Source of the DNA: Rufibacter latericius
GTDB lineage: Bacteria; Bacteroidota; Bacteroidia; Cytophagales; Hymenobacteraceae
Length of the DNA stretch: 64,000 nt
Assembly (NCBI RefSeq): GCF_003721515.1
Contig: NZ_RJJD01000001.1
Coordinates: 62,001-126,000, forward strand
Direction: 5' to 3'
The notes under the pieces are model-generated. The model searched no databases. It saw only the letters and a list, made by a program, of their open reading frames with translations, and was not told where the DNA came from. Position numbers and translations under genes: made by a program. Positions within the stretch are counted from its first letter, which is position 1; the number at the start of each line of letters is the position of its first letter. Of this stretch, positions 1-64,000 are shown piece after piece.

Positions 1-130
1 CCAGGCCTTTTTTTATGCCCAATTTTCAGAAAACACGAAGAAACCTAAAGCACCTACTGTAAAGGTAAAAATGGAATATCAGCGCTTTTTCCTTTCATAA
101 ACCAACTACCTGCGTGCTTCTTGCTTTGAC

Positions 131-159
131 GCTCTTTTCTGGAAACAGGCCCCGAAACT
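131..159. repeat. Degenerate copy of intergenic hairpin family
   Basis: Contains TTTTCTGGAAACAGGCCCC followed by GAAAC, the right half of the intergenic hairpin core that recurs through the window. The left arm is poorly preserved here. It lies about 75 bases before the first gene. The 130 bases before it show no gene or clear promoter. Confidence 0.4.
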
Positions 160-232
160 AAGGTTGCCTGCTGCCGCTGAATTCTCTAATTTCCCGCTCC
201 GTAATTCACCTAGCAAACAAACACCCTTCTTT

Positions 233-2107
233 ATGAAACCAACCCTCTGGCAATGGCTTTTGCTGGTCCTGCTGTGGCCCTCGTTTGCCGCTTCTGCCCA
301 AACGCTCTCAGATTCGGCCTACATTCGGGAAAACTACACCAAAACAGAACACCAGGTGGCCATGCGCGACGGTACCAAACTGTTCACCGTGGTGTATGCA
401 CCTAAAGACAAAAGCCAGAAGTACCCCATTATGCTCAACCGCACGCCGTATTCGGTAGCACCGTACGGAGCAGATAAGTATAAAACCAGCGTAGGGCCTT
501 CTTCAGACATGCTGCGCGAAGGCTACATTTTCGCGTATCAGGATGTGCGCGGCAAGTACATGAGCGAAGGCGAATTCATCAACATGAAACCCATCCTTGC
601 CAAGAAGGGGAAAAAGGAGGTAGACGAAAGCACTGATTCGTATGACGCCATTGCCTGGCTGGTGAAGAACGTGCCCAACAACAACGGCCGCGTGGGCCAG
701 TGGGGCATCTCGTACCCCGGTTACTACACCACCGTGGGCTTGCTCAGCAACCACCCCGCCCTGAAAGCCGCCTCTCCGCAAGCCCCGGTCACCGATTGGT
801 TCTGGGACGATTTCCACCACCACGGTGCGTTCTTCTTGCCGCACGCCTTCAACTTCCTGGCTAGTTTTGGGCAGCCGCGTCCGCAGCCCTCTCCTACCGG
901 CGCCCCGCGTTTTGACCACGGTACTCCAGATGGCTATGACTTTTTTATGCGGATGGGTGCCTTACCGAACGCTAACAGTCAATACCTGAAAAACCAGGTC
1001 TCTTTCTGGAACGACATCATGCAGCACCCTAACTATGACGCATTCTGGCAAGCCATGAACATTAGGCCGCATTTGAAGAACATCAAACCCGCCGTGATGG
1101 TGGTAGGCGGTTGGTTCGATGCCGAAAACCTTTTCGGGGCACTGGAAACCTACAAGACCATTGAGAAGAACAACCCGGGCACGTACAACACTATTGTGAT
1201 GGGACCTTGGTTTCATGGCGGCTGGGCCCGATCAACCGGGGAAAACCTGGGCAAAGTTTCTTTTAGACAAAACACCTCTGAGTTCTACCGGCCTAACATC
1301 GAAGCCAAGTTCTTCCGCCATTACCTGAAGGAGAATGGCAAAGGCAAGCCAGAACTGCCCGAGGCGTACATGTTCAACACGGGCGCCAACCAGTGGCGTG
1401 AGTTTGCGGCCTGGCCACCAAAAAACACGCAGGAACGGATGTTGTACTTCGGGCAGAACGGAAAACTCAGCTTTGAGAAACCCGCCGCCAGCGGCACCGG
1501 CTTTGACGAGTTCATCAGTGACCCAAGCAAACCGGTTCCTTTTTCTGAGGAAACCACCACCGGCATGACCCGCGAGTACATGACCGATGACCAGCGTTTC
1601 GCCAGCCGCCGCCCCGATGTGCTCACCTACCAAACCGATGTACTCACCGAAGACCTCACCCTGGCCGGAGAAATCCTCTCAGCGCTCAACATCTCCACCA
1701 CCGGTACTGATGCCGATTGGGTGGTGAAACTCATTGACGTATACCCAGACACGGCCCGCCAGAATGCCCACAACCCGGCCTCGGTGAAGATGGGCGGGTA
1801 CCAGCAGATGGTGCGAAGCGAGGTGCTTAGGGGCCGTTTTAGAAACAGCTACGAGAAACCAGAGCCGTTCACGCCCAACCAGGTGACAGCCGTGAACGTG
1901 CCCTTGCAAGACGTGCTGCACACCTTTAAGAAAGGGCATCGCATCATGGTGCAGGTGCAGAGCACATGGTTCCCGTTGGTAGACCGCAATCCGCAGAAGT
2001 TTGTGCCTAACATCTACGAAGCCAAAAATGAGGATTTCCAGAAAGCCACGCACCGCGTGTACCACAACCCGCAGCAACCCTCTTACTTAAAAGTGAAGGT
2101 GCTGTAG
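233..2107 (+). CDS. Secreted CocE/NonD-type hydrolase (peptidase S15 fold)
   Basis: Predicted exported alpha/beta hydrolase of the X-Pro dipeptidyl-peptidase (S15)/cocaine esterase family, cleaving acyl or peptide bonds of an unknown substrate in the periplasm or outside the cell. With the ATG at 233 the 624-aa product starts with a signal peptide (MKPTLWQWLLLVLLWPSFAASAQ split after AQ); an upstream TTG in frame would only add an uncharged non-signal extension, so I prefer the ATG. The nucleophile motif GISYPG places Ser160; GGWFD gives Asp296 and GPWFHGG gives His328, a full triad in the family order. The C-terminal third has the jelly-roll pattern of the family (DADWVVKLIDVYPD, then PQKFVPNIYEA). 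Monocistronic, with its own terminator at 2130. Substrate cannot be told from sequence. Confidence 0.88.
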   Translation: MKPTLWQWLLLVLLWPSFAASAQTLSDSAYIRENYTKTEHQVAMRDGTKLFTVVYAPKDKSQKYPIMLNRTPYSVAPYGADKYKTSVGPSSDMLREGYIFAYQDVRGKYMSEGEFINMKPILAKKGKKEVDESTDSYDAIAWLVKNVPNNNGRVGQWGISYPGYYTTVGLLSNHPALKAASPQAPVTDWFWDDFHHHGAFFLPHAFNFLASFGQPRPQPSPTGAPRFDHGTPDGYDFFMRMGALPNANSQYLKNQVSFWNDIMQHPNYDAFWQAMNIRPHLKNIKPAVMVVGGWFDAENLFGALETYKTIEKNNPGTYNTIVMGPWFHGGWARSTGENLGKVSFRQNTSEFYRPNIEAKFFRHYLKENGKGKPELPEAYMFNTGANQWREFAAWPPKNTQERMLYFGQNGKLSFEKPAASGTGFDEFISDPSKPVPFSEETTTGMTREYMTDDQRFASRRPDVLTYQTDVLTEDLTLAGEILSALNISTTGTDADWVVKLIDVYPDTARQNAHNPASVKMGGYQQMVRSEVLRGRFRNSYEKPEPFTPNQVTAVNVPLQDVLHTFKKGHRIMVQVQSTWFPLVDRNPQKFVPNIYEAKNEDFQKATHRVYHNPQQPSYLKVKVL

Positions 2108-2129
2108 CAGTTTACTTCCTTATTTACTG

Positions 2130-2161
2130 AAGGCCGCCCTTGTAAAAGAGCGGCCTTTCTG
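2130..2161 (+). terminator. Rho-independent terminator of the S15 hydrolase gene
   Basis: AAGGCCGC (2130-2137) pairs with GCGGCCTT (2150-2157), 8 bp, followed by TCTGTTTT. It sits 23 bases after the stop codon. Confidence 0.75.
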
Positions 2162-2199
2162 TTTTAGGCCGGTTTTCTAGAAACTAGCCCCAAAAGGCT
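2162..2199. repeat. Intergenic hairpin family copy
   Basis: TTTTAGGCCGGTTTTCTAGA followed by AACTAGCCCCAAAA is a near-palindrome with the TTTTCnnGAAA core of the family. It lies directly after the terminator at 2130. Confidence 0.5.
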
Positions 2200-2461
2200 T
2201 TTTCCCTTAAATCATTTCCTTCTTCTCCTTTTTCCTTTGATTCCATTCCTTTTGAGAGCCTCGCACGAGAATGGAAAGGCACAGAAAGCAGAAGTGTTTC
2301 TTCATAAAGGGGCAGTTTTCTTCATGAAGCAGATAAAATCATCCTAAATCCTGAAAAATATCTGGAGTCTATTTAAAGGCCATTTATGCGAAACTAGGCT
2401 AAAAACAGGCTTTTCACAGATGCCCGGAAAAATTTCCAAAAAAATTTTAACATGAAGTTCT
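2200..2461. other. Gene-free stretch upstream of the small secreted proteins
   Basis: No gene seen. TTTCTTCAT occurs at 2297-2305 and 2317-2325 (20-bp spacing) and again at 2461-2469, the last being part of the putative operator. A partial hairpin-family core (AACTAGGCTAAAAACAGGC) lies at 2391-2410. The repeated TTCTTCAT words may be further regulator half-sites. Confidence 0.4.
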
Positions 2462-2498
2462 TTCTTCATCTTCTCTTCATCTTGACAGGATAGTTTTG
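2462..2498 (+). promoter_or_regulatory. Promoter with 11-bp-spaced direct repeat, predicted OmpR-type operator
   Basis: CTTCATCTT occurs at 2464-2472 and 2475-2483, start to start 11 bp (one helical turn), followed by 7 bases and the -7-type box TAGTTTTG at 2491-2498 (TAnnTTTG consensus). The ATG lies at 2529. The same arrangement is found at 3588-3622. Spacing of repeats by one helical turn is typical of OmpR-family regulators, and such a regulator is encoded at 5192; the link is inference. Confidence 0.55.
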
Positions 2499-2528
2499 AC
2501 GCAGTAATCATTTAAAACGTCTACTGAC

Positions 2529-3266
2529 ATGAAAAAACTGACCTTTCTAGCTGCCGCATTTTTACTGGCAGGTACTTCTTTTGCCCAGACGACCTCCTCA
2601 ACCGGCTCGCAGGACACCAACTCTAAAACTACCCATGGTACCACGGTAAGTACCACCGCCAAAACTACCCTCTCTGCCGATGTGAACGCCGATGTTTCTG
2701 GTAAAGGAGAAGCCGTACGTGAGGTAGCCAAAGCGAAAGCAGACAAAGCCAAAGAAAAGAAAGAGAAAACCGATAAAGCTTTACAGGAAGAAATAACCTC
2801 TCAGAAAGAGGCGGCCAAAGCCAGAAAAGAAGAACTCAGAGCCCAGAAAGAAGAAGCCAAAGCCCAAAAGGAAGCCACTCTTGATGCCGCTGCGCAAACC
2901 AAGGCAGACCTGAAAGCGAAAACCCAAACCGAAGAAACCTTAGACGCCGCTTCCCACACCGAAGTGAAAGTAAAAAGCAACGCTGAACTCAAGTCGGTCA
3001 GAAAAGACCAGGAAAACCACGGAGAAGCGGTTAGTACCCTGACCCGGGAGACCCTAGCTACCGGAAAAGAAAAAGGCGAACTGGTGAAAACTGCTGCCTC
3101 TGAGAAACGCCAACGGGCTGGCAGAGTGTCTGCTACCACCGGAACAGCCGCCAAAGTCAATGCCTCCACCAGCGCTCGCCGCACAAAAGTAACCACCGGC
3201 CTTTCTACCAAAGGAGTAAAACCGGTGAAAGTGAATGCCGCCGCCAATCTGAAAGTAGGCAAGTAA
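2529..3266 (+). CDS. Secreted Lys/Ala/Glu-rich low-complexity protein
   Basis: Not recognised as a known family. The 245-aa product begins with a clear signal peptide (MKKLTFLAAAFLLAGTSFAQ), then a Thr/Ser-rich segment (about 21-50), a long Lys/Ala/Glu-rich stretch with helical or coiled-coil character (about 55-180, e.g. KEEAKAQKEATLDAAAQTKA), and a basic Thr/Ala-rich C-terminus ending in KPVKVNAAANLKVGK. The tail is matched by the next protein (3655-4155), which ends KPVKVGGVGVGRIKVGKN, so the two probably share an envelope role. Promoter elements are shared as well. It has its own hairpin terminator at 3288. Possible roles such as a histone-like or adhesive envelope polymer are guesses. 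Confidence 0.8.
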   Translation: MKKLTFLAAAFLLAGTSFAQTTSSTGSQDTNSKTTHGTTVSTTAKTTLSADVNADVSGKGEAVREVAKAKADKAKEKKEKTDKALQEEITSQKEAAKARKEELRAQKEEAKAQKEATLDAAAQTKADLKAKTQTEETLDAASHTEVKVKSNAELKSVRKDQENHGEAVSTLTRETLATGKEKGELVKTAASEKRQRAGRVSATTGTAAKVNASTSARRTKVTTGLSTKGVKPVKVNAAANLKVGK

Positions 3267-3287
3267 TTACCCAATCCAATTCTACCT

Positions 3288-3324
3288 CCGGTGTCTCTGC
3301 TTAAGTGGAGGCACCGGAATTTTT
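3288..3324 (+). terminator. Hairpin terminator after 2529-3266
   Basis: CCGGTGTCTC (3288-3297) pairs with GAGGCACCGG (3308-3317), one G-U pair, followed by AATTTTT. It separates the preceding gene from the 39-aa peptide gene. Confidence 0.7.
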
Positions 3325-3355
3325 CCTCCACCAACACACAAAACACTGTAACACT

Positions 3356-3475
3356 ATGAAACTATTCATCAGCATTTGCTTTGTATTCAATTGGGTTCTG
3401 GCATCCTCGGCTCCGGCCTACGGCAGCGCTTCCCGTGGTTTTCAGTACCAACCTTTTGTCCGTTCTATTAAGTAA
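3356..3475 (+). CDS. 39-aa predicted secreted peptide
   Basis: A small ORF from ATG at 3356 encodes a 39-aa peptide. It begins with a basic residue and a hydrophobic stretch (KLFISICFVFNWVLASSAPA), consistent with a signal peptide cleaved near residues 19-21, leaving a mature peptide of about 18-20 residues, SASRGFQYQPFVRSIK-like and basic. No known family. It is framed exactly by two hairpins, a leaky-looking terminator upstream (3288-3324) and a strong one beginning 5 bases after the stop (3481). That placement supports a real transcribed unit, either as a read-through product of the 2529 gene or as a separately processed RNA. Coding status is not proven. Confidence 0.5.
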   Translation: MKLFISICFVFNWVLASSAPAYGSASRGFQYQPFVRSIK

Positions 3476-3480
3476 CCCCA

Positions 3481-3521
3481 AAGAGACCTTAATAGCACGG
3501 CTGTTTCTGGTCTCTTTTTTG
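3481..3521 (+). terminator. Rho-independent terminator after the 39-aa peptide gene
   Basis: AAGAGACC (3481-3488) pairs with GGTCTCTT (3509-3516), loop of 20, followed by a run of T to 3520. Confidence 0.8.
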
Positions 3522-3587
3522 TAAAACACCCCTTAAACCACGGAACCACCAGAGAGCTACATGAAAAAATTGAACAGAAATTGAAAT

Positions 3588-3622
3588 ATTCACCTTCTCT
3601 TCATCTTTCCATATTAGCTTTG
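3588..3622 (+). promoter_or_regulatory. Promoter with the same operator layout as 2462-2498
   Basis: ATTCACCTT (3588-3596) and CTTCATCTT (3599-3607) are spaced 11 bp start to start, 7 of 9 bases identical; 7 bases later comes TAGCTTTG (3615-3622). The 14-mer CTTCTCTTCATCTT is identical here (3594-3607) and at 2470-2483, with the same 7-base distance to TAGnTTTG. This probably drives the 3655-5866 transcription unit, which includes the response regulator gene. Confidence 0.55.
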
Positions 3623-3654
3623 AAGTATCATTATCCGGAATGCGCTTTATCTAT

Positions 3655-4155
3655 ATGAAAATAAACTTCTTACTAGCCTTGGCTACCCTTTGCACCGCCT
3701 CGATATTTGCCCTGCCGGTTGTGGCCCAGGACTTAAATACTGGCGTAACAAGCGAATTCATCCAAAAAGAAGCGCCCGTTGCCGCGGCTACAGTAAAAAC
3801 GGACTTAGCCGCTAACCTGGTTTCTGAGGAGGCTTTATCCCAACCAATGCCTTCCGAAACCGGAGACTTTCAGGGGCAGGACAAACCCCGCCAAACCAGA
3901 AAAGGTGACAAACAGGAAGTAAAAGAGGTAGCCACGGCCAAACGCCAGCAAAAACCCCGGAAAGTCTCTGAAGACGCTGGGCAAGTCACCAGGGGTGGTT
4001 TTGCGGGCCGTCCGCAGAGTGCTGCCCGTCCGGGACGAGGGGCAGCCGGTAGCGCCGCCAAAGTGACCGGAAAGGTTACCAAGACAGTAAAAGCTGCCAA
4101 ACCCGTGAAAGTGGGTGGCGTGGGAGTTGGCCGCATCAAAGTAGGTAAAAACTAA
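3655..4155 (+). CDS. Secreted basic protein sharing a C-terminal tail with 2529-3266
   Basis: Not recognised as a known family. From the ATG at 3655 (a second in-frame ATG at 3640 is also possible but the signal peptide starts better here) the 166-aa product has a signal peptide (KINFLLALATLCTASIFALP, VVAQ), a mixed region to about residue 75, and a strongly basic Lys/Arg/Gly/Ala-rich second half (GFAGRPQSAARPGRGAAGSA) ending KPVKVGGVGVGRIKVGKN. The tail resembles that of the protein at 2529-3266. It is followed after 95 bases by the 307-aa outer-membrane protein and then the response regulator, so it is probably the first gene of an envelope-sensing operon. Confidence 0.75.
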   Translation: MKINFLLALATLCTASIFALPVVAQDLNTGVTSEFIQKEAPVAAATVKTDLAANLVSEEALSQPMPSETGDFQGQDKPRQTRKGDKQEVKEVATAKRQQKPRKVSEDAGQVTRGGFAGRPQSAARPGRGAAGSAAKVTGKVTKTVKAAKPVKVGGVGVGRIKVGKN

Positions 4156-4250
4156 GAACGCCTGCCTTTCCCTAAATTGTCCTTTTTACAGAAGCAGTAA
4201 CCGCTGTTGTTTGCCCAGTTGCTTCTGCCACTACCAAACCATCCACTCAG

Positions 4251-5174
4251 ATGAAAACTATCCTTGGATTCTGTTTCCTGCTTTGTTTCGCTTTAAACCC
4301 GTCGGTCTTTGCGGAGGCCAATACCACCATTATTCCTGAAATGAGCTCAAGTCCAGCCCAGGACACCGCCTCAAAGAAAGGCTGGTGGACGGTTGGGCTG
4401 GAAACGGCCAACAACGCCTCTTTTTTCGGGCGGAATACGGCCACGCAGTACCCTTATGTAGCGGCCTCGCTAACCTATACCCACACCTCGGGACTTTTTA
4501 TTTCGGCGATGTCTTACCAATTGTTCAACACTGAGGACTTCATTGACGAGACCGATGTCTCGGCGGGGTTTAGTTTCCAGGTGGGGGAACGGTTCGATGG
4601 GCTGGTTAGTTACTCGCGGTTCTTTTTCGGCCCGAATACGCCTTTGGTGAAATCGGTGACGTCTAACGCTGTGACCGCCTCCGGTACTCTGGATTGGAAA
4701 TACCTCCTGACGGGGCTTACCACCAGTTACATCTTTGGGGGCAGCAGCGACCTTTTTACCGTGCTGGACAACTCCCGCTACCTTCCGTTGCAGCAGTTTT
4801 GGAAAGGCAAGAACCTGGTGGGCATAGACCCTAAATTCAGCATCATAGCCGGTACCCAGGAATTCGCCCAGACCCATACCGTGGTAACCCAGAACAAGAA
4901 AAAAGGCTTGGGAACCGTTCTTGACCCCTTGAACCCCAACGGAAACGGAAAAGGGAACGGGAATGGCAAAGGGGGTACCACCACCACAACTACCACCAGT
5001 ACCAGCAAGCGCTTCAGGGTACTCAATTACTCCCTTACCGTTCCGGTGGTGTTTAGCCTGATGAACGTGGACATTGAGCCCGCGTACCGGTTTGCCCTCC
5101 CGGTCAACCGCCTGGAGGGCGATGAATCCAAGGCGCAATCCTTCTTTTCCTTAAACCTGAGCTATACTTTTTAA
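4251..5174 (+). CDS. Predicted outer-membrane beta-barrel protein with Gly/Asn and poly-Thr spacer
   Basis: Not assigned to a named family. The 307-aa product has a signal peptide (KTILGFCFLLCFALNPSVFA) and alternating hydrophobic/aromatic beta-strand segments (LTYTHTSGLFISAMSYQLF; SAGFSFQVGERFDGLVSYS), and ends in FFSLNLSYTF, the terminal-Phe pattern of outer-membrane barrels. Residues about 229-249 form an unusual spacer of Asn/Gly/Lys repeats followed by a run of seven Thr, likely a surface loop. It stops 17 bases before the response regulator ATG, so the two are cotranscribed. This suggests the barrel or the preceding secreted proteins report on, or are controlled by, the two-component system. 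Confidence 0.75.
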   Translation: MKTILGFCFLLCFALNPSVFAEANTTIIPEMSSSPAQDTASKKGWWTVGLETANNASFFGRNTATQYPYVAASLTYTHTSGLFISAMSYQLFNTEDFIDETDVSAGFSFQVGERFDGLVSYSRFFFGPNTPLVKSVTSNAVTASGTLDWKYLLTGLTTSYIFGGSSDLFTVLDNSRYLPLQQFWKGKNLVGIDPKFSIIAGTQEFAQTHTVVTQNKKKGLGTVLDPLNPNGNGKGNGNGKGGTTTTTTTSTSKRFRVLNYSLTVPVVFSLMNVDIEPAYRFALPVNRLEGDESKAQSFFSLNLSYTF

Positions 5175-5191
5175 CCGCTACCAAACCACCT

Positions 5192-5866
5192 ATGCACATC
5201 CTGATTGTAGAGGACGAAACCAGTCTGGCTACCGAGCTGATGCACTTCCTGGCCCAGGAACATTATATCTGTGATTGGGCTTCCAACGGGCGCGAGGCCT
5301 CTGAGAAGATAGCCGTGAACCGGTATGACTTCATTCTCCTGGACCTGGGCCTCCCCGACTATGACGGCCTGGACCTGCTCAAAGAAATAAAAGACATCGA
5401 CCATGATCCGGCCATTATCATTTTAACCGCTCGCGGGGCCCTGGAAGACCGTATCAAGGGATTGGGCCTGGGGGCCGATGATTACCTGCCTAAACCCTTC
5501 TCTTTGCTGGAACTGCAGGCCCGCATGCAGGCGGTGCTGCGGCGCAAATTCAAGCTGAAATCCTCGTCGGTGACGTTCCATGGGTTTGAGATAGACAGCA
5601 GTTCGCGTCGGGTGACATTTGGCTCCCACGAGATTGTGCTCACCAAAAAGGAGTTCGATATTCTGCATTACCTCCTGCTGCACAAAAACCGCATCTTAAC
5701 GCGGCTGCAACTCACCGAGCATATCTGGGGCAATATTCTGGAAGACGATTATGACTCCAACTACATAGATGTGCATATCAAGAACCTCCGCAAAAAGCTA
5801 TCAGGGCATGCCACCACAGACTGGCTGGAAACCGTGCGCGGGGTAGGCTATCGGTTAACTGTTTAA
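5192..5866 (+). CDS. OmpR/PhoB-family response regulator
   Basis: 224-aa DNA-binding response regulator. The receiver domain covers residues 1-118 with acidic pair Glu7/Asp8, phospho-acceptor Asp51 (in LLDLGLPDYDG), Thr79 and Lys101 (YLPKPF). The winged-helix trans_reg_C domain covers about 125-222, with the family's ending VRGVGYRL. It would bind paired direct repeats after phosphorylation by the histidine kinase encoded downstream at 6111. The gene lies in one run with 3655 and 4251, whose promoter contains an 11-bp-spaced direct repeat, so autoregulation is a reasonable inference. Confidence 0.95.
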   Translation: MHILIVEDETSLATELMHFLAQEHYICDWASNGREASEKIAVNRYDFILLDLGLPDYDGLDLLKEIKDIDHDPAIIILTARGALEDRIKGLGLGADDYLPKPFSLLELQARMQAVLRRKFKLKSSSVTFHGFEIDSSSRRVTFGSHEIVLTKKEFDILHYLLLHKNRILTRLQLTEHIWGNILEDDYDSNYIDVHIKNLRKKLSGHATTDWLETVRGVGYRLTV

Positions 5867-5950
5867 TGTGCTAATTAATATAATATGTGATGGGCAATTT
5901 TTTAATCTGGGAGTTTTTAGAGGAAAGGGTTCGGATATGGGTGGCCGGTC

Positions 5951-5985
5951 GTTTCTAGCTTTTTTAGCCAAAACGGCCTAGAAAC
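5951..5985. repeat. Intergenic hairpin family member between regulator and kinase genes
   Basis: GTTTCTAG (5951-5958) pairs with CTAGAAAC (5978-5985); the loop side contains AGCC and GGCC and A/T tracts as in the family. It lies in the 244-base gap between the response regulator and kinase genes, so the two may have separate transcription or partial attenuation. Confidence 0.5.
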
Positions 5986-6052
5986 AATTTTCGAAATTCT
6001 TCCTTCTGGCCAAAGGGTAAAAGAACTTACATCTGCCTATTGATTTCAAACT

Positions 6053-6061
6053 CTTCACCTT
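6053..6061 (+). promoter_or_regulatory. Single half-site resembling the CTTCATCTT operator
   Basis: CTTCACCTT differs by one base from the CTTCATCTT word in the promoters at 2462 and 3588. It lies 49 bases before the kinase ATG. No good second repeat or TAnnTTTG box goes with it, so this is a weak call. Confidence 0.25.
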
Positions 6062-6110
6062 CCCAAATCCATTAACACTTAGCTCAACAAATAATCAGCA
6101 CCTTACCTGA

Positions 6111-7430
6111 ATGCGCCTTCAGTCAAAATTAGCCCTTTTCAGTGCAGCCTCTAAAGTCATTATCCTGCTTCTGCTGGTGGTGGGCCTTCCTATGCTCGTT
6201 AACAAGGTGGCTTTGCTCAACGCCGATCAGCGGCTCCTGCAGAAGGAGGAGAAAATGTACCAGATTATTGAGGAACAAGGCATAGAAACGTTTATCACCG
6301 GCGAAACCGGTGATGCTTACGGGAGCTACAACCTGTTTCGGGAGGAATTCATTTCGCTGGAGGAAATCTCGTCAGGGAAGGTGGTGAACAGCATTGAGAA
6401 CAGCCTGCGCAAGGTGGATAACGAGATTGTGAACTACCGGGTGCTATCTTCCACCTTTGATCTGGGCGGTAAAAGGTACCTGCTGGAGATTGGGCGCTCC
6501 CTGGCTACCATCCATAACAACAGCAAAACCCTGCAAACTTACGCGCTCTATTTCCTGGCCGCCGTGGTGCTGCTCACCGTCTTCACCGACCTAGCTTTCA
6601 GCAAGGTTCTGCTGCGCCCGCTCACGCTCATCATCAAACGCCTACAGCGGGTAGAGCACCCCAGCGCCTTTACCCCTAAAACCCTGGCCACCTCCACCGA
6701 TGACTTCCTGTACCTCAATAACACCATCAACGCCATGATGGGGCAGATTCAGGAGGCTTTCCAGAAAGAGAAAGAGTTTATAGGCAACGTGTCGCATGAG
6801 TTGCTCACGCCGGTTTCTATTCTGCAGACCCGCCTGGAGAACCTCCTCTCTGACCCGGAAACGCCCGAAAGCATGCTGGAGAAGCTGGTAGACAACCTCC
6901 GGACACTGCACCGGCTGAAGAACATTATCCAGGCACTGCTATTGATTTCCCGCATCGAGAACGAACAGTACTTGCGCAACGAAGCCGTAGACATTCCGCA
7001 CCTGGCCCAGGAAGTAGCCCAGGAAATAGAAGAACGCGCCGAGGCCCGGGAAGTAACGTTGAACACAGATTTGGCAGGCGAATACACCTTATCCAAAGCG
7101 AACCAGTCGCTGCTGTTCACCATGCTGTTCAACGTAGTCAACAACGCCATCAAGTACAACAAACCCGAAGGAAGCATCTGCCTGAAAGGCCAACCGAAGA
7201 ACAAGGGTTACGAGCTTTCTATCATAGACACCGGCGTGGGCATCAACGAGGAACAGTTACCGCACATCTTCAGCCGGTTCAAACGCCTGCATGCCCCTGA
7301 CGGCGAAAGCCACGGCCTGGGCCTTACCATCGTGAAAACCATCGCTACCTTCCACGGAATAGAGTTATCGGTTTCGTCTGTTCCGGGCCAAGGCACCACG
7401 TTTACTTTCAATTTCCCCGAAGAAGCCTAA
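6111..7430 (+). CDS. Two-component sensor histidine kinase
   Basis: 439-aa inner-membrane sensor kinase, partner of the response regulator at 5192. A first membrane segment lies at about residues 10-30 and a second at about 143-165, enclosing a periplasmic sensor region of roughly 110 residues with no family I recognise. The dimerisation/phosphoacceptor helix has His229 (GNVSHELLTP). The HATPase_c domain shows the N box (NNAIKYN), the G1 box (DTGVGI), an F box and the G2 box (GLGLTIV) near the C-terminus. It starts 244 bases after the regulator. The signal is unknown, but the neighbouring secreted and outer-membrane proteins point to envelope sensing. Confidence 0.93.
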   Translation: MRLQSKLALFSAASKVIILLLLVVGLPMLVNKVALLNADQRLLQKEEKMYQIIEEQGIETFITGETGDAYGSYNLFREEFISLEEISSGKVVNSIENSLRKVDNEIVNYRVLSSTFDLGGKRYLLEIGRSLATIHNNSKTLQTYALYFLAAVVLLTVFTDLAFSKVLLRPLTLIIKRLQRVEHPSAFTPKTLATSTDDFLYLNNTINAMMGQIQEAFQKEKEFIGNVSHELLTPVSILQTRLENLLSDPETPESMLEKLVDNLRTLHRLKNIIQALLLISRIENEQYLRNEAVDIPHLAQEVAQEIEERAEAREVTLNTDLAGEYTLSKANQSLLFTMLFNVVNNAIKYNKPEGSICLKGQPKNKGYELSIIDTGVGINEEQLPHIFSRFKRLHAPDGESHGLGLTIVKTIATFHGIELSVSSVPGQGTTFTFNFPEEA

Positions 7431-7472
7431 GGTCTGTTTTTAAGTCGTTTTCCAGAAAATAGCCCCGAAACC
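7431..7472. repeat. Intergenic hairpin family copy after the kinase gene
   Basis: Starts right after the kinase stop. TTTTCCAGAAAATAGCCCC plus GAAACC matches the core and right arm; the left arm GGTCTGTTTTTAAG is imperfect. Confidence 0.45.
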
Positions 7473-7489
7473 GAGATTCAGCTTACCCC

Positions 7490-7521
7490 TTGCGCGCGGG
7501 CTGCGTAAATCCTTACTTTCG
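7490..7521 (+). promoter_or_regulatory. Putative promoter of the dehydrogenase gene
   Basis: TTG at 7490-7492, 21 bases, then TACTTTCG at 7514-7521, one base off TAnnTTTG. The ATG follows at 7542. Confidence 0.4.
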
Positions 7522-7541
7522 TGCATTCCAAACAGAAAAAC

Positions 7542-8405
7542 ATGAACGTAGGATTTATAGGCTTAGGCATCATGGGCAGCCGCATGGCCGCCAACCTGCA
7601 GAAAGCAGGCCATACCCTGGTAGTATACAACCGCACCCCCGAGAAAGCAGCGGAGTTAGTCTCCAACGGTGCTATTCTGGCCCAATCTCCCGAGGAAGTG
7701 GGAAAACAATGCCGCGTGGTGTTTACCATGCTGGCCACCCCGGAATCGGTGGAAGAGGCGGCTTTGGGCCAACACGGATTCTTGAAAGAACTGCCCGGAA
7801 ACTCTCTCTGGATTGATTCCAGCACGGTGAACCCTTCCTTTAGTCTCCGGATGGCGCAAACCGCGCTCAAGATGGGACATCGGTTCCTGGATGCCCCAGT
7901 CTCCGGCTCCCTGAAGCCCGCCGAAACGGGCCAACTGGTGTTTTTGATAGGCGGCGAAGCCAATGATGTGGAAGAAGTATGCCCCCTTCTGGACACCATG
8001 GGGAAAGCGGTGCTGCACATTGGCGCCCACGGACAAGGTTCCAGCATGAAAATGGTGAACAACATGCTTTTCGGGCAGATGATGGCGGCGTTTGCTGAGG
8101 CTTTGCGCCTGGGTACGTCACTGGGCATTACCGAGGAAGTCCTTTGCCAGACCTTGCTGAACGGCCCAGGCGGAGCGCCTTTTCTTAAACTGAAAGAAAA
8201 CAAACTGCTTACCCGTGATTTCTCCGCCGAATTTCCTCTGGAGTGGATGCACAAAGACCTGCACCTGGCCGGGGTAACCGCTTATGAACAAGGTATAGCT
8301 TTGCCAACCCTCCACACCGTGAAAGAGCTCTTCGCGCAAGCCAAACAGGCCGGCCTTAGCCAGGAAGACTTCTCAGCGGTGTACCAGTTCGTAAACCCTA
8401 AGTAA
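7542..8405 (+). CDS. NAD(P)-dependent beta-hydroxyacid dehydrogenase (3-hydroxyisobutyrate dehydrogenase family)
   Basis: 287-aa cytosolic oxidoreductase of the beta-hydroxyacid dehydrogenase family (3-HIBADH, tartronate semialdehyde reductase, GLYR1-like succinic semialdehyde reductase). The N-terminal Rossmann fold has GLGIMGSRM at residues 6-14 and VVYNRT ending beta2; an Asn/Arg there suggests NADP(H) preference. The substrate-binding signature DAPVSGS is followed by the catalytic-helix motif KMVNNML, carrying the conserved Lys and Asn. The ATG at 7542 starts directly at the Rossmann strand; an earlier in-frame GTG adds seven residues and is not needed. Monocistronic, facing the protease gene. 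The exact substrate cannot be told from sequence. Confidence 0.88.
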   Translation: MNVGFIGLGIMGSRMAANLQKAGHTLVVYNRTPEKAAELVSNGAILAQSPEEVGKQCRVVFTMLATPESVEEAALGQHGFLKELPGNSLWIDSSTVNPSFSLRMAQTALKMGHRFLDAPVSGSLKPAETGQLVFLIGGEANDVEEVCPLLDTMGKAVLHIGAHGQGSSMKMVNNMLFGQMMAAFAEALRLGTSLGITEEVLCQTLLNGPGGAPFLKLKENKLLTRDFSAEFPLEWMHKDLHLAGVTAYEQGIALPTLHTVKELFAQAKQAGLSQEDFSAVYQFVNPK

Positions 8406-8410
8406 CCTTG

Positions 8411-8456
8411 TTTCGGTTTAGGGCCTGTTTTTCTGAAAGTAGGCCCTAAACCGAAA
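8411..8456. terminator. Perfect 16-bp hairpin (family core) between convergent genes
   Basis: TTTCGGTTTAGGGCCT (8411-8426) pairs perfectly with AGGCCCTAAACCGAAA (8441-8456) around a 14-base loop containing the family core TTTTTCTGAAAG. It fills the gap between convergent stops at 8405 and 8457 and ends one base before the stop codon of the minus-strand gene. No long T run on either strand, but placement suggests bidirectional termination. Confidence 0.7.
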
Positions 8457-9737
8457 TCAGATCAAATCCTGCAGGTGGAGGGTGGTGTTGAATGATTTGT
8501 ACTGTCGGCTCACTTTCAGTTGCAGGCGACGTTTAGGATAGGTCTGGAACATCTCCAGGATCTCCCCCAGAGATTTATCTATGCAGTCAATACCGTTGAT
8601 ACTGAGAATGGCATCTCCGGCCTCCAGACCGGCGCGTTGGGCGGGCGAGTTAGGAATCACCTGGGCCACGGTGTAAAAATTGAAGCCCGGGATAGGACTC
8701 AGCAGTTCCAGGCCGCTCAGGTTGTAATAGAAAGGTGTCTTGAATTTCCGGTTGGGTTGCAGCAGCATGCGGGAGTTATTATAGTCAAAAACCACCTTGA
8801 AGCGCAGCAGCACATCGGCGCCCAGGTTGCCGTTGCGGTTGTTGAGCCCCAAAGCATGCCGGATAGACATGGAATCAGGGAAACAGGCCGGTGGGCGGTT
8901 CAAGGTAAATTCCCCCAATTGCAGGGCCTCCAGGCGGGCAATCTCGCCGTGGATGTCGCCGTTCAGCCCTCGACCCAGGTAAGCCTCAATCTTTTTATCC
9001 GGAACCTTAGCCTCCGGCAAGGTGGGCGGGTACAGAAGCATAGACGAACTCATACCACTGTCCACAATCAGCCGCAGCGGGTATTGCTTACCGTCTGGGA
9101 AATTGGCCATCACGTTCACGTAGGGCTTGGAGGCTTCAATCTCCAGCGGCACGATGGAGCTTTTATCTATTTTCTTCTGGGGGTAAGTGCCGGGCTTGTA
9201 TAGGGTCATGACCTTGTTTTCATAGTCAATCTCCACCACAAAGTCTTTGAACAGCGGGTACCCGATGATGCCGTGCACTTCCATGCCCAACCGCGAGGAA
9301 AGGTTGAAGATGTTCTGCTCCAGCATGAGCACCTTTTGATTATTGGATTCAACCCCCGAGAAACTGATGCTGTTGCCCGATGACAACATGGCTTGGATTC
9401 CATCGCCGCTTCCCAAGCCCCGCAGGAAAAGCTTCTCCACGTTGTTCAGGGTGATGGTGTCAAACTGCCCAATCTCCATGAGCAGGGTTCGGTCTACCCC
9501 CGTGTCCACCACAAAATTCAGCGGATTGGAGTTGTTTATTCTAATGGGGATGATGATGAGGTTGTGTACCAACGTAAAGGGAATGCGGGCCCTTTTGCGG
9601 TTAAACTTAAACTTGAGTCCATCGTCCTCCAGGGACACAGTTTGCCCCCAGAGAAACAAAGGGGACATTACCATGGTGCATAAAAGCATCAGGATCATGA
9701 AACCCTGGGATAAAGTTTTCTGCAAAGGGATACCCAT
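8457..9737 (-). CDS. Secreted double retropepsin-like aspartyl protease with C-terminal PDZ domain
   Basis: 426-aa protein from the ATG at 9737, which opens a signal peptide ending LFLWGQT (an upstream start at 9803 would bury it). Two clan-AA aspartic protease motifs are present: VVDTG with Asp78 and IVDSG with Asp226, about 150 residues apart, each at the end of a hydrophobic beta strand, consistent with two lobes forming one active site. Residues about 340-420 form a PDZ domain (NSPAQRAGLEAGDAILSING). This architecture is common in Bacteroidota as periplasmic or surface 'aspartyl protease/PDZ' proteins of unknown substrate. It converges on the dehydrogenase gene. Confidence 0.85.
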   Translation of the reverse strand: MGIPLQKTLSQGFMILMLLCTMVMSPLFLWGQTVSLEDDGLKFKFNRKRARIPFTLVHNLIIIPIRINNSNPLNFVVDTGVDRTLLMEIGQFDTITLNNVEKLFLRGLGSGDGIQAMLSSGNSISFSGVESNNQKVLMLEQNIFNLSSRLGMEVHGIIGYPLFKDFVVEIDYENKVMTLYKPGTYPQKKIDKSSIVPLEIEASKPYVNVMANFPDGKQYPLRLIVDSGMSSSMLLYPPTLPEAKVPDKKIEAYLGRGLNGDIHGEIARLEALQLGEFTLNRPPACFPDSMSIRHALGLNNRNGNLGADVLLRFKVVFDYNNSRMLLQPNRKFKTPFYYNLSGLELLSPIPGFNFYTVAQVIPNSPAQRAGLEAGDAILSINGIDCIDKSLGEILEMFQTYPKRRLQLKVSRQYKSFNTTLHLQDLI

Positions 9738-10120
9738 ACGTGGTTTCTTCAGTCTGAGTAAGTTAAGCAAATTAATCAGGAAAGTAAACCCCCTAAAAGG
9801 CAACCGGTTTCTACAAATTATTATACTTGTGAAAGCCTTAAAAAGTGTTGCGCCCCAGCCTTTTTTTTCTTGGTTCAGGGCAGAAGAAGTGAATTTCCCG
9901 GCCTTGGGTTACCGGTGAGGAGCTTTCTTCCGTACTACCTTTATTCAATTTGAGGCTGGGCTTGGCTCCGGCGGATTAAAGAGCAGGATTGTTTACGGCC
10001 TGCTTTTCAGAAAATAGGCGGTAAACGCATTGGTTCTTTTCCTAACTTGCCATCGGGTTCTCAGGGGGTTTTCCCATGAAGAACCAGGCACCTTATTTTG
10101 ATTTTCCTTTTTTACACCTC
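9738..10120. other. Divergent intergenic region
   Basis: Lies between the protease gene (minus) and the 165-aa protein gene (plus). The only clear structure is a hairpin-family copy at 9991-10026. No TAnnTTTG box with a well-placed TTG was found for either gene; CCTAACTTGC near 10040 is a weak candidate on the plus strand. Confidence 0.3.
9991..10026. repeat. Intergenic hairpin family copy
   Basis: GTTTACGGCCT (9991-10001) pairs with AGGCGGTAAAC (10016-10026) with two central mismatches, around GCTTTTCAGAAAAT, the family loop. It lies in the promoter region of the gene at 10121. Confidence 0.6.
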
Positions 10121-10618
10121 ATGAGCGATTCTCTTTACCAACAATTATTGGAGCAGGTATTTGGCCCCGAACCCACTTCCCTGAAGACCGAAATCTCTCC
10201 TTTGTATACTGAACTGGAAAAAGCCCTGAAGGAGGCTCGCCCCGGCCGGAAAAGCCAGGAAGAAGTGAGTTTCCGGTTCGAGCGCCTGCGCCTGGGATTA
10301 GGTATTTCATTGCTCCAACTACTCACTGATCTGGGCGGCGACGAGGAAAGTGCCCAGGTACGCGATCTGCTGCAGGAGGCGCTGCAAGCTACCGGGGTGC
10401 AAGGCATTGACAAGGTGGTCCAGAACAAAAGCCACCTCTTTGAGGAACTGTACACAGACCTGTTCGTGAACGCCGACGCCGAGCACATTTTAGCTTTGTT
10501 TGAGGAAACCCTTAACGCTTCCTCCAAAGAGGAAACCGATGAGCTCATTGCCAGTGCCCTGGAGATCGCCGAAGACCTGGAGTTCCAGGACAATGACGAC
10601 GACACTCCGGAAGAGTAG
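10121..10618 (+). CDS. Conserved-looking acidic protein of unknown function
   Basis: Not recognised. The 165-aa product starts at ATG 10121 (MSDSLYQQLLEQVFGPEP). The residues read from an earlier in-frame ATG at 10076 include many aromatics and look untranslated. It is acidic and mostly helical, with Leu-rich amphipathic segments (RLRLGLGISLLQLLTDLGG) and a very acidic C-terminus (DNDDDTPEE). No signal peptide or membrane segment. It ends 31 bases before the DUF2721 gene and is probably cotranscribed with it. Confidence 0.7.
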   Translation: MSDSLYQQLLEQVFGPEPTSLKTEISPLYTELEKALKEARPGRKSQEEVSFRFERLRLGLGISLLQLLTDLGGDEESAQVRDLLQEALQATGVQGIDKVVQNKSHLFEELYTDLFVNADAEHILALFEETLNASSKEETDELIASALEIAEDLEFQDNDDDTPEE

Positions 10619-10649
10619 CCAGTCCAGTCCTTCCGCTTAGAACCCATCC

Positions 10650-11072
10650 ATGGAAATCACGCTCACGACTCCTGCCCTGCTGTTCCCGGCGCTCTCGTTG
10701 CTGCTGCTGGCGTTCACCAACCGGTTTATGTCCTTAGCGAAACTCATCCGGGACCTGAAGCACGTCTACAAGGCAAACCACAGCCATTTGGTGTACGGCC
10801 AGATCCAGAACCTCAGAACCCGCCTCATCCTCATCCGGAACATGCAGGCCTTTGGCATCGCCAGCATGTTCTCCTGCGTGCTGTGCATGTTCATGATTTA
10901 CGCCGGCTGGCAAACCGCCGGTAAAATCGTCTTTGGCATCAGTCTGGTTTTACTCATGCTTTCCATGGCCCTTTCCTTGTGGGAAATCCAGATCTCGGTA
11001 AAAGCCCTGGAACTGGAACTCAGCGACCTGGAACATGACGAGGAAATCGCCCCACTTGACACTCCCTCCTAA
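10650..11072 (+). CDS. DUF2721-type membrane protein
   Basis: 140-aa inner-membrane protein. The N-terminus TPALLFPALSLLLLAFTNRF and the following LAKLIRDL match what I know of the DUF2721 family. Three hydrophobic segments are visible: about residues 5-22, 70-90 and 95-115, with a basic cytoplasmic stretch (LRTRLILIRNMQ) between the first two. The function of the family is unknown. Follows the acidic 165-aa protein with a 31-base gap. Confidence 0.75.
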   Translation: MEITLTTPALLFPALSLLLLAFTNRFMSLAKLIRDLKHVYKANHSHLVYGQIQNLRTRLILIRNMQAFGIASMFSCVLCMFMIYAGWQTAGKIVFGISLVLLMLSMALSLWEIQISVKALELELSDLEHDEEIAPLDTPS

Positions 11073-11087
11073 CCCGTTCCCGCTTTC

Positions 11088-11118
11088 GGACTAAATTCTT
11101 GAAAACAGGCTCAAAATA
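11088..11118. repeat. Degenerate hairpin family copy
   Basis: GACTAAATTCTTGAAAACAG followed by GCTC, just after the DUF2721 gene. The AAATTCTTGAAAA loop matches the family; arms are mostly decayed. Confidence 0.35.
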
Positions 11119-11389
11119 GGTTTTTTATCTTTCCTACGGATTTTCTAAACCTGCTTTGTTGCCTCTCTCCTATTAGGCGATCATTCGCTTACCATCAAAG
11201 ACAAAACATCCCGCAGTATCCTTCAGGCCTGAGGGTGTTCCAGTAAAGGGTTATCCTGGTTTCTGGCCCGTAGAAAAGAAGCAACCCGAGCTATGAGTAG
11301 CTGGAAAGGTGCCTGAAAATCCAGCACTTGGTTACTGCCATTAACTTCCGCAAAACCTTGCTGTACTGTATGAAATTGCATTTTAATTA
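11119..11389. other. Gene-free region upstream of the QueA-family gene
   Basis: I looked for a preQ1 riboswitch here because of the downstream gene and saw no convincing pseudoknot or aptamer signature. No gene seen. Confidence 0.3.
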
Positions 11390-11418
11390 TTGATGCTGGG
11401 CTCTGCTTTATACCTTTG
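11390..11418 (+). promoter_or_regulatory. Bacteroidota-type promoter of the QueA-family gene
   Basis: TTG at 11390-11392, 18 bases, then TACCTTTG at 11411-11418, a perfect TAnnTTTG. ATG at 11441 is 22 bases downstream. Confidence 0.6.
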
Positions 11419-11440
11419 TTTTTTATTGTGATTGACTTAC

Positions 11441-12673
11441 ATGCCTACTAATCATCCGAGACAACTTTCCATTACGGACTTTACCTATACCTTACCCGAG
11501 GAAAGTATTGCTCAATACCCTCTGGAGAACCGGGACCAATCTAAGCTCCTGCTTTACAAGAAAGGCCGCATCTCAGATGGCCAGTTCAGGGACCTGCCTG
11601 CCGCCTTACCCGCCAATTCGCTTCTGGTTTTCAATGACACCAAAGTAGTGCAGGCTCGCTTGCGGTTCCAGAAATCTACAGGCGGCATGATTGAGTTGTT
11701 CTGCTTGGAGCCCCTGGAACCCGTGCGCGAAGTACAACAAGCCATGCAGCAGACCTACTCGGTGGTTTGGAAATGCCTGGTGGGAAACAACAAACGCTGG
11801 CGCGATGGCCGACTGGAGATGCCCTTAGGGCCTTACCCTTCTGATGGTTCGCTCTGGGCCGAGCGCCTGGCTCCTGCCGAGGAAGGATTTGCCATCCATT
11901 TCACCTGGTCGCCGGGCCACAGGACTTTTGCCGAAATCCTGGAGTTGGCCGGCCTGCTCCCGTTGCCTCCTTACATGAACCGCGAGGTTGCGGAAGAAGA
12001 CCAGGACAGGTACCAGACCGTGTACGCCTCTGAGGCGGGTGCCGTAGCTGCTCCTACCGCCGGCTTGCACTTCACCCCCGAGGTCCTGACCCAGATAGAG
12101 GAGAGAGGCCATCAGCAGGGTTTCGTGACCCTGCACGTGGGGGCAGGCACTTTTAAGCCCGTGAAGGCGGAACTAATGGAATACCACTACATGCACGGCG
12201 AACAACTCTCCGTGAGTCGTCAGTTGATAGAACGGTTGCTGTACCATGGTCCCCATCCCGTGATAGCCGTTGGCACTACTTCCATGCGTACCCTGGAGAG
12301 CCTGTACTGGATTGGCACTGGTCTGTCTCTGGGAATTCTTCCGGGCGAAGGAGAAGAGATTCAGGTTCCCCAATGGTTTCCGTATGAGGTACGGTCCAAT
12401 CTATCGGTACAAGAGGCCTTGGAAGCCCTGCTCTACCACTTGGACAGCCACAAGTTACCGCACCTGCACGCCACTACCCGAATCCTTATTGCCCCGGGTT
12501 ACCAGTTCAAAATCTGCACCGGCTTGGTCACGAACTTCCACCAGCCCCAAAGCACCCTCCTGCTGTTGGTTTCTGCCTTGATTGGGCCTTCCTGGCAGAA
12601 GGTTTATAAACATGCCCTTGCCAACGGCTACCGCTTCCTTAGTTACGGAGACAGTTCTCTGCTGCTGCCGTAA
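11441..12673 (+). CDS. S-adenosylmethionine:tRNA ribosyltransferase-isomerase family protein (QueA-like)
   Basis: QueA transfers the ribosyl group of SAM to preQ1 at tRNA wobble position 34, giving epoxyqueuosine. The 410-aa product keeps the family signatures: LPEESIAQYPLENRDQSKLL at the N-terminus, LLVFNDTKVVQARL, APTAGLHFT, HVGAGTFKPVKAE, AVGTTSMRTLES and VTNFHQPQSTLLLLVSA. Canonical QueA is about 340-356 aa; this one is longer, with roughly 60 extra residues mainly between TTSMRTLES and the PGYQFK motif. It could be either the organism's QueA or the longer QueA-like paralog seen in some Bacteroidota, so no symbol is given. ATG at 11441 is preferred to an in-frame TTG at 11432 on the basis of the promoter. 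Confidence 0.82.
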   Translation: MPTNHPRQLSITDFTYTLPEESIAQYPLENRDQSKLLLYKKGRISDGQFRDLPAALPANSLLVFNDTKVVQARLRFQKSTGGMIELFCLEPLEPVREVQQAMQQTYSVVWKCLVGNNKRWRDGRLEMPLGPYPSDGSLWAERLAPAEEGFAIHFTWSPGHRTFAEILELAGLLPLPPYMNREVAEEDQDRYQTVYASEAGAVAAPTAGLHFTPEVLTQIEERGHQQGFVTLHVGAGTFKPVKAELMEYHYMHGEQLSVSRQLIERLLYHGPHPVIAVGTTSMRTLESLYWIGTGLSLGILPGEGEEIQVPQWFPYEVRSNLSVQEALEALLYHLDSHKLPHLHATTRILIAPGYQFKICTGLVTNFHQPQSTLLLLVSALIGPSWQKVYKHALANGYRFLSYGDSSLLLP

Positions 12674-12733
12674 AAAGCTTAAATTGATATGGCAGCAAAG
12701 CTGGTACTTGCACCAGAAGAAGCACCTGCAGAC

Positions 12734-12773
12734 AAAAGAAAAAGCACCTGAGGATTCAGGTGCTTTTTCTTTT
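12734..12773. terminator. Perfect 18-bp bidirectional terminator
   Basis: AAAAGAAAAAGCACCTGA (12734-12751) pairs perfectly with its complement at 12756-12773 around a GGAT loop. A-rich and T-rich ends make it functional on both strands, serving the QueA-like gene and the SusD gene that converge here. Confidence 0.85.
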
Positions 12774-12793
12774 AGGCTAACCAAAGACTAATG

Positions 12794-14317
12794 TTAATAC
12801 CCTTCGGTTTGTTGACCTCTAATATTTTCGTTGGCATCAATTTCAACCTGTGGTATTGGCCAAGTCCATTCACGGGCGTTAGGATCTAGCTGTTCTGCAG
12901 TAAAGTTCAACGTTACGTCTTCACGATCAATCACGCGGTTGGTTCTTTTTAAATCGAACCAACGGTGGCCTTCTCCTACTAACTCTCTTCTACGCTCGTC
13001 TTCAATGGCATCCAATAGGTTCTGGCCGGCCAAAACAACAGGAACATAATTATTGATGCGGGCCGCACGTAAGGTGTTCAGATCAGCTAAGCCCAAAACT
13101 GCTTTGGCTCCGCCCTGCATGGCTCTTGCCTCTGCCCTGATCAAGTACATTTCACCTGTTCTTAAGGCTTTCCAGTTAAGCTGGTTGTCATACCGGGTGC
13201 CATTCGTACGAACTATTTTGTACAGAATTCTTCTGGTAATCAAAACTGGAGGGTTCGCATTGGTATATACCAAAGGAGTACCCGGGTATATAGTCCTGGC
13301 AGGAGTTACATTTTGAGATTGTCTTGTAGCAAAATAGACCGGGAAACGAATGTCATTTTCGGCATCGTAGAGATCCAATAATTCCTGAGACGGCCTGAAA
13401 CGGTTTCGGTTAGAAGATGCAGCATGAATGCCGCTTCCAAAATCACCCTGTCCTGCACTGAAGGTGACAGACCAGATAACCTCTGCTAAAGATGCATCTG
13501 ACCAAACCCCTGGAAACTCAGTTTTTGAGGCTAAGGGTTTGGCATCAATCACCAACGTGGCATAATTCTCTGCGGCGGCATACTCTTTCGCATATAAATT
13601 CATGCGTGCCATAAGCGCTCTCACCACCAGTAAATCTATGTACCCCCGGTTAGTGGCTGCATTAATGCTTGGAACATCAATATCGCTTAGGGCAGCTTCA
13701 GCCGCGGTCATGTCCTGGAAAATCTTATCATAGGTTTCCTTTACAGATAAACGCGCAGGTAATTCTTCAGGGCTGAATTCAGTTTTGTAAGGAACGCCTT
13801 TTGCGGCCGAATTACGCTCATAGCTTTCTCCCCAATACCGTAATAAATCAAAATGGGCCATTGCTCTAATAGCAAGTGCTTGCCCTTTGATTCTGTTTAC
13901 TCTTTTGGGTTCTGAAGCCCCAATCTGATCTATGTTAGTTAAGACCAGATTAGCCTGGTTGATTACACCATAGGCAGCAGTCCAGGCAATTTCAATATCA
14001 CTGTCATCTGACGCATAGAAATAGTTTACCTGATTAGTCCAGTTCCCTAAGTCTTCTCCGGTTTGAACCAGGTTATCGGTCATCATGTCTGGCAAAACAG
14101 ACCAGGAACCCGTGGTTTGGCCACCACTTCCAAAATATCCGGTTTGTCTGAAAAGAGAATAGGCACCGGTTAAGGCGTATTCATATTCCTCCAGGTTTTT
14201 GAAGATTTGGGAACGTTCTTTTTGAAATTCAGGGTCTACATCAATGATGTCTTCGCAAGCTGTAAACACCATGGCACAGCTTAAACTTAAGCCTATGAAG
14301 AATTTATTTATTTTCAT
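12794..14317 (-). CDS. SusD/RagB-like nutrient-binding outer-membrane lipoprotein
   Basis: 507-aa surface lipoprotein that would bind a glycan or peptide oligomer and cap the SusC-type transporter encoded just upstream. Signal peptide and lipobox VFTAC give Cys21, followed by acidic residues (CEDIIDVDPEF) consistent with surface export. The SusD helical tetratricopeptide-like core is visible (AYSLFRQTGYFG; GQALAIRAMAHFDLLRYWGE) as is the C-terminal family signature DERRRELVGEGHRWFDLKR. It starts 18 bases after the SusC stop. Last gene of the minus-strand cluster, ending at a strong terminator. No enzyme gene adjoins to reveal the substrate. Confidence 0.93.
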   Translation of the reverse strand: MKINKFFIGLSLSCAMVFTACEDIIDVDPEFQKERSQIFKNLEEYEYALTGAYSLFRQTGYFGSGGQTTGSWSVLPDMMTDNLVQTGEDLGNWTNQVNYFYASDDSDIEIAWTAAYGVINQANLVLTNIDQIGASEPKRVNRIKGQALAIRAMAHFDLLRYWGESYERNSAAKGVPYKTEFSPEELPARLSVKETYDKIFQDMTAAEAALSDIDVPSINAATNRGYIDLLVVRALMARMNLYAKEYAAAENYATLVIDAKPLASKTEFPGVWSDASLAEVIWSVTFSAGQGDFGSGIHAASSNRNRFRPSQELLDLYDAENDIRFPVYFATRQSQNVTPARTIYPGTPLVYTNANPPVLITRRILYKIVRTNGTRYDNQLNWKALRTGEMYLIRAEARAMQGGAKAVLGLADLNTLRAARINNYVPVVLAGQNLLDAIEDERRRELVGEGHRWFDLKRTNRVIDREDVTLNFTAEQLDPNAREWTWPIPQVEIDANENIRGQQTEGY

Positions 14318-14335
14318 TTTGATAGTTCTTACTTG

Positions 14336-17278
14336 TTAGAAACCTACACTTAAACCAAAAGTAACCGTGCGCAAAGCAGGATACTGAGCACCCACCAAAG
14401 AGGCTCCGGTGATTTCAGGATCCCATCCCATGAATTTAGTCCAGGTTTTAAGGTTTTGACCTTGGGCGTACACGCGTATGCTTTGCACCTTTACAGCCTG
14501 TGCCCAGATACTTGGCAGGTTATAAGAAACATTCAGGTTGCGTAACCGCAGGAAATCACCATTTTCAACCAATCTGGTCACCTCAGCCTGATATTCACTA
14601 GCGGAGTAAGGAACATCGGTGATATCACCCGGATTCTTCCACTCACGGGTTAATTCTGCACTTAGGTTATCCCATAAGTAGGTAGGATTGATGATGTTGC
14701 TTCTTTCGTTGTTGTAAATCTTATTCCCTTTCACAAAGCTAAAGAAGGCATTTACCTCAAATCCCTTGAAATTCACAGAGGTACCAAAGCCCCCGAAGAA
14801 CGGAACCTGCGTAGTTCCGGCTAGCACTCGGTCAGCGGGGTCATATTGTTCTGTGATTTCACCGTCCTTGGTTAAATACTGGGCATTTCCATTTACAGGA
14901 TTCACCCCGGCAAAACGAACCAAGTAAAGCGTGTTCAAAGGTTCACCTACCCGGTTGATGGTAATCCCATCAATTTGCTCGGTTTCACCTTCCCCAATCA
15001 GCTTGGTGATTTCATTTTGGTTGTAAGTCAGACTTACATTGGCAGACCAGGTAAGGCTTGGCGTTTTAATCAGGTCACCCTCTAATGAAAACTCAACCCC
15101 TCTGTTGCGCAATTCACCAATATTGGTAGTGATATCATTGTAACCAGAGGTTCTGGAAAGCTGACGGTTCAAGAACAGATCAGAGGTGACAGCATTGTAA
15201 TACTCAATGGTAGATCTTACTCTGCCTTGTAACGTGGCCAGTTCTATACCGGTGTTGAAGGTGGTTTTTCTTTCCCATTGTAACTCAGGGTTCGCTAATT
15301 GAGTCTGGACTAAACCGCTTACCCCATTGTACACCGCACGGTTAAAAAGCTCTCTGGCTTCAAAGTTGCCAATCCCATTCTGGTTACCGGCCGAACCATA
15401 GCTAATCTTGTACTTCAGTTCATTGAAGATGTTAGTCAAACCTTCCATGAAGGGTTCTGCGGTCACAATCCAGCTTAAGCCTACTGATCCGAAATTGGCG
15501 TACTGTCTGTCTGCACCAAAACGGGAAGATCCGTCACGACGGGCACTCAGGTCCAGGAAATAGCGGTTCTTATAGCCGTAGTTGACAATGGTGAAATAAG
15601 AAAGCAGGGCATTTTCAAAGCCATTCCCATTTACTGTTGGAATGAATCCGTTATCGGAGGTACCCGGAGTGATTCCTGCTTCGTTTTGGAAAGCACCGCC
15701 TAAACCATAGCCCGTAAAGCCGAAGTTGCGGCCAGTATTGTTTACGATTTCATTGAACAAACCAATGCTGAAGGTATGGTCAACACCGATATCTCTTCTA
15801 TAGGAAATAGAGGTTGTTCCGGTGTACCGGAAATTACTTCCATAACTACGACCAAAGCTACCTGACCCACCCGTAGCGGCAGCACCAGAAGAAGTAGAAG
15901 GATCAAAAAAGGTGGTATTTTCATTTGCGGTAAAATCTCCGCCCCAGTTTGTTCTAAGAGACAATCCTTGAACAAATGGTACTGTATAGCCTACAAACAC
16001 ATTCCCCACCCCTTTCAACTGTTTTCTGTTGTTGGTGTTTTCAAGGAGTTCCTGCAAGGCGTTAGGCTGACCTGAGTAAATCTCAGTGTAGTTACCCTCC
16101 TCATCATAGGGAGTTTCATAGGGGTTAGACCACCGAACGGCATTCAAAGGGGCAGATATGCCCGTGTTGGCCTCACTGGTACTGGAAAAATTAGAAACCC
16201 CGAAGGTAGAATTCAATCCAAATTGAAAGTTCCCGGCCTCACTGGTAACATTGGCCCGACCAGTGTAGCGCTCCAAACCGGTTGTTCTAACAGTACCGGT
16301 CTGGTCGAAAACAGAACCAGACAAGAAATAAGTGGTTTTACCTGCCCCGCCAGATGCACTTAACGTGTGGCTGGTAGTTTTACCTGTTTGAAAGAATACG
16401 TCTTCCCAGTTAGTGTTGATTTGTCTCAAACGTGCCAAGTCTGCATCTTCCCATTCATACGGATTTCCCTGGCTTAATTCATAGTCCAGTTTCTCCTGAG
16501 TATTCATTACTCTAAGCCTGTTTTCAGGGGCTTTTGACAAACCGTACTGTACATCATAGTTAATACGGGTTACGCCTACTTTTCCTTTTTTGGAGGTAAT
16601 GACAATAACCCCGTTGGCTCCTCTTGACCCATAAGGTGCGGTAGAAGATGCATCCTTTAAAATGTTTAAGGATTCAAAGTCAGCGGGGTTCAACGTGGCG
16701 AAATCACTGGCTGAGATCTCTACCCCATCTAAAACATAGAGGGGTTGGTTAGACCCCAAAAGGGAGCCCGTACCTCTAATCAGCACGTTAGCTGCCGCGC
16801 CTGGTTGCCCTGAATTGGCTTGCACCAATATACCAGGGGCTTTCCCTTGCAACGCCTGGTCAAATGACCCCAACGGATAGGAGGCAATTTCATTTGCCTT
16901 CACGGTGGCGATTGAACCGGTTACTTCTCTTTTGTTTTGGGTTGTGTAACTGGTTACCACAACTTCCTGGAGGGTCTCCGCATCTGTTGCTAACCGTACA
17001 TTTACAGTAGATTGAGTTCCAATGGCTACCTCTTTATTGGTATACCCAATAAAAGAGAAGATCAAGGTACCTCCAGCAGAAGGGATACTGATTGAATAAC
17101 TGCCATTCACATCAGTTGGAGAGGCTGTGCTGGTTCCTTTGAGCTGGACTGTCACCCCAGGCATTCCTTCGCCTGAATTTGCATCAGTCACTCTCCCCGT
17201 CACAGTCCGACTCTGTGCCCACACTTGTGTAAAAAGTGTCAACACAAAAACGAAACACAATAGTAAAGATTTCTTCAT
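14336..17278 (-). CDS. SusC/RagA TonB-linked outer-membrane transporter (second pair)
   Basis: 980-aa TonB-dependent transporter. Start at ATG 17278 gives a clean signal peptide (KKSLLLCFVFVLTLFTQVWA). A CarboxypepD_reg-like domain follows at about 23-110 (RTVTGRVTDANSGEGMPGVT), then the plug domain (about 115-225) with PLYVLDGVEI and the SusC signature GANGVIVITSKKGK, then the 22-strand barrel ending in FGLSVGF. Pairs with the SusD gene 18 bases downstream. It is separated from the upstream pair by about 420 bases with a long inverted repeat, so it may have its own promoter. Substrate unknown. Confidence 0.94.
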   Translation of the reverse strand: MKKSLLLCFVFVLTLFTQVWAQSRTVTGRVTDANSGEGMPGVTVQLKGTSTASPTDVNGSYSISIPSAGGTLIFSFIGYTNKEVAIGTQSTVNVRLATDAETLQEVVVTSYTTQNKREVTGSIATVKANEIASYPLGSFDQALQGKAPGILVQANSGQPGAAANVLIRGTGSLLGSNQPLYVLDGVEISASDFATLNPADFESLNILKDASSTAPYGSRGANGVIVITSKKGKVGVTRINYDVQYGLSKAPENRLRVMNTQEKLDYELSQGNPYEWEDADLARLRQINTNWEDVFFQTGKTTSHTLSASGGAGKTTYFLSGSVFDQTGTVRTTGLERYTGRANVTSEAGNFQFGLNSTFGVSNFSSTSEANTGISAPLNAVRWSNPYETPYDEEGNYTEIYSGQPNALQELLENTNNRKQLKGVGNVFVGYTVPFVQGLSLRTNWGGDFTANENTTFFDPSTSSGAAATGGSGSFGRSYGSNFRYTGTTSISYRRDIGVDHTFSIGLFNEIVNNTGRNFGFTGYGLGGAFQNEAGITPGTSDNGFIPTVNGNGFENALLSYFTIVNYGYKNRYFLDLSARRDGSSRFGADRQYANFGSVGLSWIVTAEPFMEGLTNIFNELKYKISYGSAGNQNGIGNFEARELFNRAVYNGVSGLVQTQLANPELQWERKTTFNTGIELATLQGRVRSTIEYYNAVTSDLFLNRQLSRTSGYNDITTNIGELRNRGVEFSLEGDLIKTPSLTWSANVSLTYNQNEITKLIGEGETEQIDGITINRVGEPLNTLYLVRFAGVNPVNGNAQYLTKDGEITEQYDPADRVLAGTTQVPFFGGFGTSVNFKGFEVNAFFSFVKGNKIYNNERSNIINPTYLWDNLSAELTREWKNPGDITDVPYSASEYQAEVTRLVENGDFLRLRNLNVSYNLPSIWAQAVKVQSIRVYAQGQNLKTWTKFMGWDPEITGASLVGAQYPALRTVTFGLSVGF

Positions 17279-17603
17279 GTTGGTTTGGTTTGTTTTAGTA
17301 GTTTGGGATATCCTCCTAAAGTAGGTCTTTGTCAACAATATTCAAACAAACCAAAATCTCAAGCTTCTCCCTAAAAATTCATAAAAACAGCCCTTTGATA
17401 CTAGTTCAATAATAACTTAGTATATCTATTTACCCCATTTAACATTCTCTTAATAGTAGATTGGCTTTTACCAAAAAATCAGCAATTAAATTATTTTTCA
17501 GGTATCATAATAAACATTCAAAACAGATTGCCTGCTGAATATCTAAGGAAGTTTCTGAACTTCTTTCTCCATTCCCTTTTGGTTGTTTCAATTGTTTTCA
17601 GGG
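17279..17603. other. Leader/promoter region of the second SusC gene
   Basis: AT-rich, no gene seen. I found no minus-strand TAnnTTTG box. Together with the inverted repeat at 17604 it separates the two SusC/SusD pairs. Confidence 0.35.
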
Positions 17604-17675
17604 TTGAATTTGCCCAAAAACGTTTAGGGGCTGCTTTTGGGAAAGCAGCCCCTAAACGTTTTTGGGCAAATTCAA
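17604..17675. repeat. Perfect 34-bp inverted repeat between the two SusC/SusD pairs
   Basis: The 34 bases at 17604-17637 are exactly complementary to 17642-17675, with a TGGG loop. The inner part (AGGGGCTGCTTT/AAAGCAGCCCCT) is the family core; the outer arm (TTGAATTTGCCCAAAAACG) is unique to this copy. It begins 21 bases after the SusD stop codon on the minus strand, so it most likely ends or attenuates the first SusC/SusD transcript. There is no T run after it. Confidence 0.85.
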
Positions 17676-17696
17676 TGAATGAGCAAATTCCAGACC

Positions 17697-19142
17697 TTAA
17701 ATATAGGCATCGTTCTGCTGCAACCTAGGGTTAGCGTTCATTTCCCGTAGCGGGATAGGCAGCACCAATTCTCCTGCATTATAGGGTAGATCGCCTACAT
17801 TTTGGCGCAACCGCTTAATGTCATGAATAAGCTGGCCTTCGAACGCCAATTCAAGGCTACGTTCACGGAGAACATCATCCAGAGAGATAGAAGTTAAAGG
17901 AGGTATGTCTGCTCTCTCACGAATGACATTGATATCCTCTAGAGGTGTAGCCCCAACGGAAGTACCCAGCCGCTGGTTAGCTTCGGCCCGAATCAGGTAC
18001 ATTTCTGCCAAGCGAATAAGAGGAACATTAGCTGAATAAATTTCATACTTACCGTTACGGTATAAATCATCCGGATCTAGGTATAGAACCTCTACTCGTT
18101 CATCGCCTTCCTCATACTGCTCCACAAACCCGGCAGCCACTTCAATTTCGGCGCGCTGGTTGTACGAGTAGAAAGTAGCCAAACCCGCATTAGATTGCCC
18201 GGCATTGCTCTGTACCGTCTGCTGAATAGCGAAGATATCTTCTGAGGTATTCTCGTTATTATTAAAGGCGTTTGTGAAATCTTCTACTAAATCATAACCA
18301 CCACCTTGAATTACCCTGTTTGCTTCTTCAGCCGCCTTGGTCAGGTATTGTGCTTCGGCGGAGTTACCAGGTGCACCGGCTTGCTGCAGATAAACTCTGG
18401 CCAACAGAGCACTGGCGGCATACGTATTGGCTCTGGCTTCATCTCCTGACGACTCATTGAAACTAGCTCTGTCAGGTAAAAGGTCACGGGCCCGGGTAAG
18501 GTCATCAATCACTTGGGCGTACACCTCTTCTACGGTATTCCGGGGCACGTTATTGGCCTCTGAAATGAGGGAAGTGGGCTGCAAAACCAACGGCACGCCA
18601 AGTTGCGAATTCTGCTGCCCCGGTTCGTAGGGCAGACCAAACAACCGCACCAGGTCAAAATAAACCATGCCCCTGATGAAGTGGGCTTCTCCCAGCACCT
18701 GATCCCGCTGGTCCTCTTCTACCACGTTTACGGCATTGATCACATTGTTTACAATGTTGATAACCTCATAAGACCGGAGCCAAATACCTGCAATAAGTAT
18801 ATTATCAGGGGTAATATCCTTTTGGAACACTTGCCGGAAAGTAGAGAACGTGCCTCCCCAAATCAGGTTACCGGTGCTTCCTAAAAGCTCACTTGTCAGA
18901 TTCAGGTCACCGGTATATAGAGGGGCATCCGGGTCGCCTACATAGAGGGTTCCGCTCATCAACCGTACATAGGCTCCAACCAAGGCGCTTTGCACCCCCT
19001 GGGAGGTAGTTAAGGCCTCACCCGCATTAATGGCGGTTTGCGGTTCAACATCCAGTTCATCGTCACAGCTGCTAGAGGTAAACAGCAAACAGAGTAACAG
19101 GGCTGGCAATACTTTTGTCAGGTAAAATATAGATCTTCTCAT
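17697..19142 (-). CDS. SusD/RagB-like outer-membrane lipoprotein (first pair)
   Basis: 481-aa SusD-family lipoprotein, partner of the SusC protein at 19173-22193. Lipobox FTSSSC gives Cys26, followed by DDELDVEPQT, the usual acidic start of mature SusD proteins. SusD repeats are seen at GVQSALVGAYVRL and GEAHFIRGMVYFDLVRLFG, and the C-terminal family segment at RSLELAFEGQLIHDIKRLRQ. The gap to SusC is 30 bases. It is only distantly similar to the SusD at 12794, so the two pairs probably take different substrates. Confidence 0.93.
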   Translation of the reverse strand: MRRSIFYLTKVLPALLLCLLFTSSSCDDELDVEPQTAINAGEALTTSQGVQSALVGAYVRLMSGTLYVGDPDAPLYTGDLNLTSELLGSTGNLIWGGTFSTFRQVFQKDITPDNILIAGIWLRSYEVINIVNNVINAVNVVEEDQRDQVLGEAHFIRGMVYFDLVRLFGLPYEPGQQNSQLGVPLVLQPTSLISEANNVPRNTVEEVYAQVIDDLTRARDLLPDRASFNESSGDEARANTYAASALLARVYLQQAGAPGNSAEAQYLTKAAEEANRVIQGGGYDLVEDFTNAFNNNENTSEDIFAIQQTVQSNAGQSNAGLATFYSYNQRAEIEVAAGFVEQYEEGDERVEVLYLDPDDLYRNGKYEIYSANVPLIRLAEMYLIRAEANQRLGTSVGATPLEDINVIRERADIPPLTSISLDDVLRERSLELAFEGQLIHDIKRLRQNVGDLPYNAGELVLPIPLREMNANPRLQQNDAYI

Positions 19143-19172
19143 TGCTTTTTCACATTAAAGGCTATTAAAAGA

Positions 19173-22100
19173 TTAAAAGCCGATGTTAACTCCAAACGTG
19201 ATGGTCTTTGCCTGTGGGGTAGTGTAAAAATCAACACCAAGGCCTACGTTCTGTCTTTGAGAGGTCGTTTGTGTTCCTGGGGTATCTACTTCTGGGTCCC
19301 AGCCCGGATAATCTGTGATGGTAAAGAAGTTCTGGGCCGAGGCATAGATTCTAAACCGGGTTAGATGGAACCTGCTGCTCAATGTTGTTGGTACCGTATA
19401 CCCCAAGGTCAGGGTCTTGCCCCGTAAGTAAGAGCCATCGTAGACCCAACGCGAGGAGGTATTACTTCCGTTGGCATCCCCAAATCGGGCCTGCGGCACC
19501 CTGGTGATGTCACCGGGTTGCCGCCAACGGTTCAACTGATCCCGGGTTTGGTTGTCCACATAATCCATGTTGGCAGATTGGAAACGACCGGCATTGTTAT
19601 AAATGTCATTGCCATAGGAAAACTGGAGCAAAACGCCCAAATCAAACCCTTTAAATGCAAAGGTATTGTTCAAACCTCCTACAAATTCAGGGTTTGGATC
19701 ACCCACCACCTGCTGCTCGGCGGCCCCATAATCATTGGTGGTCTCGTCACTGCCTGCCCGCAGGTAGTAGAGGGCATCACCATTGGCAGGATCTACTCCG
19801 GCATATTTGAAAGTATAGAATACGCCAATAGGCTGACCTTCTATGGCTCGGTTAACCACACCAGAGGTAATTACCTGTCCGTTCAGGTTAGTAATCTTGT
19901 TGCGGTTAAAGGAGATATTGAAGTTTGTGGTCCAGGAAAAAGCACCTACCAGGTTGTCGGTATTGAGGGTGACTTCCACCCCTTTATTTTCAAGCTCGCC
20001 TACGTTTCTGGTGATGGTGGCAAAGCCCGAGGTGGCAGGCACCTGCACATTTAACAGCAGATCTTCGGTTTTCTTCAAATAATACTCCACCCCGCCATTG
20101 ATGCGGTTCTTGAAGAACCCAAAGTTGACGCCTACGTCAAACTGAGCGGTCGTTTCCCATTTAAGGTCAGGGTTCTCCACCGAAGCTGGAATAATTCCGG
20201 AGTTACCGGCGTAGGAGCCAGAAGTGAAGAGTCCTCTGGAGGCAAAGTCTCCAATGTTGTCATTCCCAGTGTACCCATAGCTGGCTTTCAGTTTCAGGAA
20301 ACTCAGGAAGTCGGTGTCACTTAAGAAAGGCTCTTCGGTCAGAATCCAGCCAATTCCAATGGCAGGAAAGAACCCATACTGGTTGTTAGCCCCAAACCGT
20401 GATGATCCATCAACCCGGCCGCTGACACTCAACAGGTATTTATCGAGCAGTTTGTAGTTTACCCGCGCGAAGTAAGACAACAAGGAATATTCCGATCCTT
20501 CGGAAGAACCTAAATTGATTTCTGCGGCATTAGCAATTCGATTAAACGCGTCGCTAGGAAAACCAATTCCGGATACGTAATTCGCTTCATACTCGGTTTT
20601 CTGGAAACTCATCCCCCCGGTAGCATCCACACTATGTATTTCCCCAAATTGCTTACTGAAACTAAGGAAGTTATTGGTGGTGTAATTCAAAATAGTCACT
20701 GCCCGGCTCTCGGCTGCTCCTCCGGGAGAACCGTCCTGTGTTTCACGTCCCTGGAAAGTATTCTCGTTCTGGTTTAAGATGTCAATACCCAGTTCACTTC
20801 TGAAGCTTAGCCCAGGCAAAATGGTGTAGCTGGCAAAAATGGTACTCAGATTCCTGTATACAATCGTTTTCCGAAACGCATCCCGGATCTCAATCAAGCC
20901 ATTGTAGTAAGTGGTATTGGTATTGTACTCCCCGGTTTCTGGGTCTATGATAGGCTGAACGGGAGGCAATGCCACTATCTGAAGCGGCGTAGAAAAGGCA
21001 TTGTCATCGGCCACCCGGTCATTGACAGAACGAGCCAGGTTGAAATTGACTCCCAGTTGTAGTTTATCTGAAGCGGTATGGTCAATATTAATCCGGCCAC
21101 TGGCTCGTTCAAAATTATTGCCTTTCAGAATACCTTCCTGGTCGGTAAAGGAACCACCCACATAGAAGCGGGTTTTCTCGTTTCCGCCGCTAGCAGTCAG
21201 GTCATATTGCTGGTAACCGGCGGTCCGGAAGACCTGGTCCTGCCAGTCAGAGTTGGCGGGATTACGCCACTCAGGTACAAAAAGATCTTTAAACTCATCC
21301 CTATCGGCTACAATTTCAAAGTTTATGTACAATTGGGCAAGAGCCGAATTCTCCACCGATTCATTGAAAAGCTCCAGGTACTCTGAGCTGTTCAGGAAGT
21401 CAACTTTGTTTGTAGGCTTGCTGAAGCCGGTGCTAACACCTAAATCGAACACAGTTTTGCCCGCCTTTCCTCTTTTGGTAGTGATAATTACCACCCCGTT
21501 GGAAGCCCTTGAGCCGTAGATGGCTGACGAGGCTGCATCTTTCAGGATCTCGATGGACTCAATATCGTTGGGGTTCAGGTCGGCCAAGGGGTTGGTGGGT
21601 TCGTTGTTGCTGATGCCCTGGCTTTCTGAGGTGATTGGGATTCCGTCCACTACATAAAGGGGCTGGTTACCGGCAGTTATGGAGGCAGAACCCCGCACCC
21701 GTACCTTGATGCCCTGGCCCACTTTACCGCTACCAGAAGTGATCTGCACCCCGGCCACGCGCCCCTGGATGGCCGATTCCACACTGGGCACCGGGATATC
21801 GGCGATCTCGTTACCCTTCACGCTGGCAATGGAGCCCACCACGTCGCGGGCTTCCTGGGTACCGTACCCCACCACCACTACCTCGTTGATGGTTTTGGTA
21901 TCCTCCGCCAGAGCCACATCAATGGTAGAACTGGTCCCCACCGCCACCTCTCGGTTTAAGAACCCCACGAAGGAAAAGACAAGGGTGGGATTGCCAGTCA
22001 CGTTCAATTCATACCGACCGTTTGCGTCAGTACTCGCCCCGATAGTGGTGCCTCTCACCACCACGCTCACCCCTGGTAAAGGGGTTCCATCTGCCGCGGA

Positions 22101-22193
22101 GGTAACCCTCCCCGAGATGGTCCTATTTTGCCCAACAGCACTAAACTGAAGTACGGTTAGCAAAATCATGCACAAGAGTAGATGTCTTTTCAT
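19173..22193 (-). CDS. SusC/RagA TonB-linked outer-membrane transporter (first pair)
   Basis: 1006-aa TonB-dependent transporter. Signal peptide ends near residue 21 (QFSAVGQ). A CarboxypepD_reg-like domain (RTISGRVTSAADGTPLPGVS) is followed by a TonB-box-like VVVVGYGTQ segment, a plug with PLYVVDGIPI and the signature ASNGVVIITTKRGK, and a barrel ending in ITFGVNIGF. Heads the minus-strand cluster of two SusC/SusD pairs. No adjacent sigma/anti-sigma or hybrid regulator is present to indicate how it is induced, and no glycoside hydrolase or peptidase directly adjoins. Confidence 0.95.
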   Translation of the reverse strand: MKRHLLLCMILLTVLQFSAVGQNRTISGRVTSAADGTPLPGVSVVVRGTTIGASTDANGRYELNVTGNPTLVFSFVGFLNREVAVGTSSTIDVALAEDTKTINEVVVVGYGTQEARDVVGSIASVKGNEIADIPVPSVESAIQGRVAGVQITSGSGKVGQGIKVRVRGSASITAGNQPLYVVDGIPITSESQGISNNEPTNPLADLNPNDIESIEILKDAASSAIYGSRASNGVVIITTKRGKAGKTVFDLGVSTGFSKPTNKVDFLNSSEYLELFNESVENSALAQLYINFEIVADRDEFKDLFVPEWRNPANSDWQDQVFRTAGYQQYDLTASGGNEKTRFYVGGSFTDQEGILKGNNFERASGRINIDHTASDKLQLGVNFNLARSVNDRVADDNAFSTPLQIVALPPVQPIIDPETGEYNTNTTYYNGLIEIRDAFRKTIVYRNLSTIFASYTILPGLSFRSELGIDILNQNENTFQGRETQDGSPGGAAESRAVTILNYTTNNFLSFSKQFGEIHSVDATGGMSFQKTEYEANYVSGIGFPSDAFNRIANAAEINLGSSEGSEYSLLSYFARVNYKLLDKYLLSVSGRVDGSSRFGANNQYGFFPAIGIGWILTEEPFLSDTDFLSFLKLKASYGYTGNDNIGDFASRGLFTSGSYAGNSGIIPASVENPDLKWETTAQFDVGVNFGFFKNRINGGVEYYLKKTEDLLLNVQVPATSGFATITRNVGELENKGVEVTLNTDNLVGAFSWTTNFNISFNRNKITNLNGQVITSGVVNRAIEGQPIGVFYTFKYAGVDPANGDALYYLRAGSDETTNDYGAAEQQVVGDPNPEFVGGLNNTFAFKGFDLGVLLQFSYGNDIYNNAGRFQSANMDYVDNQTRDQLNRWRQPGDITRVPQARFGDANGSNTSSRWVYDGSYLRGKTLTLGYTVPTTLSSRFHLTRFRIYASAQNFFTITDYPGWDPEVDTPGTQTTSQRQNVGLGVDFYTTPQAKTITFGVNIGF

Positions 22194-22578
22194 GTGTTTT
22201 TTAATTTTGTTAACAAACCGACTACTTTATTAATGTAATCTAATTTATTATTGACATATTTCAAAACAATTCTGACACAAACCCTCTAGTAATCTCCTAT
22301 GAATCTTTCAGTTGATAGCAAAAACCCTCATCAATTCCCTATTTAACTCTTTGTAAAATTTACATTCTATTAATAAACCCTCTTTTCTGTATTTCCAACC
22401 CATGGCTCGTTTTAGCACTGCTTTAATGAAATAGTGCCAAAATAAGCAACATTATAAAGTTCTATATGATAGGAAATTGAGAGATGCCGGCTTATTTGCT
22501 TTGGAGAAGAGGGTAGGTAGACTTCTTTCTTTTGAGTATTATTACTTCAAAATCAAACCAAGTAAATTGAGCTGTTCA
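22194..22578. other. Divergent AT-rich region upstream of the SusC cluster and DUF2911 gene
   Basis: About 385 bases, AT-rich near the SusC side. No small gene was seen. No TAnnTTTG box with proper spacing could be identified for either direction. Confidence 0.3.
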
Positions 22579-23451
22579 ATGAAAAAGATGTTATCCCTTA
22601 ATTTAGCTTGGGCATTGGCCCTTGCCATGCTCCTGGTGGGCACAGAAGCTTCTGCCCAACTCCAAACGCCGGCCGCTAGCCCTAGCAGCACCGTGACCCA
22701 AGTTTTGGGCCTCACCAAAGTGACGGTTGATTACTCAAGACCCAGCACCAAAGGCCGGAAGATCTTCGGGGATCTGGCTCCTTATGGAAAAATCTGGCGT
22801 ACCGGCGCGAATGCCTCTACCAAAATCACCTTCTCTGATGAGGTAATGCTGGAAGGCAACAAGGTTCCGGCTGGGGAGTATGCGCTTTACACCATTCCCA
22901 CTGAAAAATATTGGACCATCATTATTCATAAAAACACCAAACACTGGGGTGATGGCGGAAAAGACTACAAGCAGGAAGACGACGTGGTACGTTTCAAAGT
23001 GACCCCGAAGAAATCTGCTGAGAAAGTGGAGACCTTCACCATTGGGTTCAACGACCTTACCAACAACGGCGGAACCATGCAGATCATGTGGGAGAACACC
23101 GTAGTGCCGGTTAAAATCACAACCGATGTAGACACGAAAGTAATGGCCCAGATCCAGGAGAAAGTTATCAACGGAACCAACGTGACTCCTGCTTTATATG
23201 CCGCTGCCGCTGCCTATTATGCAGACACCAATAAAGACATGAAGCAGGCCCTGACCTGGATGAAACAAGCCAATGAGAAGGACCCAAAATTCTGGACCCT
23301 GCACCAGCAAGCCAAAATTCAGGCGAAGTTGAAAGACTACAAAGGAGCCGCGGCTACTGCCCAGAAGTCTATTGAACTGGCCAAGAAAGAAAGCAACGCT
23401 GATTATGTGGCGTTGAACGAGAAACTGTTGGCGGAAATCAAAAACAAGTAA
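22579..23451 (+). CDS. Secreted DUF2911 protein with C-terminal helical repeat
   Basis: 290-aa protein from ATG 22579, which starts a signal peptide (MLLVGTEASAQ). Residues about 30-180 match the DUF2911 pattern: VTVDYSRPSTKGRKIFG, PYGKIWRTGANASTKITF, VPAGEYALYTIP and the later TFTIGFNDL segment. The last 80 residues (YAAAAAYYADTNKDMKQALT and LKDYKGAAATAQKSIELAK) look like TPR repeats. DUF2911 function is unknown; it is widespread in Bacteroidota and probably periplasmic. Converges on the nitroreductase gene, with a strong hairpin between. Confidence 0.88.
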   Translation: MKKMLSLNLAWALALAMLLVGTEASAQLQTPAASPSSTVTQVLGLTKVTVDYSRPSTKGRKIFGDLAPYGKIWRTGANASTKITFSDEVMLEGNKVPAGEYALYTIPTEKYWTIIIHKNTKHWGDGGKDYKQEDDVVRFKVTPKKSAEKVETFTIGFNDLTNNGGTMQIMWENTVVPVKITTDVDTKVMAQIQEKVINGTNVTPALYAAAAAYYADTNKDMKQALTWMKQANEKDPKFWTLHQQAKIQAKLKDYKGAAATAQKSIELAKKESNADYVALNEKLLAEIKNK

Positions 23452-23484
23452 TCGCTTTCCGGCCCTTTTCCGGAAAACACCCAT

Positions 23485-23534
23485 AAATCAGTCGGCCGCG
23501 GAAGAAGCTTCTTCTGCGGCCGACTGATTTTATT
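23485..23534. terminator. Long hairpin terminator between convergent genes
   Basis: AAATCAGTCGGCCGC (23485-23499) pairs with GCGGCCGACTGATTT (23516-23530); the inner GAAGAAGCTTCTTC extends the stem with one G-U pair. T-rich on the plus side. Just before it, TTTTCCGGAAAACA at 23467-23480 is a hairpin-family core remnant. Confidence 0.85.
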
Positions 23535-23559
23535 TAAAGCCTTAACTTACCTGGATTCA

Positions 23560-24144
23560 TTACATCCACCGGATTTTCTCTTCCAGCGGAATGGTTCTTT
23601 TGCCACTTGGGCCGGGGCTATCTGCATAGCCCAAATACAGAATCCCGAGCACCACATCTTCTTCCCGCAATTGCAGCATTTGTTTCATAGCCGGGTGGTA
23701 CGCCATTCCCCCGGAGCCCCAGTAGGTGGCAATATCCAGGGCCGTAGCTCCCAATAACAGGTTCTGGATGGCACAGGAAGTAGCAGCAATCTCTTCCAAG
23801 GCCGGAATTTTGGGCAAATCACCCCGCTGCATGTACGCCACAATCACGTGCGAGGCCTGGTCACCCATGTGCAGCAGCTTCTCATATTTGACTTCCAGGG
23901 TCTTGTCCTCTGGAGTGTGCCTGCGGAAAAGATCAGCGTGCGATTGGCAGAAATCCTTCACTTTTTCAGGGCCATACACCACAAACCGCCAAGGCTCGGT
24001 ATGCCCATGGGTTGGAGCCCAGTCAGCCAGAGCCAGTATCTCCTGAATCAGGTCATCTGGGATTGACTGGCCGTTCATTTTAGGCGGCTTAGTGGTTCTT
24101 CGGTTTTGAATGATGTGCTGTAAGGACAGAAAAGAAGGATTCAT
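23560..24144 (-). CDS. Nitroreductase-family protein
   Basis: 194-aa FMN-dependent oxidoreductase of the nitroreductase superfamily, YdjA/TdsD-like short type. Motifs: RRTTKPP near the N-terminus (FMN-phosphate-binding Arg pair), ADWAPTHGHTEPWRFVV, and the C-terminal GILYLGYADSP strand. ATG 24144 is preferred; an upstream GTG at 24168 would lie closer to the symporter stop and adds nothing recognisable. It begins 39 bases after the symporter gene and is probably cotranscribed with it. Substrate unknown. Confidence 0.85.
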   Translation of the reverse strand: MNPSFLSLQHIIQNRRTTKPPKMNGQSIPDDLIQEILALADWAPTHGHTEPWRFVVYGPEKVKDFCQSHADLFRRHTPEDKTLEVKYEKLLHMGDQASHVIVAYMQRGDLPKIPALEEIAATSCAIQNLLLGATALDIATYWGSGGMAYHPAMKQMLQLREEDVVLGILYLGYADSPGPSGKRTIPLEEKIRWM

Positions 24145-24183
24145 GGGATTAATGAAAATGGGAAACACCGCAGAAGAGAGGCC

Positions 24184-25875
24184 TCAGGCACGTCGGCGCA
24201 GCATGGGTTGTAACAAATACGCCAACCCCACCACCAGTACCACTCCTATTAGGTTGTACCAGAGATACGCAATATCGGTGTAGAAGTACAGTAAAAAGAT
24301 GGTCATTTGGGTGAGCACAGCCGCCCAGAAAACCGGGTTCCCGGACAGACGCCGGAAGTAGAAGGCGGCGATGAAAACCCCTAGTATGGTCCCGTAAAAG
24401 AGAGAACCAAGGATGTTGACCGCCTGAATAAGGTTCTCCAACTGAGAGGCGAACAGAGCGAAGAAGATAGAAACCGCTCCCCACCCTATCGTAAACCACC
24501 GCGAAGCCCCCACATAATGCGCGTCAGAGGCATGAGGTTTCAAGGAGCGTTTGTATACATCCACCACGGTGGTTGAGGCAAGAGAATTGAACGCCGAAGC
24601 GGTACTACCCATGGCCGCGCACAGCACCACCGCCAGCAGCAGGCCTACCAGCCCTTTGGGGAACTGCTGGGTGACAAAGGTGAGAAACACGTAATCGGTA
24701 TCCTTCAGGTCGGTGCCTTTGTTATAGTCCTTCACCATAGACTGCGCTTTCACCCGAAGGCTTTTCCTTTTTTCCTCTGCCCGCTGTATCCTTTGGGCAG
24801 CCTCCTTTTCTCCTGCTTCGTTATCAGTTTTGTAGGCTTCCACCAGAGCCAAGGTGGCGTCTTTCTTTTCCTGGAAAACCAATTGCCCCGTCGACTCTAG
24901 TTCCCGCCAAGCCGGACCTGCCACCTGGGAGGCCAGCACATTGGTAGTCTGCTGCTGATTGAAGTAAAGGGGTGGTTGGTAAAATTGGTAAAACACAAAC
25001 ACCAAGACCCCCACCATTAGAATCAGGAACTGCATAGGCACTTTCACCAAACCGTTCATGAGTAATCCCAACCGGCTCTGGGCAATGGTCTCCCCGCCCA
25101 GGTAACGCCCCACCTGAGACTGATCGGTCCCGAAATACGACAGTGACAGAAAGAACCCACCAATCAAACCCGACCACAGGTTATAGCGATCATTAGGATT
25201 AAAACTAAGGTCCACCAGGTTCAGCTTGCCCGAAGTACCGGCCACGGCCATGGCTTCAGAGAATCCCACTTCCTCCGGTAACAGTCGCACCACTACAATA
25301 GCTGCCATGAGCATACCGCCCAACATCACCGCCATTTGCAAGCGTTGCGTCTGGCTTACGGCCTTGGTGCCACCCACCACGGTGTAGAAAGTCACCACCA
25401 CGCCAATAAATAAGATAGTTCCTGTGAGATTCCAGCCTAGAATAGCCGACAAAATAATCGCCGGAGCATAAATGGTAATACCCGTAGAAAGACCGCGCTG
25501 CAGCAAAAACAAAAGGGCAGCCAAAGACCGGGTTTTCAGATCGAAGCGGGTCTCCAGGTACTCGTAAGCGGTAAAGACTTTGAGGCGATAATAGATGGGA
25601 ATAGCCGTAATAGACAACACCACCATGGCCAGCGGCAACCCGAAGTAGAACTGGATGAAGCGCATGCCGTCATCAAAGGCCTGCCCCGGGGTAGAAAGAA
25701 ACGTAATGGCACTGGCCTGGGTAGCCATAATGGAAAGCCCCATCATCCACCACCGCTCAGTGTTATCAGCCCGTAGGTACCCGCTCATGTGCTGGGCTTT
25801 GCGGGTTTTCCATACGCCATACAGTACAATGAACGCAATAGTGCCTACCAGCACTCCCCAGTCCAGTCCGCTCAT
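24184..25875 (-). CDS. Sodium:solute symporter (SSS family)
   Basis: 563-aa inner-membrane protein with about 13 hydrophobic helices. The SSS sequence pattern is clear: WWMMGLSIMATQASAITFLS, GLPLAMVVLSITAIPIYYRL, TAYEYLETRFDLKTRSLA and FFLSLSYFGTDQSQVGRY. A large loop at about residues 300-380 contains a charged helical region (KEKKDATLALVEAYKTDNEA). The start ATG overlaps the stop of a 41-aa membrane peptide gene as ATGA, indicating translational coupling. The upstream neighbour is a secreted PIG-L deacetylase, so an amino sugar or related product is a plausible cargo, though this is only inference. Confidence 0.92.
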   Translation of the reverse strand: MSGLDWGVLVGTIAFIVLYGVWKTRKAQHMSGYLRADNTERWWMMGLSIMATQASAITFLSTPGQAFDDGMRFIQFYFGLPLAMVVLSITAIPIYYRLKVFTAYEYLETRFDLKTRSLAALLFLLQRGLSTGITIYAPAIILSAILGWNLTGTILFIGVVVTFYTVVGGTKAVSQTQRLQMAVMLGGMLMAAIVVVRLLPEEVGFSEAMAVAGTSGKLNLVDLSFNPNDRYNLWSGLIGGFFLSLSYFGTDQSQVGRYLGGETIAQSRLGLLMNGLVKVPMQFLILMVGVLVFVFYQFYQPPLYFNQQQTTNVLASQVAGPAWRELESTGQLVFQEKKDATLALVEAYKTDNEAGEKEAAQRIQRAEEKRKSLRVKAQSMVKDYNKGTDLKDTDYVFLTFVTQQFPKGLVGLLLAVVLCAAMGSTASAFNSLASTTVVDVYKRSLKPHASDAHYVGASRWFTIGWGAVSIFFALFASQLENLIQAVNILGSLFYGTILGVFIAAFYFRRLSGNPVFWAAVLTQMTIFLLYFYTDIAYLWYNLIGVVLVVGLAYLLQPMLRRRA

Positions 25876-25997
25876 CTGTAGGCTTCGGTGATAAGATAAA
25901 ACAACAGGATGAGCCCCGCCAATACGCCCACTACCAGCCAGTACATGGAGGTCCAGGTTTTAAAGAATGGGGGCGGGTCAATGTCTCCTTTGGTCAT
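25872..25997 (-). CDS. 41-aa single-pass membrane peptide coupled to the symporter gene
   Basis: Small ORF whose TGA stop overlaps the ATG of the symporter gene (ATGA). The product has a short polar Pro-rich N-terminus (MTKGDIDPPPFFKTW) and one hydrophobic segment (YWLVVGVLAGLILLFYLI) followed by TEAYR. Such small membrane subunits precede several SSS transporters (the DUF485 and DUF4212 proteins are known cases, with two or more helices); this one is shorter and I cannot assign a family. The overlap and membrane character make a symporter accessory subunit likely. Confidence 0.7.
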   Translation of the reverse strand: MTKGDIDPPPFFKTWTSMYWLVVGVLAGLILLFYLITEAYR

Positions 25998-26124
25998 ACA
26001 CGGGGGAAAAGGACTGAGTGAGGTTTTCCTTACAACGCCACGAAGGCGGTTTTATATTGTTTAAAATCTATATTCCTGATCTTCTTTCCAGAGAAAGGCC
26101 GCTTTCCCCTTAAGAAGAAGGGAA

Positions 26125-26164
26125 GTGTTTCAGGGCCAATTTCCAGAAACCGGCCCTGAAACAC
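26125..26164. terminator. 13-bp perfect hairpin (family core) after the PIG-L gene
   Basis: GTGTTTCAGGGCC (26125-26137) pairs with GGCCCTGAAACAC (26152-26164) around AATTTCCAGAAACC. Its outer base overlaps the PIG-L stop codon. Probably terminates or attenuates the minus-strand transcript before the symporter operon. Confidence 0.65.
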
Positions 26165-28656
26165 TATTTTCCTAAAGAAAGCAGGTTCACGAACAGACGG
26201 TACGCTCCTGGCACACCAGCGGGCAATTCCCGGAAGAACGAGTACCCGGTGTACACGTAATAGCCTTTGCCGTACTTGGCCACCAACAAGCCGCTGTCCT
26301 TGGGACTTTCGCCAGGATCATTGGAAGAGATGATGGTCTCGTACTCCGGGGCCCATTGGTTAGGGAAATACAAGCCCCGCTCCTGTACCCAGCCTCTGAA
26401 ATCTTGCTCGGTGATCTTGTTGGGCGTGTTGAGAACCGGATGACTTGGCTTCAGGAACCGAACATCAGAATCTTCAACGGTAACCCGGTCATTGGACAAT
26501 TTCAGCGGGAAAGGGCCTACGTTAGAAGTTACCAGCCCATTGCTCACGTTATACTGCACCACCAGCGTACCGCCGTTCTGCACGTACTGCATCAGCTGCG
26601 GCTGCTGAAATTTCAGTCGCTCCATGGTATTGTAGGCGCGTACGCCCACCACCACGGCATCATATTTCTGCAAGGTTGTCGCTGACAGATCCTCCACCCG
26701 TAACTGATCCACGGCATAACCTATCTGCTGCAAACTGGCGGGCACCTCATCGCCAGCGCCCATCAAATAGCCAATGTACTGTCCTTTGCGTTTCAGGTCC
26801 AGTTTCACCGCTTTGGCCGAAGCTTCGGGGAACAGGGTTTGGGTAGGGATGTGCGGATAATGGATAATCCTGAAGCTCTGGGTATAAGCTTTGCCTTTGT
26901 GCGTCACAGCCGCACTGATGGCGCTTTCGGTTTGATTGGCACCGGGGAACACCTGGAACGTAAAGCTCTGCTCCTCGCCTTTCTGGGCCAGGTTGAAGGT
27001 TGCATTAGAGGGTTCAGAACGCCAGCCTTGGGGCAAACGCAGGGTCACCTGGCCGTCTACCTGATCTTTCCCGGCACGCACGCGAACGGTCACGGGTTTA
27101 GGTTGGGCATCTGGGAAGACGTACACTTTCTCCAGGATATTCACGAACACGGGCGGAGCTATCTCAAAAGGCCGGTACTGCTCCCCTTCCACCGGATCGG
27201 TGCGTTTGTAGATTACAGGTACGGTATAGGTTAACGGCTGTCCTTGCACGGTAAGGTGCAGTCTCAACTGGGCTGCGGCCGGGTTCTCGGGCAACCCGAT
27301 CAAAGCTGGGTCATCTACCCTGAACATGCCCGTGGAGCCTGGTACCTGCAGCCAGTACGGCTGCGAAAAAGGAGTAGCCGCCGGCACAGTTTTGGAGGTT
27401 CTGATAAACAAAGGCTTGTTCATCTCCAGCTTCTGCTGCAGCGTGGAGTCCTGGCGGGCGAAAAGGTATTCCACTTTGGTGAGCGTGACAGGCACGGCTG
27501 ATCGGTTTACCGCCTCCAACGACAAAGCCACCGACTCCCCCGGTGAAACCCAATACTCCCGCACCGCCGATGCCTCTAAATACAGGCCCAAACAAGCTTT
27601 GATGGCTTCCTGCAGATCCTGCTGTTTTACTTTCTTCCAGTAAGAATCAGGGAGTTGAGCCAAGGCTGAGTTGGCCTTCAGGAGAACCGGGACTGAGGCA
27701 GCGGGATTGGCAGGATTGTAGTTTTTCAGGGCTTCTTCCAGAAGTTTGGCTACTTCCTTGCTACCGGGAACACGGCTCCAGGAAGTGGTGACGCCTTCCA
27801 GTACATCGGTTTTGGCAGGGGCGCCTTTCAGGAACTCAAAATACTCTACGGCTTCGCCCCGGGTGCCGCTGCTGCCAAAACCCTGGCTTTTGTGCATGCT
27901 ACGGCTCTGGGCGGCAATTTCGTTATACGATTTTCCCAACAGGGGATTGTAGACGCCGGCATCTATCATGAGTTTTCCGGCGGGATCAAACTTCTGGTTC
28001 TGGCTGTAGAAAAAGGAAGACGTGTTCCAGAGCAGACGCTTGGCTTGCCAAGGCTCCACGGTTTTCAGCTGCTCAGGGAAACGCTTGGGGTCTGCGGCGG
28101 CATCAAAGGCTTCCATGGCGATCATGGCCGAGGCCGTGTGGTGGCCGTGGGTTCCGCTGGGCTCGGGTGAAAAACGGGTGATGATGACATCAGGACGGAA
28201 TTTGCGGATGGTCCAGACGGCATCGGCTAGCACCTGCTCTTTGTTCCAGATGGTGAAGGTCTCGGCGGGATTCTTGGAGAACCCGAAGTCGTTGGCCCGG
28301 CTGAAAAACTGCTCTCCGCCGTCTACCCGGCGGGCCTGCAACAGCTCCTGCGTCCGGATAATGCCTAGCTCCTCCCTGATCTCGGGCCCGATGAGGTTCT
28401 GGCCTCCGTCGCCGCGGGTGAGGGAAAGATAGCCGGTGCGCAGTTTGCGCTCGTTGGCCAGGTAAGCAATAAGGCGGGTATTCTCGTCATCGGGGTGGGC
28501 GGCAAAATACAGCACACTGCCCAGCACATTCAGTTTGTCCAGCGCCAGCCGAATATCAGCGGCATCTGGTTTTTTTGGGGCCTGCGCCCAAGAAGTAGAG
28601 ACTCCGCCTCCCCAGACCAGGAGGAAAGCGACGACGAATACACGTACAGAGGTCAT
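26164..28656 (-). CDS. Large secreted PIG-L family deacetylase with C-terminal glutamine-amidotransferase-like domain
   Basis: 830-aa exported protein from ATG 28656 (signal peptide ending STSWAQ; an upstream TTG at 28665 adds only three residues). Residues about 45-250 form a PIG-L/LmbE Zn-dependent N-deacetylase domain, with HPDDE starting at His54 and the second metal motif THGHHTAS. Middle beta-sandwich segments (about 370-600) resemble Ig-like/NPCBM-associated modules. The C-terminal 200 residues (KYDAVVVGVRAYNTMERL, QNGGTLVVQYN, GKGYYVYTGYSFF) look like a class-I glutamine-amidotransferase/ThuA-like fold. Likely deacetylates an N-acetylated sugar in the periplasm. Next to a symporter operon on the same strand. 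Confidence 0.88.
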   Translation of the reverse strand: MTSVRVFVVAFLLVWGGGVSTSWAQAPKKPDAADIRLALDKLNVLGSVLYFAAHPDDENTRLIAYLANERKLRTGYLSLTRGDGGQNLIGPEIREELGIIRTQELLQARRVDGGEQFFSRANDFGFSKNPAETFTIWNKEQVLADAVWTIRKFRPDVIITRFSPEPSGTHGHHTASAMIAMEAFDAAADPKRFPEQLKTVEPWQAKRLLWNTSSFFYSQNQKFDPAGKLMIDAGVYNPLLGKSYNEIAAQSRSMHKSQGFGSSGTRGEAVEYFEFLKGAPAKTDVLEGVTTSWSRVPGSKEVAKLLEEALKNYNPANPAASVPVLLKANSALAQLPDSYWKKVKQQDLQEAIKACLGLYLEASAVREYWVSPGESVALSLEAVNRSAVPVTLTKVEYLFARQDSTLQQKLEMNKPLFIRTSKTVPAATPFSQPYWLQVPGSTGMFRVDDPALIGLPENPAAAQLRLHLTVQGQPLTYTVPVIYKRTDPVEGEQYRPFEIAPPVFVNILEKVYVFPDAQPKPVTVRVRAGKDQVDGQVTLRLPQGWRSEPSNATFNLAQKGEEQSFTFQVFPGANQTESAISAAVTHKGKAYTQSFRIIHYPHIPTQTLFPEASAKAVKLDLKRKGQYIGYLMGAGDEVPASLQQIGYAVDQLRVEDLSATTLQKYDAVVVGVRAYNTMERLKFQQPQLMQYVQNGGTLVVQYNVSNGLVTSNVGPFPLKLSNDRVTVEDSDVRFLKPSHPVLNTPNKITEQDFRGWVQERGLYFPNQWAPEYETIISSNDPGESPKDSGLLVAKYGKGYYVYTGYSFFRELPAGVPGAYRLFVNLLSLGK

Positions 28657-29032
28657 GTTGTTCAAAAGAAGTTCAAATTAACCGGCGTGGGCCCTCTCCC
28701 TTTCAAGCCGAGGGCATCGCACGGTAAAGCTATGGAATTTTACAGGAAGTGAAGAAAGCCAAACCCTTAAAAACAAGGCATCGGCGCGATTTCCTTTTCA
28801 TGGGGAATAATCCATCGGCTTGCCGAGCCTTTTGTCGTTTTGAAGCTCTTTTCAGGAAAACAGACCAAAAGCAGAATCATGGGCTTTGCTCCTTTTAAAA
28901 AGCCAATTTGTACTTGGCATGGGCTGCGGCATTGGTTTTCAGGGGAGAACGGCTGGTACCAGGTTCTGGATAACTTTTTACCTCTTTTGCCAGTTTAGAG
29001 GGAATGATAACGTGCTTAAAACCAGATTGACT
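28657..29032. other. Divergent region between PIG-L and small lipoprotein genes
   Basis: No gene beyond short uncharacterised frames. Contains a hairpin-family copy (28829-28871). TAACTTTT at 28971-28978 is one base off TAnnTTTG and may be the -7 box for the lipoprotein gene, 55 bases upstream of its ATG. Confidence 0.3.
28829..28871. repeat. Intergenic hairpin family copy
   Basis: CTTTTG (28829-28834) pairs with CAAAAG (28866-28871); the inside holds GCTCTTTTCAGGAAAACAGA, the family core. Confidence 0.5.
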
Positions 29033-29323
29033 ATGAAAAAGCTTCTCATGATAGTGGCAATGGCGGGTATGACCAGCCTAGTTGCCTGTGATTCACAGAC
29101 CGGAAAAAACACCACCTCGGCGGGTACAGACGCTGAACAAAACTCCAGCAACCCCAATAACAACAGCAGTGTGGTAAACCCTAACCAAAACGACACCACT
29201 GGGGCAACCGCGACTGAGATAACCCAAAGCCGCGTAGGAAACTCGCAGACTCGGGGTGAAACCAACAACTCCAAATCCAATACCACCCAAAATCAGACTC
29301 TGCGCGACAGCATTGAGCAATAA
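29033..29323 (+). CDS. Small Asn/Thr/Ser-rich lipoprotein
   Basis: 96-aa predicted lipoprotein from ATG 29033: signal peptide with lipobox SLVAC, Cys19, then a low-complexity polar mature part dominated by Asn, Thr, Ser and Gln (NSSNPNNNSSVVNPNQND). No recognisable domain. Likely a small envelope or surface lipoprotein. It converges on the 218-aa protein gene; a 26-bp perfect hairpin fills the gap. Confidence 0.65.
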   Translation: MKKLLMIVAMAGMTSLVACDSQTGKNTTSAGTDAEQNSSNPNNNSSVVNPNQNDTTGATATEITQSRVGNSQTRGETNNSKSNTTQNQTLRDSIEQ

Positions 29324-29325
29324 AA

Positions 29326-29381
29326 AAGAGCGGATGTTTTGGGGGTAGTTTCTTAAAACTACCCCCAAAACATCCGCTCTT
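29326..29381. terminator. Perfect 26-bp bidirectional hairpin terminator
   Basis: The 26 bases at 29326-29351 are exactly complementary to 29356-29381, loop CTTA. It starts two bases after the lipoprotein stop codon and is flanked by A and T tracts, so it can terminate both converging genes. Unlike the recurrent family it lacks the TTTTCnnGAAAA core. Confidence 0.85.
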
Positions 29382-29415
29382 AACTTTTAAACAGCAGAGA
29401 CTGTTCCCTTCCTGC

Positions 29416-30072
29416 TTATTGCTTTTTGGCTTTCTGCTGCTCTTTGAATTCCTGCCCAGACCGTAGGGTATAGAATTCCCCGATCAAGGTGCGGATTTTA
29501 ATTTCATCCAGGGTGGATAGTTTTTCCTCTACGGCCGCTTTGCGTTTGCCCAGGTTCTGGAGAACGTAATCGGCGTAGTCCCAGTCACGGGAGGTCCAGT
29601 TCTGGCGTTTAGCGCGCACATTCTGCATGAACCGGATGTAAGCTTCCCGCATGTGGATGGAACTGATGTTCTGCACATTCCCGAAGGAACCTAGCAGTTC
29701 TTTTTCGCGCAGGCGCACTTCTTCGGCCTGCAAGGGCACCTCATCGGCCATAGGCCTGGATTCCAGTTCCTGGAAACGGGTTTTCAGTTCCAGGAAATCG
29801 CGCTTGGAAGTCTCGGAGAGGCCCTGGAAGCTGTTTTCTATTTTATTAGCCTGGCGGGCGAAGTCACTTTTGATGGTGGGCCACTCGGCCCGGGTAGTGG
29901 TGGCCACTTTGTCAGACTGTATCTTCATCCATTCCTTGAAAGCGCGCAGATCCTGCTCTACGCCAGATTCCTGGGTCTCCTTTTTCTCGGTTTCCTGCAC
30001 CTGCGCCCATCCTGTGGTGGAGCACGCAGCAGAAAGGCCTAGTACCAGTCCCAAAATCTTTCCTTTTAGCAT
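29416..30072 (-). CDS. Secreted helical protein, paralog of 37547-38233
   Basis: 218-aa exported protein from ATG 30072 (signal peptide ending TTGWAQ). Mature part is highly charged and helical. It is clearly homologous to the lipoprotein at 37547-38233: both have an E-x-DL...EW start, a Trp-Pro pair (EWPTIKSDF / KWPQAKEEF), the block MREAYIRFMQNVRAKRQNW / MREVYVQFLQNVRAKRNTW, and DWDYADYVLQNL / DWDYVDEIYSRL. I do not know a named function for this family. A TAnnTTTG box lies 36 bases upstream on the same strand. Confidence 0.8.
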   Translation of the reverse strand: MLKGKILGLVLGLSAACSTTGWAQVQETEKKETQESGVEQDLRAFKEWMKIQSDKVATTTRAEWPTIKSDFARQANKIENSFQGLSETSKRDFLELKTRFQELESRPMADEVPLQAEEVRLREKELLGSFGNVQNISSIHMREAYIRFMQNVRAKRQNWTSRDWDYADYVLQNLGKRKAAVEEKLSTLDEIKIRTLIGEFYTLRSGQEFKEQQKAKKQ

Positions 30073-30107
30073 ATCGTTTGTCTTGTAAAATTTATCTGTT
30101 GGTTGAC

Positions 30108-30115
30108 CAAAGGTA
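30108..30115 (-). promoter_or_regulatory. TAnnTTTG -7 box of the 218-aa protein gene
   Basis: Plus-strand CAAAGGTA reads TACCTTTG on the minus strand, 36 bases before the ATG. No well-spaced TTG was found. Confidence 0.45.
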
Positions 30116-30237
30116 GAAATTTTCCTCAATGGCTCTACCTTCTCTCTAGCAAGAACAACGCCAGAATAAACCCTGAATTATGTGTTTTAGCTTAGAATAT
30201 CTTTTTTAGCCTATATTCCAGAAAACGTGCTTAAAAC

Positions 30238-30270
30238 AAAGGCCCACCGAAACAAAATCGGTGGGCCTTT
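30238..30270 (-). terminator. Terminator of the OmpA-family gene
   Basis: AAAGGCCCACCGA (30238-30250) pairs perfectly with TCGGTGGGCCTTT (30258-30270). It lies 60 bases after the OmpA-family stop. A family-core remnant (CTATATTCCAGAAAACG) precedes it at about 30210-30226. Confidence 0.8.
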
Positions 30271-30329
30271 CCTCCATTCACACAAGGTCTTTCGTTCCGG
30301 CGACTTGCCGGAAAGCAGCGCAGAAGCGG

Positions 30330-31175
30330 TTAGTTTTTCTCCAGGATCTGGAAAAGCTCGTCCAGTTTGGGCGTGAGAATGATCTCGGTGCGGCGGTTTT
30401 TCTGGCGTGCATCTGCGGTGGTGGCGGGGTCTACCGGCACGTATTTAGAACGCCCCGAGGGAGTTACCCGCTGGGGGGCCACCCCAGCCTCGGTGAGGAT
30501 ACGGGTGATCTCGGTGGCGCGCAATACGCTCAGGTCCCAGTTGTCTTGCATGCCGGCAGTACCTTTGGCTACGGGCACGTCATCGGTGTGGCCTTCCACT
30601 ACCACGTTCACATCCTGTTGGTTCTGCAGGGCACCGGCCAGTTTCTTTAGGGCTTCCTGCCCCTGGGCATCTACCTTGGTAGAACCCGACTTGAACAGCA
30701 ACTGGTTTGAAAGCGACACATATACTTTTCCGTTGCGCACATCTACGGTCAAGTCTGAGGCTTTGAAACCCAGCAGCGCTTTGCTCACTACCTGCCGAAG
30801 GTTGTTCACGGCTTTGTCTTTCTCGTCCAGGATGCGCTGCATCTCGGCAAGGCGGGCTTCGCGGGCCTGCAAATCGGCGGAGAGTTTGTCTACCTGCTGG
30901 TTTTTGGTGTTCAGGTTGGTGCGCAGCGAGGCTTCTGTAGAGGCTTTTTCGGTGGCCAGATCGGCTTTCTCCTGGTTCAGGCGCTCTTTGTCTTGCTGCA
31001 GACGGGCGCGTTCGCTTTCCAGTTCGGCTTTCTGACGGGTCAGTTCATCCTGCAGCACCACCAGAGACCGGTTCTCGGCCAGTGCCGCTTCATATTTTTT
31101 GGAAGACACACATGATCCTAACAAACCCAAAGCCAGCACGGCGGGTAGCACAGGGTTCAAAAAGTTTTTTTTCAT
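30330..31175 (-). CDS. OmpA-family lipoprotein with coiled coil
   Basis: 281-aa lipoprotein from ATG 31175 (an upstream TTG is not needed). Lipobox LLGSC gives Cys22, followed by VSSKKYEAALAEN. Residues about 30-135 form a long coiled coil rich in Glu/Lys/Leu (LQQDKERLNQEKADLATEKA). The C-terminal OmpA/MotB domain (about 160-275) has VVEGHTDDVPV, NWDLSVLRATEI and RQKNRRTEIIL, the peptidoglycan (diaminopimelate) binding pattern with its Asp and Arg. Probably spans from the outer membrane to the cell wall. Confidence 0.9.
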   Translation of the reverse strand: MKKNFLNPVLPAVLALGLLGSCVSSKKYEAALAENRSLVVLQDELTRQKAELESERARLQQDKERLNQEKADLATEKASTEASLRTNLNTKNQQVDKLSADLQAREARLAEMQRILDEKDKAVNNLRQVVSKALLGFKASDLTVDVRNGKVYVSLSNQLLFKSGSTKVDAQGQEALKKLAGALQNQQDVNVVVEGHTDDVPVAKGTAGMQDNWDLSVLRATEITRILTEAGVAPQRVTPSGRSKYVPVDPATTADARQKNRRTEIILTPKLDELFQILEKN

Positions 31176-31420
31176 AGCATTCAAGGGTTTACGCAGTGAT
31201 TGTTGACAAAAGCGATGGTATTAATACGTACGTCATGCCAACGGTTGGGGTTAAAACAGCGAAAAAAATGGGCAGCATGCAAATCAAGGGTTCTGCTCTG
31301 CTGTTCTTTCACGACCTAATTCTTAGCCTAAAACGGGCTTGGATGGAAACTGTGGAAGCCGAACCCGCCGCGATTTGTGCAGAAAAAAGGGCCGAGGTGC
31401 GATGCTTTGGGCAAAAATAC
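31176..31420. other. Divergent region between OmpA-family and CDGSH genes
   Basis: No gene accepted. Two short perfect palindromes overlap at 31218-31233 (GTATTAATAC and ACGTACGT), about 45 bases upstream of the OmpA-family start, and could be a regulator site. A 77-codon frame here lacks features of a real protein. Confidence 0.3.
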
Positions 31421-31428
31421 TATCTTTG
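31421..31428 (+). promoter_or_regulatory. TAnnTTTG -7 box for the CDGSH gene
   Basis: TATCTTTG, about 97 bases before the CDGSH ATG. No well-spaced TTG. Confidence 0.4.
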
Positions 31429-31525
31429 AATCGAGGCAAACTTGTTTTTCCATCCCTAGGGCTGAATCAAGCGCTTTTCTGTCTCAGATTCATTTACCTT
31501 TTTTACCCATTTTCTTAAGATCAGC

Positions 31526-31747
31526 ATGAAAACCAAAGTTACCGTGAACAACAACGGCTCCCTTAAACTTGAAGGCGAGTTTATCATAGTAGATCCGCAG
31601 GGCAACGAGTACAACCTGCAAGGACGCGAAGTGGTGTCTATCTGCCGTTGCGGCATGTCCCAAAACAAACCCTTCTGTGATGGCTCGCACAAAGGCCATT
31701 TTGAGCACAACGCTGTGGCTTTTGACTTGCCACCACGCAAGGTTTAA
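31526..31747 (+). CDS. CDGSH iron-sulfur domain protein
   Basis: 73-aa protein carrying the CDGSH motif: Cys40, Cys42, Cys51 and His55 (SICRCGMSQNKPFCDGSH), the three-Cys-one-His ligand set of the redox-active, labile 2Fe-2S cluster of mitoNEET-type proteins. The N-terminus (about 1-38) is a short beta-rich part. Bacterial single-domain CDGSH proteins are thought to act in Fe-S or redox transfer; the partner is unknown. Upstream of an APC permease with a 119-base gap. Confidence 0.93.
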   Translation: MKTKVTVNNNGSLKLEGEFIIVDPQGNEYNLQGREVVSICRCGMSQNKPFCDGSHKGHFEHNAVAFDLPPRKV

Positions 31748-31866
31748 CTAAGGAGTTCTGAGTCTTTAGTTCTGAATTAAGGCTTTACCGGAAATGAGCG
31801 GAGACCTGGTCTTCGCCTTTTCTTCCCTTCCATTGCCTCTACTATCTTCTATTCTCACTAGGTTCT

Positions 31867-33345
31867 ATGTCTGTCACCTCTACTACAACCCAAACGGGAT
31901 TTAAGCGCGAAATCAAACTATTTGATGCCGTTATGTTGGTGGCCGGCTCCATGATTGGGTCCGGTATCTTTATTGTCAGTGCAGATATAGGACGCTCTGT
32001 GGGGAGCGCGGGTTATTTGCTTTTGGTATGGGCCCTTACCGGCCTTATGACCCTAGCCGGTGCCCTGAGTTACGGTGAACTGACCAGCCTGATGCCCCGC
32101 GCCGGTGGGCAATATGTGTACCTGCGGGAGTCTTACGGACCTCTGGTGGCTTTCCTTTACGGCTGGACCCTTTTCTTGGTGATTCAGAGCGGCACCATTG
32201 CCGCCGTGGCGGTGGCTTTTGCCAAGTTCACGGGGGTGTTAGTGCCGTGGTTCTCTGAAACCAATGTTCTGCTGGACTTGGGTCTTCTCAAGTTCACCTC
32301 GGTGCAGTTGCTGGCCATTGCCTCCATTGTGCTGCTTACTTTAATCAACCAGCAAGGGGTCAGGAACGGCAAAATGATTCAGAACATCTTCGGGAGCACG
32401 AAGCTAATTGCTTTGTTTGCGCTTCTGGGGTTTGGGTTGCTGCTTGGCACCAATGCCGAGGTGATGAACCTGAACTTCTCTAATCTCTGGGATGCGCAGT
32501 CGGTGGTGCTGGACAAGGAAACCGGGGCCATCACCCGTACTACTTTGTCGGGTTGGGCATTGTTGGTGGGCATCAGTACGGCCATGATCGGTTCGCTTTT
32601 CTCCTCTGATTCCTGGAACAACATTGGGTTTTCCGGCGATGAGATCGTGAACCCCAAACGCACCATCGTGCTGAGCATGGCCATCGGGACAGGATTGGTG
32701 ACCATTCTGTACATCCTGATCAACGTAGTGTATCTGACCATTCTTCCCTTGCCGGGAGATCCGGGAGCAACCGATGCTCTGAGCCGGGGACTTCAGTTCG
32801 CCAGTAATGACCGGGTGGGTACGGCGGTGGCCGAGGTGATTGGCGGTGCTCCCGCTACCATTGCCATCGCCATCCTAATCATGATCTCAACCTTTGGCTG
32901 CAACAACGGCGTGATTCTCTCTGCTCCGCGCGTGTACTATGCCATGGCCAAAGACGGCCTGTTTTTCCCAAACATGGCCAAATTGAACAAGAACGGCGTA
33001 CCGGGCGCTGCTTTGGCCATTCAGTGCGTGTGGGCTAGTGTTTTGTGTTTGTCGGGCCGCTACTCAGATCTGCTGGATTACGTGATCTTTGCGGTACTGC
33101 TTTTCTACATTCTTACCATTGCCGGAATTTTCATTCTGCGCAGCACCATGCCAGATGTGCCTCGGCCGTACAAAGCCATCGGGTACCCGGTTTTACCGGC
33201 GCTTTACATTCTCATGGCCTCCTTTATCTGCATCGTTTTGCTTATCTACAAGCCAAATTACTCCTGGCCTGGATTGATTCTGGTGGGCGTGGGCATACCG
33301 GTGTTTTACCTGTTTGGCAAGCGGTTCAAGCAGTTAGAGGAATAG
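31867..33345 (+). CDS. APC-family amino acid permease
   Basis: 492-aa inner-membrane transporter with about 12 helices. Helix 1 carries the APC substrate-binding signature (VAGSMIGSGIFIVSADI), helix 3 follows AGGQYVYLRESYGPLVAFLY, and helix 6 has FSSDSWNNIGFSGDEI. The resemblance is to LAT/YfnA-type amino acid transporters (cation- or exchange-driven). Followed by a hairpin terminator 20 bases after the stop. Cargo cannot be told. Confidence 0.92.
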   Translation: MSVTSTTTQTGFKREIKLFDAVMLVAGSMIGSGIFIVSADIGRSVGSAGYLLLVWALTGLMTLAGALSYGELTSLMPRAGGQYVYLRESYGPLVAFLYGWTLFLVIQSGTIAAVAVAFAKFTGVLVPWFSETNVLLDLGLLKFTSVQLLAIASIVLLTLINQQGVRNGKMIQNIFGSTKLIALFALLGFGLLLGTNAEVMNLNFSNLWDAQSVVLDKETGAITRTTLSGWALLVGISTAMIGSLFSSDSWNNIGFSGDEIVNPKRTIVLSMAIGTGLVTILYILINVVYLTILPLPGDPGATDALSRGLQFASNDRVGTAVAEVIGGAPATIAIAILIMISTFGCNNGVILSAPRVYYAMAKDGLFFPNMAKLNKNGVPGAALAIQCVWASVLCLSGRYSDLLDYVIFAVLLFYILTIAGIFILRSTMPDVPRPYKAIGYPVLPALYILMASFICIVLLIYKPNYSWPGLILVGVGIPVFYLFGKRFKQLEE

Positions 33346-33365
33346 AAGTTCTTAAAGAGAATTGG

Positions 33366-33408
33366 CCCCGCTATCTCGTGTTCTGTCCGAGGTAGCGGGG
33401 CTTTGTTT
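33366..33408 (+). terminator. Terminator of the APC permease gene
   Basis: CCCCGCTATCTCG (33366-33378) pairs with CGAGGTAGCGGGG (33388-33400), one G-U pair, then CTTTGTTTT. Confidence 0.8.
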
Positions 33409-33441
33409 TGGGCCTATTTCCGTGAAAAGACCCGGAAAACG
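33404..33441. repeat. Intergenic hairpin family copy
   Basis: TGTTTTGGGCCTATTTCCGT followed by GAAAAGACCCGGAAAACG; arms GTTTT/AAAAC and GGGCCT/GACCC around a TTTCCGTGAAAA loop. Confidence 0.5.
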
Positions 33442-33457
33442 ATATGGCCGGAAATGC

Positions 33458-33486
33458 GGAAAGCCTTCCTAATGGGAAGGCTTTCC
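33458..33486. repeat. Perfect 12-bp inverted repeat
   Basis: GGAAAGCCTTCC (33458-33469) pairs with GGAAGGCTTTCC (33475-33486), loop TAATG. No T run; may be a second terminator or a processing site. Confidence 0.6.
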
Positions 33487-33954
33487 TATATTGGCTAAAT
33501 AAACTCCGTATCTACTCCTGATGTGGCTTTCGCCTTTGTGTTTCTAAACGTACTACTGTCGTATCCCTTAAAAAGCTACCCTTTCGGTGTATTTTATTTA
33601 AGTTTTAACGTCAGCGATTCGGTTCAGTTTTTACGACATCTGTTTCGCTACACTATTTAACCAATCATGTCTTTCTATTCTTTAACGGGAGGTAAAACGC
33701 AAGGTTTCAACTAGTGACAAATTTATATCAGTATTTCTCCCATAAATCCGCTTCCCTTTTCAAGCTCCAATAAGGTTCTTTTCACTGTCCAATTTTTTGG
33801 ATGCACATTGGCTAAAGCCTACAAAATAGGATATCATTTTCCTCTCATTATTAATCCCTCGCAATAAATGCCACGGCCCGCACCGTTGTGCAGTCTGGTA
33901 AAGGCGCCGGAAGAAACCCTAGGTCATCCGGAGACTTCGGGCACATCCTTCGGG
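33487..33954. other. Longest AT-rich gene-free stretch in this part
   Basis: About 470 bases with no gene, no promoter box and no hairpin I can support. The last 80 bases become GC-richer before the promoter at 33955. Confidence 0.4.
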
Positions 33955-33982
33955 TTTGTTCAGCGTACTTTACTTACTTTTG
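33955..33982 (+). promoter_or_regulatory. Promoter of the OMP beta-barrel gene
   Basis: TTTG at 33955-33958, 16 bases, then TACTTTTG at 33975-33982 (TAnnTTTG). ATG at 34004. Confidence 0.6.
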
Positions 33983-34003
33983 TCTTTTACCTTTTTACGA
34001 ATT

Positions 34004-34561
34004 ATGAAGAAGATTTTATTCTTAGTGGCTTTTGTGTGGTGCGGTATTTTATCAGCGGAGGCGCAAACCAGCTTTGGAGTGAAAGGCGGCCTGAACGTGG
34101 CTACCATCCGGATTCCCAACACTGACATTGACCCACGGATTGGCGTACACGCAGGTGTCTTTGCCTCTACCCCTATCTCCAGCCGGTTCGCCCTGCAACC
34201 CGAAATTCTTTACTCCCAGCAAGGGGTCCAGATCCCCAAGTATATTTACACCTACCATTACTTAAACGTTCCCCTGATCTTCAAAGGCACCATTTCCGGC
34301 GGATTACATGCCCAGGTAGGTCCGCAGTTTGGCATTTTGTTATCGGCTAACCGCAAAGAGGGCCGCACGTCTTTAGACATCACCGACACCCGCAACCGTT
34401 ACGATGGCGCCATTGCCTTAGGATTAGGGTATGACGTGTCGGCATGGCAGGTTTCGGCCCGCTATAACCTGGGCTTATCAGACATCCGGGACGATAGTGA
34501 CAGCGGCCTGAGTTACACCAACAACGTGTTTCAATTATCTCTGGGTTACCGGTTCAGATAA
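34004..34561 (+). CDS. Outer-membrane beta-barrel protein (PorT/OMP_b-brl family)
   Basis: 185-aa small barrel from ATG 34004: signal peptide (KKILFLVAFVWCGILSAEAQ), first strand FGVKGGLNVATI, then alternating strands (RFALQPEILYSQQGVQI; YLNVPLIFKGT; LHAQVGPQFGILL) and terminal strand VFQLSLGYRFR. The FGVKGG..NVA start and YLNVPL pattern are typical of the 'outer membrane protein beta-barrel domain' family near PorT. Function unknown. Has its own promoter and a strong terminator. Confidence 0.9.
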   Translation: MKKILFLVAFVWCGILSAEAQTSFGVKGGLNVATIRIPNTDIDPRIGVHAGVFASTPISSRFALQPEILYSQQGVQIPKYIYTYHYLNVPLIFKGTISGGLHAQVGPQFGILLSANRKEGRTSLDITDTRNRYDGAIALGLGYDVSAWQVSARYNLGLSDIRDDSDSGLSYTNNVFQLSLGYRFR

Positions 34562-34590
34562 GCAATTAAAACTCCAGTTTCTCTCGGCAG

Positions 34591-34642
34591 ACCAGGTCTC
34601 CATCCTTCAAGTTTATATGGAAGGATGGAGACCTGGTTTTTT
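34591..34642 (+). terminator. Perfect 18-bp terminator of the barrel gene
   Basis: ACCAGGTCTCCATCCTTC (34591-34608) pairs exactly with 34620-34637, followed by T up to 34642. Confidence 0.9.
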
Positions 34643-34967
34643 CATTAAAAAAACTGTACTCTTTATAATCCCCTTCAGGTTAAAACCGCCTGTGTTTTGC
34701 TTTTGACCCGTTTTCGAAAAAGAAGCCCTTAAACCCGAAATGGCTGATCCTTACCGATAACCTTTGGATTAGGCTTTCTAGTGTCACCTTCCGCCTAAAC
34801 GTGGGGGCACAGATAGAAAGGTTTTTCATGCTTTTGGGGGTTGTGGCTCTTACCTTTGTCTCCAATTAAACTCACGCCAACCCCCAAGCTGCTGTCAATC
34901 AACCCACTTAGGTTTTACAGGCATTGTTTAGATCCTAAACCTTCCCTCGCCTACTTTCATTTCTTCT
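34643..34967. other. Region upstream of the GNAT gene
   Basis: Contains a degenerate hairpin-family copy (about 34693-34740, TTTTGACCCGTTTTCGAAAA) and a perfect -7 box, TACCTTTG at 34851-34858, which could start a transcript with a 110-base leader. TACTTTCA at 34952-34959 is a closer but imperfect alternative. Confidence 0.4.
34851..34858 (+). promoter_or_regulatory. TAnnTTTG -7 box upstream of the GNAT gene
   Basis: TACCTTTG with TTTTG at 34832-34836 (14-base gap, shorter than usual). About 109 bases before the ATG. Confidence 0.4.
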
Positions 34968-35492
34968 ATGAATTCGCACCTTTCTTCCTCTGAACCCTGG
35001 ACCATCCAACCTACTACAAACGCCACCATAATTCGGGAACTGGCCCATGCCACTTGGAATCCAACGTACGGTTCCATCCTCTCACAGGAGCAGATAGACT
35101 TTATGCTGACTGAAATCTACTCTCTGGAGTCATTACAGAAACAAATGGAAGACGGGCAGACCTTCCTGCTGTACACGCAGGCTGGTACGCCGGCAGCTTT
35201 TGCGGCCTACTCCCTCCTGGATTCAATTGAGCAGCGGTACAAATTGAACAAACTCTACATTCATCCATCCTTCCAGGGACAAGGAGCGGGCAAAAGGCTT
35301 CTGGAAGAAGTGATACAAAGAACCAAAGCTTTGGGTGGTCGCAAATTGGAATTAAACGTGCACCGGCAAAACCCCGCTCAGCACTTCTATCTTAAGAATG
35401 GGTTTAAAATTTCTAAAATTATAGACCTCCCTTTTGCCCAATTCATGCTGAATGACTACATTATGGAACTGAATCTATCTGAAACCAGTTGA
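34968..35492 (+). CDS. GNAT-family N-acetyltransferase
   Basis: 174-aa cytosolic acetyltransferase. The acetyl-CoA-binding motif A is IHPSFQGQGAGKRLLEEVI (Q-x-x-G-x-G/A), preceded by strand beta4 (YKLNKLYI). Motif B region is LELNVHRQNPAQHFYLKNGF, typical of RimI-like/protein or small-molecule acetyltransferases. The substrate is unknown. ATG 34968 fits the family start. 72 bases upstream of the next gene. Confidence 0.88.
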   Translation: MNSHLSSSEPWTIQPTTNATIIRELAHATWNPTYGSILSQEQIDFMLTEIYSLESLQKQMEDGQTFLLYTQAGTPAAFAAYSLLDSIEQRYKLNKLYIHPSFQGQGAGKRLLEEVIQRTKALGGRKLELNVHRQNPAQHFYLKNGFKISKIIDLPFAQFMLNDYIMELNLSETS

Positions 35493-35564
35493 TTCAGCCA
35501 AGCATCCTCCCCCCAGCAACTGCTTGAATAATTTTACTAAGAAATATTGTAATATTTTATATAC

Positions 35565-36605
35565 ATGTTTTATAACCAAATTAGTAAAACTATACTAACA
35601 CTTGCAATTATCCTGAGCACCTCTATTTCAGGATATAGCTGGGGTTTCTTTGGCCATAAAGTCATTCAGCAGCTGGCCATTTACGGTCTTCCCAAAGACA
35701 TGCAGGCGTTCTACCATCGGAACATGGCCCACCTGGTAGAAACCTCGGTACGGCCCGATGAGCGTCGCAACTCTGATCCTAAGGAAGCCCCGCGCCACTT
35801 TATAGATCTGGAGGCTTTTGGTGACCATCCGCTGGACAACATGCCTAGGGGCTGGGAGGCAGCCGCCGCTAAATACAGCGCAGACACCCTGCAGAAATAC
35901 GGTTTGGTGCCGTGGGAGGTGATCAAACTGAAGGAGCGTTTAACCCAGGCTTTTTACAAGAAAGACAAAGACAGCGTGCTGTACTACTCGGCAGATCTGG
36001 CCCACTACATTCAGGATGCCCACGTGCCCCTGCACACCAGCCTGAACCATGACGGGCAACTGACCGGCCAAACGGGTTTGCACAGCCTTTGGGAATCGAA
36101 ATTGCCGGAGCAAAACCTCTCTACCTATAACTTACGGCACCACAAAGCCCGGTATTTCAAAAGCGCCGAACAGGAGATCTGGGAAGTAGTTCGGGCGTCC
36201 CACGCCCTGGTACCGCAATTACTGGCCGTTGAGAAGCAGGTAAGCCAAAACTTCACTGAAGCAGCCAAATACACCGTGAGTGAACGGAACGGCAAGACCC
36301 GCAAAAACTATTCAGACGCCTTTGCCACGGCCTACAACCAGGCTTTGGGCACCATGGTGCAAGACCGCATGCGGGCCGCCGCTGAGAAAACCGCTTCTTT
36401 CTGGTACACCTGCTGGGTAGATGGCGGTAAGCCAGACTTAAACCAGCTTTTAGCCACTCCGCGCACCAAAGAGGAGAAAAAACAACTGAAGCAGGAGCAG
36501 AAAGCCTGGAAGAAAGGCATCCTGCAGGAGAAGGACTTACTCCTTACCAAAATCAGGATTTCCCTAATGGACGTAGTTGATTGGGTGGGCGCCACCCTTT
36601 CCTAA
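35565..36605 (+). CDS. Secreted Zn-dependent phospholipase C / S1-P1 nuclease-like enzyme
   Basis: 346-aa exported protein. The signal peptide ends at SGYS, leaving a mature N-terminus WGFFGHKVIQQ. In the zinc-dependent phospholipase C/S1-P1 nuclease superfamily the N-terminal Trp and His supply metal ligands, and here both are present. Further metal-site patterns: APRHFIDLE, YYSADLAHYIQDAHVPLHTS (H-x3-D-x-H) and GLHSLWE (H-x3-E). These complete a trinuclear zinc site. Substrate (phospholipid or nucleic acid) cannot be settled from sequence. C-terminal 60 residues are Lys/Gln-rich and helical. Confidence 0.85.
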   Translation: MFYNQISKTILTLAIILSTSISGYSWGFFGHKVIQQLAIYGLPKDMQAFYHRNMAHLVETSVRPDERRNSDPKEAPRHFIDLEAFGDHPLDNMPRGWEAAAAKYSADTLQKYGLVPWEVIKLKERLTQAFYKKDKDSVLYYSADLAHYIQDAHVPLHTSLNHDGQLTGQTGLHSLWESKLPEQNLSTYNLRHHKARYFKSAEQEIWEVVRASHALVPQLLAVEKQVSQNFTEAAKYTVSERNGKTRKNYSDAFATAYNQALGTMVQDRMRAAAEKTASFWYTCWVDGGKPDLNQLLATPRTKEEKKQLKQEQKAWKKGILQEKDLLLTKIRISLMDVVDWVGATLS

Positions 36606-36675
36606 ATTCGGCGGCAGTTTTTTGGTTTTTTGCTTTCCTGCTGGGTAGTCTGCCAAAAGTCTGCGGGTAAACCCG

Positions 36676-36683
36676 TACTTTTG
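36676..36683 (+). promoter_or_regulatory. TAnnTTTG -7 box of the deoxynucleoside kinase gene
   Basis: TACTTTTG, 31 bases before the ATG at 36715. No well-spaced TTG. Confidence 0.45.
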
Positions 36684-36714
36684 CGGTCCGCGTTTAACAA
36701 CTGTACGAGAGCAC

Positions 36715-37329
36715 ATGCACATTGCAATAGTAGGCAACATTGGGGCCGGTAAAACAACGTTGGCCACCAAACTGGCCCAGCATTACAAGTGGGAAGTTTT
36801 TCTGGAAGCCGTAGAGAACAACCCGTACCTCAAAGACTTTTATGAAGATATGCCCCGGTGGGCGTTCCACCTGCAGGTCTTCTTCCTGAATAGCCGTTTC
36901 AACCAGGTTTTACAGATCAACGAACGCACCAACGGCGTCATCCAGGACCGCACCATCTACGAAGACGCCTTCATCTTCGCCAAGAACCTGCACCACTCCG
37001 GCATGATGAGCGACCGCGATTATCAGAACTACTTCAACCTGTTTGAGTCGATGACCAAAATGGTGAAGCCCCCTGATTTGCTCGTGTACCTGAAAGCCGA
37101 TCTCCCGAAACTGATTGGCCAGATCCAGAAACGCGGCCGCGATTATGAAGACAACATTTCCCTGGCGTACCTCAAAAACCTGAACGAGCACTACGACCAA
37201 TGGATCGCCGACTACAAGCACGGCAAACTGCTGGTCATCGATGTAAACCAAATGGATTTCGTGCAGAACCCCGAGGATCTTGGCACCATCGTTGACCGAA
37301 TCAACATCGAGCTGTTTGGGTTGTTTTAA
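36715..37329 (+). CDS. Deoxynucleoside kinase (dNK family)
   Basis: 204-aa cytosolic kinase phosphorylating deoxynucleosides to their monophosphates for nucleotide salvage. P-loop GNIGAGKTT at residues 7-15; FLEAVENNPYLKDFYEDM carries the substrate-binding Glu of the family; QDRTIYEDAFIFA is the DRS-like catalytic segment; the LID Arg region is QKRGRDYEDNISLAYL. Similar in length and motifs to the bacterial dGK/dAK and dCK-type enzymes; the base preference is not readable. Confidence 0.93.
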   Translation: MHIAIVGNIGAGKTTLATKLAQHYKWEVFLEAVENNPYLKDFYEDMPRWAFHLQVFFLNSRFNQVLQINERTNGVIQDRTIYEDAFIFAKNLHHSGMMSDRDYQNYFNLFESMTKMVKPPDLLVYLKADLPKLIGQIQKRGRDYEDNISLAYLKNLNEHYDQWIADYKHGKLLVIDVNQMDFVQNPEDLGTIVDRINIELFGLF

Positions 37330-37360
37330 ACACGACGAACCGCATATTTCATAGGAGTAG

Positions 37361-37410
37361 GAGAAGCGTTTCAGGGTTGTTTTGCAGAAAACAGGCCTGA
37401 AACGCTTCTC
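37361..37410. repeat. 15-bp perfect hairpin of the intergenic family
   Basis: GAGAAGCGTTTCAGG (37361-37375) pairs perfectly with CCTGAAACGCTTCTC (37396-37410); the inner TGTTTTGCAGAAAACA is the family core. It lies 31 bases after the kinase stop and probably serves as its terminator. Confidence 0.75.
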
Positions 37411-37546
37411 TGGTTTTGTAGCCCTGAGGCCTTCTTCACTCTTGCAGGTTTACAGCAGTTTCCCGCTTCCCTCTCCGCAAACCGGAACCAGCATTTAACC
37501 TACCATCCCTCTCGGGAAATCTCCGTATACATAGGAAAAAAGCGAT

Positions 37547-38233
37547 ATGAATCCTGTCTATACCAAATACCTGGCTACTGGAGCCCTCCTGATTTCCCTG
37601 TTGGTGGGAACTGCCTGTGAACGCACCTCCCCATCCAACACCGATCCCAACAACCAACCAAGGACCCGTGCCGAGGAAGACTTAGCCGAGCTGCGTGAAT
37701 GGGTCAACGTCAAAACCGACAGTACCGGCCGAAAAGCCGATACCGCCGCATCCAGAAAATGGCCTCAGGCGAAGGAGGAATTCAAGGAGAAAACGGCCAA
37801 ATTAGATTCTAAACTGGACAGCCTTTCAGAGAAATCAAAAGCCGAATACAAGGAACTGCGGCAGAAGTACCAGAACTGGGAGGCTCGTAACCAACAGCGC
37901 AGCCAAATGCCGTTGAAACAGGAAACCCTGGCGCGTTTTGAGCAAGAACTTTTCGGGACGCCCAATGCCCTTCAGGTGCACATGCCCGCCGAAGGAATGC
38001 GGGAAGTGTATGTGCAGTTTCTACAAAACGTACGCGCCAAGCGCAACACCTGGTCTGCCGCCGACTGGGACTATGTGGATGAGATTTACAGCCGCCTGAA
38101 CCAGAAGAAAGACCAGGTAGAAGACCAAATCTCGGGGCAGGATAAACTCAAAATCAAAGCTCTTCAGGCAGAATACCTCACCCTGGAGACCGGGAAAGAT
38201 GCCAAAGACTTATATAAAGAAATAAAGCAGTAA
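37547..38233 (+). CDS. Helical lipoprotein, paralog of 29416-30072
   Basis: 228-aa lipoprotein: lipobox LVGTAC gives Cys24, then a polar linker, then a highly charged helical domain. Homologous across the mature region to the 218-aa protein at 29416-30072 (conserved blocks around KWPQAKEEF, MREVYVQFLQNVRAKRNTW, DWDYVDEIYSRL, KLKIKALQAEYLTLETG). One paralog is a lipoprotein and the other appears to be cleaved by signal peptidase I. No named function known to me; the strict conservation of the MRE..FLQNVRAKR block suggests a binding surface. Confidence 0.82.
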   Translation: MNPVYTKYLATGALLISLLVGTACERTSPSNTDPNNQPRTRAEEDLAELREWVNVKTDSTGRKADTAASRKWPQAKEEFKEKTAKLDSKLDSLSEKSKAEYKELRQKYQNWEARNQQRSQMPLKQETLARFEQELFGTPNALQVHMPAEGMREVYVQFLQNVRAKRNTWSAADWDYVDEIYSRLNQKKDQVEDQISGQDKLKIKALQAEYLTLETGKDAKDLYKEIKQ

Positions 38234-38266
38234 GGCTCCTGTGCCCTACTGCTTTTCTGAATCCTT

Positions 38267-38683
38267 TTATTTAGTGGATTCTGAGGCTGTCAACCAATGC
38301 ATAGCCGAGGAAATGTCATTGAACAGGGCTACCTGGCAATTAGGAGAGATTCTGCGCTGTAGATCCTGCGCCGTGGTCAGATCATGCATGTCGCGGGAGA
38401 GCACCATGGCCAAAAATTGCAGCCCCATTTCTGTGGCCTGAGGCATCCACTCAAACTGCAGCCAGTCATTGGCATCTTCCCACTCGCCGGTTACGTCACT
38501 TTTGTCATTCAGGAGCTTGCTGCAGCGTTTCTGCTGTTGCAGGTCCAGGTACATTTTGGCGACCGCCACCACATCATCTGGGTGGATGTGCCCGCTCCAT
38601 TTAATATAAAACCAATCATGATCTTCCTCATACTTCAGAGAGATGTAGGAATGCGCGCTTGTGACTGCCCAAAGTTCGGCCAT
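38267..38683 (-). CDS. SpoIIAA/STAS-like small cytosolic protein
   Basis: 138-aa protein without signal peptide. The beta-alpha pattern (WFYIKWSGHIHPDDVVAVAK; CSKLLNDKSDVTGEWEDAND; GLQFLAMVLSRD; NCQVALFNDISSAMHWL) resembles the SpoIIAA-like/STAS-fold proteins common in Cytophagales, where a 'KLLNDKSxVxGxW' strand-loop is typical. Function unknown. Converges on the lipoprotein gene with a 33-base gap and no obvious terminator. Confidence 0.65.
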   Translation of the reverse strand: MAELWAVTSAHSYISLKYEEDHDWFYIKWSGHIHPDDVVAVAKMYLDLQQQKRCSKLLNDKSDVTGEWEDANDWLQFEWMPQATEMGLQFLAMVLSRDMHDLTTAQDLQRRISPNCQVALFNDISSAMHWLTASESTK

Positions 38684-38802
38684 AAAAGGTGACTTAAGTT
38701 GACATGGTGCCCATAGAAGTTTGCCGATTTTAGTTGTTGTTTGTCAGGTTGAAATACGCTGCTGACAATTGAATGTTCGGCCTGAGCTACTCACTTTGGA
38801 GT

Positions 38803-40170
38803 TTATCGGGCCACTTCGGCGGGAATCCACCCGGTGGTGCCTTGCGGATCCTTCACCAGCCAATAGCCCTCTTGCTTTGCCAGTACCCGAATGGTAGAGT
38901 CCGGGGAAAGACTCTTTTGGGCGGCCGATTGGGCCGAGGAAGCCTCTAGCAACGGAGCTTCGCGCTGCAGGCGAACCGCCTGAATGGGTTTATCCAGTGT
39001 TTCTACCATGGAAGCAGCCACGTACCCCTGCTGGCCATCTGGAAGCATCACCCGGTACCAGGACCCTGATCCGGCCAGCACCTGCAGAGGCGTGTGTTGG
39101 GAAAGCGTGGCCAATGAAGTGGCCTTCGCGGCAGGTGCCAGGCGCAAGGTTGCATTGGATTTTGCAGTGCGCACCCAGTTGCCTAATTTCTTTTCATCGG
39201 CTTGCAGCGAGGCGGGTTTGGTCCGGTCTTGATGCACGTACGGGAACGGATCTACCGCGCCCTCACCAAACCTATAAATGCCAAAGTGCAGATGCGGGGC
39301 GGTGCTGATGGCATTTCCCGTGTTCCCCAGCAAACCCAAGGTATCGCCAACAGAAACCTTTTGACCAGGCTGCACCAGTTGGCTGTCTAAGTGGGCGTAA
39401 TAGAGGCTTTGCTGCCGCTTCAGGTCAGAGAGCCACACCACTTTACCGCCTATGGGCGTGATGTTCACCCGGGTCACCACTCCTTCCACAGATGCAACTA
39501 CCGGGGTATTACGCGCCGCGAAGATGTCAATGCCTTCGTGTTTTCGGGCACCAGCATCGCGGTCCTGACCCCAGAAACTCTGCACCGCGCGGCTGTCTTT
39601 GCCCTGCACCGGAAACGCCAGCTGCGGCAAAGTCTCAATGGTTACAGTGTATTGCCCGCTTCTGAGTAACTCGGGTTGAACCCGAAGCAGGTGCGGCAGG
39701 TCTTCTTCAATTTCATACTCCAGGCTCTGGGCAGTAGTATCGGCGTAGGAAACCTGTTTGGGTTGGCCCGGATTATCAGGGCTGGCCTCAAAAAGGTCTA
39801 TAAACACCTGGGGAACCTGCTGTCCTTGGGTCTGTACTTTCACGGCCACTTTCTGGCCTTGCTTTACCGTAAAGCGGTAACTAGCGGCCATAGGTTTATC
39901 GGCGGGGAAGTACCCGGTTTCCTTGAAGGGCAAGGTTACGGGCACCGGCTTCTGCAAGGCTTGTTCCCCGGCGGCCACCCATTGCTGTCCCAAACCAGTT
40001 TGGTCCAGATTAGCGACCTTCAATCCAGCCTGGTACTTCTCATACGGGGTCTGCTTTTTGAATACCCCCCGCAACGTATTCTGCGGACTACAGGAGGTAA
40101 TCAACAAGAGGGCACTGGCTACTAGAAAAAAATAAACTCGTGGTTTTATGGAAAAAATAGCAAGCTGCAT
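38803..40170 (-). CDS. M23-family peptidase lipoprotein with C-terminal SH3 domains
   Basis: 455-aa lipoprotein: lipobox LLITSC gives Cys27. Residues about 60-190 form a beta domain. The M23 (LytM) peptidase domain is at about 200-330 with the zinc motif HEGIDIF (H-x3-D) and HLHFGIY (H-x-H). Two bacterial SH3-like segments follow (SNATLRLAPAAKATSLATLS; KSLSPDSTIRVLAKQEGYWL). LytM endopeptidases cleave peptide cross-links of peptidoglycan. With all zinc ligands present it is likely active and involved in wall remodelling. Confidence 0.92.
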   Translation of the reverse strand: MQLAIFSIKPRVYFFLVASALLLITSCSPQNTLRGVFKKQTPYEKYQAGLKVANLDQTGLGQQWVAAGEQALQKPVPVTLPFKETGYFPADKPMAASYRFTVKQGQKVAVKVQTQGQQVPQVFIDLFEASPDNPGQPKQVSYADTTAQSLEYEIEEDLPHLLRVQPELLRSGQYTVTIETLPQLAFPVQGKDSRAVQSFWGQDRDAGARKHEGIDIFAARNTPVVASVEGVVTRVNITPIGGKVVWLSDLKRQQSLYYAHLDSQLVQPGQKVSVGDTLGLLGNTGNAISTAPHLHFGIYRFGEGAVDPFPYVHQDRTKPASLQADEKKLGNWVRTAKSNATLRLAPAAKATSLATLSQHTPLQVLAGSGSWYRVMLPDGQQGYVAASMVETLDKPIQAVRLQREAPLLEASSAQSAAQKSLSPDSTIRVLAKQEGYWLVKDPQGTTGWIPAEVAR

Positions 40171-40190
40171 GGTTGTCAGGTCTTTAAAAA

Positions 40191-40240
40191 GATAACCCGG
40201 TCACGCCAGAGAAGGTTCTATCTGGAGCAACCGGGTTATC
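40191..40240 (-). terminator. Two-part hairpin after the 85-aa gene
   Basis: GATAACCCGGT (40191-40201) pairs with ACCGGGTTATC (40230-40240), with an inner CCAGA/TCTGG stem (40206-40210 and 40221-40225). On the minus strand it is followed by TTTTTAAAG, giving a terminator of the 85-aa gene. Confidence 0.65.
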
Positions 40241-40272
40241 ATACGCAGGAAATCCTGCCGGGTAAGACTTTT

Positions 40273-40530
40273 CTATTCTTCTTCTACGCGTTGGTGCGGA
40301 TGAGAATACCCTCGGGCGGCATCTTCTTCAATAACCTCGTACTGATCTAACATGAGGTTCGGGTTTCCGGAGTTAGTGCCTTTCACAAAGAGCGCCTCAG
40401 AGGCTTGATAGATAGCGTAGTTGTGCAACCCGAAAGGAAACAGGTTATTACTGCGGAGTTCTTTGGCAAAGGTCAGGTCGATTTCCTCTCCTCCCAAAGC
40501 GGTGACCAGATAGCGGCTATGTTGCGTCAT
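40273..40530 (-). CDS. 85-aa protein of unknown function
   Basis: Not recognised. Start at ATG 40530 (MTQHSRYLVTALGGEEIDLT); an earlier TTG is weaker. The product has no signal peptide or membrane segment, is slightly acidic and ends in the charged tail AARGYSHPHQRVEEE. Supported by its downstream hairpin and by the lack of competing frames, not by homology. Confidence 0.6.
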   Translation of the reverse strand: MTQHSRYLVTALGGEEIDLTFAKELRSNNLFPFGLHNYAIYQASEALFVKGTNSGNPNLMLDQYEVIEEDAARGYSHPHQRVEEE

Positions 40531-40571
40531 GGCGCGAGACAAGTTTTAAATAAATGCGAATGATATTGGTG

Positions 40572-40604
40572 TTTTAAGGGCTTTTCAGGAAAACAGCCCT
40601 AAAA
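40572..40604. repeat. Intergenic hairpin family copy
   Basis: TTTTAAGGGC (40572-40581) pairs with GCCCTAAAA (40596-40604), one bulged A, around TTTTCAGGAAAACA, the family core. Lies between the MOSC gene and the 85-aa gene. Confidence 0.65.
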
Positions 40605-40661
40605 GGACCGATGCCTGGGTTGGGCTCCGTCTTCACACCGTTGCAAAGTTACAGGAATTGT

Positions 40662-41492
40662 TTACTCCCCGCTGGAAGTACCACCGGTTTCCATGATGGT
40701 AATCCGGTCGCCCACTGAGACCGTACCCGTGGACAAGCCAATCAGGTTCATCCCGAAAATCACTTTGTTACCTTTTTTTTGATAGCCGGTTAGCGTTTTC
40801 AGGGGTTCTGCTCCTGCTTGGGCAGTGTCTTGGTTAATGGTGGTCACATTGCAGCGCCCGCAGGGTTTGGCACCGTAAAAGAGGACATCGCCCATTTTAA
40901 AGGTTTTCCATTTCTCCTCCACGTACGGCTGTCCGCCGGTGAAAACGAAAGTAGGTCTGAACCGGTTCATAGGCACTGGTTCCTCTAGCCGGCTATTCAG
41001 ATCGTCCAGGGAGCCCTGCCCGATAATCAGGAACGGATAACCGTCAGCGAAACTTACTTTCTCGTTGTGCTTGGCGTAGTTGGGGTCAATGAGCCGGATG
41101 GAGTTCTCGGGCATGTACACCAGGCGGCAGCCAAAGCCAAGGGCCTCAGAAAACCAGGTATCGGCTTCCGGGCTCACAAGAAAGGCAAAACAGATATCGT
41201 CCCAGACAGTGACTAGGGTAGAGCGGGTACTCTTGGTTTCATAGGGCACCAGCAGAGGAGCTAAGTCCTTGGTTTTATGGCTCACCACCAAGCCATCAGG
41301 CGAGAGGGCCACCTGCAGCAAGGCCATATCGGCAATTTTGCGCTGGGTCAAGAAAATTCCGCTGTCATCAATGAGCATCCAGCGGCGGTCATACTGCAGT
41401 CCCCGTTCCTGCACCTGGGCAGAAGTAAGGGAAATGCCACCTAAAGATTTGATCGGGTAAATGTAAATTTCGCTGAGTACTAGTGTTGACAT
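40662..41492 (-). CDS. MOSC-domain oxidoreductase-like protein
   Basis: 276-aa protein from ATG 41492. The MOSC_N beta-barrel domain starts at IYIYPIKSLGGISL and the MOSC domain follows (about 130-270). It has the conserved PCGRCNVTTINQDT segment; the Cys-x-x-Cys there includes the Mo-liganding Cys of mARC/YcbX-type enzymes. These use the molybdenum cofactor to reduce N-hydroxylated compounds with an electron-transfer partner; no fused 2Fe-2S domain is present here. Has a TATCTTTG -7 box upstream. Confidence 0.88.
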   Translation of the reverse strand: MSTLVLSEIYIYPIKSLGGISLTSAQVQERGLQYDRRWMLIDDSGIFLTQRKIADMALLQVALSPDGLVVSHKTKDLAPLLVPYETKSTRSTLVTVWDDICFAFLVSPEADTWFSEALGFGCRLVYMPENSIRLIDPNYAKHNEKVSFADGYPFLIIGQGSLDDLNSRLEEPVPMNRFRPTFVFTGGQPYVEEKWKTFKMGDVLFYGAKPCGRCNVTTINQDTAQAGAEPLKTLTGYQKKGNKVIFGMNLIGLSTGTVSVGDRITIMETGGTSSGE

Positions 41493-41537
41493 AGGGTTCT
41501 TCTGATGTGCGTGCTCTTCCCGCACCAATGGTGCTAC

Positions 41538-41545
41538 CAAAGATA
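41538..41545 (-). promoter_or_regulatory. TAnnTTTG -7 box of the MOSC gene
   Basis: Plus-strand CAAAGATA reads TATCTTTG on the minus strand, 45 bases before the ATG. Confidence 0.5.
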
Positions 41546-41989
41546 GGAATGATTCTTACAACGCGAAGAGCCCTCCCAAGGATTTGCACTTTTATAATAA
41601 TCTCACCTGATCTCAGATTTATTTTCGCTTCCTGACGGCTGGCTCCTTTTCGCTCTTACTTTCTCCTTGCCGTATCCTCCCCTACTGGCTTTCCTTCCTC
41701 TCCCATTTTCTTCCCCAACTTCTTAAAGGAGACATTACCTTCTTTCTGCTCTGGGTTTTAGGGCTGTTTCTTGAAAACAGGGCTAAAACAAGGACCAATA
41801 AAAAGCGGCTTCTTTCGATAGGCGAACCTAACGTCTTCCAATTAAAAATCAAGGCTTTCCTCCTGAGGTAAGTTGACTAGAATCTAAGCAAATTTTCTTT
41901 ACTTAGAGGAGTGGCAATTTCTTCTGAAAGGCAAAGCCCTGGCTTTCACTAAGAAAGGAAGTAAATTGCTTAAAATTTTAGCCAAAGAA
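41546..41989. other. Divergent gene-free region upstream of xseA
   Basis: Contains one hairpin-family copy (41756-41788). The rest is pyrimidine-rich (41630-41750) then AT-rich, with no gene seen. Confidence 0.35.
41756..41788. repeat. Intergenic hairpin family copy
   Basis: TTTTAG (41756-41761) pairs with CTAAAA (41783-41788) and CTGTTT (41764-41769) with AAACAG (41775-41780), separated by a GG/GG mismatch. Loop CTTGA. Confidence 0.65.
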
Positions 41990-42019
41990 TTGGCAGCATT
42001 CATAAAAACCGTAATTTAG
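41990..42019 (+). promoter_or_regulatory. Putative promoter of xseA
   Basis: TTG at 41990-41992, 19 bases, then TAATTTAG at 42012-42019 (one base off TAnnTTTG). ATG at 42048. Confidence 0.4.
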
Positions 42020-42047
42020 GAGACTGAAATCAAGAGGAGCGCACGGC

Positions 42048-43628
42048 ATGGGGACATTTTTTCAGAGTAGTAGCGAAGAGATTTCGTTTACCATCAACAC
42101 CAACAGGCCCTTCACGCTCTATGAGTTTAACCGCCGCCTGCGCGAGGAGATTGAGAACGCCCTCCCGCACCGGTACTGGATCATCGCCGAGATCTCCGAA
42201 GCACGGGTGCATCACCAAAGCGGCCATTGCTACCTCACCCTCACAGACAAAGAACCCGGCTCTAAAAGTACCCTCACGGCTCAGGCCCGAGGCACCATCT
42301 GGAAACGCCAGTACCAGGAAATCGCCCAGGCTTTTGAATCCCAAACCGGGCATCCGCTGAGGGCCGGGTTGAAAATCCTATTCAACGCCAGCCCGCGGTT
42401 CCATGAACTGTACGGGTTCAGCCTGGACATCCACGACATTGACCCTACGTATACGTTGGGCGATTTGGCCCGCCAACGCCAGGAAACCATCACCCGCCTG
42501 GAAAAGGAAGGTCTCTTGAAACTCAACCAAAAGCAGGCTTTGCCCGAGGTACCGCAACGGTTGGCCATTATCTCGTCTCCTACCGCCGCCGGTTACCAGG
42601 ACTTTGTGGCTCAGTTAAGGAACAATCCGTTCGGTTATGATTTCCAGCTTACCTTGTTCGAGGCCAGTGTGCAGGGCATTGAAGCGGTTTCGTCTATCAA
42701 AGCGGCGCTCTCCAGGGTGACGCTGCAACGACAGGCCTTTGATGCGGTAGTCATCATCAGGGGCGGGGGTTCCCAAACCGATTTGATGTGCTTTGACCAC
42801 TATGAATTAGCCTCGGCGGTAGCTCAAATGCCCCTGCCGGTGCTCACCGGTATTGGGCATGAACGCGATGAATCCATCACCGATCTGGTAGCCCATACGC
42901 CTTTGAAAACGCCCACGGCGGTTGCCGCCTTCCTTATAGATCGGCTGAACGAATTTGAGGCAGGTATGGAGGAAGTATTCCTGCAGATCAGGGATGCCGC
43001 CTCGGCCCTGGCTGTTGCCGCCGAGCGCCGGGTGGCTTTACTGGCCGCTCAAGTGCAGCAAGGCACTAACCAATACCTGCATCGGAGGCAATTCCAACTG
43101 GAATGCCAGACCCGCACCTTGTCTGACAAACCGCAGAAATTCCTGACCGAAGAACAGCGGCACGTCATGTGCGAGGAAATACGCCTCACCCACGCCGTGG
43201 AACAGCTGCTTCGGGTAAAGGAAACCAAACAACAGAACTACCTGCTACACCTGGAAACCAATACCCTCAAGAAACTGGAAACCGGCCAACGAAAGGTGAC
43301 CCACGTAGAGCATTGCCTGCAACTATCAGCCAAGCAGCGCCTGCAGAATGCCCAGATGCATTTCCAGAAAAACCAGCAGCGGCTCTTGTATGGCGCCAAA
43401 GACCAACTGAAGATCAAAGGCCACCAGCTGCAACTCATGGAAATGGACTTCAAGTCCCATGACCCCGAGATCATGCTCATGCGCGGCTACACGCTTACGT
43501 ATGTGAACGGCAAACTGCTTCGGTCCCTGGACCAGGTCACCTCCGGCGATCTCCTGCAGACCCGTTTACTAGCCGGTTCTGTCATCAGTAAAGTCACCAA
43601 AACCAAAGAACCAGACCTTTTCGATTAA
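42048..43628 (+). CDS. xseA: Exodeoxyribonuclease VII large subunit
   Basis: 526-aa catalytic subunit of exonuclease VII, which degrades single-stranded DNA from both ends in repair and recombination. N-terminal OB-fold (about 20-120: YWIIAEISEARVHHQSGHCY), then the catalytic domain with LAIISSPTAAGYQDF, a Gly-rich VVIIRGGGSQTDLMCFD and VLTGIGHERDESITDLVAHT, all typical of XseA. A coiled-coil region (about 310-470) binds XseB. About 70 residues longer than the E. coli protein, mostly in the coiled coil. xseB follows after 97 bases on the same strand, as expected for the complex. Confidence 0.95.
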   Translation: MGTFFQSSSEEISFTINTNRPFTLYEFNRRLREEIENALPHRYWIIAEISEARVHHQSGHCYLTLTDKEPGSKSTLTAQARGTIWKRQYQEIAQAFESQTGHPLRAGLKILFNASPRFHELYGFSLDIHDIDPTYTLGDLARQRQETITRLEKEGLLKLNQKQALPEVPQRLAIISSPTAAGYQDFVAQLRNNPFGYDFQLTLFEASVQGIEAVSSIKAALSRVTLQRQAFDAVVIIRGGGSQTDLMCFDHYELASAVAQMPLPVLTGIGHERDESITDLVAHTPLKTPTAVAAFLIDRLNEFEAGMEEVFLQIRDAASALAVAAERRVALLAAQVQQGTNQYLHRRQFQLECQTRTLSDKPQKFLTEEQRHVMCEEIRLTHAVEQLLRVKETKQQNYLLHLETNTLKKLETGQRKVTHVEHCLQLSAKQRLQNAQMHFQKNQQRLLYGAKDQLKIKGHQLQLMEMDFKSHDPEIMLMRGYTLTYVNGKLLRSLDQVTSGDLLQTRLLAGSVISKVTKTKEPDLFD

Positions 43629-43725
43629 TTCAACCTACATAATAAAGGAGGAAATGGAAGACGTCGTTTGACAGCCAACTACCTTTTGGTCCTCTCTTCT
43701 CAACCCCCATTTTACTTAAATTGAT

Positions 43726-43938
43726 ATGAGCAACATTACCTATAAACAAGCCACACAGGAACTGGAAGCCATCCTGAAAGCCATTGAGAACGATGACGTG
43801 GATGTGGATGAACTCACCCAAAAGGTGCAGCGCTCCTCTGAACTCCTGAAACTTTGCAAACAGAAACTGCGGAATGCCGAGGATGCTATCAGCCAGGTTT
43901 TCAAGGATATCAACTGCGAAGATCCGAAAACCGAATAA
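43726..43938 (+). CDS. xseB: Exodeoxyribonuclease VII small subunit
   Basis: 70-aa helical protein: TYKQATQELEAILKAIENDD, then DVDELTQKVQRSSELLKLCK, matching the XseB hairpin that packs on the XseA coiled coil (the family pattern Y..A..ELE.I...LE......L...V...ELL..C...L). Located 97 bases downstream of xseA. Length is normal for the family. Confidence 0.92.
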   Translation: MSNITYKQATQELEAILKAIENDDVDVDELTQKVQRSSELLKLCKQKLRNAEDAISQVFKDINCEDPKTE

Positions 43939-43949
43939 TCCCTTCCGCT

Positions 43950-43985
43950 GTTTCGTGCCTGTTTTTCTTAAAACGGGCCTAAAGT
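43950..43985. repeat. Intergenic hairpin family copy
   Basis: GTTTCGTGCCTGTTTTTCTT followed by AAAACGGGCCTAAA; inner GCCTGTTTT/AAAACGGGC with one mismatch. Lies 12 bases after xseB. Confidence 0.5.
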
Positions 43986-44053
43986 GGCACAGCCTTTAAC
44001 AACCGCCTCAAGGTCAGAATCAACTTATTTTCTCCACGAAAGCATACCACCTT

Positions 44054-44905
44054 ATGTTATCACCCATCCTGGAACCTGCTGAGTTCGTTTCTTTGCCGAA
44101 GGACAAAAACCTTGTTTTAGTGGATGCCCGCCAAGGGCCGGATGCGTTACAGGCCTATCAGAAGGAACACTTAGCCGGAGCCTTGTACGTAGACCTGGAG
44201 AAAGACCTCGCCGATGTGCCAGACAACGCTGCCAAAGGCGGCCGCCATCCCCTTCCAGCCATCCAAAAGTTTGCCTCCTTTTTGGGTCAGCTAGGTATTA
44301 CCCCGGAAACCCAGGTAGTGATTTATGATGACAAAAGCGGAGCGAACGCCGCCGCCCGTTTCTGGTGGATGCTCAAAGCCGTAGGCCACGAGAAAGCCCA
44401 GGTTCTGAATGGCGGCTTAAAGGCAGCCTTGGAAGCCGGATTTCCCACCAGCGCTGATACACCTACACCACCTCCTGCTTCCCCTTACCCTGCTTCAGAA
44501 TGGCAAAGACCCGTCGCCGACATGGAAGAAGTGGCTCATGTAGCTCAAGACAAGAACTATGTGGTCATTGACGTCCGGGACGCTTACCGATATGTGGGGG
44601 AAAGTGAACCCATTGATCCGGTGGCAGGGCATATTCCTGGGGCAGTCAATGTCCCTTTGACGGGCAACCTAAAACCAGACGGAAGTTTCCTCTCACCAGC
44701 GGAGTTACAGGAAAAATACAGCGCCATCCTTAAAGATGTACCGGCAGAAAATGTACTTGTGCATTGTGGTTCCGGGGTAACTGCCTGCCACACCTTGCTG
44801 GCGCTGGAGAGTGCCGGTATTCAGGGAGCCAAACTGTACGTGGGTTCCTGGAGTGAATGGTGCCGCAATAATCGTCCTATAGCGGTTGGCGAGAAAACAA
44901 AGTAA
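44054..44905 (+). CDS. Thiosulfate/3-mercaptopyruvate sulfurtransferase
   Basis: 283-aa protein with two rhodanese domains (about 1-130 inactive, 150-280 catalytic). The active-site loop HCGSGVTACHT carries Cys238; CGSGVTA is the loop found in plant and bacterial mercaptopyruvate sulfurtransferases of this group. Other signatures: GHIPGAVNVPL before the active loop and YVGSWSEWC near the end. It transfers sulfur from 3-mercaptopyruvate or thiosulfate to a thiol acceptor or cyanide. Monocistronic with a terminator 44 bases after the stop. Confidence 0.9.
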   Translation: MLSPILEPAEFVSLPKDKNLVLVDARQGPDALQAYQKEHLAGALYVDLEKDLADVPDNAAKGGRHPLPAIQKFASFLGQLGITPETQVVIYDDKSGANAAARFWWMLKAVGHEKAQVLNGGLKAALEAGFPTSADTPTPPPASPYPASEWQRPVADMEEVAHVAQDKNYVVIDVRDAYRYVGESEPIDPVAGHIPGAVNVPLTGNLKPDGSFLSPAELQEKYSAILKDVPAENVLVHCGSGVTACHTLLALESAGIQGAKLYVGSWSEWCRNNRPIAVGEKTK

Positions 44906-44948
44906 ACCTGCTTTTAGGCTCTTATTCACAAACTATCCTTAAAACAAG

Positions 44949-44982
44949 AAGCCCGTTCGTTGTTCAGAGTCGGGCTTTTTTG
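44949..44982 (+). terminator. Terminator of the sulfurtransferase gene
   Basis: AAGCCCG (44949-44955) pairs with CGGGCTT (44971-44977), loop 15, then T to 44981. The region before it (44910-44946) looks like a decayed hairpin-family copy. Confidence 0.75.
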
Positions 44983-45010
44983 TGATTCTGCCAAAGGACC
45001 TCTAGATTTA
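44979..45010 (+). promoter_or_regulatory. Putative promoter of the cyclophilin gene
   Basis: TTTG at 44979-44982, 20 bases, then TAGATTTA at 45003-45010 (one base off TAnnTTTG). ATG at 45043. It overlaps the T tract of the preceding terminator. Confidence 0.4.
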
Positions 45011-45042
45011 CCCTCACCAGTACACCCGTAAATCCTGATAAA

Positions 45043-45804
45043 ATGTCGCTGCTTCCTTGTATATCGCTGTCTTGCATAAAGATTTATCTGGTCTTAAGTC
45101 TGGGGTTGTTGGGGGCTTGCCAGCAGAAAAAAGAGCAACCAACGTCTACTCAGGCCACCGCCCCTGCCTTCACTCCTACCGTACTTACCCAGGAATTGGT
45201 CATAGACACGCTAACCGCCTATGGTCAGGCTCATCCCCACGACACCTTGGTGCTCATCAGCACACCCAAGGGCGACATCAAGATCAGGCTGTACAAAGAT
45301 ACGCCCCTGCACCGGGCCAACTTTGTGCGGTTGGCCAATTACGGCTTTTTTGACAAAACTGTGTTCTTCAGGGTGGAGAAGGATTTTATGATTCAGGGAG
45401 GAAGGTCAGATTTCCAGACCATGAAAATAGGTTCCTACAAGATTCCGCCGGAAATTAAGCCGCACTACTTCCACAAACGAGGCGCTGTAGGAATGGCCCG
45501 ATACGGAGATGAAGAAAACCCTGAGCGGATGTCCTCCAATAAGGATTTTTACATTGTGCAGGGACACAAGCTTCCGGAGTATGAATTACAGGCCAATATC
45601 AAGGAATTCAAACTGAACCTTACCCCTGCCCAGAAACAGGCCTACCGTACCATAGGCGGCGCACCCAACCTGGATCAAACTTTTACGGTGATTGGAGAGG
45701 TAATTTCCGGCATGGAGGTGGTGGATAGTATTGCTTCGGTTCCGGTAGATCAGACCAAATGGCCGGTGAAGGATGTAGGGATGAAAGTCAGGGTGATAAG
45801 GTAA
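45043..45804 (+). CDS. Cyclophilin-type peptidyl-prolyl isomerase lipoprotein
   Basis: 253-aa lipoprotein: lipobox LLGAC gives Cys26. Cyclophilin domain from about residue 68 (TPKGDIKIRLYKDTPLHRAN, NFVRLANYGFFDKTVFFRV, FMIQGG) to the C-terminus (DQTFTVIGEVISGMEVVDSI). The FFRV..FMIQGG segment contains the Arg-Phe-Gln catalytic surface (the usual FHR is FFR here, a change often seen in Bacteroidota periplasmic cyclophilins). Assists folding of exported proteins in the periplasm. The insert at about 160-205 (NKDFYIVQGHKLPEYELQ) replaces the usual SQFFI segment with SNKDFYIVQ. Confidence 0.92.
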   Translation: MSLLPCISLSCIKIYLVLSLGLLGACQQKKEQPTSTQATAPAFTPTVLTQELVIDTLTAYGQAHPHDTLVLISTPKGDIKIRLYKDTPLHRANFVRLANYGFFDKTVFFRVEKDFMIQGGRSDFQTMKIGSYKIPPEIKPHYFHKRGAVGMARYGDEENPERMSSNKDFYIVQGHKLPEYELQANIKEFKLNLTPAQKQAYRTIGGAPNLDQTFTVIGEVISGMEVVDSIASVPVDQTKWPVKDVGMKVRVIR

Positions 45805-46446
45805 GGTTGGCTTCTCAATTTCCAGGTCTTAATCTTTGTCTATTTTCTGTTCCTGACAAAACCCCTTTTCGCCTGCTTTCTTAAAAATGCTTCTAAATGT
45901 TAATTTCCCTTTTGAAGGCACGAAGGGGATGTTTACACCAGCCAATCAGGCTTTTCTTTTCCATTTTAAGCATGTAGAGATCAGGCACCGCCTTGTCTCC
46001 AAGGAGTCATCCGCAAGGAACGGATTATATATGGAAGGGCAAGGTGCTGCTCCGCCCCGTTATTGGTGTTCTCACCAACGACCAGAATTGCCTTTCCAAT
46101 TAGCTATAAGCCTTTACTTTCTAGTTCCTTCTTACCAAGCCTCAAGGCTGCAGCCGCGGACTGCCAGCGTTTGTCACTTTTCTCCCTGATGAGAAAAGTA
46201 ACCAAAAGAATCAAGAAGAAAAAAACTCGCTGACGCTCAGACAGTCTTTTCTTCACCTCTTCGTACCACTTGGCTGAAGTCTTCTGTTTCATCGCCCACG
46301 TAGGCCGTTGCTGCTTAAACCGCTCTTGCGTGCGGCAAGGTGTGACTCGGCCTCACGTAGGCCTTCGTCCCGACCTGCCGCAGGTGATGTGTTTTTATTT
46401 TAAATCTGCGCTAATCCATTTTTTCTTTGTGCGGATGCTTTTAAAA
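45805..46446. other. Long gene-free region with decayed repeats
   Basis: About 640 bases between convergent genes. Only short frames with no support. Contains a 9-bp hairpin ACTTTTCTC/GAGAAAAGT (46176-46184 and 46191-46199, loop CCTGAT), two copies of CACGTAGGCC (46297-46306 and 46354-46363, 57 bp apart) and an AAATCTGCGCTAATCC word near 46400. Words of this type recur in intergenic DNA of Bacteroidota, so this may be a decayed repeat or mobile element; I cannot show a transposase or terminal repeats. Confidence 0.4.
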
Positions 46447-46480
46447 CAAAAACGCACCTCATGGCTGAGGTGCGTTTTTG
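46447..46480 (-). terminator. Perfect 15-bp terminator of the M13 peptidase gene
   Basis: CAAAAACGCACCTCA (46447-46461) pairs with TGAGGTGCGTTTTTG (46466-46480), loop TGGC. On the minus strand it is followed by TTTTAA. 34 bases after the stop codon. Confidence 0.88.
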
Positions 46481-46513
46481 AGTTAGTTTGGTGAAAAAGG
46501 CTTGGAAATACCA

Positions 46514-48604
46514 TTACCAGATATGCACGCGTTCGGCGTCTGGGCGGTACATTTTGTTGCCTGGGCCACAGTTAAAGGCTTTGTAGAACTGAGGCATGTT
46601 AGAGAGCGGTCCGTTGATCCGGAACTGGGCCGGGGAGTGCGGATCAGTCAATACTTGCTGACGAAGAGCGGCTGGCGTGGAGTTGTTGCGCCAGATCTGA
46701 GCCCAGGCCAGGAAGAAACGCTGCTCCGGTGTGAAACCATCAATCTTACCCACGTTCTTGCCGGCAATGGCTTTCTGCAGGGCAGTGAAGGCAATGTTCA
46801 AGCCCCCAATATCGGCGATGTTCTCGCCCATGGTCAGTTTACCGTTCACAAACACGCTGTCCAAAGGTTGCATGGCGCTGTATTGGCGGTCCACTAGGTC
46901 GGTGCGCTCCTTGAACTTGGCTTTGTCTTCGGCGGTCCACCAGTCACGCAGGTTACCTTCCGGATCGTACTGGCTGCCCTGGTCATCGAACCCGTGGGTT
47001 AACTCATGCCCGATTACCGCGCCCATTCCGCCGTAGTTCACGGCATCATCAGCGTTAGGGTCAAAGAAAGGAGGCTGCAGGATTCCGGCCGGGAACACAA
47101 TTTCATTCATGCTAGGGTTGTAGTAAGCGTTCACGGTAGGTGGCGTCATGCCCCACTCAGTGCGGTCTACGGGTTTGCCCAACTTGCTCACGTTATCCCG
47201 GAAGCCCCACTCAGAGGCTTGCAATACGTTTTGCAGGTAAGAGGAACGGCTCACGGTCAGTCCGGAATAGGTTTCCCATTTCTCGGGGTACCCGATCTTT
47301 ACGGCGAAGGCCTTCAGTTTGCCCAAAGCCTGTTGCTTCGTGGCTTCGCTCATCCAATCCAGGTTTTTCACGTGTTCCACGAAAGCTGCCTGTAAATTGT
47401 TCACCATTTCCATTGCCTTAGCTTTGGCTTGTGGCGAGAAGGCTTTGTCTACGTACTCCTGGCCCAAGGCTTCGCCGATGGTGGCATCGGTCATGCGCAG
47501 GACGCGTTTCCAGCGGGGTTGCATTACTTTGGCGCCGCTCAGGAATTTGCTGTTGAAGTTGAAGCTTTCCTGCACGAAGGCCTGGGGCAGATAAGCCGCA
47601 GAGGTGCGGGTCAGGTGCCAACGCAGGTAGGTTTTCCAGTCAGACACGGGAACTGACCCGAGCATGGCATTGGCTTCTTTCAGGAAAGCGGGCTGGCCCA
47701 CAATCACTTCCTTCACGCCGGTCACGTTCATGTTTTTCAGGAGCGTAGGCCAGTTGAAATTAGGTGTCAGTTTCTGAAGATCGGCCAGGCTCATTTTATT
47801 GTAGGTGGCGTGCGGATCGCGCTGCTGCACCCGGGTCATGGAGGCATTAGCCAGGCGGGTTTCCATCTCCACCACTTTGGCGGCGTTCTTCCGGGCAGTG
47901 GCCTCGTTGTCGCCTAAGAGTTGGAACATATTGCCCACGTGCTTCAGGTACTCCGCTTTTACGGCCTGCGAACGGGCGTCAGTTTTGGTGTAATAATCCC
48001 GATCCGGTAATCCCAGGCCGCTTTGCCCGATGTTCACGATGTACTGAGTGCTGATTTTATCGTCCTGGCCCACGTAGAAGCTGAACACACCGCCGCGGCC
48101 CAGCACCTTCAGACGCGCCATAGACTGCAACAGGCTGTTTTTGTCTTTGATGGCGTTGATTCTGTCCAGCTCGGGTTTCAGGGGAGTAAGGCCCGCCTTC
48201 TCAATGGAGGCCGAGTCCATGCCGGCGGCGAAGAAATCACCCACCAGTTGGGTAGAAGAACCTTTGGCCGCATTAGTTTCTTTGACTGCGGTTTCAACAA
48301 CTGCGCGCAACGTGGCATTGTTGTAATCGGCGAGTTCGTTGAAGCTGCCCCAGCCGCTTTCCGAAGCCGGAATGGGGTTGTTTTTCATCCATCCGCCGTT
48401 GGCGAAACGGTTGAAATCCTCGCAGGGAGATACGCTGCGGTCCAGGTTAACCATGTTGAGCCCCACACCCTTTACCTCAGGCTCGGCTTGGGTGACGGCC
48501 GCCGTTTGGGTAGTGGCCGCCTGTTGCACGGCGGGCTTAGAACATCCGGCAGCTACCACCCCCGTAAAGGCAGAAGCCAGCCAAATTAAATTACTTTTTT
48601 TCAT
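46514..48604 (-). CDS. M13-family (neprilysin-like) zinc metallopeptidase lipoprotein
   Basis: 696-aa lipoprotein from ATG 48604: Cys21 after VVAAG. N-terminal peptidase_M13_N domain (about 45-440: PCEDFNRFANGGWMKNNPIP), then the catalytic domain with NEIVFPAGILQPPFF, zinc motif HELTH at His533-His537 (VIGHELTHGFDDQG) and third-ligand motif ENIADIGGL. Ends in CGPGNKMYRPDAERVHIW, the conserved C-terminus with the terminal Trp. Cleaves short peptides in the periplasm or at the surface. Monocistronic. Confidence 0.95.
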   Translation of the reverse strand: MKKSNLIWLASAFTGVVAAGCSKPAVQQAATTQTAAVTQAEPEVKGVGLNMVNLDRSVSPCEDFNRFANGGWMKNNPIPASESGWGSFNELADYNNATLRAVVETAVKETNAAKGSSTQLVGDFFAAGMDSASIEKAGLTPLKPELDRINAIKDKNSLLQSMARLKVLGRGGVFSFYVGQDDKISTQYIVNIGQSGLGLPDRDYYTKTDARSQAVKAEYLKHVGNMFQLLGDNEATARKNAAKVVEMETRLANASMTRVQQRDPHATYNKMSLADLQKLTPNFNWPTLLKNMNVTGVKEVIVGQPAFLKEANAMLGSVPVSDWKTYLRWHLTRTSAAYLPQAFVQESFNFNSKFLSGAKVMQPRWKRVLRMTDATIGEALGQEYVDKAFSPQAKAKAMEMVNNLQAAFVEHVKNLDWMSEATKQQALGKLKAFAVKIGYPEKWETYSGLTVSRSSYLQNVLQASEWGFRDNVSKLGKPVDRTEWGMTPPTVNAYYNPSMNEIVFPAGILQPPFFDPNADDAVNYGGMGAVIGHELTHGFDDQGSQYDPEGNLRDWWTAEDKAKFKERTDLVDRQYSAMQPLDSVFVNGKLTMGENIADIGGLNIAFTALQKAIAGKNVGKIDGFTPEQRFFLAWAQIWRNNSTPAALRQQVLTDPHSPAQFRINGPLSNMPQFYKAFNCGPGNKMYRPDAERVHIW

Positions 48605-48819
48605 AAAGATGTTAATGATTGACAACCAGTTAGCACTTAAGTAGCTGTATTGATTAGCAATATAAACCTACGCCATCCGGAAAGCAAGAAAAAAACAAAC
48701 GAACGCTTGTAAAATAAGCCCACCTGAACCTTCGATGCAGAAAAACTGAAAGAAAGCTCCCGGTATATGCCCACAAATAGGGAAAAGATCCCAGCCCAAG
48801 GAAAGGAATCTTCAGCAGT

Positions 48820-48859
48820 GGCTTTGAAGGCGTTTTAGTGAAAAGAAGCCGAAAACGGG
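48820..48859. repeat. Degenerate hairpin family copy
   Basis: GGCTTTGAAGGCGTTTTAGT followed by GAAAAGAAGCCGAAAACGGG; GGCGTTTT..GAAAAGAAGCC resembles the family. It precedes the stop of the BrkB gene by about 14 bases. Confidence 0.4.
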
Positions 48860-48872
48860 TTTAGTCCAGACG

Positions 48873-49808
48873 TTATACAGGAGCCTGGTCGGTCTCGCGC
48901 CACTCATAGAAGGTAGCGAAGGATTTGGGGTGCAGTGGCAGTTGTTTGAAACGGGCGTACACCAACGTGAAACAGGCCCCGAAGAAAAAGATCATGGCCG
49001 AGTAGAAGATGAACAGCAGTAGCACCACAATGGAGCCAGAGGTAGCGTACAAGGAACCCAGATCGCTTTTGATCAGCACCCGGGCCAGCACCATCTTACC
49101 CAGCAGAAACAGAAGGGCCGTTACCGCGGCGCCCACCCAGACCGCACGAGGAGGCATGTGCGCAAACGGCAGAAACCTGAAAATAATGGCAAACCAGGAA
49201 GTTTCCACAAACAAGCCCAGAATCCGGTTGAGTACCTGCAGGAGTTGAAGCTGTAATTGCTCATCTACCAGCATATAATGATCGTTCACGAAGGCCAGGG
49301 AAGCATCAATGACCAGAAAGGCCAGAAACAGGATTCCGCTGGAAAGGATAATGAGTAACGCCCTGAACCGATTCTTCAGCGCCCCCTTCAGGTGCTGGTG
49401 CCCGCGCACTTTGATGTTCCAGAGCTGATTGATGGAGTTCTGCACCACGGTAAACAGGGTGGTGGAGACAAACGTCAGGAAAAGGAAACTCAGGGCGGCA
49501 GCCCAACCATTGCCCTGTAAATCCAGGAAATTGGTCAAAATCAATTCAATCTGACCAGCTATGTCCTCCCCTACCAGACTGGTCAAACGGTTAAACAACT
49601 CTCCCGTGATCAGGGCATCGTTGAAGAGCACCCCTAGTAAGGAGATAACCAGAATAAGGATGGGCGGCAGGGCGAACAAGGTAAAAAAAGCCACCGACGA
49701 GGCTAACCGTAAGGGGTCATTCTGCCGAAACAGTTCAAAGGCATCTATCAATAACCGCAGGGCGGGCTGCACTCTGGAGGTAAGTTGGGAAGGCATAAGA
49801 GCAATCAT
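48873..49808 (-). CDS. YihY/BrkB-family inner-membrane protein
   Basis: 311-aa membrane protein with about six helices. The YihY pattern is clear: RLASSVAFFTLFALPPILIL near the N-terminus, LFLTFVSTTLFTVVQNSINQLWNIK in two overlapping parts, and SIVVLLLFIFYSAMIFFFGACF near the C-terminus. Earlier annotated as ribonuclease BN by mistake; now seen as an uncharacterised membrane family. Two ATGs (49808, 49796) are possible. Third gene of a minus-strand operon, 59 bases after the kinase-like gene. Confidence 0.9.
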   Translation of the reverse strand: MIALMPSQLTSRVQPALRLLIDAFELFRQNDPLRLASSVAFFTLFALPPILILVISLLGVLFNDALITGELFNRLTSLVGEDIAGQIELILTNFLDLQGNGWAAALSFLFLTFVSTTLFTVVQNSINQLWNIKVRGHQHLKGALKNRFRALLIILSSGILFLAFLVIDASLAFVNDHYMLVDEQLQLQLLQVLNRILGLFVETSWFAIIFRFLPFAHMPPRAVWVGAAVTALLFLLGKMVLARVLIKSDLGSLYATSGSIVVLLLFIFYSAMIFFFGACFTLVYARFKQLPLHPKSFATFYEWRETDQAPV

Positions 49809-49867
49809 CTGGCCCCATTACGGAAAAAGCCGCTTTATGGCCGATTTTTGGAAAAGAAAGCGAAAAC

Positions 49868-50911
49868 TTACAAATGGCGCACCATGAGTTTGAGCTGCAG
49901 CCGAACGATTTCGCCCATGGAAACACAATGCCTGAACTCCTCCACTTTGTGATGACGGGCCAGTTCCTCGCGCAGTTGCTCCACTTTCTCCTGTGACGAA
50001 ATGGTGTCGCGGCGCATGCAGTCAATCAGGTCTTTCAGACGGTAGCGCGCCGCCCTGATGCGCCGGAAAAGCAGGGTGCGTTCCTCGTTCTGGTACTGCT
50101 TCATGGTCTCGGGGTGCAGCAACTGGGTACAGAGCGCCACAATGGGGTTGTTGTCTTTGAAGAACTGGGGCAGGTACATGGTCTTGCGCCCTTCGTAGCT
50201 CTGCTGGTCAAAATCGATGGGCCTAACGCGGTACTGCTCCTCCTCAAAATCGGGGGTCACTACCACCACATAATTATAAGAGCGCATATCGCCCAGGAGC
50301 AGGGCAAAGCAGCGCTCGTTGAACTTCACGAACTCCTTGGCCAGACGTACCCGGTTCAGGTTGGGCCTACTCAGGTAGTGCTTAATGAACTCATCGCCGG
50401 GGATGCCCGCAATGTGCTCTTCTATGAGGGAGGCCCCGGACACCAGGTAGTTGATGCGGTTAGGTGACAGCACGTGCTCCAACTCCAGCCCGTAAATACG
50501 CGAGGCATCGGCTTTCTTGAAGTAAAAGTAATCGTAGTTGTCATTGAGCAGGTTCACGATCCGGATGCGGAACGGATTGGAGTTCCCGAAGGTGCAGTAG
50601 TCTACCCGCTGCACCGAGAGCTGCTCTATGAGACTCTCGTTTCCGCCTGATTTCAGTTGCACGTAGATGCGGGTGAGTCCTTCGTAGATTTCGTGCATCT
50701 GGCTCTGGTCATAGACCACGGTTTGCCAAAGGGTGTCCTGGCCCCAGCGGTCATACAGCGGGTAGGCATCGGTGAAGTGCAGCAGATCCTGGTAAGTAAT
50801 GGCCAACGGCGCGGCGCGGTCGTACTCGCGCAGGTACCGTGCCAGAGGCTCGGTGACCGGGTAATGCTGCTTTTTCTTGGAGATGTTGTTGAGGTCTACC
50901 GTGGGTATCAT
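49868..50911 (-). CDS. Conserved unknown protein with kinase-like catalytic motifs
   Basis: 347-aa cytosolic protein; not a family I can name. It starts at ATG 50911, one base after the ATL stop (TAATATG), so the two are coupled. The second half contains LLLGDMRSYNYVVVV with Asp208 and Asn213, and about 20 residues later RPIDFDQQSYEG with Asp233/Asp235. A D-x4-N segment followed by an I-D-F-D motif is the catalytic-loop and metal-binding layout of HipA/aminoglycoside-phosphotransferase-type kinases, with no obvious Gly-rich loop seen before it. The call of a divergent kinase fold is inference. Next gene is a BrkB membrane protein. Confidence 0.6.
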   Translation of the reverse strand: MIPTVDLNNISKKKQHYPVTEPLARYLREYDRAAPLAITYQDLLHFTDAYPLYDRWGQDTLWQTVVYDQSQMHEIYEGLTRIYVQLKSGGNESLIEQLSVQRVDYCTFGNSNPFRIRIVNLLNDNYDYFYFKKADASRIYGLELEHVLSPNRINYLVSGASLIEEHIAGIPGDEFIKHYLSRPNLNRVRLAKEFVKFNERCFALLLGDMRSYNYVVVVTPDFEEEQYRVRPIDFDQQSYEGRKTMYLPQFFKDNNPIVALCTQLLHPETMKQYQNEERTLLFRRIRAARYRLKDLIDCMRRDTISSQEKVEQLREELARHHKVEEFRHCVSMGEIVRLQLKLMVRHL

Positions 50912-50912
50912 A

Positions 50913-51263
50913 TTACAGCAGTTCTTTGGCGGGATCCCAGAAAAGTCTCTCAAAATCCTGCACCTGGTCGTCTTTGATCTTGATTCCCTCGCTTTCCAGG
51001 TGCGCCTGCATGGCGTCATACGACTCAAAGTGTTGTTTACCGGTGAGCATGCCGTTACGGTTCACCACCCGGTACGCCGGAATGCCGTGCTGGGAGTGAG
51101 AGGCGATAAGCGCCCACCCCACCATCCTGGCCGATCCTTTGGCTCCCAGGTAAGACGCAATGGCTCCGTAAGAAGTCACCCGCCCCGGCGGAATGAGTTT
51201 TACCACTTCATAGACATCCTGGAAAAAGTTCGTCCGTTTTTCGGAGGCATCGGTTTTAGGCAT
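50913..51263 (-). CDS. Alkyltransferase-like protein (ATL), MGMT family without the acceptor Cys
   Basis: 116-aa DNA-binding protein. It keeps the DNA-binding half of O6-alkylguanine-DNA alkyltransferase: VYEVVKLIPPGRVTSYGAIA, the recognition helix and Arg finger GSARMVGWAL (Arg46), and the NRNGML turn. The active-site PCHRV is PAYRVV here: Pro62-Ala63-Tyr64-Arg65. The alkyl-accepting Cys is Ala63, so it cannot transfer alkyl groups and is an ATL, which binds O6-alkylguanine and hands it to nucleotide excision repair. Normal length for ATLs. Coupled to the kinase-like gene downstream. Confidence 0.9.
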   Translation of the reverse strand: MPKTDASEKRTNFFQDVYEVVKLIPPGRVTSYGAIASYLGAKGSARMVGWALIASHSQHGIPAYRVVNRNGMLTGKQHFESYDAMQAHLESEGIKIKDDQVQDFERLFWDPAKELL

Positions 51264-51774
51264 CGGTTCTATAGATTAGGGCATCCTCTTACGGAAAGCA
51301 ACCCGCAAGGAATCCAGATTTTTTTCTGGCTGCGGTTAAACCTTCCGGGCGTTTTCAGGTCTAAATTCTAAAAATAGACAAAAAACACGATAAATTTACC
51401 TTCTGCCGTTGGTTGGAGCTTCTGCTTCCGGCCCGGGCAGCCTGTTCGCATTTATACTAGTGTCCGTTAAGACCAGAATGAAAAACATGCTTCTCACCCC
51501 CTTGAAAGCTCTGTCTCTGAGCGAATTCCGGTTACGTTTATCCAAGCCCATTAGGCGGCAGAGGTTCTTGCCGGGCTGCAGCTAACCGGGAGTTTTGCGG
51601 GGAGCAAGAGCCGTTTCCTTTCACTTCCATATTCTACTTCTTTTCCGCAGGAGGAAACTACCGGCAATAGGTTTAGGTTATATCACCTATACCAAGGCCC
51701 TCCTCGGAAACTTAAACCAACCAAAGTCACCACCTGTTTCACACAAACGAGAGAGTTTTAGTATTACCAATTCT
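51264..51774. other. Divergent region upstream of the RND operon
   Basis: About 510 bases without a gene. A degenerate hairpin-family element lies at 51351-51388 (GTTTTCAGGTCTA / TAGACAAAAAAC). ACCTTCTG around 51399 preceded by TTT could be part of a -7 box but does not match TAnnTTTG. No copy of the TetR-type palindrome seen at 58598 was found here. Confidence 0.35.
51351..51388. repeat. Degenerate hairpin family copy
   Basis: GTTTT (51351-51355) and GTCTA pair with TAGAC and AAAAC; loop AATTCTAAAAA. Confidence 0.4.
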
Positions 51775-52878
51775 ATGAAAATAAAACACATTGTCTATGC
51801 GCTGCTTATCCTTGGTTTCGGGGCTTTAGTGTATTACCGCATTTCCAGCAACAAAGAAGCAAACGGAGGCGGACCAGGAGGGGCTGGCGGAGCCGGAAGA
51901 GGGCCAGGTGGCCCCGGCGGCGCAGGTGCTCCAACCATGCGGGTCAGCGGCATAGTAGCCACTCCAAAGGAATTCGCCAACTCGCTATCCGTGACGGGTT
52001 CCATTGAAGCCAACGAACAGATTGAGGTGAGAGGTCAGGTTTCCGGTCTGGTGCGCGGCATTTACTTCACTGAGGGTGGAAACGTACGCAAAGGACAGGT
52101 GCTGGTGAAGATCGATGACTCTGAGTTGCGCGCCCAACTGGCCCAGGCGCAGACGCGCCAAACGCTGGCCGCCGAGAACGAGCGCCGCGCCCGCTTGCTG
52201 CTGGAGAAAGAAGCCATCAGCCGCGAAGAATACGACGTAGCCCGGGCCGAACTTAAAACCGCCCAAGCGCAGATTCAGTTGGTTCGCGCCCAGTTGGCAA
52301 AAACCTCTATCACCGCTCCGTTTGCCGGGAAAGTAGGTTTGAGAGCCGTTTCTTCGGGTAGCTATCTTTCCCCAGAAACCGTGGTCACCAATTTGGTGAG
52401 CATCAACCCCATAAAAATCACCTTTGCCGTGCCGGAAAAATATGCCGGCCAGGTAAAATTGAATACGGAACTGACGTTTACGGTAGCAGGAACCAACGAA
52501 AAATACACCGCCAAGGTCTATGCCATTGAACCAAGCATTGCCGCCGCTACCCGCACCTTGCAGTTACGCGCCCGCGCAGATAACTCAAGCGGAAAGCTGA
52601 TGCCAGGTTCCTTTGCAAACATTCAGTTGCCGCTTACGGTTATACCAGACGCGCTCCTGATCCCTACGCAGGCGGTGGTTCCGGTACAGAACGGTAAAAA
52701 AGTGTTCATCACCGAAAACGGCAAAGCCAAGGAGGTGATGATTGAGACCAGTACCCGTACCGAGAAAGACCTGCTAGTGACCTCCGGCCTGAGCGCCGGC
52801 GATACCGTGTTAACCACGGGTGTGATGTCTTTGAAAGCCGGCAGCCCGGTGAAAGTGGCCTTGGCGAAAGAATTATAA
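51775..52878 (+). CDS. RND efflux periplasmic adaptor (membrane fusion protein)
   Basis: 367-aa periplasmic adaptor of a tripartite pump, linking the RND permease to the outer-membrane channel. From ATG 51775 it has a membrane anchor (HIVYALLILGFGALVYY), then an unusual Gly/Pro-rich linker (about residues 29-50, GGGPGGAGGAGRGPGGPGG). The lipoyl half-motif (IEVRGQVSGLVRGIYFTEGG), a short coiled-coil hairpin (about 110-165), the second lipoyl half (APFAGKVGLRAVSSGSYLSP) and a beta-barrel domain follow. Stops 13 bases before the permease gene. An upstream in-frame start would place 60 non-signal residues ahead of the anchor and is rejected. Confidence 0.93.
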   Translation: MKIKHIVYALLILGFGALVYYRISSNKEANGGGPGGAGGAGRGPGGPGGAGAPTMRVSGIVATPKEFANSLSVTGSIEANEQIEVRGQVSGLVRGIYFTEGGNVRKGQVLVKIDDSELRAQLAQAQTRQTLAAENERRARLLLEKEAISREEYDVARAELKTAQAQIQLVRAQLAKTSITAPFAGKVGLRAVSSGSYLSPETVVTNLVSINPIKITFAVPEKYAGQVKLNTELTFTVAGTNEKYTAKVYAIEPSIAAATRTLQLRARADNSSGKLMPGSFANIQLPLTVIPDALLIPTQAVVPVQNGKKVFITENGKAKEVMIETSTRTEKDLLVTSGLSAGDTVLTTGVMSLKAGSPVKVALAKEL

Positions 52879-52891
52879 TTTCTGTTTTAAC

Positions 52892-55800
52892 ATGAGTTTA
52901 TCCACCACAAGCATAAAACGGCCCGTCTTCACGATCGTGCTCAACCTCCTGCTCATGCTGTTCGGGGTGATTGGGTACACGTTCCTGGGGATTCGGGAAT
53001 ACCCTTCCATTGACCCGGCTATCGTGTCAGTGAGCACCAGTTACTCCGGTGCCAACTCTGACATCATTGAGTCGCAGATCACTGAGCCACTGGAGAAGGC
53101 CATCAACTCCATTGACGGTATCCGGAACATTTCCTCGTCCAGTAACCAGGGAAGAAGCAACATCAACATTGAGTTCAACCTGGAGAAAAACCTGGAAGAG
53201 GCCGCCAATGACGTACGCGACAAAGTATCGCAGGCGGTAAGAAGCCTTCCAGAGGACATTGATGCGCCACCCGTTGTTTCCAAAGCCGATGCTGACTCTG
53301 AGCCGATCATCACCATGACCGTGCGCAGCGAAAAGCGGGATGCGCTTCAGCTTTCTGACTACGCCGAGAACGTGATTTCCCAGCGCCTGCAAACCATTCC
53401 GGGCGTGAGTAGCATCCAGATCTGGGGGCAGAAGCGCTACGCAATGCGTTTATGGCTCGATCCTATGAAACTGGCCTCCTACGGCTTAACCGTAGCCGAT
53501 GTCCGCACGGCCCTGAACCGCCAGAACGTAGAACTACCTACCGGTAAAGTGAGCGGCCAGAACACCGAGCTAACGGTAAGAACCTTAGGAAACCTGTCTA
53601 ACGAGCAGCAGTTTAATGACCTGATCATCTCTTCTGAAGGCGAGACCATTACCCGTTTCAGTGACATCGGGCGGGCCGAGCTTGGCCCTGAGAACCTGGA
53701 AACCAAGATGACGGAATCTGGCGTGCCCATGGTGGGGATGGCGATCATTCCGCAGCCGGGTACCAACTACCTGGAGATTGCCGGTAACTTCTATGAACAG
53801 TTCGATAAGCTCAAGAAAGAGCTGCCAAGTGACCTGGTGCTGAACATTGCCATGGACAACACCGTCTTCATCAAGAAATCGGTGACCGAAGTAGCCGAGA
53901 CCATCCTCATTGCCTTGGTGCTGGTAATCCTGATCATCTACCTGTTCTTCCGTGACTGGGGCATTGCCTTCCGTCCTTTGATTGACATTCCGGTGTCTTT
54001 GATTGCCACTTTCTTCATTATGTACCTGGCCGGCTTCTCCATCAACGTTCTTACCTTGCTGGCCATCGTGCTGGCGACGGGTCTGGTGGTGGATGACGGA
54101 ATTGTGGTCACCGAGAACATCTACAAAAAGGTAGAGGAAGGCATGTCGCCCATTGAGGCAGCCATCAAGGGTTCCAATGAGATTTTCATGGCCGTTATTT
54201 CTATCTCCATCACCTTGGCGGCGGTGTTCCTGCCGGTAATTTTCCTGGAAGGTTTCGTGGGCCGATTGTTCCGGGAGTTTGGGGTGGTGATCGGCGCAGC
54301 GGTGTTGATCTCGGCTTTCGTGTCCCTGACCTTAACGCCCATGCTGAATGCCTATCTGATGAAAGGTGGCGAGCAAAAGAAGTCTAAGTTCTACAACTGG
54401 ACCGAGCCGATGTTCCAACGCATGAACAGCGGCTACGCCGAGGCCTTGGCCAAGTTCATGAAACGCAAGTGGCTCTCCTTCCCTATTATCTTCGCCTGTT
54501 TGGGATTGATCGTTCTATTCTACATGACGCTGCAGAAGGAGACGGCCCCTTATGATGACCGCAGCATGCTCCGCATCTCTGCTACCGCTCCTGAAGGTTC
54601 TTCTTATGAATACATGGAGCGTTTCATGGAGGAGCTGACCCGCGTGGTAGAGGATTCTGTACCTGAGAAACAAGTGAACCTGGTGATTACCTCGCCTGGG
54701 TTCGGGGGCTCTGGGTCGGTGAACAGCGGTATGATGCGTTTGGCCCTGAAACCGCAGGAAGAGCGCAACCGCTCCCAGAAAGAAATTGCTGATCAGCTTT
54801 CAAAGGTGGTTCGCCGGTTTCCTGAGGCCAGAACCAACGTGATTCAGCAGCCTACCATCTCGGTAAACCGCCGGGGCGGACAACCCATCCAGTACATCAT
54901 TCAGGCGCCTAACTTCCAGAAACTACAGGAGAAAATCCCGCAATTCATGGAAGCCGTGAACAACGACCCTACGTTTGTGATGGCCGATGTGAACCTGAAA
55001 TTCAACAAGCCCGAGATCAACATCTCTATTGACCGCGAGAAAGCCCAAAGCTTAGGCGTATCGGTGATTGACGTGGCGCAGACCTTGCAGTTGTCTTTGA
55101 GTGGCCAGCGTTTTGGGTACTTTTTGATGAACGGACGCCAATATCAGGTGATGGGTCAGTTTGATCGCCCAGACCGCAACGACCCCATGGACTTGACTTC
55201 GCTTTTCGTGCGGAGCTCTACCGGCCAATTGATTCAGTTGGATAACCTGGTGACCATGGAAGAGCGCAGCAGCCCGCCGCAGTTGTACCACAACAACCGG
55301 TATCTGTCGGCGACGGTATCCGCGGGTCTGTCCCCAGGTAAAAGTATTGGTGACGGAATCGAGGCCATGGACCGCATTAAAGCCCAGGTTCTGGACGATA
55401 CCTTCTCTACTGACCTTGGTGGTGAGTCCCGTGACTTCGTGGAAAGTGGTTCTAACACCATGTTCGCCTTCGGGTTGGCTTTGCTGCTGATTTACCTCAT
55501 CCTGGCCGCCCAGTTCGAGAGTTTCATCGATCCGTTCATCATCATTTTGACGGTTCCAATGGCGGTAGCCGGCGCGATGCTTTCTTTGTGGCTGTTCGGG
55601 CAGACCTGGAACATTTTCAGCCAGATAGGCACCATTATGTTGATTGGGTTGGTAACCAAGAACGGTATTCTGATTGTGGAATTTGCGAACCAGTTGCGCG
55701 AAGAAGGTAAGTCGAAGATGGACGCCATCCTGGAAGCCTCTGAAGCCCGTCTGCGCCCTATTTTGATGACCAGTTTGGCCATCGCCCTTGGCGCCTTACC

Positions 55801-55993
55801 CATTGCCATGGCCTTGGGAGCGGCCGCGCAGAGCCGGATAGGCATGGGGGTTGTGATTGTGGGCGGTACCATCTTCTCGCTGGTGCTTACCCTGTTCATC
55901 ATTCCGGCCATTTATTCCATGTGGTCCAAAGAGCGCAAACACCATCCAGAGTTTGACCACATTGAAGAGTACGAGAAAGCAGTGGCCCACTAA
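52892..55993 (+). CDS. RND-family efflux permease (HAE1/AcrB-like)
   Basis: 1033-aa inner-membrane proton antiporter of the hydrophobe/amphiphile efflux-1 type. Twelve helices with two large periplasmic loops. Start: LSTTSIKRPVFTIVLNLLL; ITEPLEKAINSIDGIRNISS is the porter-domain signature; the proton-relay Asp pair is in helix 4 (LATGLVVDDGIVVTENIYKK), and helix 10-11 carry LIGLVTKNGILIVEFANQL. It lacks the extra Lys/Glu of heavy-metal (HME) pumps, so the cargo is probably a drug, lipid or other small organic compound. Central gene of the adaptor-permease-TolC operon. Confidence 0.96.
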   Translation: MSLSTTSIKRPVFTIVLNLLLMLFGVIGYTFLGIREYPSIDPAIVSVSTSYSGANSDIIESQITEPLEKAINSIDGIRNISSSSNQGRSNINIEFNLEKNLEEAANDVRDKVSQAVRSLPEDIDAPPVVSKADADSEPIITMTVRSEKRDALQLSDYAENVISQRLQTIPGVSSIQIWGQKRYAMRLWLDPMKLASYGLTVADVRTALNRQNVELPTGKVSGQNTELTVRTLGNLSNEQQFNDLIISSEGETITRFSDIGRAELGPENLETKMTESGVPMVGMAIIPQPGTNYLEIAGNFYEQFDKLKKELPSDLVLNIAMDNTVFIKKSVTEVAETILIALVLVILIIYLFFRDWGIAFRPLIDIPVSLIATFFIMYLAGFSINVLTLLAIVLATGLVVDDGIVVTENIYKKVEEGMSPIEAAIKGSNEIFMAVISISITLAAVFLPVIFLEGFVGRLFREFGVVIGAAVLISAFVSLTLTPMLNAYLMKGGEQKKSKFYNWTEPMFQRMNSGYAEALAKFMKRKWLSFPIIFACLGLIVLFYMTLQKETAPYDDRSMLRISATAPEGSSYEYMERFMEELTRVVEDSVPEKQVNLVITSPGFGGSGSVNSGMMRLALKPQEERNRSQKEIADQLSKVVRRFPEARTNVIQQPTISVNRRGGQPIQYIIQAPNFQKLQEKIPQFMEAVNNDPTFVMADVNLKFNKPEINISIDREKAQSLGVSVIDVAQTLQLSLSGQRFGYFLMNGRQYQVMGQFDRPDRNDPMDLTSLFVRSSTGQLIQLDNLVTMEERSSPPQLYHNNRYLSATVSAGLSPGKSIGDGIEAMDRIKAQVLDDTFSTDLGGESRDFVESGSNTMFAFGLALLLIYLILAAQFESFIDPFIIILTVPMAVAGAMLSLWLFGQTWNIFSQIGTIMLIGLVTKNGILIVEFANQLREEGKSKMDAILEASEARLRPILMTSLAIALGALPIAMALGAAAQSRIGMGVVIVGGTIFSLVLTLFIIPAIYSMWSKERKHHPEFDHIEEYEKAVAH

Positions 55994-56018
55994 TTAATTG
56001 TTCGAAGAAAATCCTTTT

Positions 56019-57338
56019 ATGCTACAATATAGATTTGGTCTCCTGAGTCTTTTCCTTTTCAGCTTGTTCTTTGGGGCAACGGAGGTAAAAGCTCAGGAGC
56101 TATTAACCCTGGAAGACGCTGTCAGAATTGCGTTGGAAAGAAATTACGACATTAAGCTGTCTGCCAACGACCGCCGGATTGCAGAGAATAACGTGACCCG
56201 CGGCAACGCTGGCATGTTGCCCAACGTGACCGGAAACTTAACCAATAACAGAACCATCCAGAATAGCAGCCAAACCCGCGCCGATGGCCAAGTAAATGAG
56301 GTTAGCTGGGGCCAAGGATCAAGCTTAAGTTACGGTGTGGGCCTGAACTGGACCGTTTTCAACGGCTTTGCCATGTTTGCCCGCTACGAGCAGTTACAGG
56401 AACTGCAGAAATTGGGGGAAACAAACTTACAAGGAACAGTGCTGGCCCGCGTGGGCGATGTCATGAGCACGTTCTACGAGTTGGTTCAACAGCAGCACCA
56501 ATTACGGGCATACGATACGGCTATTTCGCTATCCCGCCTGCGGGTGACCACTGCCCAGAACCGGTTCGAGATCGGGAAAGCGGCCCGCCTGGAAGTACTT
56601 AACGCCCAGGTAGACTACAACACCGATACCACCAATTTCCTGCGTCAGCAGGAGTTGTACCGCAACACCCAGATCAGGATGAATGAGTTACTGGTGCGCG
56701 ATGTGAGCATTCGGTTTACCGTTCCTGATGACATCCTGATCGATGACCAACTCACGCTGGAAGGTCTGTCAGCGCAGGCGGCTCAGATGAACCCGTCTTT
56801 GAAGGCCGCCGTTCTCAACCGCCGCATTGCCGAACTAGATGCCAAACAGGTACGCGCTAACCGTTTCCCGGTCGTTGGAGTGAACACGGGGTACAATTTC
56901 AACCGTAACCGTTCTGCCTTGGGTTTCTCCACCCTTTCCACCGGAAACGGTCTCACTTACGGAGTTTCTGCCTCGGTACCTATCTTCAGCGGGTTCAACC
57001 AGCGCCGGAACGAGCAGAATGCCAATATTCTCATCAACAGCGCCCAGCTGCAGTATGAGCAGATAAACCAAAACATCAACGCTCAGTTAGCCTCGGCTTA
57101 CCAGACCTACCAGACCAATCTGAGCTTGGTTAGATTGGAGGAAAACAACCAGCGCATTGCCCGCCAGAACCTGGACATCACCATGGAAAAATTCAGGTTG
57201 GGCAGCATCACTACCGTAGAGGTACGCGATGCCCAGCTCAACTACGTGAACGCCACTGTTCGGTACAGCAATGCGCAGTACCTAGCTAAAATCGGGGAAG
57301 TGGCTTTACGTGAAATCGCGGGTACCTTAAACTTCTAG
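56019..57338 (+). CDS. TolC-family outer-membrane efflux protein
   Basis: 439-aa outer-membrane channel of the tripartite pump. ATG 56019 opens the signal peptide (LSLFLFSLFFGATEVKAQ). Two OEP repeats are visible: LTLEDAVRIALERNYDIKLS at the start of the first and LTLEGLSAQAAQMNPSLKAA at the second, each followed by long coiled helices (NRFEIGKAARLEVLNAQVDY; EKFRLGSITTVEVRDAQLNY). Ends GEVALREIAGTLNF. The gene lies 25 bases after the permease and closes the operon at a strong terminator. Confidence 0.95.
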   Translation: MLQYRFGLLSLFLFSLFFGATEVKAQELLTLEDAVRIALERNYDIKLSANDRRIAENNVTRGNAGMLPNVTGNLTNNRTIQNSSQTRADGQVNEVSWGQGSSLSYGVGLNWTVFNGFAMFARYEQLQELQKLGETNLQGTVLARVGDVMSTFYELVQQQHQLRAYDTAISLSRLRVTTAQNRFEIGKAARLEVLNAQVDYNTDTTNFLRQQELYRNTQIRMNELLVRDVSIRFTVPDDILIDDQLTLEGLSAQAAQMNPSLKAAVLNRRIAELDAKQVRANRFPVVGVNTGYNFNRNRSALGFSTLSTGNGLTYGVSASVPIFSGFNQRRNEQNANILINSAQLQYEQINQNINAQLASAYQTYQTNLSLVRLEENNQRIARQNLDITMEKFRLGSITTVEVRDAQLNYVNATVRYSNAQYLAKIGEVALREIAGTLNF

Positions 57339-57356
57339 ATCTTCCTTATTTCCTTT

Positions 57357-57405
57357 AAAGCGTTTGGGGGCTGTTTTCGTGATAACAGCCCCCAAACGCT
57401 TTTTT
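57357..57405. terminator. Perfect 19-bp bidirectional terminator (family core)
   Basis: AAAGCGTTTGGGGGCTGTT (57357-57375) pairs exactly with 57384-57402, loop TTCGTGAT, then T to 57405. The inner GGGCTGTTTTC..TAACAGCCC is the family core. Serves the RND operon and the converging thioesterase operon. Confidence 0.9.
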
Positions 57406-57425
57406 AGTTTCATTTTGCACAAAGC

Positions 57426-57944
57426 CTATTGGGCACTTACGGTCTTCATCTGCTCCCGAAGCTGCTTGACACGGTCTTCAAAAAGAGCCGGTGTTTCCTC
57501 CTTCACCACTACTTCTTCGAACAACTCCATCAATTCGGGTTCATGGGTGGCCCGGGTGGTTTTACGCACATCAATGTAAACGAACTTCGTCCAGAGCACG
57601 GCTTTTAGCTTCTCCTTTTTCTCGTCCAGCATCAGGTGCTCCACCAGCATGCTGCTATCGGTCACCTGCCGGATGCTGGTTTGGATGGTCACCAGTTCCC
57701 GCACCATGGCGGGTTGCAGGTACACAATCTGGTTCTGCCCCACGACCCAGGCTCTGCCCGTCTTCCGGAAGAAGGCGTGAATGTCTAAGCCGTAGGCGGC
57801 CTCCACCTGGTCTTCGCGCTCGTTCTGAAAGTAGTTGAGGAAGGCGCTGTTGTTCAGGTGCCCGAATGGATCGCAGTGATCGAAACGGATGCGGGTCTGG
57901 CTTTCCAGTACGGTTGGCTTGGGAGAAGAAGTTTTTGGAATCAT
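57426..57944 (-). CDS. Hotdog-fold acyl-CoA thioesterase (4HBT family)
   Basis: 172-aa cytosolic thioesterase from ATG 57944. The 4HBT active-site segment is RIRFDHCDPFGHLNNSAFLN (D-x-x-G-H-x-N-N), with the catalytic Asp or its equivalent in FDHCDPFGH. The later strands VVGQNQIVYLQPAMVREL and LWTKFVYIDV complete the hotdog. It hydrolyses an acyl-CoA or releases an aromatic acid; specificity cannot be read. It starts 33 bases after the TetR gene and is probably cotranscribed with it. Confidence 0.88.
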   Translation of the reverse strand: MIPKTSSPKPTVLESQTRIRFDHCDPFGHLNNSAFLNYFQNEREDQVEAAYGLDIHAFFRKTGRAWVVGQNQIVYLQPAMVRELVTIQTSIRQVTDSSMLVEHLMLDEKKEKLKAVLWTKFVYIDVRKTTRATHEPELMELFEEVVVKEETPALFEDRVKQLREQMKTVSAQ

Positions 57945-57977
57945 AGTTTTAGAAGGTATCAAGGAAAAGAAGGAAAA

Positions 57978-58589
57978 TCAGAAAGGGCCCAGTTCCATTT
58001 GCAGCCAGCGTTCCAGTTGGTCTAACACGGTTTGGAGAGGCTTTTCATCGCCGTAAGCTTTGGCCAGCAGAATGCCGCCCTCTACGGTGGAAATGAAAAA
58101 TGTGGCAATGGCCTGGGTGTCGGTGGAAGGATGGAATTGGCCTTGCTCTTTGCCGAGCTCAATCAGGTTGCGCACGCCTTTGTGCAGGCGGTTCAAGACC
58201 CGAACCACCCGCTCGTGCAGGGCCGGTTGGTTGTCATCGGCTTCCACAGCGGTATTCAGCAGAGGACATCCCCCGGCAATAATGGGATTTGAAAGGTAAG
58301 TGCGGTAGAAATCCAGTAAAGCCCTCAACCGTTCGCCCGCTTTCTCATACGGAGCCATAGCGTTGCCCACCCGATCAATCAAGGTCTGCGCCGCAAACTC
58401 AAAAGCCGCCACGGCCAGTTCTTCCTTGCTGGAGAAATGCCCGTAAAGGCAGCCTTTAGTGACACCTGTCGCCTCTATCAGGTCCTGATAAGAGGTTCCT
58501 GCGAACCCTTTCTGGTTGAACAGCACCGCAGACCGTTCAATGATGTGTTGGCGCGTCCGCTCTGATTTGGTGATCTGGGCCTGTTTCAT
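57978..58589 (-). CDS. TetR/AcrR-family transcriptional regulator
   Basis: 203-aa repressor. N-terminal HTH (residues about 8-58): TRQHIIERSAVLFNQKGFAG, SYQDLIEATGVTKGCLYGHF, SSKEELAVAAFEF, the standard TetR pattern. The C-terminal ligand domain (EKAGERLRALLDFYRTYLSN; GGCPLLNTAVEADDNQP) resembles the YxaF/LmrA group, with the GCPL loop. First gene of a two-gene minus-strand operon with the thioesterase, converging on the RND pump operon. A palindrome 12 bases upstream of its ATG is the likely self-operator. Confidence 0.93.
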   Translation of the reverse strand: MKQAQITKSERTRQHIIERSAVLFNQKGFAGTSYQDLIEATGVTKGCLYGHFSSKEELAVAAFEFAAQTLIDRVGNAMAPYEKAGERLRALLDFYRTYLSNPIIAGGCPLLNTAVEADDNQPALHERVVRVLNRLHKGVRNLIELGKEQGQFHPSTDTQAIATFFISTVEGGILLAKAYGDEKPLQTVLDQLERWLQMELGPF

Positions 58590-58597
58590 GGAGCTAA

Positions 58598-58615
58598 ATA
58601 AACCAATTGGTATAT
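58598..58615. promoter_or_regulatory. Palindromic operator candidate of the TetR gene
   Basis: ATAaACCAATTGGTaTAT: perfect 10-bp core ACCAATTGGT at 58602-58611, extended by ATA/TAT with one unpaired base on each side. It lies just before the TetR ATG, where an autorepressor would bind. Confidence 0.55.
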
Positions 58616-58761
58616 TATCTCCAAGATAAATCGGAAAAGATTCTGAAAAGGCATTTCCCGGATGCTCCGGAATATTCAGCCACTGTCGCTTGCTTTTTAA
58701 TGGAATAAAGCCGTTTAGGTAAAAGGAGCCTTAAAACTGAACTAAACAAACGGCACCGAAC
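58616..58761. other. Short gene-free region between TetR and DUF2490 genes
   Basis: No gene seen. The rest of the 334-base gap holds the operator candidate (58598) and the DUF2490 terminator (58762). I found no clear -7 box for the TetR gene. Confidence 0.3.
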
Positions 58762-58797
58762 GAATAAAAAAGTGGCGGACATGTAGGATGCCGCCAC
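58762..58797 (-). terminator. Terminator of the DUF2490 gene
   Basis: GTGGCGG (58772-58778) pairs with CCGCCAC (58791-58797); on the minus strand it is followed by TTTTTTATTCG. It lies about 127 bases after the stop. Confidence 0.7.
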
Positions 58798-58923
58798 AGT
58801 AAGGAACTCTCATTTAAACCTTCTGGCGGCCTTCCCCGATCTTTGGGGTACTGAAATCGGCTCACCTTTTATCAGATTGCAGCTTCTTAAGCCTTCAGGA
58901 AAGGAAACAAAAACTGCCCCTTT

Positions 58924-59700
58924 TTAACTTGCCGGAGGCACCACTTTCGGTTTTCTGAAATCCAGGTTCTGGAAGAAGAAGAGCCGAAGGGCGTGGGTTT
59001 TGAAGTAGCGGTTGCCAGCTGCCTGTTGCTGAAAAACCTGCATGTAGCCTAATTGAGCATTCAACCCTTTGGTGAACTGATACCCCACACCCCCGAAAAG
59101 GCGGTTCTGGTCCAAATAGTTGTAGACGATCTCCTTCCCGAAATTCAGGTGTACCTCATCGTTCACCACCAGGAACGGAACGCCGGGGGCAATGGCATCG
59201 GAGGTGAGGGGCACCATCAGGGCAATCATGTACCGTACGCGGTAGTTGAAATGGTAGCCTTTCTGTAAGGCATCATTGGCGATGTTGCGGTTGAAGCGCT
59301 CTTCCAGCCGCACCCATTGGTTTGTCTGCAGCCGCTTGCTTTTCCCTGACCAGTTAATCTGTTGCCAAAACCGGTGCTCGGGCCGAATCGTTTCCTCTTC
59401 GGCCGAGGCAGGCCAATGGGCGGCATACGCGTACCCTACCGTGAACCGGGTATGATCTGAAATATGGTAGGTAATACCGGGCCGCACAATGGCGGTGGCC
59501 CAGCGGTCCATGAAATCGTTACGGCGGGCGTGTAGATCCAACCAAAGGGAAAATTTATCCGAGATCCGGGTTTGGTTGAAATAGCCCAACCACACCTGGT
59601 CACGATCTGTTATCTGTTTCTCGGGGGTTTGCGCCCACCCTTTCAGAGGCAAGCAAAAACAAGCCAACAGCAAAAGAAGGGGCGTAAATTTCTTCATCAT
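58924..59700 (-). CDS. DUF2490 outer-membrane protein
   Basis: 258-aa protein: signal peptide (LLLLLACFCLPLKGWAQ), then a pattern typical of DUF2490: QVWLGYFNQTRISDKFSLWL, DLHARRNDF, RPGITYHISDHTRFTVGYAY, EHRFWQQINW, RLEERFNRN and RLFGGVGYQFTKGLNAQLGY. The alternating strands suggest a 10-12-stranded outer-membrane barrel. Function unknown. It lies downstream of the TonB receptor but the receptor has its own terminator between them. Confidence 0.88.
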   Translation of the reverse strand: MMKKFTPLLLLLACFCLPLKGWAQTPEKQITDRDQVWLGYFNQTRISDKFSLWLDLHARRNDFMDRWATAIVRPGITYHISDHTRFTVGYAYAAHWPASAEEETIRPEHRFWQQINWSGKSKRLQTNQWVRLEERFNRNIANDALQKGYHFNYRVRYMIALMVPLTSDAIAPGVPFLVVNDEVHLNFGKEIVYNYLDQNRLFGGVGYQFTKGLNAQLGYMQVFQQQAAGNRYFKTHALRLFFFQNLDFRKPKVVPPAS

Positions 59701-59883
59701 AGGGTAGGTTTAAGGCGAAATTGAAGAAAGTGCCGATCACTTGGGAAACCAATAGCTATGTGTCCTCGCGAAAGCACGGCCGTAGGGAGGCCGAGTCCTC
59801 CCGCGTTGTTTTATGCTTGTTTTGAGAAAATCAGCTTAAGAACAACTCGAAACAAATGTCAGCCAAATAGATTCAGAGGAAAG
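59701..59883. other. Short region between receptor and DUF2490 gene
   Basis: Contains GGGAGG/CCTCCC (59785-59790 and 59797-59802, loop CCGAGT), a possible small hairpin, and a degenerate hairpin-family copy TGCTTGTTTTGAGAAAATCA at 59814-59833. No gene. Confidence 0.35.
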
Positions 59884-59916
59884 AAAAAGGGGAACTGGAA
59901 AAATGCTCCCCTTTTC
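59884..59916 (-). terminator. Terminator of the TonB-dependent receptor gene
   Basis: AAAAGGGGA (59885-59893) pairs with TCCCCTTTT (59907-59915); on the minus strand the stem runs into TTTTCTT. 9 bases after the stop codon. Confidence 0.8.
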
Positions 59917-59924
59917 ACTTGATA

Positions 59925-62801
59925 TTATTTGGCTAGCAACCCATCAACCGTTAGGGCCACGTAGTAGAGTCCGCCAATGGTTGGCCCTGCGGCATACTGG
60001 ATGAAGCGCTGGTTGAAGATGTTGGTACCGCCGGTTTTGATGGTGATTTTGCTCTCGGGTACCCGGTAGGTAACCTGGGCATCTACGGTGCTATAAGCTG
60101 GTACTTTCCCGTTGGCCAGCGGACTCTCCCACAGGAATGATTCCTGCCAGCGAAACACCACATTAAAGCCAAGGTTCTTCAAAATCTCCCGGTTCCCGAT
60201 GGATACGTTAGTAATCCAGTTAGGCGTGTTGAAGGCCGTCACGAAGATGTCTTTTTCTTCGTTGGTTTTAATGGCGTTGTAGTTCACGTTCCCGGACAAG
60301 GTGAATTTCTGGTAAAAGTTGTAGGTAAGACCCAGCGAGGAGCCGTAGTTGTTGTACTTGTTTTTAGCGTTGGTGTACACGCGGTAGCGGGTCTGCTGCC
60401 CATTGCGGTTCGCCGCGAGCATGGCAACCACAGCTTCGTCTGTGCCTACCTGCACTGTATTGCTCTTAGGAACCGCTACTTCCACCTGACCCAGGAACCC
60501 GTCATACACGTTGGTATACGCATCAATGTCCAGCACCAGTTTATTGTCAAACAACACGCTCTTGTAGCCTACCTCAAACGAGTTGATCTGCTCTGGCCTG
60601 GTAGCGGATAGGCTGGTAATCTGCAGCACCTGCCGGTTCTTCAAAGCGGCTTCGTTGGCGGTGAGGCCGGCGGTCACGTCTTTGTTCACAGCCGCATTGA
60701 ATTCATTCACCGAGGCCAGCGTGTAGGAATTGTCCAGGTAACCCAGGCCCTCGTTGATGTAGGGCAAGCCCCCTACGCGGCGCACATTCCCGTTGTTCAC
60801 GTAAGACACAGCCTCAAAAAGAGCCGGGAACCGGAACCCGTTCTGGTAAGACACCCGGAAGTTGTGCGACTCCGACAAGGTATATACCGCCGCCACCCGG
60901 GGGTTCAACTTAGGATCGAACTCAGGGTTATAGTCTACCCGTAGCGACCCGAACAATTTTAATCTATCTGCCAGGAATGTCTTGGTCAACTGCGCAAACG
61001 CCCCAAATTTCTTGTAGTACACATTATTGCCGCCGGGCTGGGTACGCTGCTCAATAGGACGTGAGAAATCCACGAAGTTGTTGCCGTCTGGGATGACTTC
61101 GTACACGCGGGCATCGGCACCTACTAGTAGGTTGGCGAACTTGATCTGGTCAGCAAAATCCCACTGGGCATCTGTGTGGTACAGGCGGCTTTTCTGGGTG
61201 AGCAAGGCACCACCGGTGGCCGGGGCTCCCGCAATCACTTTGCCGTGATCCCAATTGTTGATGCCTCTGATGGTGTTCTTGAGCGCGTTGAACTCAGGAG
61301 TGCCGGGCTGTACCCGACCAGCATCGGCGGCCTGACGGGCCAGGAGCATGGCCGCGGCCAGATCGGTGCCGGCATCCAGTTGGGTTTGCAGGGCAGTTTT
61401 GTACTTAGCGCCCCACTCGCTGTTAGAGCCTCCGCTAGTAATGTCCAGGTTGTCTACCATAGGTTTCACGTTATACGAATCGCCGGTATTCTCCAGTGAA
61501 ACATAAGACCGCAGGAAGTAATTGGCGCCTTTCAGCTCCAGCCGATGGTTCTGAACCACCACGTTATCCAGCTGAATCTTGTTTCCACGCTGGAAAACCC
61601 CGTCCATTTTCCCGATTCGGTAGCCGTAGGAAAGCTCGGCGTTGTCGCTGAGGCGGTAGTGGAGAGACGCGTCGAATTTAAGGTTGTCTACCCGCGGGCT
61701 CACCACGTCTTTTTCCCAGTACCCGGTCCGGCGCACCAGAAAGGTCTGGTTCTTGCCGCCATACTGCACCCCACTGATGGTCACGGCATTGTTGTTTTCG
61801 TCACCATACTTGTTCCAGGCATCATACGCCGGGTTGTTGGCCCCGCTTAGTTCAGGGAATAAGGGGTTGGCGGTGTTCAGGTTGTTGGGGTTCTGGTCGG
61901 TGGCAGTATTAGAGCGCCAGTCGGTGCCGTTCATGTAGCTGGCGTTGACTTTGAAGGCGAAGTTGTCGTTCAAAGCTTTGGCATAACGCACCGCCACCTC
62001 AGAAAGGATGCTAGGCTCAGCGTCAATGCCGTCTACGTGGTTCACGCCGGTTTTCTGGTACACGCTCAAACCTTGGTACAGGAAAGGACTTTTGGTGATG
62101 AGGTTGGCCATGCCGTTGATGGCGTTCATGCCGTACAGCGCAGAGGCCGCACCCGGGGTAATTTCCACGCTTTCAATGTCCAGCTCGGTTGGCCCGATGG
62201 CATTTCCCAGCGGCACACCAAGGGTAGCGGCCTGCATGTCTACACCATCCACCAACTGCATGAACCGGAAGTTGTTAGGGATGTTGAAACCCCGCGTATT
62301 AGGCACCTTGAAGGTAAGGCTGCTGGTGGTCATCTGTACACCTTTCACGTTCTCCAAGGCGTCATAGAAACTGGGAGCAGGCGTTTCCTTGATGGCCCGA
62401 ATGTCTAGTTTCTCGATAGCCACCGGCGATTTCAGGATGCTTTCCTCTACCCTGGATGCCGTCACCACTACTTCTTTCCCCAGAAGGGTTTGGGTTACCA
62501 AGGCAATATCCAGACGGGAACCGGGTTCGGTGATGGCAAACTCCTGGGGTTGGAACCCTACCAAAGACACGACCAGCGTGAAAGGAAACTTCAGGCGGGT
62601 TTTAAGACTGAAACTCCCGTCCAGGTTGGTAGCGGTTCCGGTCACGGTGCCCCGCACGTACACGCTCACCCCGGGCAGCGGTTCTTTACTCGCCTGGTCG
62701 GTTACTCGGCCGCTGATCTCCACCAGGTTCGTTTCCTGGGCTTTCAGGGCAAAAACCGGAAAAGTGAATATAAGGTATATAAGTAGAATTCTGATTTTCA
62801 T
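59925..62801 (-). CDS. TonB-dependent receptor with CarboxypepD_reg-like domain
   Basis: 958-aa outer-membrane receptor from ATG 62801 (signal peptide IRILLIYLIFTFPVFALKAQ). A CarboxypepD_reg-like domain is at about 25-105 (VEISGRVTDQASKEPLPGVS), then the plug (about 115-240) with EVVVTASRVEESILKSPVAI, PNTRGFNIPNNFRFMQLVDG and GAASALYGMNAINGMANLIT, then a large barrel. It is not a SusC protein: the plug is that of siderophore/vitamin-type receptors with the same N-terminal extension. It has no partner lipoprotein gene. A polycysteine mini-ORF lies 45 bases upstream, suggesting control by cysteine or sulfur supply. Confidence 0.93.
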   Translation of the reverse strand: MKIRILLIYLIFTFPVFALKAQETNLVEISGRVTDQASKEPLPGVSVYVRGTVTGTATNLDGSFSLKTRLKFPFTLVVSLVGFQPQEFAITEPGSRLDIALVTQTLLGKEVVVTASRVEESILKSPVAIEKLDIRAIKETPAPSFYDALENVKGVQMTTSSLTFKVPNTRGFNIPNNFRFMQLVDGVDMQAATLGVPLGNAIGPTELDIESVEITPGAASALYGMNAINGMANLITKSPFLYQGLSVYQKTGVNHVDGIDAEPSILSEVAVRYAKALNDNFAFKVNASYMNGTDWRSNTATDQNPNNLNTANPLFPELSGANNPAYDAWNKYGDENNNAVTISGVQYGGKNQTFLVRRTGYWEKDVVSPRVDNLKFDASLHYRLSDNAELSYGYRIGKMDGVFQRGNKIQLDNVVVQNHRLELKGANYFLRSYVSLENTGDSYNVKPMVDNLDITSGGSNSEWGAKYKTALQTQLDAGTDLAAAMLLARQAADAGRVQPGTPEFNALKNTIRGINNWDHGKVIAGAPATGGALLTQKSRLYHTDAQWDFADQIKFANLLVGADARVYEVIPDGNNFVDFSRPIEQRTQPGGNNVYYKKFGAFAQLTKTFLADRLKLFGSLRVDYNPEFDPKLNPRVAAVYTLSESHNFRVSYQNGFRFPALFEAVSYVNNGNVRRVGGLPYINEGLGYLDNSYTLASVNEFNAAVNKDVTAGLTANEAALKNRQVLQITSLSATRPEQINSFEVGYKSVLFDNKLVLDIDAYTNVYDGFLGQVEVAVPKSNTVQVGTDEAVVAMLAANRNGQQTRYRVYTNAKNKYNNYGSSLGLTYNFYQKFTLSGNVNYNAIKTNEEKDIFVTAFNTPNWITNVSIGNREILKNLGFNVVFRWQESFLWESPLANGKVPAYSTVDAQVTYRVPESKITIKTGGTNIFNQRFIQYAAGPTIGGLYYVALTVDGLLAK

Positions 62802-62846
62802 ATAGTTGTAAGTAAAAGAAATAAACAAGATAGGCGAAGTGGTGGG

Positions 62847-62888
62847 TTAGCGACAACAACAGCAGGGTTGCGTGAGGGAGCCGCACAT
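62847..62888 (-). CDS. 13-aa polycysteine leader peptide (candidate uORF)
   Basis: ATG TGC GGC TCC CTC ACG, then CAA CCC TGC TGT TGT TGT CGC TAA, encoding M-C-G-S-L-T-Q-P-C-C-C-C-R: five Cys in 13 residues, four in a row just before a single Arg and stop. It ends 45 bases before the TonB receptor ATG on the same strand. Runs of the regulated amino acid's codons near the end of a short leader ORF are the mark of translational attenuation; polycysteine uORFs are described upstream of cysteine-related genes in other bacteria. No sequence evidence for translation beyond this. Confidence 0.6.
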   Translation of the reverse strand: MCGSLTQPCCCCR

Positions 62889-62901
62889 TCGTGTTCTTTG
62901 G

Positions 62902-63229
62902 TTAGCTTTTACTACAGCTGATTTCATCTTCTTGTACTTTGTTTTTGTCTTGTCTGAGATTCAAGGGGCGGAACTCCCGCCAACCGGCCTTCACGTCATC
63001 TTCAAGAGTTGTAAAAACTCTGCTACTTAGCGTCCGATGAAAAGGAAGGCTTCTGAAAGAACCGGCAGAAAGAGCAGATACAAGCCCTTACCCTTTTTCT
63101 GCCTTCCGCCGGTTCAAGCCCAGGTCACCGTAGTTTATGGGGTACTTTCAAAAACTAGCCTTAAAACAACCCTCCCCTACTCTTGGCCCTACTCCTTGCC
63201 GGAGGATCATCATTTTCCTTTTCATCTTG
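62902..63229. other. Possible long leader of the TonB receptor gene
   Basis: No TAnnTTTG box found on the minus strand. Structures seen: an imperfect stem GAACCGGCAGAAA (63059-63071) with TTTCTGCC...GGTTC (63096-63115), and a decayed hairpin-family copy at 63141-63168. The tRNA-like gene follows upstream. Confidence 0.35.
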
Positions 63230-63300
63230 CGGTCACGGGCGGATTCGAACCGCCGTAAAAGACTTTGCTGGTCTTTGCTTTGCCTCTCAGCCACACGACC
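63230..63300 (-). tRNA. tRNA-Cys(GCA)-like gene with altered anticodon loop
   Basis: 71 bases fold as a full cloverleaf on the minus strand: acceptor GGTCGTG/CGTGACC (two G-U pairs), D-arm GCT/AGC, anticodon stem AAGAC/GTCTT, variable TTAC, T-arm GGCGG-TTCGAAT-CCGCC. The anticodon loop reads CAGCAAA, so the anticodon is GCA (Cys), and the size and D-arm fit tRNA-Cys. Two unusual points: position 33 is A instead of the near-universal U, and the base after the acceptor stem (73) is G, where tRNA-Cys has U. CCA is not encoded. It could be a degenerate copy or a specialised tRNA. Confidence 0.7.
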
Positions 63301-63545
63301 TAATTCTTCTATTCCTGCTTCCTTCAGCATGCCCTGGAAGAAGCACTGCCTTTCTTTTTAGCAAACCTTTCCGGGAACAGAAGCTACATAGATACTCTTA
63401 ATCCCTATAGAACTAGTAGACAAATAGAAGATTTTAGATCGAGACAGCCAAATATTTACCTCTAAATTTTGATTATTTTTTTACTAATCCCTGATTTCCA
63501 GGCATTTTCACATCCACAAAGGCTTCCTGTTTTCAATTCCTTATC
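63301..63545. other. Gene-free region between chromate transporter and tRNA-like gene
   Basis: AT-rich toward 63400-63500; no gene. CTGTTTTCA at 63528-63536 and TGAAAACAG at 63558-63566 form an inverted repeat around the end of the chromate transporter gene, which may act as its terminator. Confidence 0.35.
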
Positions 63546-64000
63546 CTAAAAGGTGGCTGAAAACAGGAGATAATGCGCTAATCCAGCCATGGCACTGATG
63601 CCAATCCAGAGCATCATGCCCACTTTGAATCGGTACATGGCCAGAAAGGAAATCACCATCCACACCAAGGCAAAGTAATCTAAACGGCTAAGGGAAAGCC
63701 CCTCGGGGAAGAGTACCGCAACTCCAAAGTAGACGGTCAGATTCAGCACCACCCCTACTACGGCGGCGGTCACTACGCCCAGAATGGATTTGACGGCCGC
63801 ATTGCCACGGGTGCGTTCAATAAGGGGCGCTCCGGCCAGAATAAAGAAAAAGCAGGGCAAAAAAGTGTAGAAGGTGGTGGTAAACAGACCCAGCGCCCCC
63901 ATGGCCAGCGACCCGCCGTAATGGTTGAACCCCGCCATAAATCCTACAAACGTCAGTACCATGATGAGCGGACCAGGCGTGGTCTCGCCCAAGGCCAGTC
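63546..64000 (-). CDS. Chromate transporter (ChrA family), partial at window end
   Basis: C-terminal 151 residues of a ChrA-type CHR transporter; the coding frame continues past the window edge (upstream residues Ala-Leu read through 63993-63998). The CHR signature LGETTPGPLIMVLTFVGFMA is followed by FLPCFFFILAGAPLIERTRG and ending helices (VVGVVLNLTVYFGVAVLF; MLWIGISAMAGLAHYLLF). Exports chromate (or sulfate-like oxyanions). The start and N-terminal half are outside this window. Confidence 0.9.
   Translation of the reverse strand, partial: LALGETTPGPLIMVLTFVGFMAGFNHYGGSLAMGALGLFTTTFYTFLPCFFFILAGAPLIERTRGNAAVKSILGVVTAAVVGVVLNLTVYFGVAVLFPEGLSLSRLDYFALVWMVISFLAMYRFKVGMMLWIGISAMAGLAHYLLFSATF

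What the first reader, a model, noticed from the sequence alone, without database searches (positions are those of the whole stretch)
62847..62888. Polycysteine mini-ORF directly upstream of a TonB-dependent receptor
Seen: a 14-codon frame with TGC TGT TGT TGT just before its end, 45 bases ahead of the receptor ATG, same strand. Known: leader ORFs with tandem codons of one amino acid regulate downstream genes by ribosome stalling, and polycysteine uORFs have been reported for cysteine/sulfur genes in other phyla. Inference: the receptor may take up a cysteine-derived, sulfur or metal compound and be controlled by charged tRNA-Cys. A Cys-controlled uptake receptor in Bacteroidota would be new to me.
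Basis: partly seen in the sequence, partly recalled or inferred. Interest (0 to 1): 0.8.

Follow-up and report, generated by a model that had tools for sequence, protein, structure and literature searches.

The report
Cysteine-codon leader before sulfur-uptake receptor
A tiny reading frame ending in four cysteine codons sits in front of an outer-membrane uptake gene in a Rufibacter bacterium, and the same kind of frame recurs ahead of sulfur-acquisition genes in related bacteria, sometimes right behind a known SAM-sensing RNA switch, so these bacteria probably judge their cysteine supply by whether a ribosome can read a run of cysteine codons.

Summary
An in-frame upstream ATG makes a 26-aa leader, MKSAVVKANQRTRMCGSLTQPCCCCR*. 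Among 98 upstream regions of receptor orthologs, 25 hold a short ATG frame with CCC; shuffles average 0.1 (never above 2 in 200 rounds), the reverse strand has none. Flanks vary. But 41 of 80 named orthologs show no CC frame. In 54 of 80 the receptor lies within 5 kb of assimilatory sulfur genes. The same genome has such leaders before cysHDN-cobA-cysJI, metY-metX and a SusC receptor; the last two follow a SAM riboswitch. In the order, SAM riboswitches before metY carry a CCC leader in 7 of 10 loci, those before metH in 0 of 10; a phylum-wide sample has none in 30. Best reading: a cysteine-responsive, ribosome-stalling leader regulon in part of the Bacteroidota. How stalling reaches the gene is unsolved; no terminator or shared structure was found. 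A second, non-canonical tRNA-Cys gene lies upstream; tRNA-Cys-like genes lie within 5 kb of this receptor in 18 of 80 loci, always on its strand. Nothing was measured in vivo. Polycysteine leaders are known in Actinobacteria: a new variant of a known kind.

The parts
62847..62927 (-). 26-aa leader ORF MKSAVVKANQRTRMCGSLTQPCCCCR* (the finding's 62847-62888 is its C-terminal part, from an internal in-frame ATG)
   Evidence: codons written beside 7 relatives
62853..62864 (-). run of four Cys codons TGC TGT TGT TGT, followed by CGC and TAA
   Evidence: Cys runs recur in orthologs with TGC/TGT exchanges
62802..62846 (-). 45-base pyrimidine-rich stretch between leader stop and receptor start; no terminator-like site found
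59925..62801 (-). TonB-dependent receptor, 958 aa (CarboxypepD_reg-like, Plug and barrel domains)
63229..63300 (-). second tRNA-Cys(GCA)-like gene, A33 instead of U33, G73, no encoded CCA; 86-93% mean pairwise identity over 9 sequences of the clade while the following 280 bases fall to 14-60%
58924..59700 (-). DUF2490 gene downstream of the receptor; a neighbour in 23 of 80 named orthologous loci; link to the system unproven

Best explanation
The mini-ORF is the C-terminal part of a translated leader whose run of cysteine codons senses charged tRNA-Cys. When cysteine is short, the ribosome halts on the Cys codons, and this raises expression of the receptor, which probably takes up a sulfur source. 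With cysteine plentiful, the ribosome reads through to the stop codon and expression stays low. The same device precedes other sulfur-acquisition operons in this genome and relatives; at several of them a SAM riboswitch ends 7-14 bases before the leader's ATG, so SAM probably gates translation of the leader and cysteine gates its completion. Shown by sequence comparison: recurrence of the Cys run, sulfur context, stacking on SAM riboswitches. Inferred: translation, stalling, direction of the response, the receptor's ligand. Unsolved: how stalling is passed on (translational coupling or Rho-dependent termination are both open).
For: 98 distinct receptor upstream regions: short ATG frame with CC in 45, CCC in 25, CCCC in 11; shuffle means 3.3, 0.1, 0 (highest of 200 rounds 8, 2, 0); for CCC the next amino acid is Leu with 11; reverse strand has no CCC. 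In the 80 named loci read whole on both strands, 20 of the 36 short frames with CCC near their end are the receptor's leader. Flanks differ, Cys codons vary synonymously. First Cys codon to receptor ATG is 57-71 nt in 16 of 22 cases. 54 of 80 named orthologs have assimilatory sulfur genes within 5 kb, 37 of 80 if CysG/TauE and CobA are not counted. Same genome: leaders before cysHDN-cobA-cysJI (MVYSSYIKRMRFCCCSPCCCCC*), metY-metX and SusC. SAM riboswitch RF00162 just upstream of the metY and SusC leaders and in 9 of 16 further leader-bearing sources given; leader ATG 7-14 nt after the aptamer in 9 of 11 loci with both. SAM riboswitches in the order: metY 7 of 10 with a CCC leader, metH 0 of 10 (Fisher P 0.003, which treats loci as independent although two pairs of the metY loci share a genus).
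Against: 41 of 80 named orthologs show no CC-bearing short ATG frame by my rule (one of them, L192, has only 15 bases upstream). A phylum-wide sample of SAM riboswitches shows no CCC leader in 30 loci, 21 of them metY. cysH in the order: only 3 of 30 loci read have a CCC leader. 16 of 36 CCC frames are not the receptor's: 3 before PhyH-like genes, 1 before another gene, 3 with no gene after them, 9 inside longer frames. In the riboswitch sample of the order, the leader starts 9-14 nt after the aptamer in 5 of 9 CCC cases and 44, 62, 69 and 204 nt after it in the others. No terminator-like site in the window stretch. Masking a stalled ribosome does not ease opening of the receptor start in the fold model (mean 5.5 against 5.1 kcal/mol over 22), and pairing of the Cys tract downstream is not general (mean z -0.5 over 31; two metY cases at -4.6 stand out). 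The Rufibacter receptor loci themselves have no sulfur-gene neighbours. No expression data.
Confidence: 0.8

Rival explanations
1. The nascent Cys-rich peptide binds a metal (copper, zinc, iron) and so controls the receptor, like CruR/CutF.
For: A metal-sensing uORF ahead of a TonB-dependent transporter is known (CruR; PMC9973294, passages). Cys clusters bind metals (general knowledge), and a CCCC run also satisfies a CXXC spacing.
Against: Similar leaders stand before cysH, metY and an OSHS-like gene, not metal genes; neighbours of the receptor are sulfur genes in 54 of 80 loci; the riboswitch stacked on such leaders senses SAM.
Confidence: 0.07
2. The peptide itself is the product: a small Cys-rich metallophore, modified peptide or carrier that the receptor handles.
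For: The N-terminus is partly kept (MKPDV-like) in the Rufibacter clade.
Against: Outside that clade flanks and lengths vary freely, down to MMLKRCCC*; no maturation enzyme was among the neighbour families that I labelled (not a full annotation); such leaders also precede biosynthetic operons.
Confidence: 0.04
3. The leader only helps re-initiation at the downstream gene and does not sense cysteine.
For: Short, fairly constant distance to the receptor start.
Against: Re-initiation does not need Cys codons; Cys stands out from the other amino acids for runs of three, and such leaders are tied to sulfur genes.
Confidence: 0.05
4. Chance frame in an intergenic region.
For: TGYx4 is common in this genome (88 matches), mostly without a short ATG frame; CCC frames not tied to the receptor occur in the named loci too.
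Against: Recurrence at the same place over genera and families, and the shuffles.
Confidence: 0.02

Closest known systems
Polycysteine leaders of actinobacterial cys operons (Seliverstov 2005, PMC1262725, abstract and passages seen; Canestrari 2020, doi 10.1111/mmi.14498, not held: its title and citing passages seen in PMC9094748, and PMC13236596; the rest recalled)
   Same: Short ORFs with runs of Cys codons near the stop, before sulfur genes, no conserved terminator hairpin; the 2020 title calls them cysteine-responsive attenuators in mycobacteria.
   Different: Other phylum; there leaderless transcripts; here also before TonB-dependent receptors, at several loci stacked on SAM riboswitches, once two leaders in tandem, and with tRNA-Cys-like genes near the receptor.
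SAM-I riboswitch (S box, RF00162)
   Same: Family members above the gathering score directly before several leaders.
   Different: In those loci the leader's start codon follows the aptamer before that of the enzyme gene; none before the window's own receptor.
CruR/CutF-type uORFs (PMC9973294, passages seen)
   Same: Cys-bearing upstream ORF; for CruR ahead of a TonB-dependent transporter gene.
   Different: Copper sensing and a proline-rich stalling-like motif according to the passages; here Cys runs before sulfur genes.
Leader-peptide attenuation in Flavobacterium psychrophilum (PMC9723704, passages seen)
   Same: Leader-peptide attenuation proposed in Bacteroidetes before amino-acid operons.
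   Different: No cysteine case and no receptor in the passages seen; its supplements were not read.
selC* tRNA-Cys (PMC7609411, passages seen)
   Same: A second tRNA-Cys with unusual features.
   Different: selC* has an 8/4 fold; the tRNAs here align to an ordinary cloverleaf with an odd position 33, 73 or 1:72.

Membership tests
Polycysteine leader (actinobacterial type) | short ORF with tandem Cys codons near its stop | tested here: met
Polycysteine leader (actinobacterial type) | stands before sulfur or cysteine genes | tested here: met
   for cysH and metY, by eye for OSHS; for the receptor only by neighbourhood in other genera
Polycysteine leader (actinobacterial type) | leaderless transcript (start codon at the 5' end) | not testable with these tools
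   no transcript data; where a SAM riboswitch precedes the leader in the same transcript it cannot be leaderless
Polycysteine leader (actinobacterial type) | expression rises when cysteine is limiting, dependent on the Cys codons | not testable with these tools
   needs an experiment
Classical transcription attenuator (trp/his type) | terminator and antiterminator hairpins between leader and gene | tested here: not met
   0 terminator-like sites in 62750-63500; the stretch after the leader stop has a fold energy of 0
SAM-I riboswitch (RF00162) | match to the family before the gene | tested here: not met
   none before the window's receptor; met at own metY and SusC and in 9 of 16 further sources
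CruR/CutF metal-sensing uORF | context of metal-homeostasis genes | tested here: not met
   sulfur genes downstream or nearby; a chromate-transporter gene is near in Rufibacter
CruR/CutF metal-sensing uORF | metal-type Cys motif | tested here: inconclusive
   CCCC also contains a CXXC spacing; many leaders have CCC or CC only
tRNA-Cys | cloverleaf with GCA anticodon | tested here: met
   ARAGORN, Rfam tRNA 54.3 bits
tRNA-Cys | U33 and discriminator U73 as in the canonical copy | tested here: not met
   A33 and G73 in the window; the other copy of the genome has U33 and U73

The most novel reading that the evidence does not exclude
Cytophagales and relatives run a cysteine-starvation regulon with three RNA parts: a SAM riboswitch that gates translation of a leader, a polycysteine leader that reads charged tRNA-Cys, and a non-canonical second tRNA-Cys made from or beside the receptor operon that feeds back on the sensor, for example by titrating cysteinyl-tRNA synthetase or by being charged only at high cysteine. 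The outer-membrane receptor would then be the uptake arm of a circuit in which a tRNA variant sets the threshold.
Probability: 0.22. Interest if true: 0.92.

Novelty: new variant of a known kind. Interest (0 to 1): 0.72.

Why it matters
It would extend amino-acid-sensing polycysteine leaders to Bacteroidota and to nutrient uptake through the outer membrane, show a riboswitch and a leader peptide wired in series for two linked metabolites (SAM and cysteine), and give a handle on the ligands of TonB-dependent receptors of unknown substrate: the leader names the element that is short. The receptor-linked tRNA-Cys variants make an odd tRNA function directly testable.

Tried and rejected
Start-codon sequestration relieved by stalling: tested by folding with a ribosome mask on 22 loci, no effect. 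Pairing of the Cys tract with a downstream segment: not general. Rho-type pyrimidine-rich gap: Rufibacter gaps are pyrimidine-rich, but over 21 leaders the mean is 0.57 against 0.52 for 244 other genes, too weak to use. A shared CGAATG-like motif before the Cys run: only 5 of 21 receptor leaders, dropped. nifS leader MNRTCFTCCCCKK*: kept as doubtful, relatives not checked. L381 (SAM riboswitch with a CCC frame 204 bases on): counted as CCC before an 'other' gene, thought doubtful.

The reversed-pattern control is lower but differs in codon content, so I give no enrichment. Gene clusters are named from one scanned member each, and no background rate for such neighbours was measured. In one search MetX, CysJ and NifS matched below their curated cut-offs. 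Protein structure prediction was not used; the receptor's only sequence matches among solved structures are weak (3 matches, best E 6.5e-11).

Full report
Observation. The frame, its coordinates, the Cys run and the 45-base gap to the receptor ATG are as described. An in-frame ATG further upstream gives MKSAVVKANQRTRMCGSLTQPCCCCR* at 62927-62847. The upstream ATG and an internal one are both present in the 7 Rufibacter/Sabulibacter relatives written out by codon, so the true start is open. The window's genome is a Rufibacter by its nearest named relatives (an inference).

Conservation. In 60 family genomes the receptor query matched in 39 at E 1e-100 or better, paralogs included, and the 30 loci given were read. 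A scan of named genomes found 454 encoding stretches and kept the best 80. With a plain rule (ATG frame of up to 75 letters counting the stop, within 400 bases), 21 of 80 have CCC, a further 18 have CC and 41 have none, one of the 41 with only 15 bases upstream. In 98 distinct upstream regions of 250 bases (named and unnamed together, the window's own included, exact duplicates dropped), CCC occurs in 25, CC in 45, CCCC in 11; 200 rounds of dinucleotide shuffles give means of 0.1, 3.3 and 0 (maxima 2, 8, 0). On the reverse strand no region has CCC. Among other amino acids the best for runs of three is Leu with 11. Regions are related by descent, so these are not independent trials. Read whole on both strands, the 80 loci hold 36 short frames with CCC near their end; 20 are the receptor's leader, 3 precede PhyH-like genes, 1 another gene, 3 no gene, 9 lie inside longer frames. 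Flanks change freely (MMLKRCCC*, MSEYKNLNVQNECCCCR*, MKTIVLNTRPIYPSASTRLPSCCCCCA*), and Cys codons exchange TGC and TGT. The first Cys codon of the run lies 57-71 bases before the receptor ATG in 16 of 22 cases.

Sulfur context. In 54 of 80 named loci a neighbour within 5 kb falls in a cluster named CysG/TauE, CysI, CysJ, CobA-like, CysN, CysD, CysH, CysK or O-succinylhomoserine sulfhydrylase; 37 of 80 without CysG/TauE and CobA; an Rrf2-family regulator in 12. Cluster names rest on one scanned member each. The seven Rufibacter/Sabulibacter loci lack these neighbours and have chromate-transporter genes instead. No background rate was measured.

A set of leaders in one genome. All 88 TGYx4 matches of the genome were listed and their places read. 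Leaders precede cysH-cysD-cysN-cobA-cysJ-cysI (MVYSSYIKRMRFCCCSPCCCCC*), metY followed by a metX-like gene, a SusC-type receptor with two leaders in tandem, and perhaps a nifS-like gene. That these are operons is inferred from strand and order. The metY and first SusC leaders start 9 and 7 bases after a SAM riboswitch aptamer. Of 16 further sources with a CCC leader given to Rfam, 9 have a SAM riboswitch. Over the 11 loci with both, the first leader starts 7-14 bases after the aptamer in 9, 44 bases after it in one, and overlaps it by 2 bases in one.

Test on SAM riboswitches picked without regard to leaders. In the order, 30 loci were given for 65 matches (the best of each of 29 genomes and one more). 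Genes were classed by short protein patterns: metY 10, of which 7 CCC, 1 CC, 2 none; metH 10, none; the rest 10, of which 2 CCC and 1 CC. The CCC leaders start 9-14 nt after the aptamer in 5 of 9, and 44, 62, 69 and 204 nt after it in the others. Two of these nine (L400, L398) are the same sites as L364 and L337 above. In the phylum, 30 loci were given for 80 listed matches, the best-scoring ones: none with CCC, 1 with CC, although 21 are metY. So the leader is a feature of part of the phylum (Cytophagales here and, by the names of the receptor loci, Pedobacter and Chitinophagaceae relatives), and within the order it follows the gene that uses sulfide, not the methyl-transfer enzyme. Limit: for cysH in the order only 3 of 30 loci read have a CCC leader; whether cysH is first in its operon there was not tested.

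Mechanism. Shown: frames, recurrence, context. Inferred from known leader systems: translation, slowing at Cys codons when Cys-tRNA is scarce, and induction. Not found: a terminator, a sequestering structure eased by a stalled ribosome, or general pairing of the Cys tract downstream (two metY loci are exceptions). This matches what was written of actinobacterial cys leaders: no conserved terminators, Rho proposed as one possibility (PMC1262725, passages).

The tRNA. A tRNA-Cys(GCA) lies at 63300-63229 on the receptor strand. It has A33 and G73 where the other copy of the genome has U33 and U73. Over 9 sequences of the clade the tRNA-like stretch keeps 86-93% mean pairwise identity, while the following blocks up to the leader fall to 14-60%. 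Of the 80 named loci, 18 hold a tRNA-Cys-like gene (one with a GAA anticodon), all on the receptor strand, in eight groups (Sabulibacter counted with Rufibacter); the only other tRNA is one tRNA-Leu. Distances vary: 9 and 11 bases after the receptor stop in L146 (Segetibacter) and L195 (Flavisolibacter), 229-499 bases before the start in Rufibacter and one Pedobacter, and 0.7-2.8 kb with other frames between in five loci. Linked copies: N33 is not U in all Rufibacter/Sabulibacter copies, eight others have an A1.G72 mismatch and one C1.A72, while L142 pairs and L197 looks ordinary but for A73; unlinked second copies with a mismatch exist too (L245, L246, L247). Of 20 genomes that I chose, 13 of them with a linked copy, 18 have at least two hits of 70 bits or more. 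Function unknown; I rate a role in the circuit as possible, not shown.

Novelty. Polycysteine leaders are known in Actinobacteria and SAM riboswitches are known; new here, as far as the listed rows of the held-paper searches go, are the phylum, the likely control of outer-membrane receptors, the series arrangement behind a SAM riboswitch, and the receptor-linked tRNA-Cys variants.

Noticed in passing
window 63229-63300 (-); L146, L195, L190, L141 and others: Non-canonical second tRNA-Cys genes within 5 kb of the receptor in 18 of 80 named loci, all on its strand.
   Followed up: partly
L248:6001-6075 (-), Hufsiella: A third tRNA-Cys lies between a SusC-like gene (named by eye) and a RimK-like ATP-grasp gene, followed by a luciferase-like monooxygenase gene, same strand; looks like an organosulfur operon.
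   Followed up: no
upstream of the receptor in L141, L142, L143, L147, L148, L168, L170, L188, L190, L193, L007, L008: TCTATAGA, often as a half-palindrome like ATTTGTCTA-n4-ATCTATAGAC, in 12 of 98 upstream regions, at 170-181 bases before the start in 8 of the 12; possible operator of the Rrf2-family regulator. No shuffle control was run.
   Followed up: no
L258:3184-3607 (+), own genome: SAM riboswitch followed by two tandem polycysteine leaders ahead of a SusC receptor.
   Followed up: partly
L368, L392: ATP-grasp-like gene (named by eye from its likeness to the L248 gene) behind a SAM riboswitch and a CCCCC leader in two genomes of the family; function unknown.
   Followed up: no
L157, L164, L165: PhyH-like dioxygenase gene (Pfam run on L157 only) behind a CCC leader, in L157 and L165 also behind a SAM riboswitch; possible sulfonate use.
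   Followed up: no
window 63546-63998 (-): Chromate-transporter gene beside the tRNA; chromate resembles sulfate (ChrA cluster in 10 of 80 loci).
   Followed up: no
L154:3085-4599 and relatives: Fusion of the siroheme-synthase N-terminal domain with a TauE-type exporter domain in one frame.
   Followed up: no
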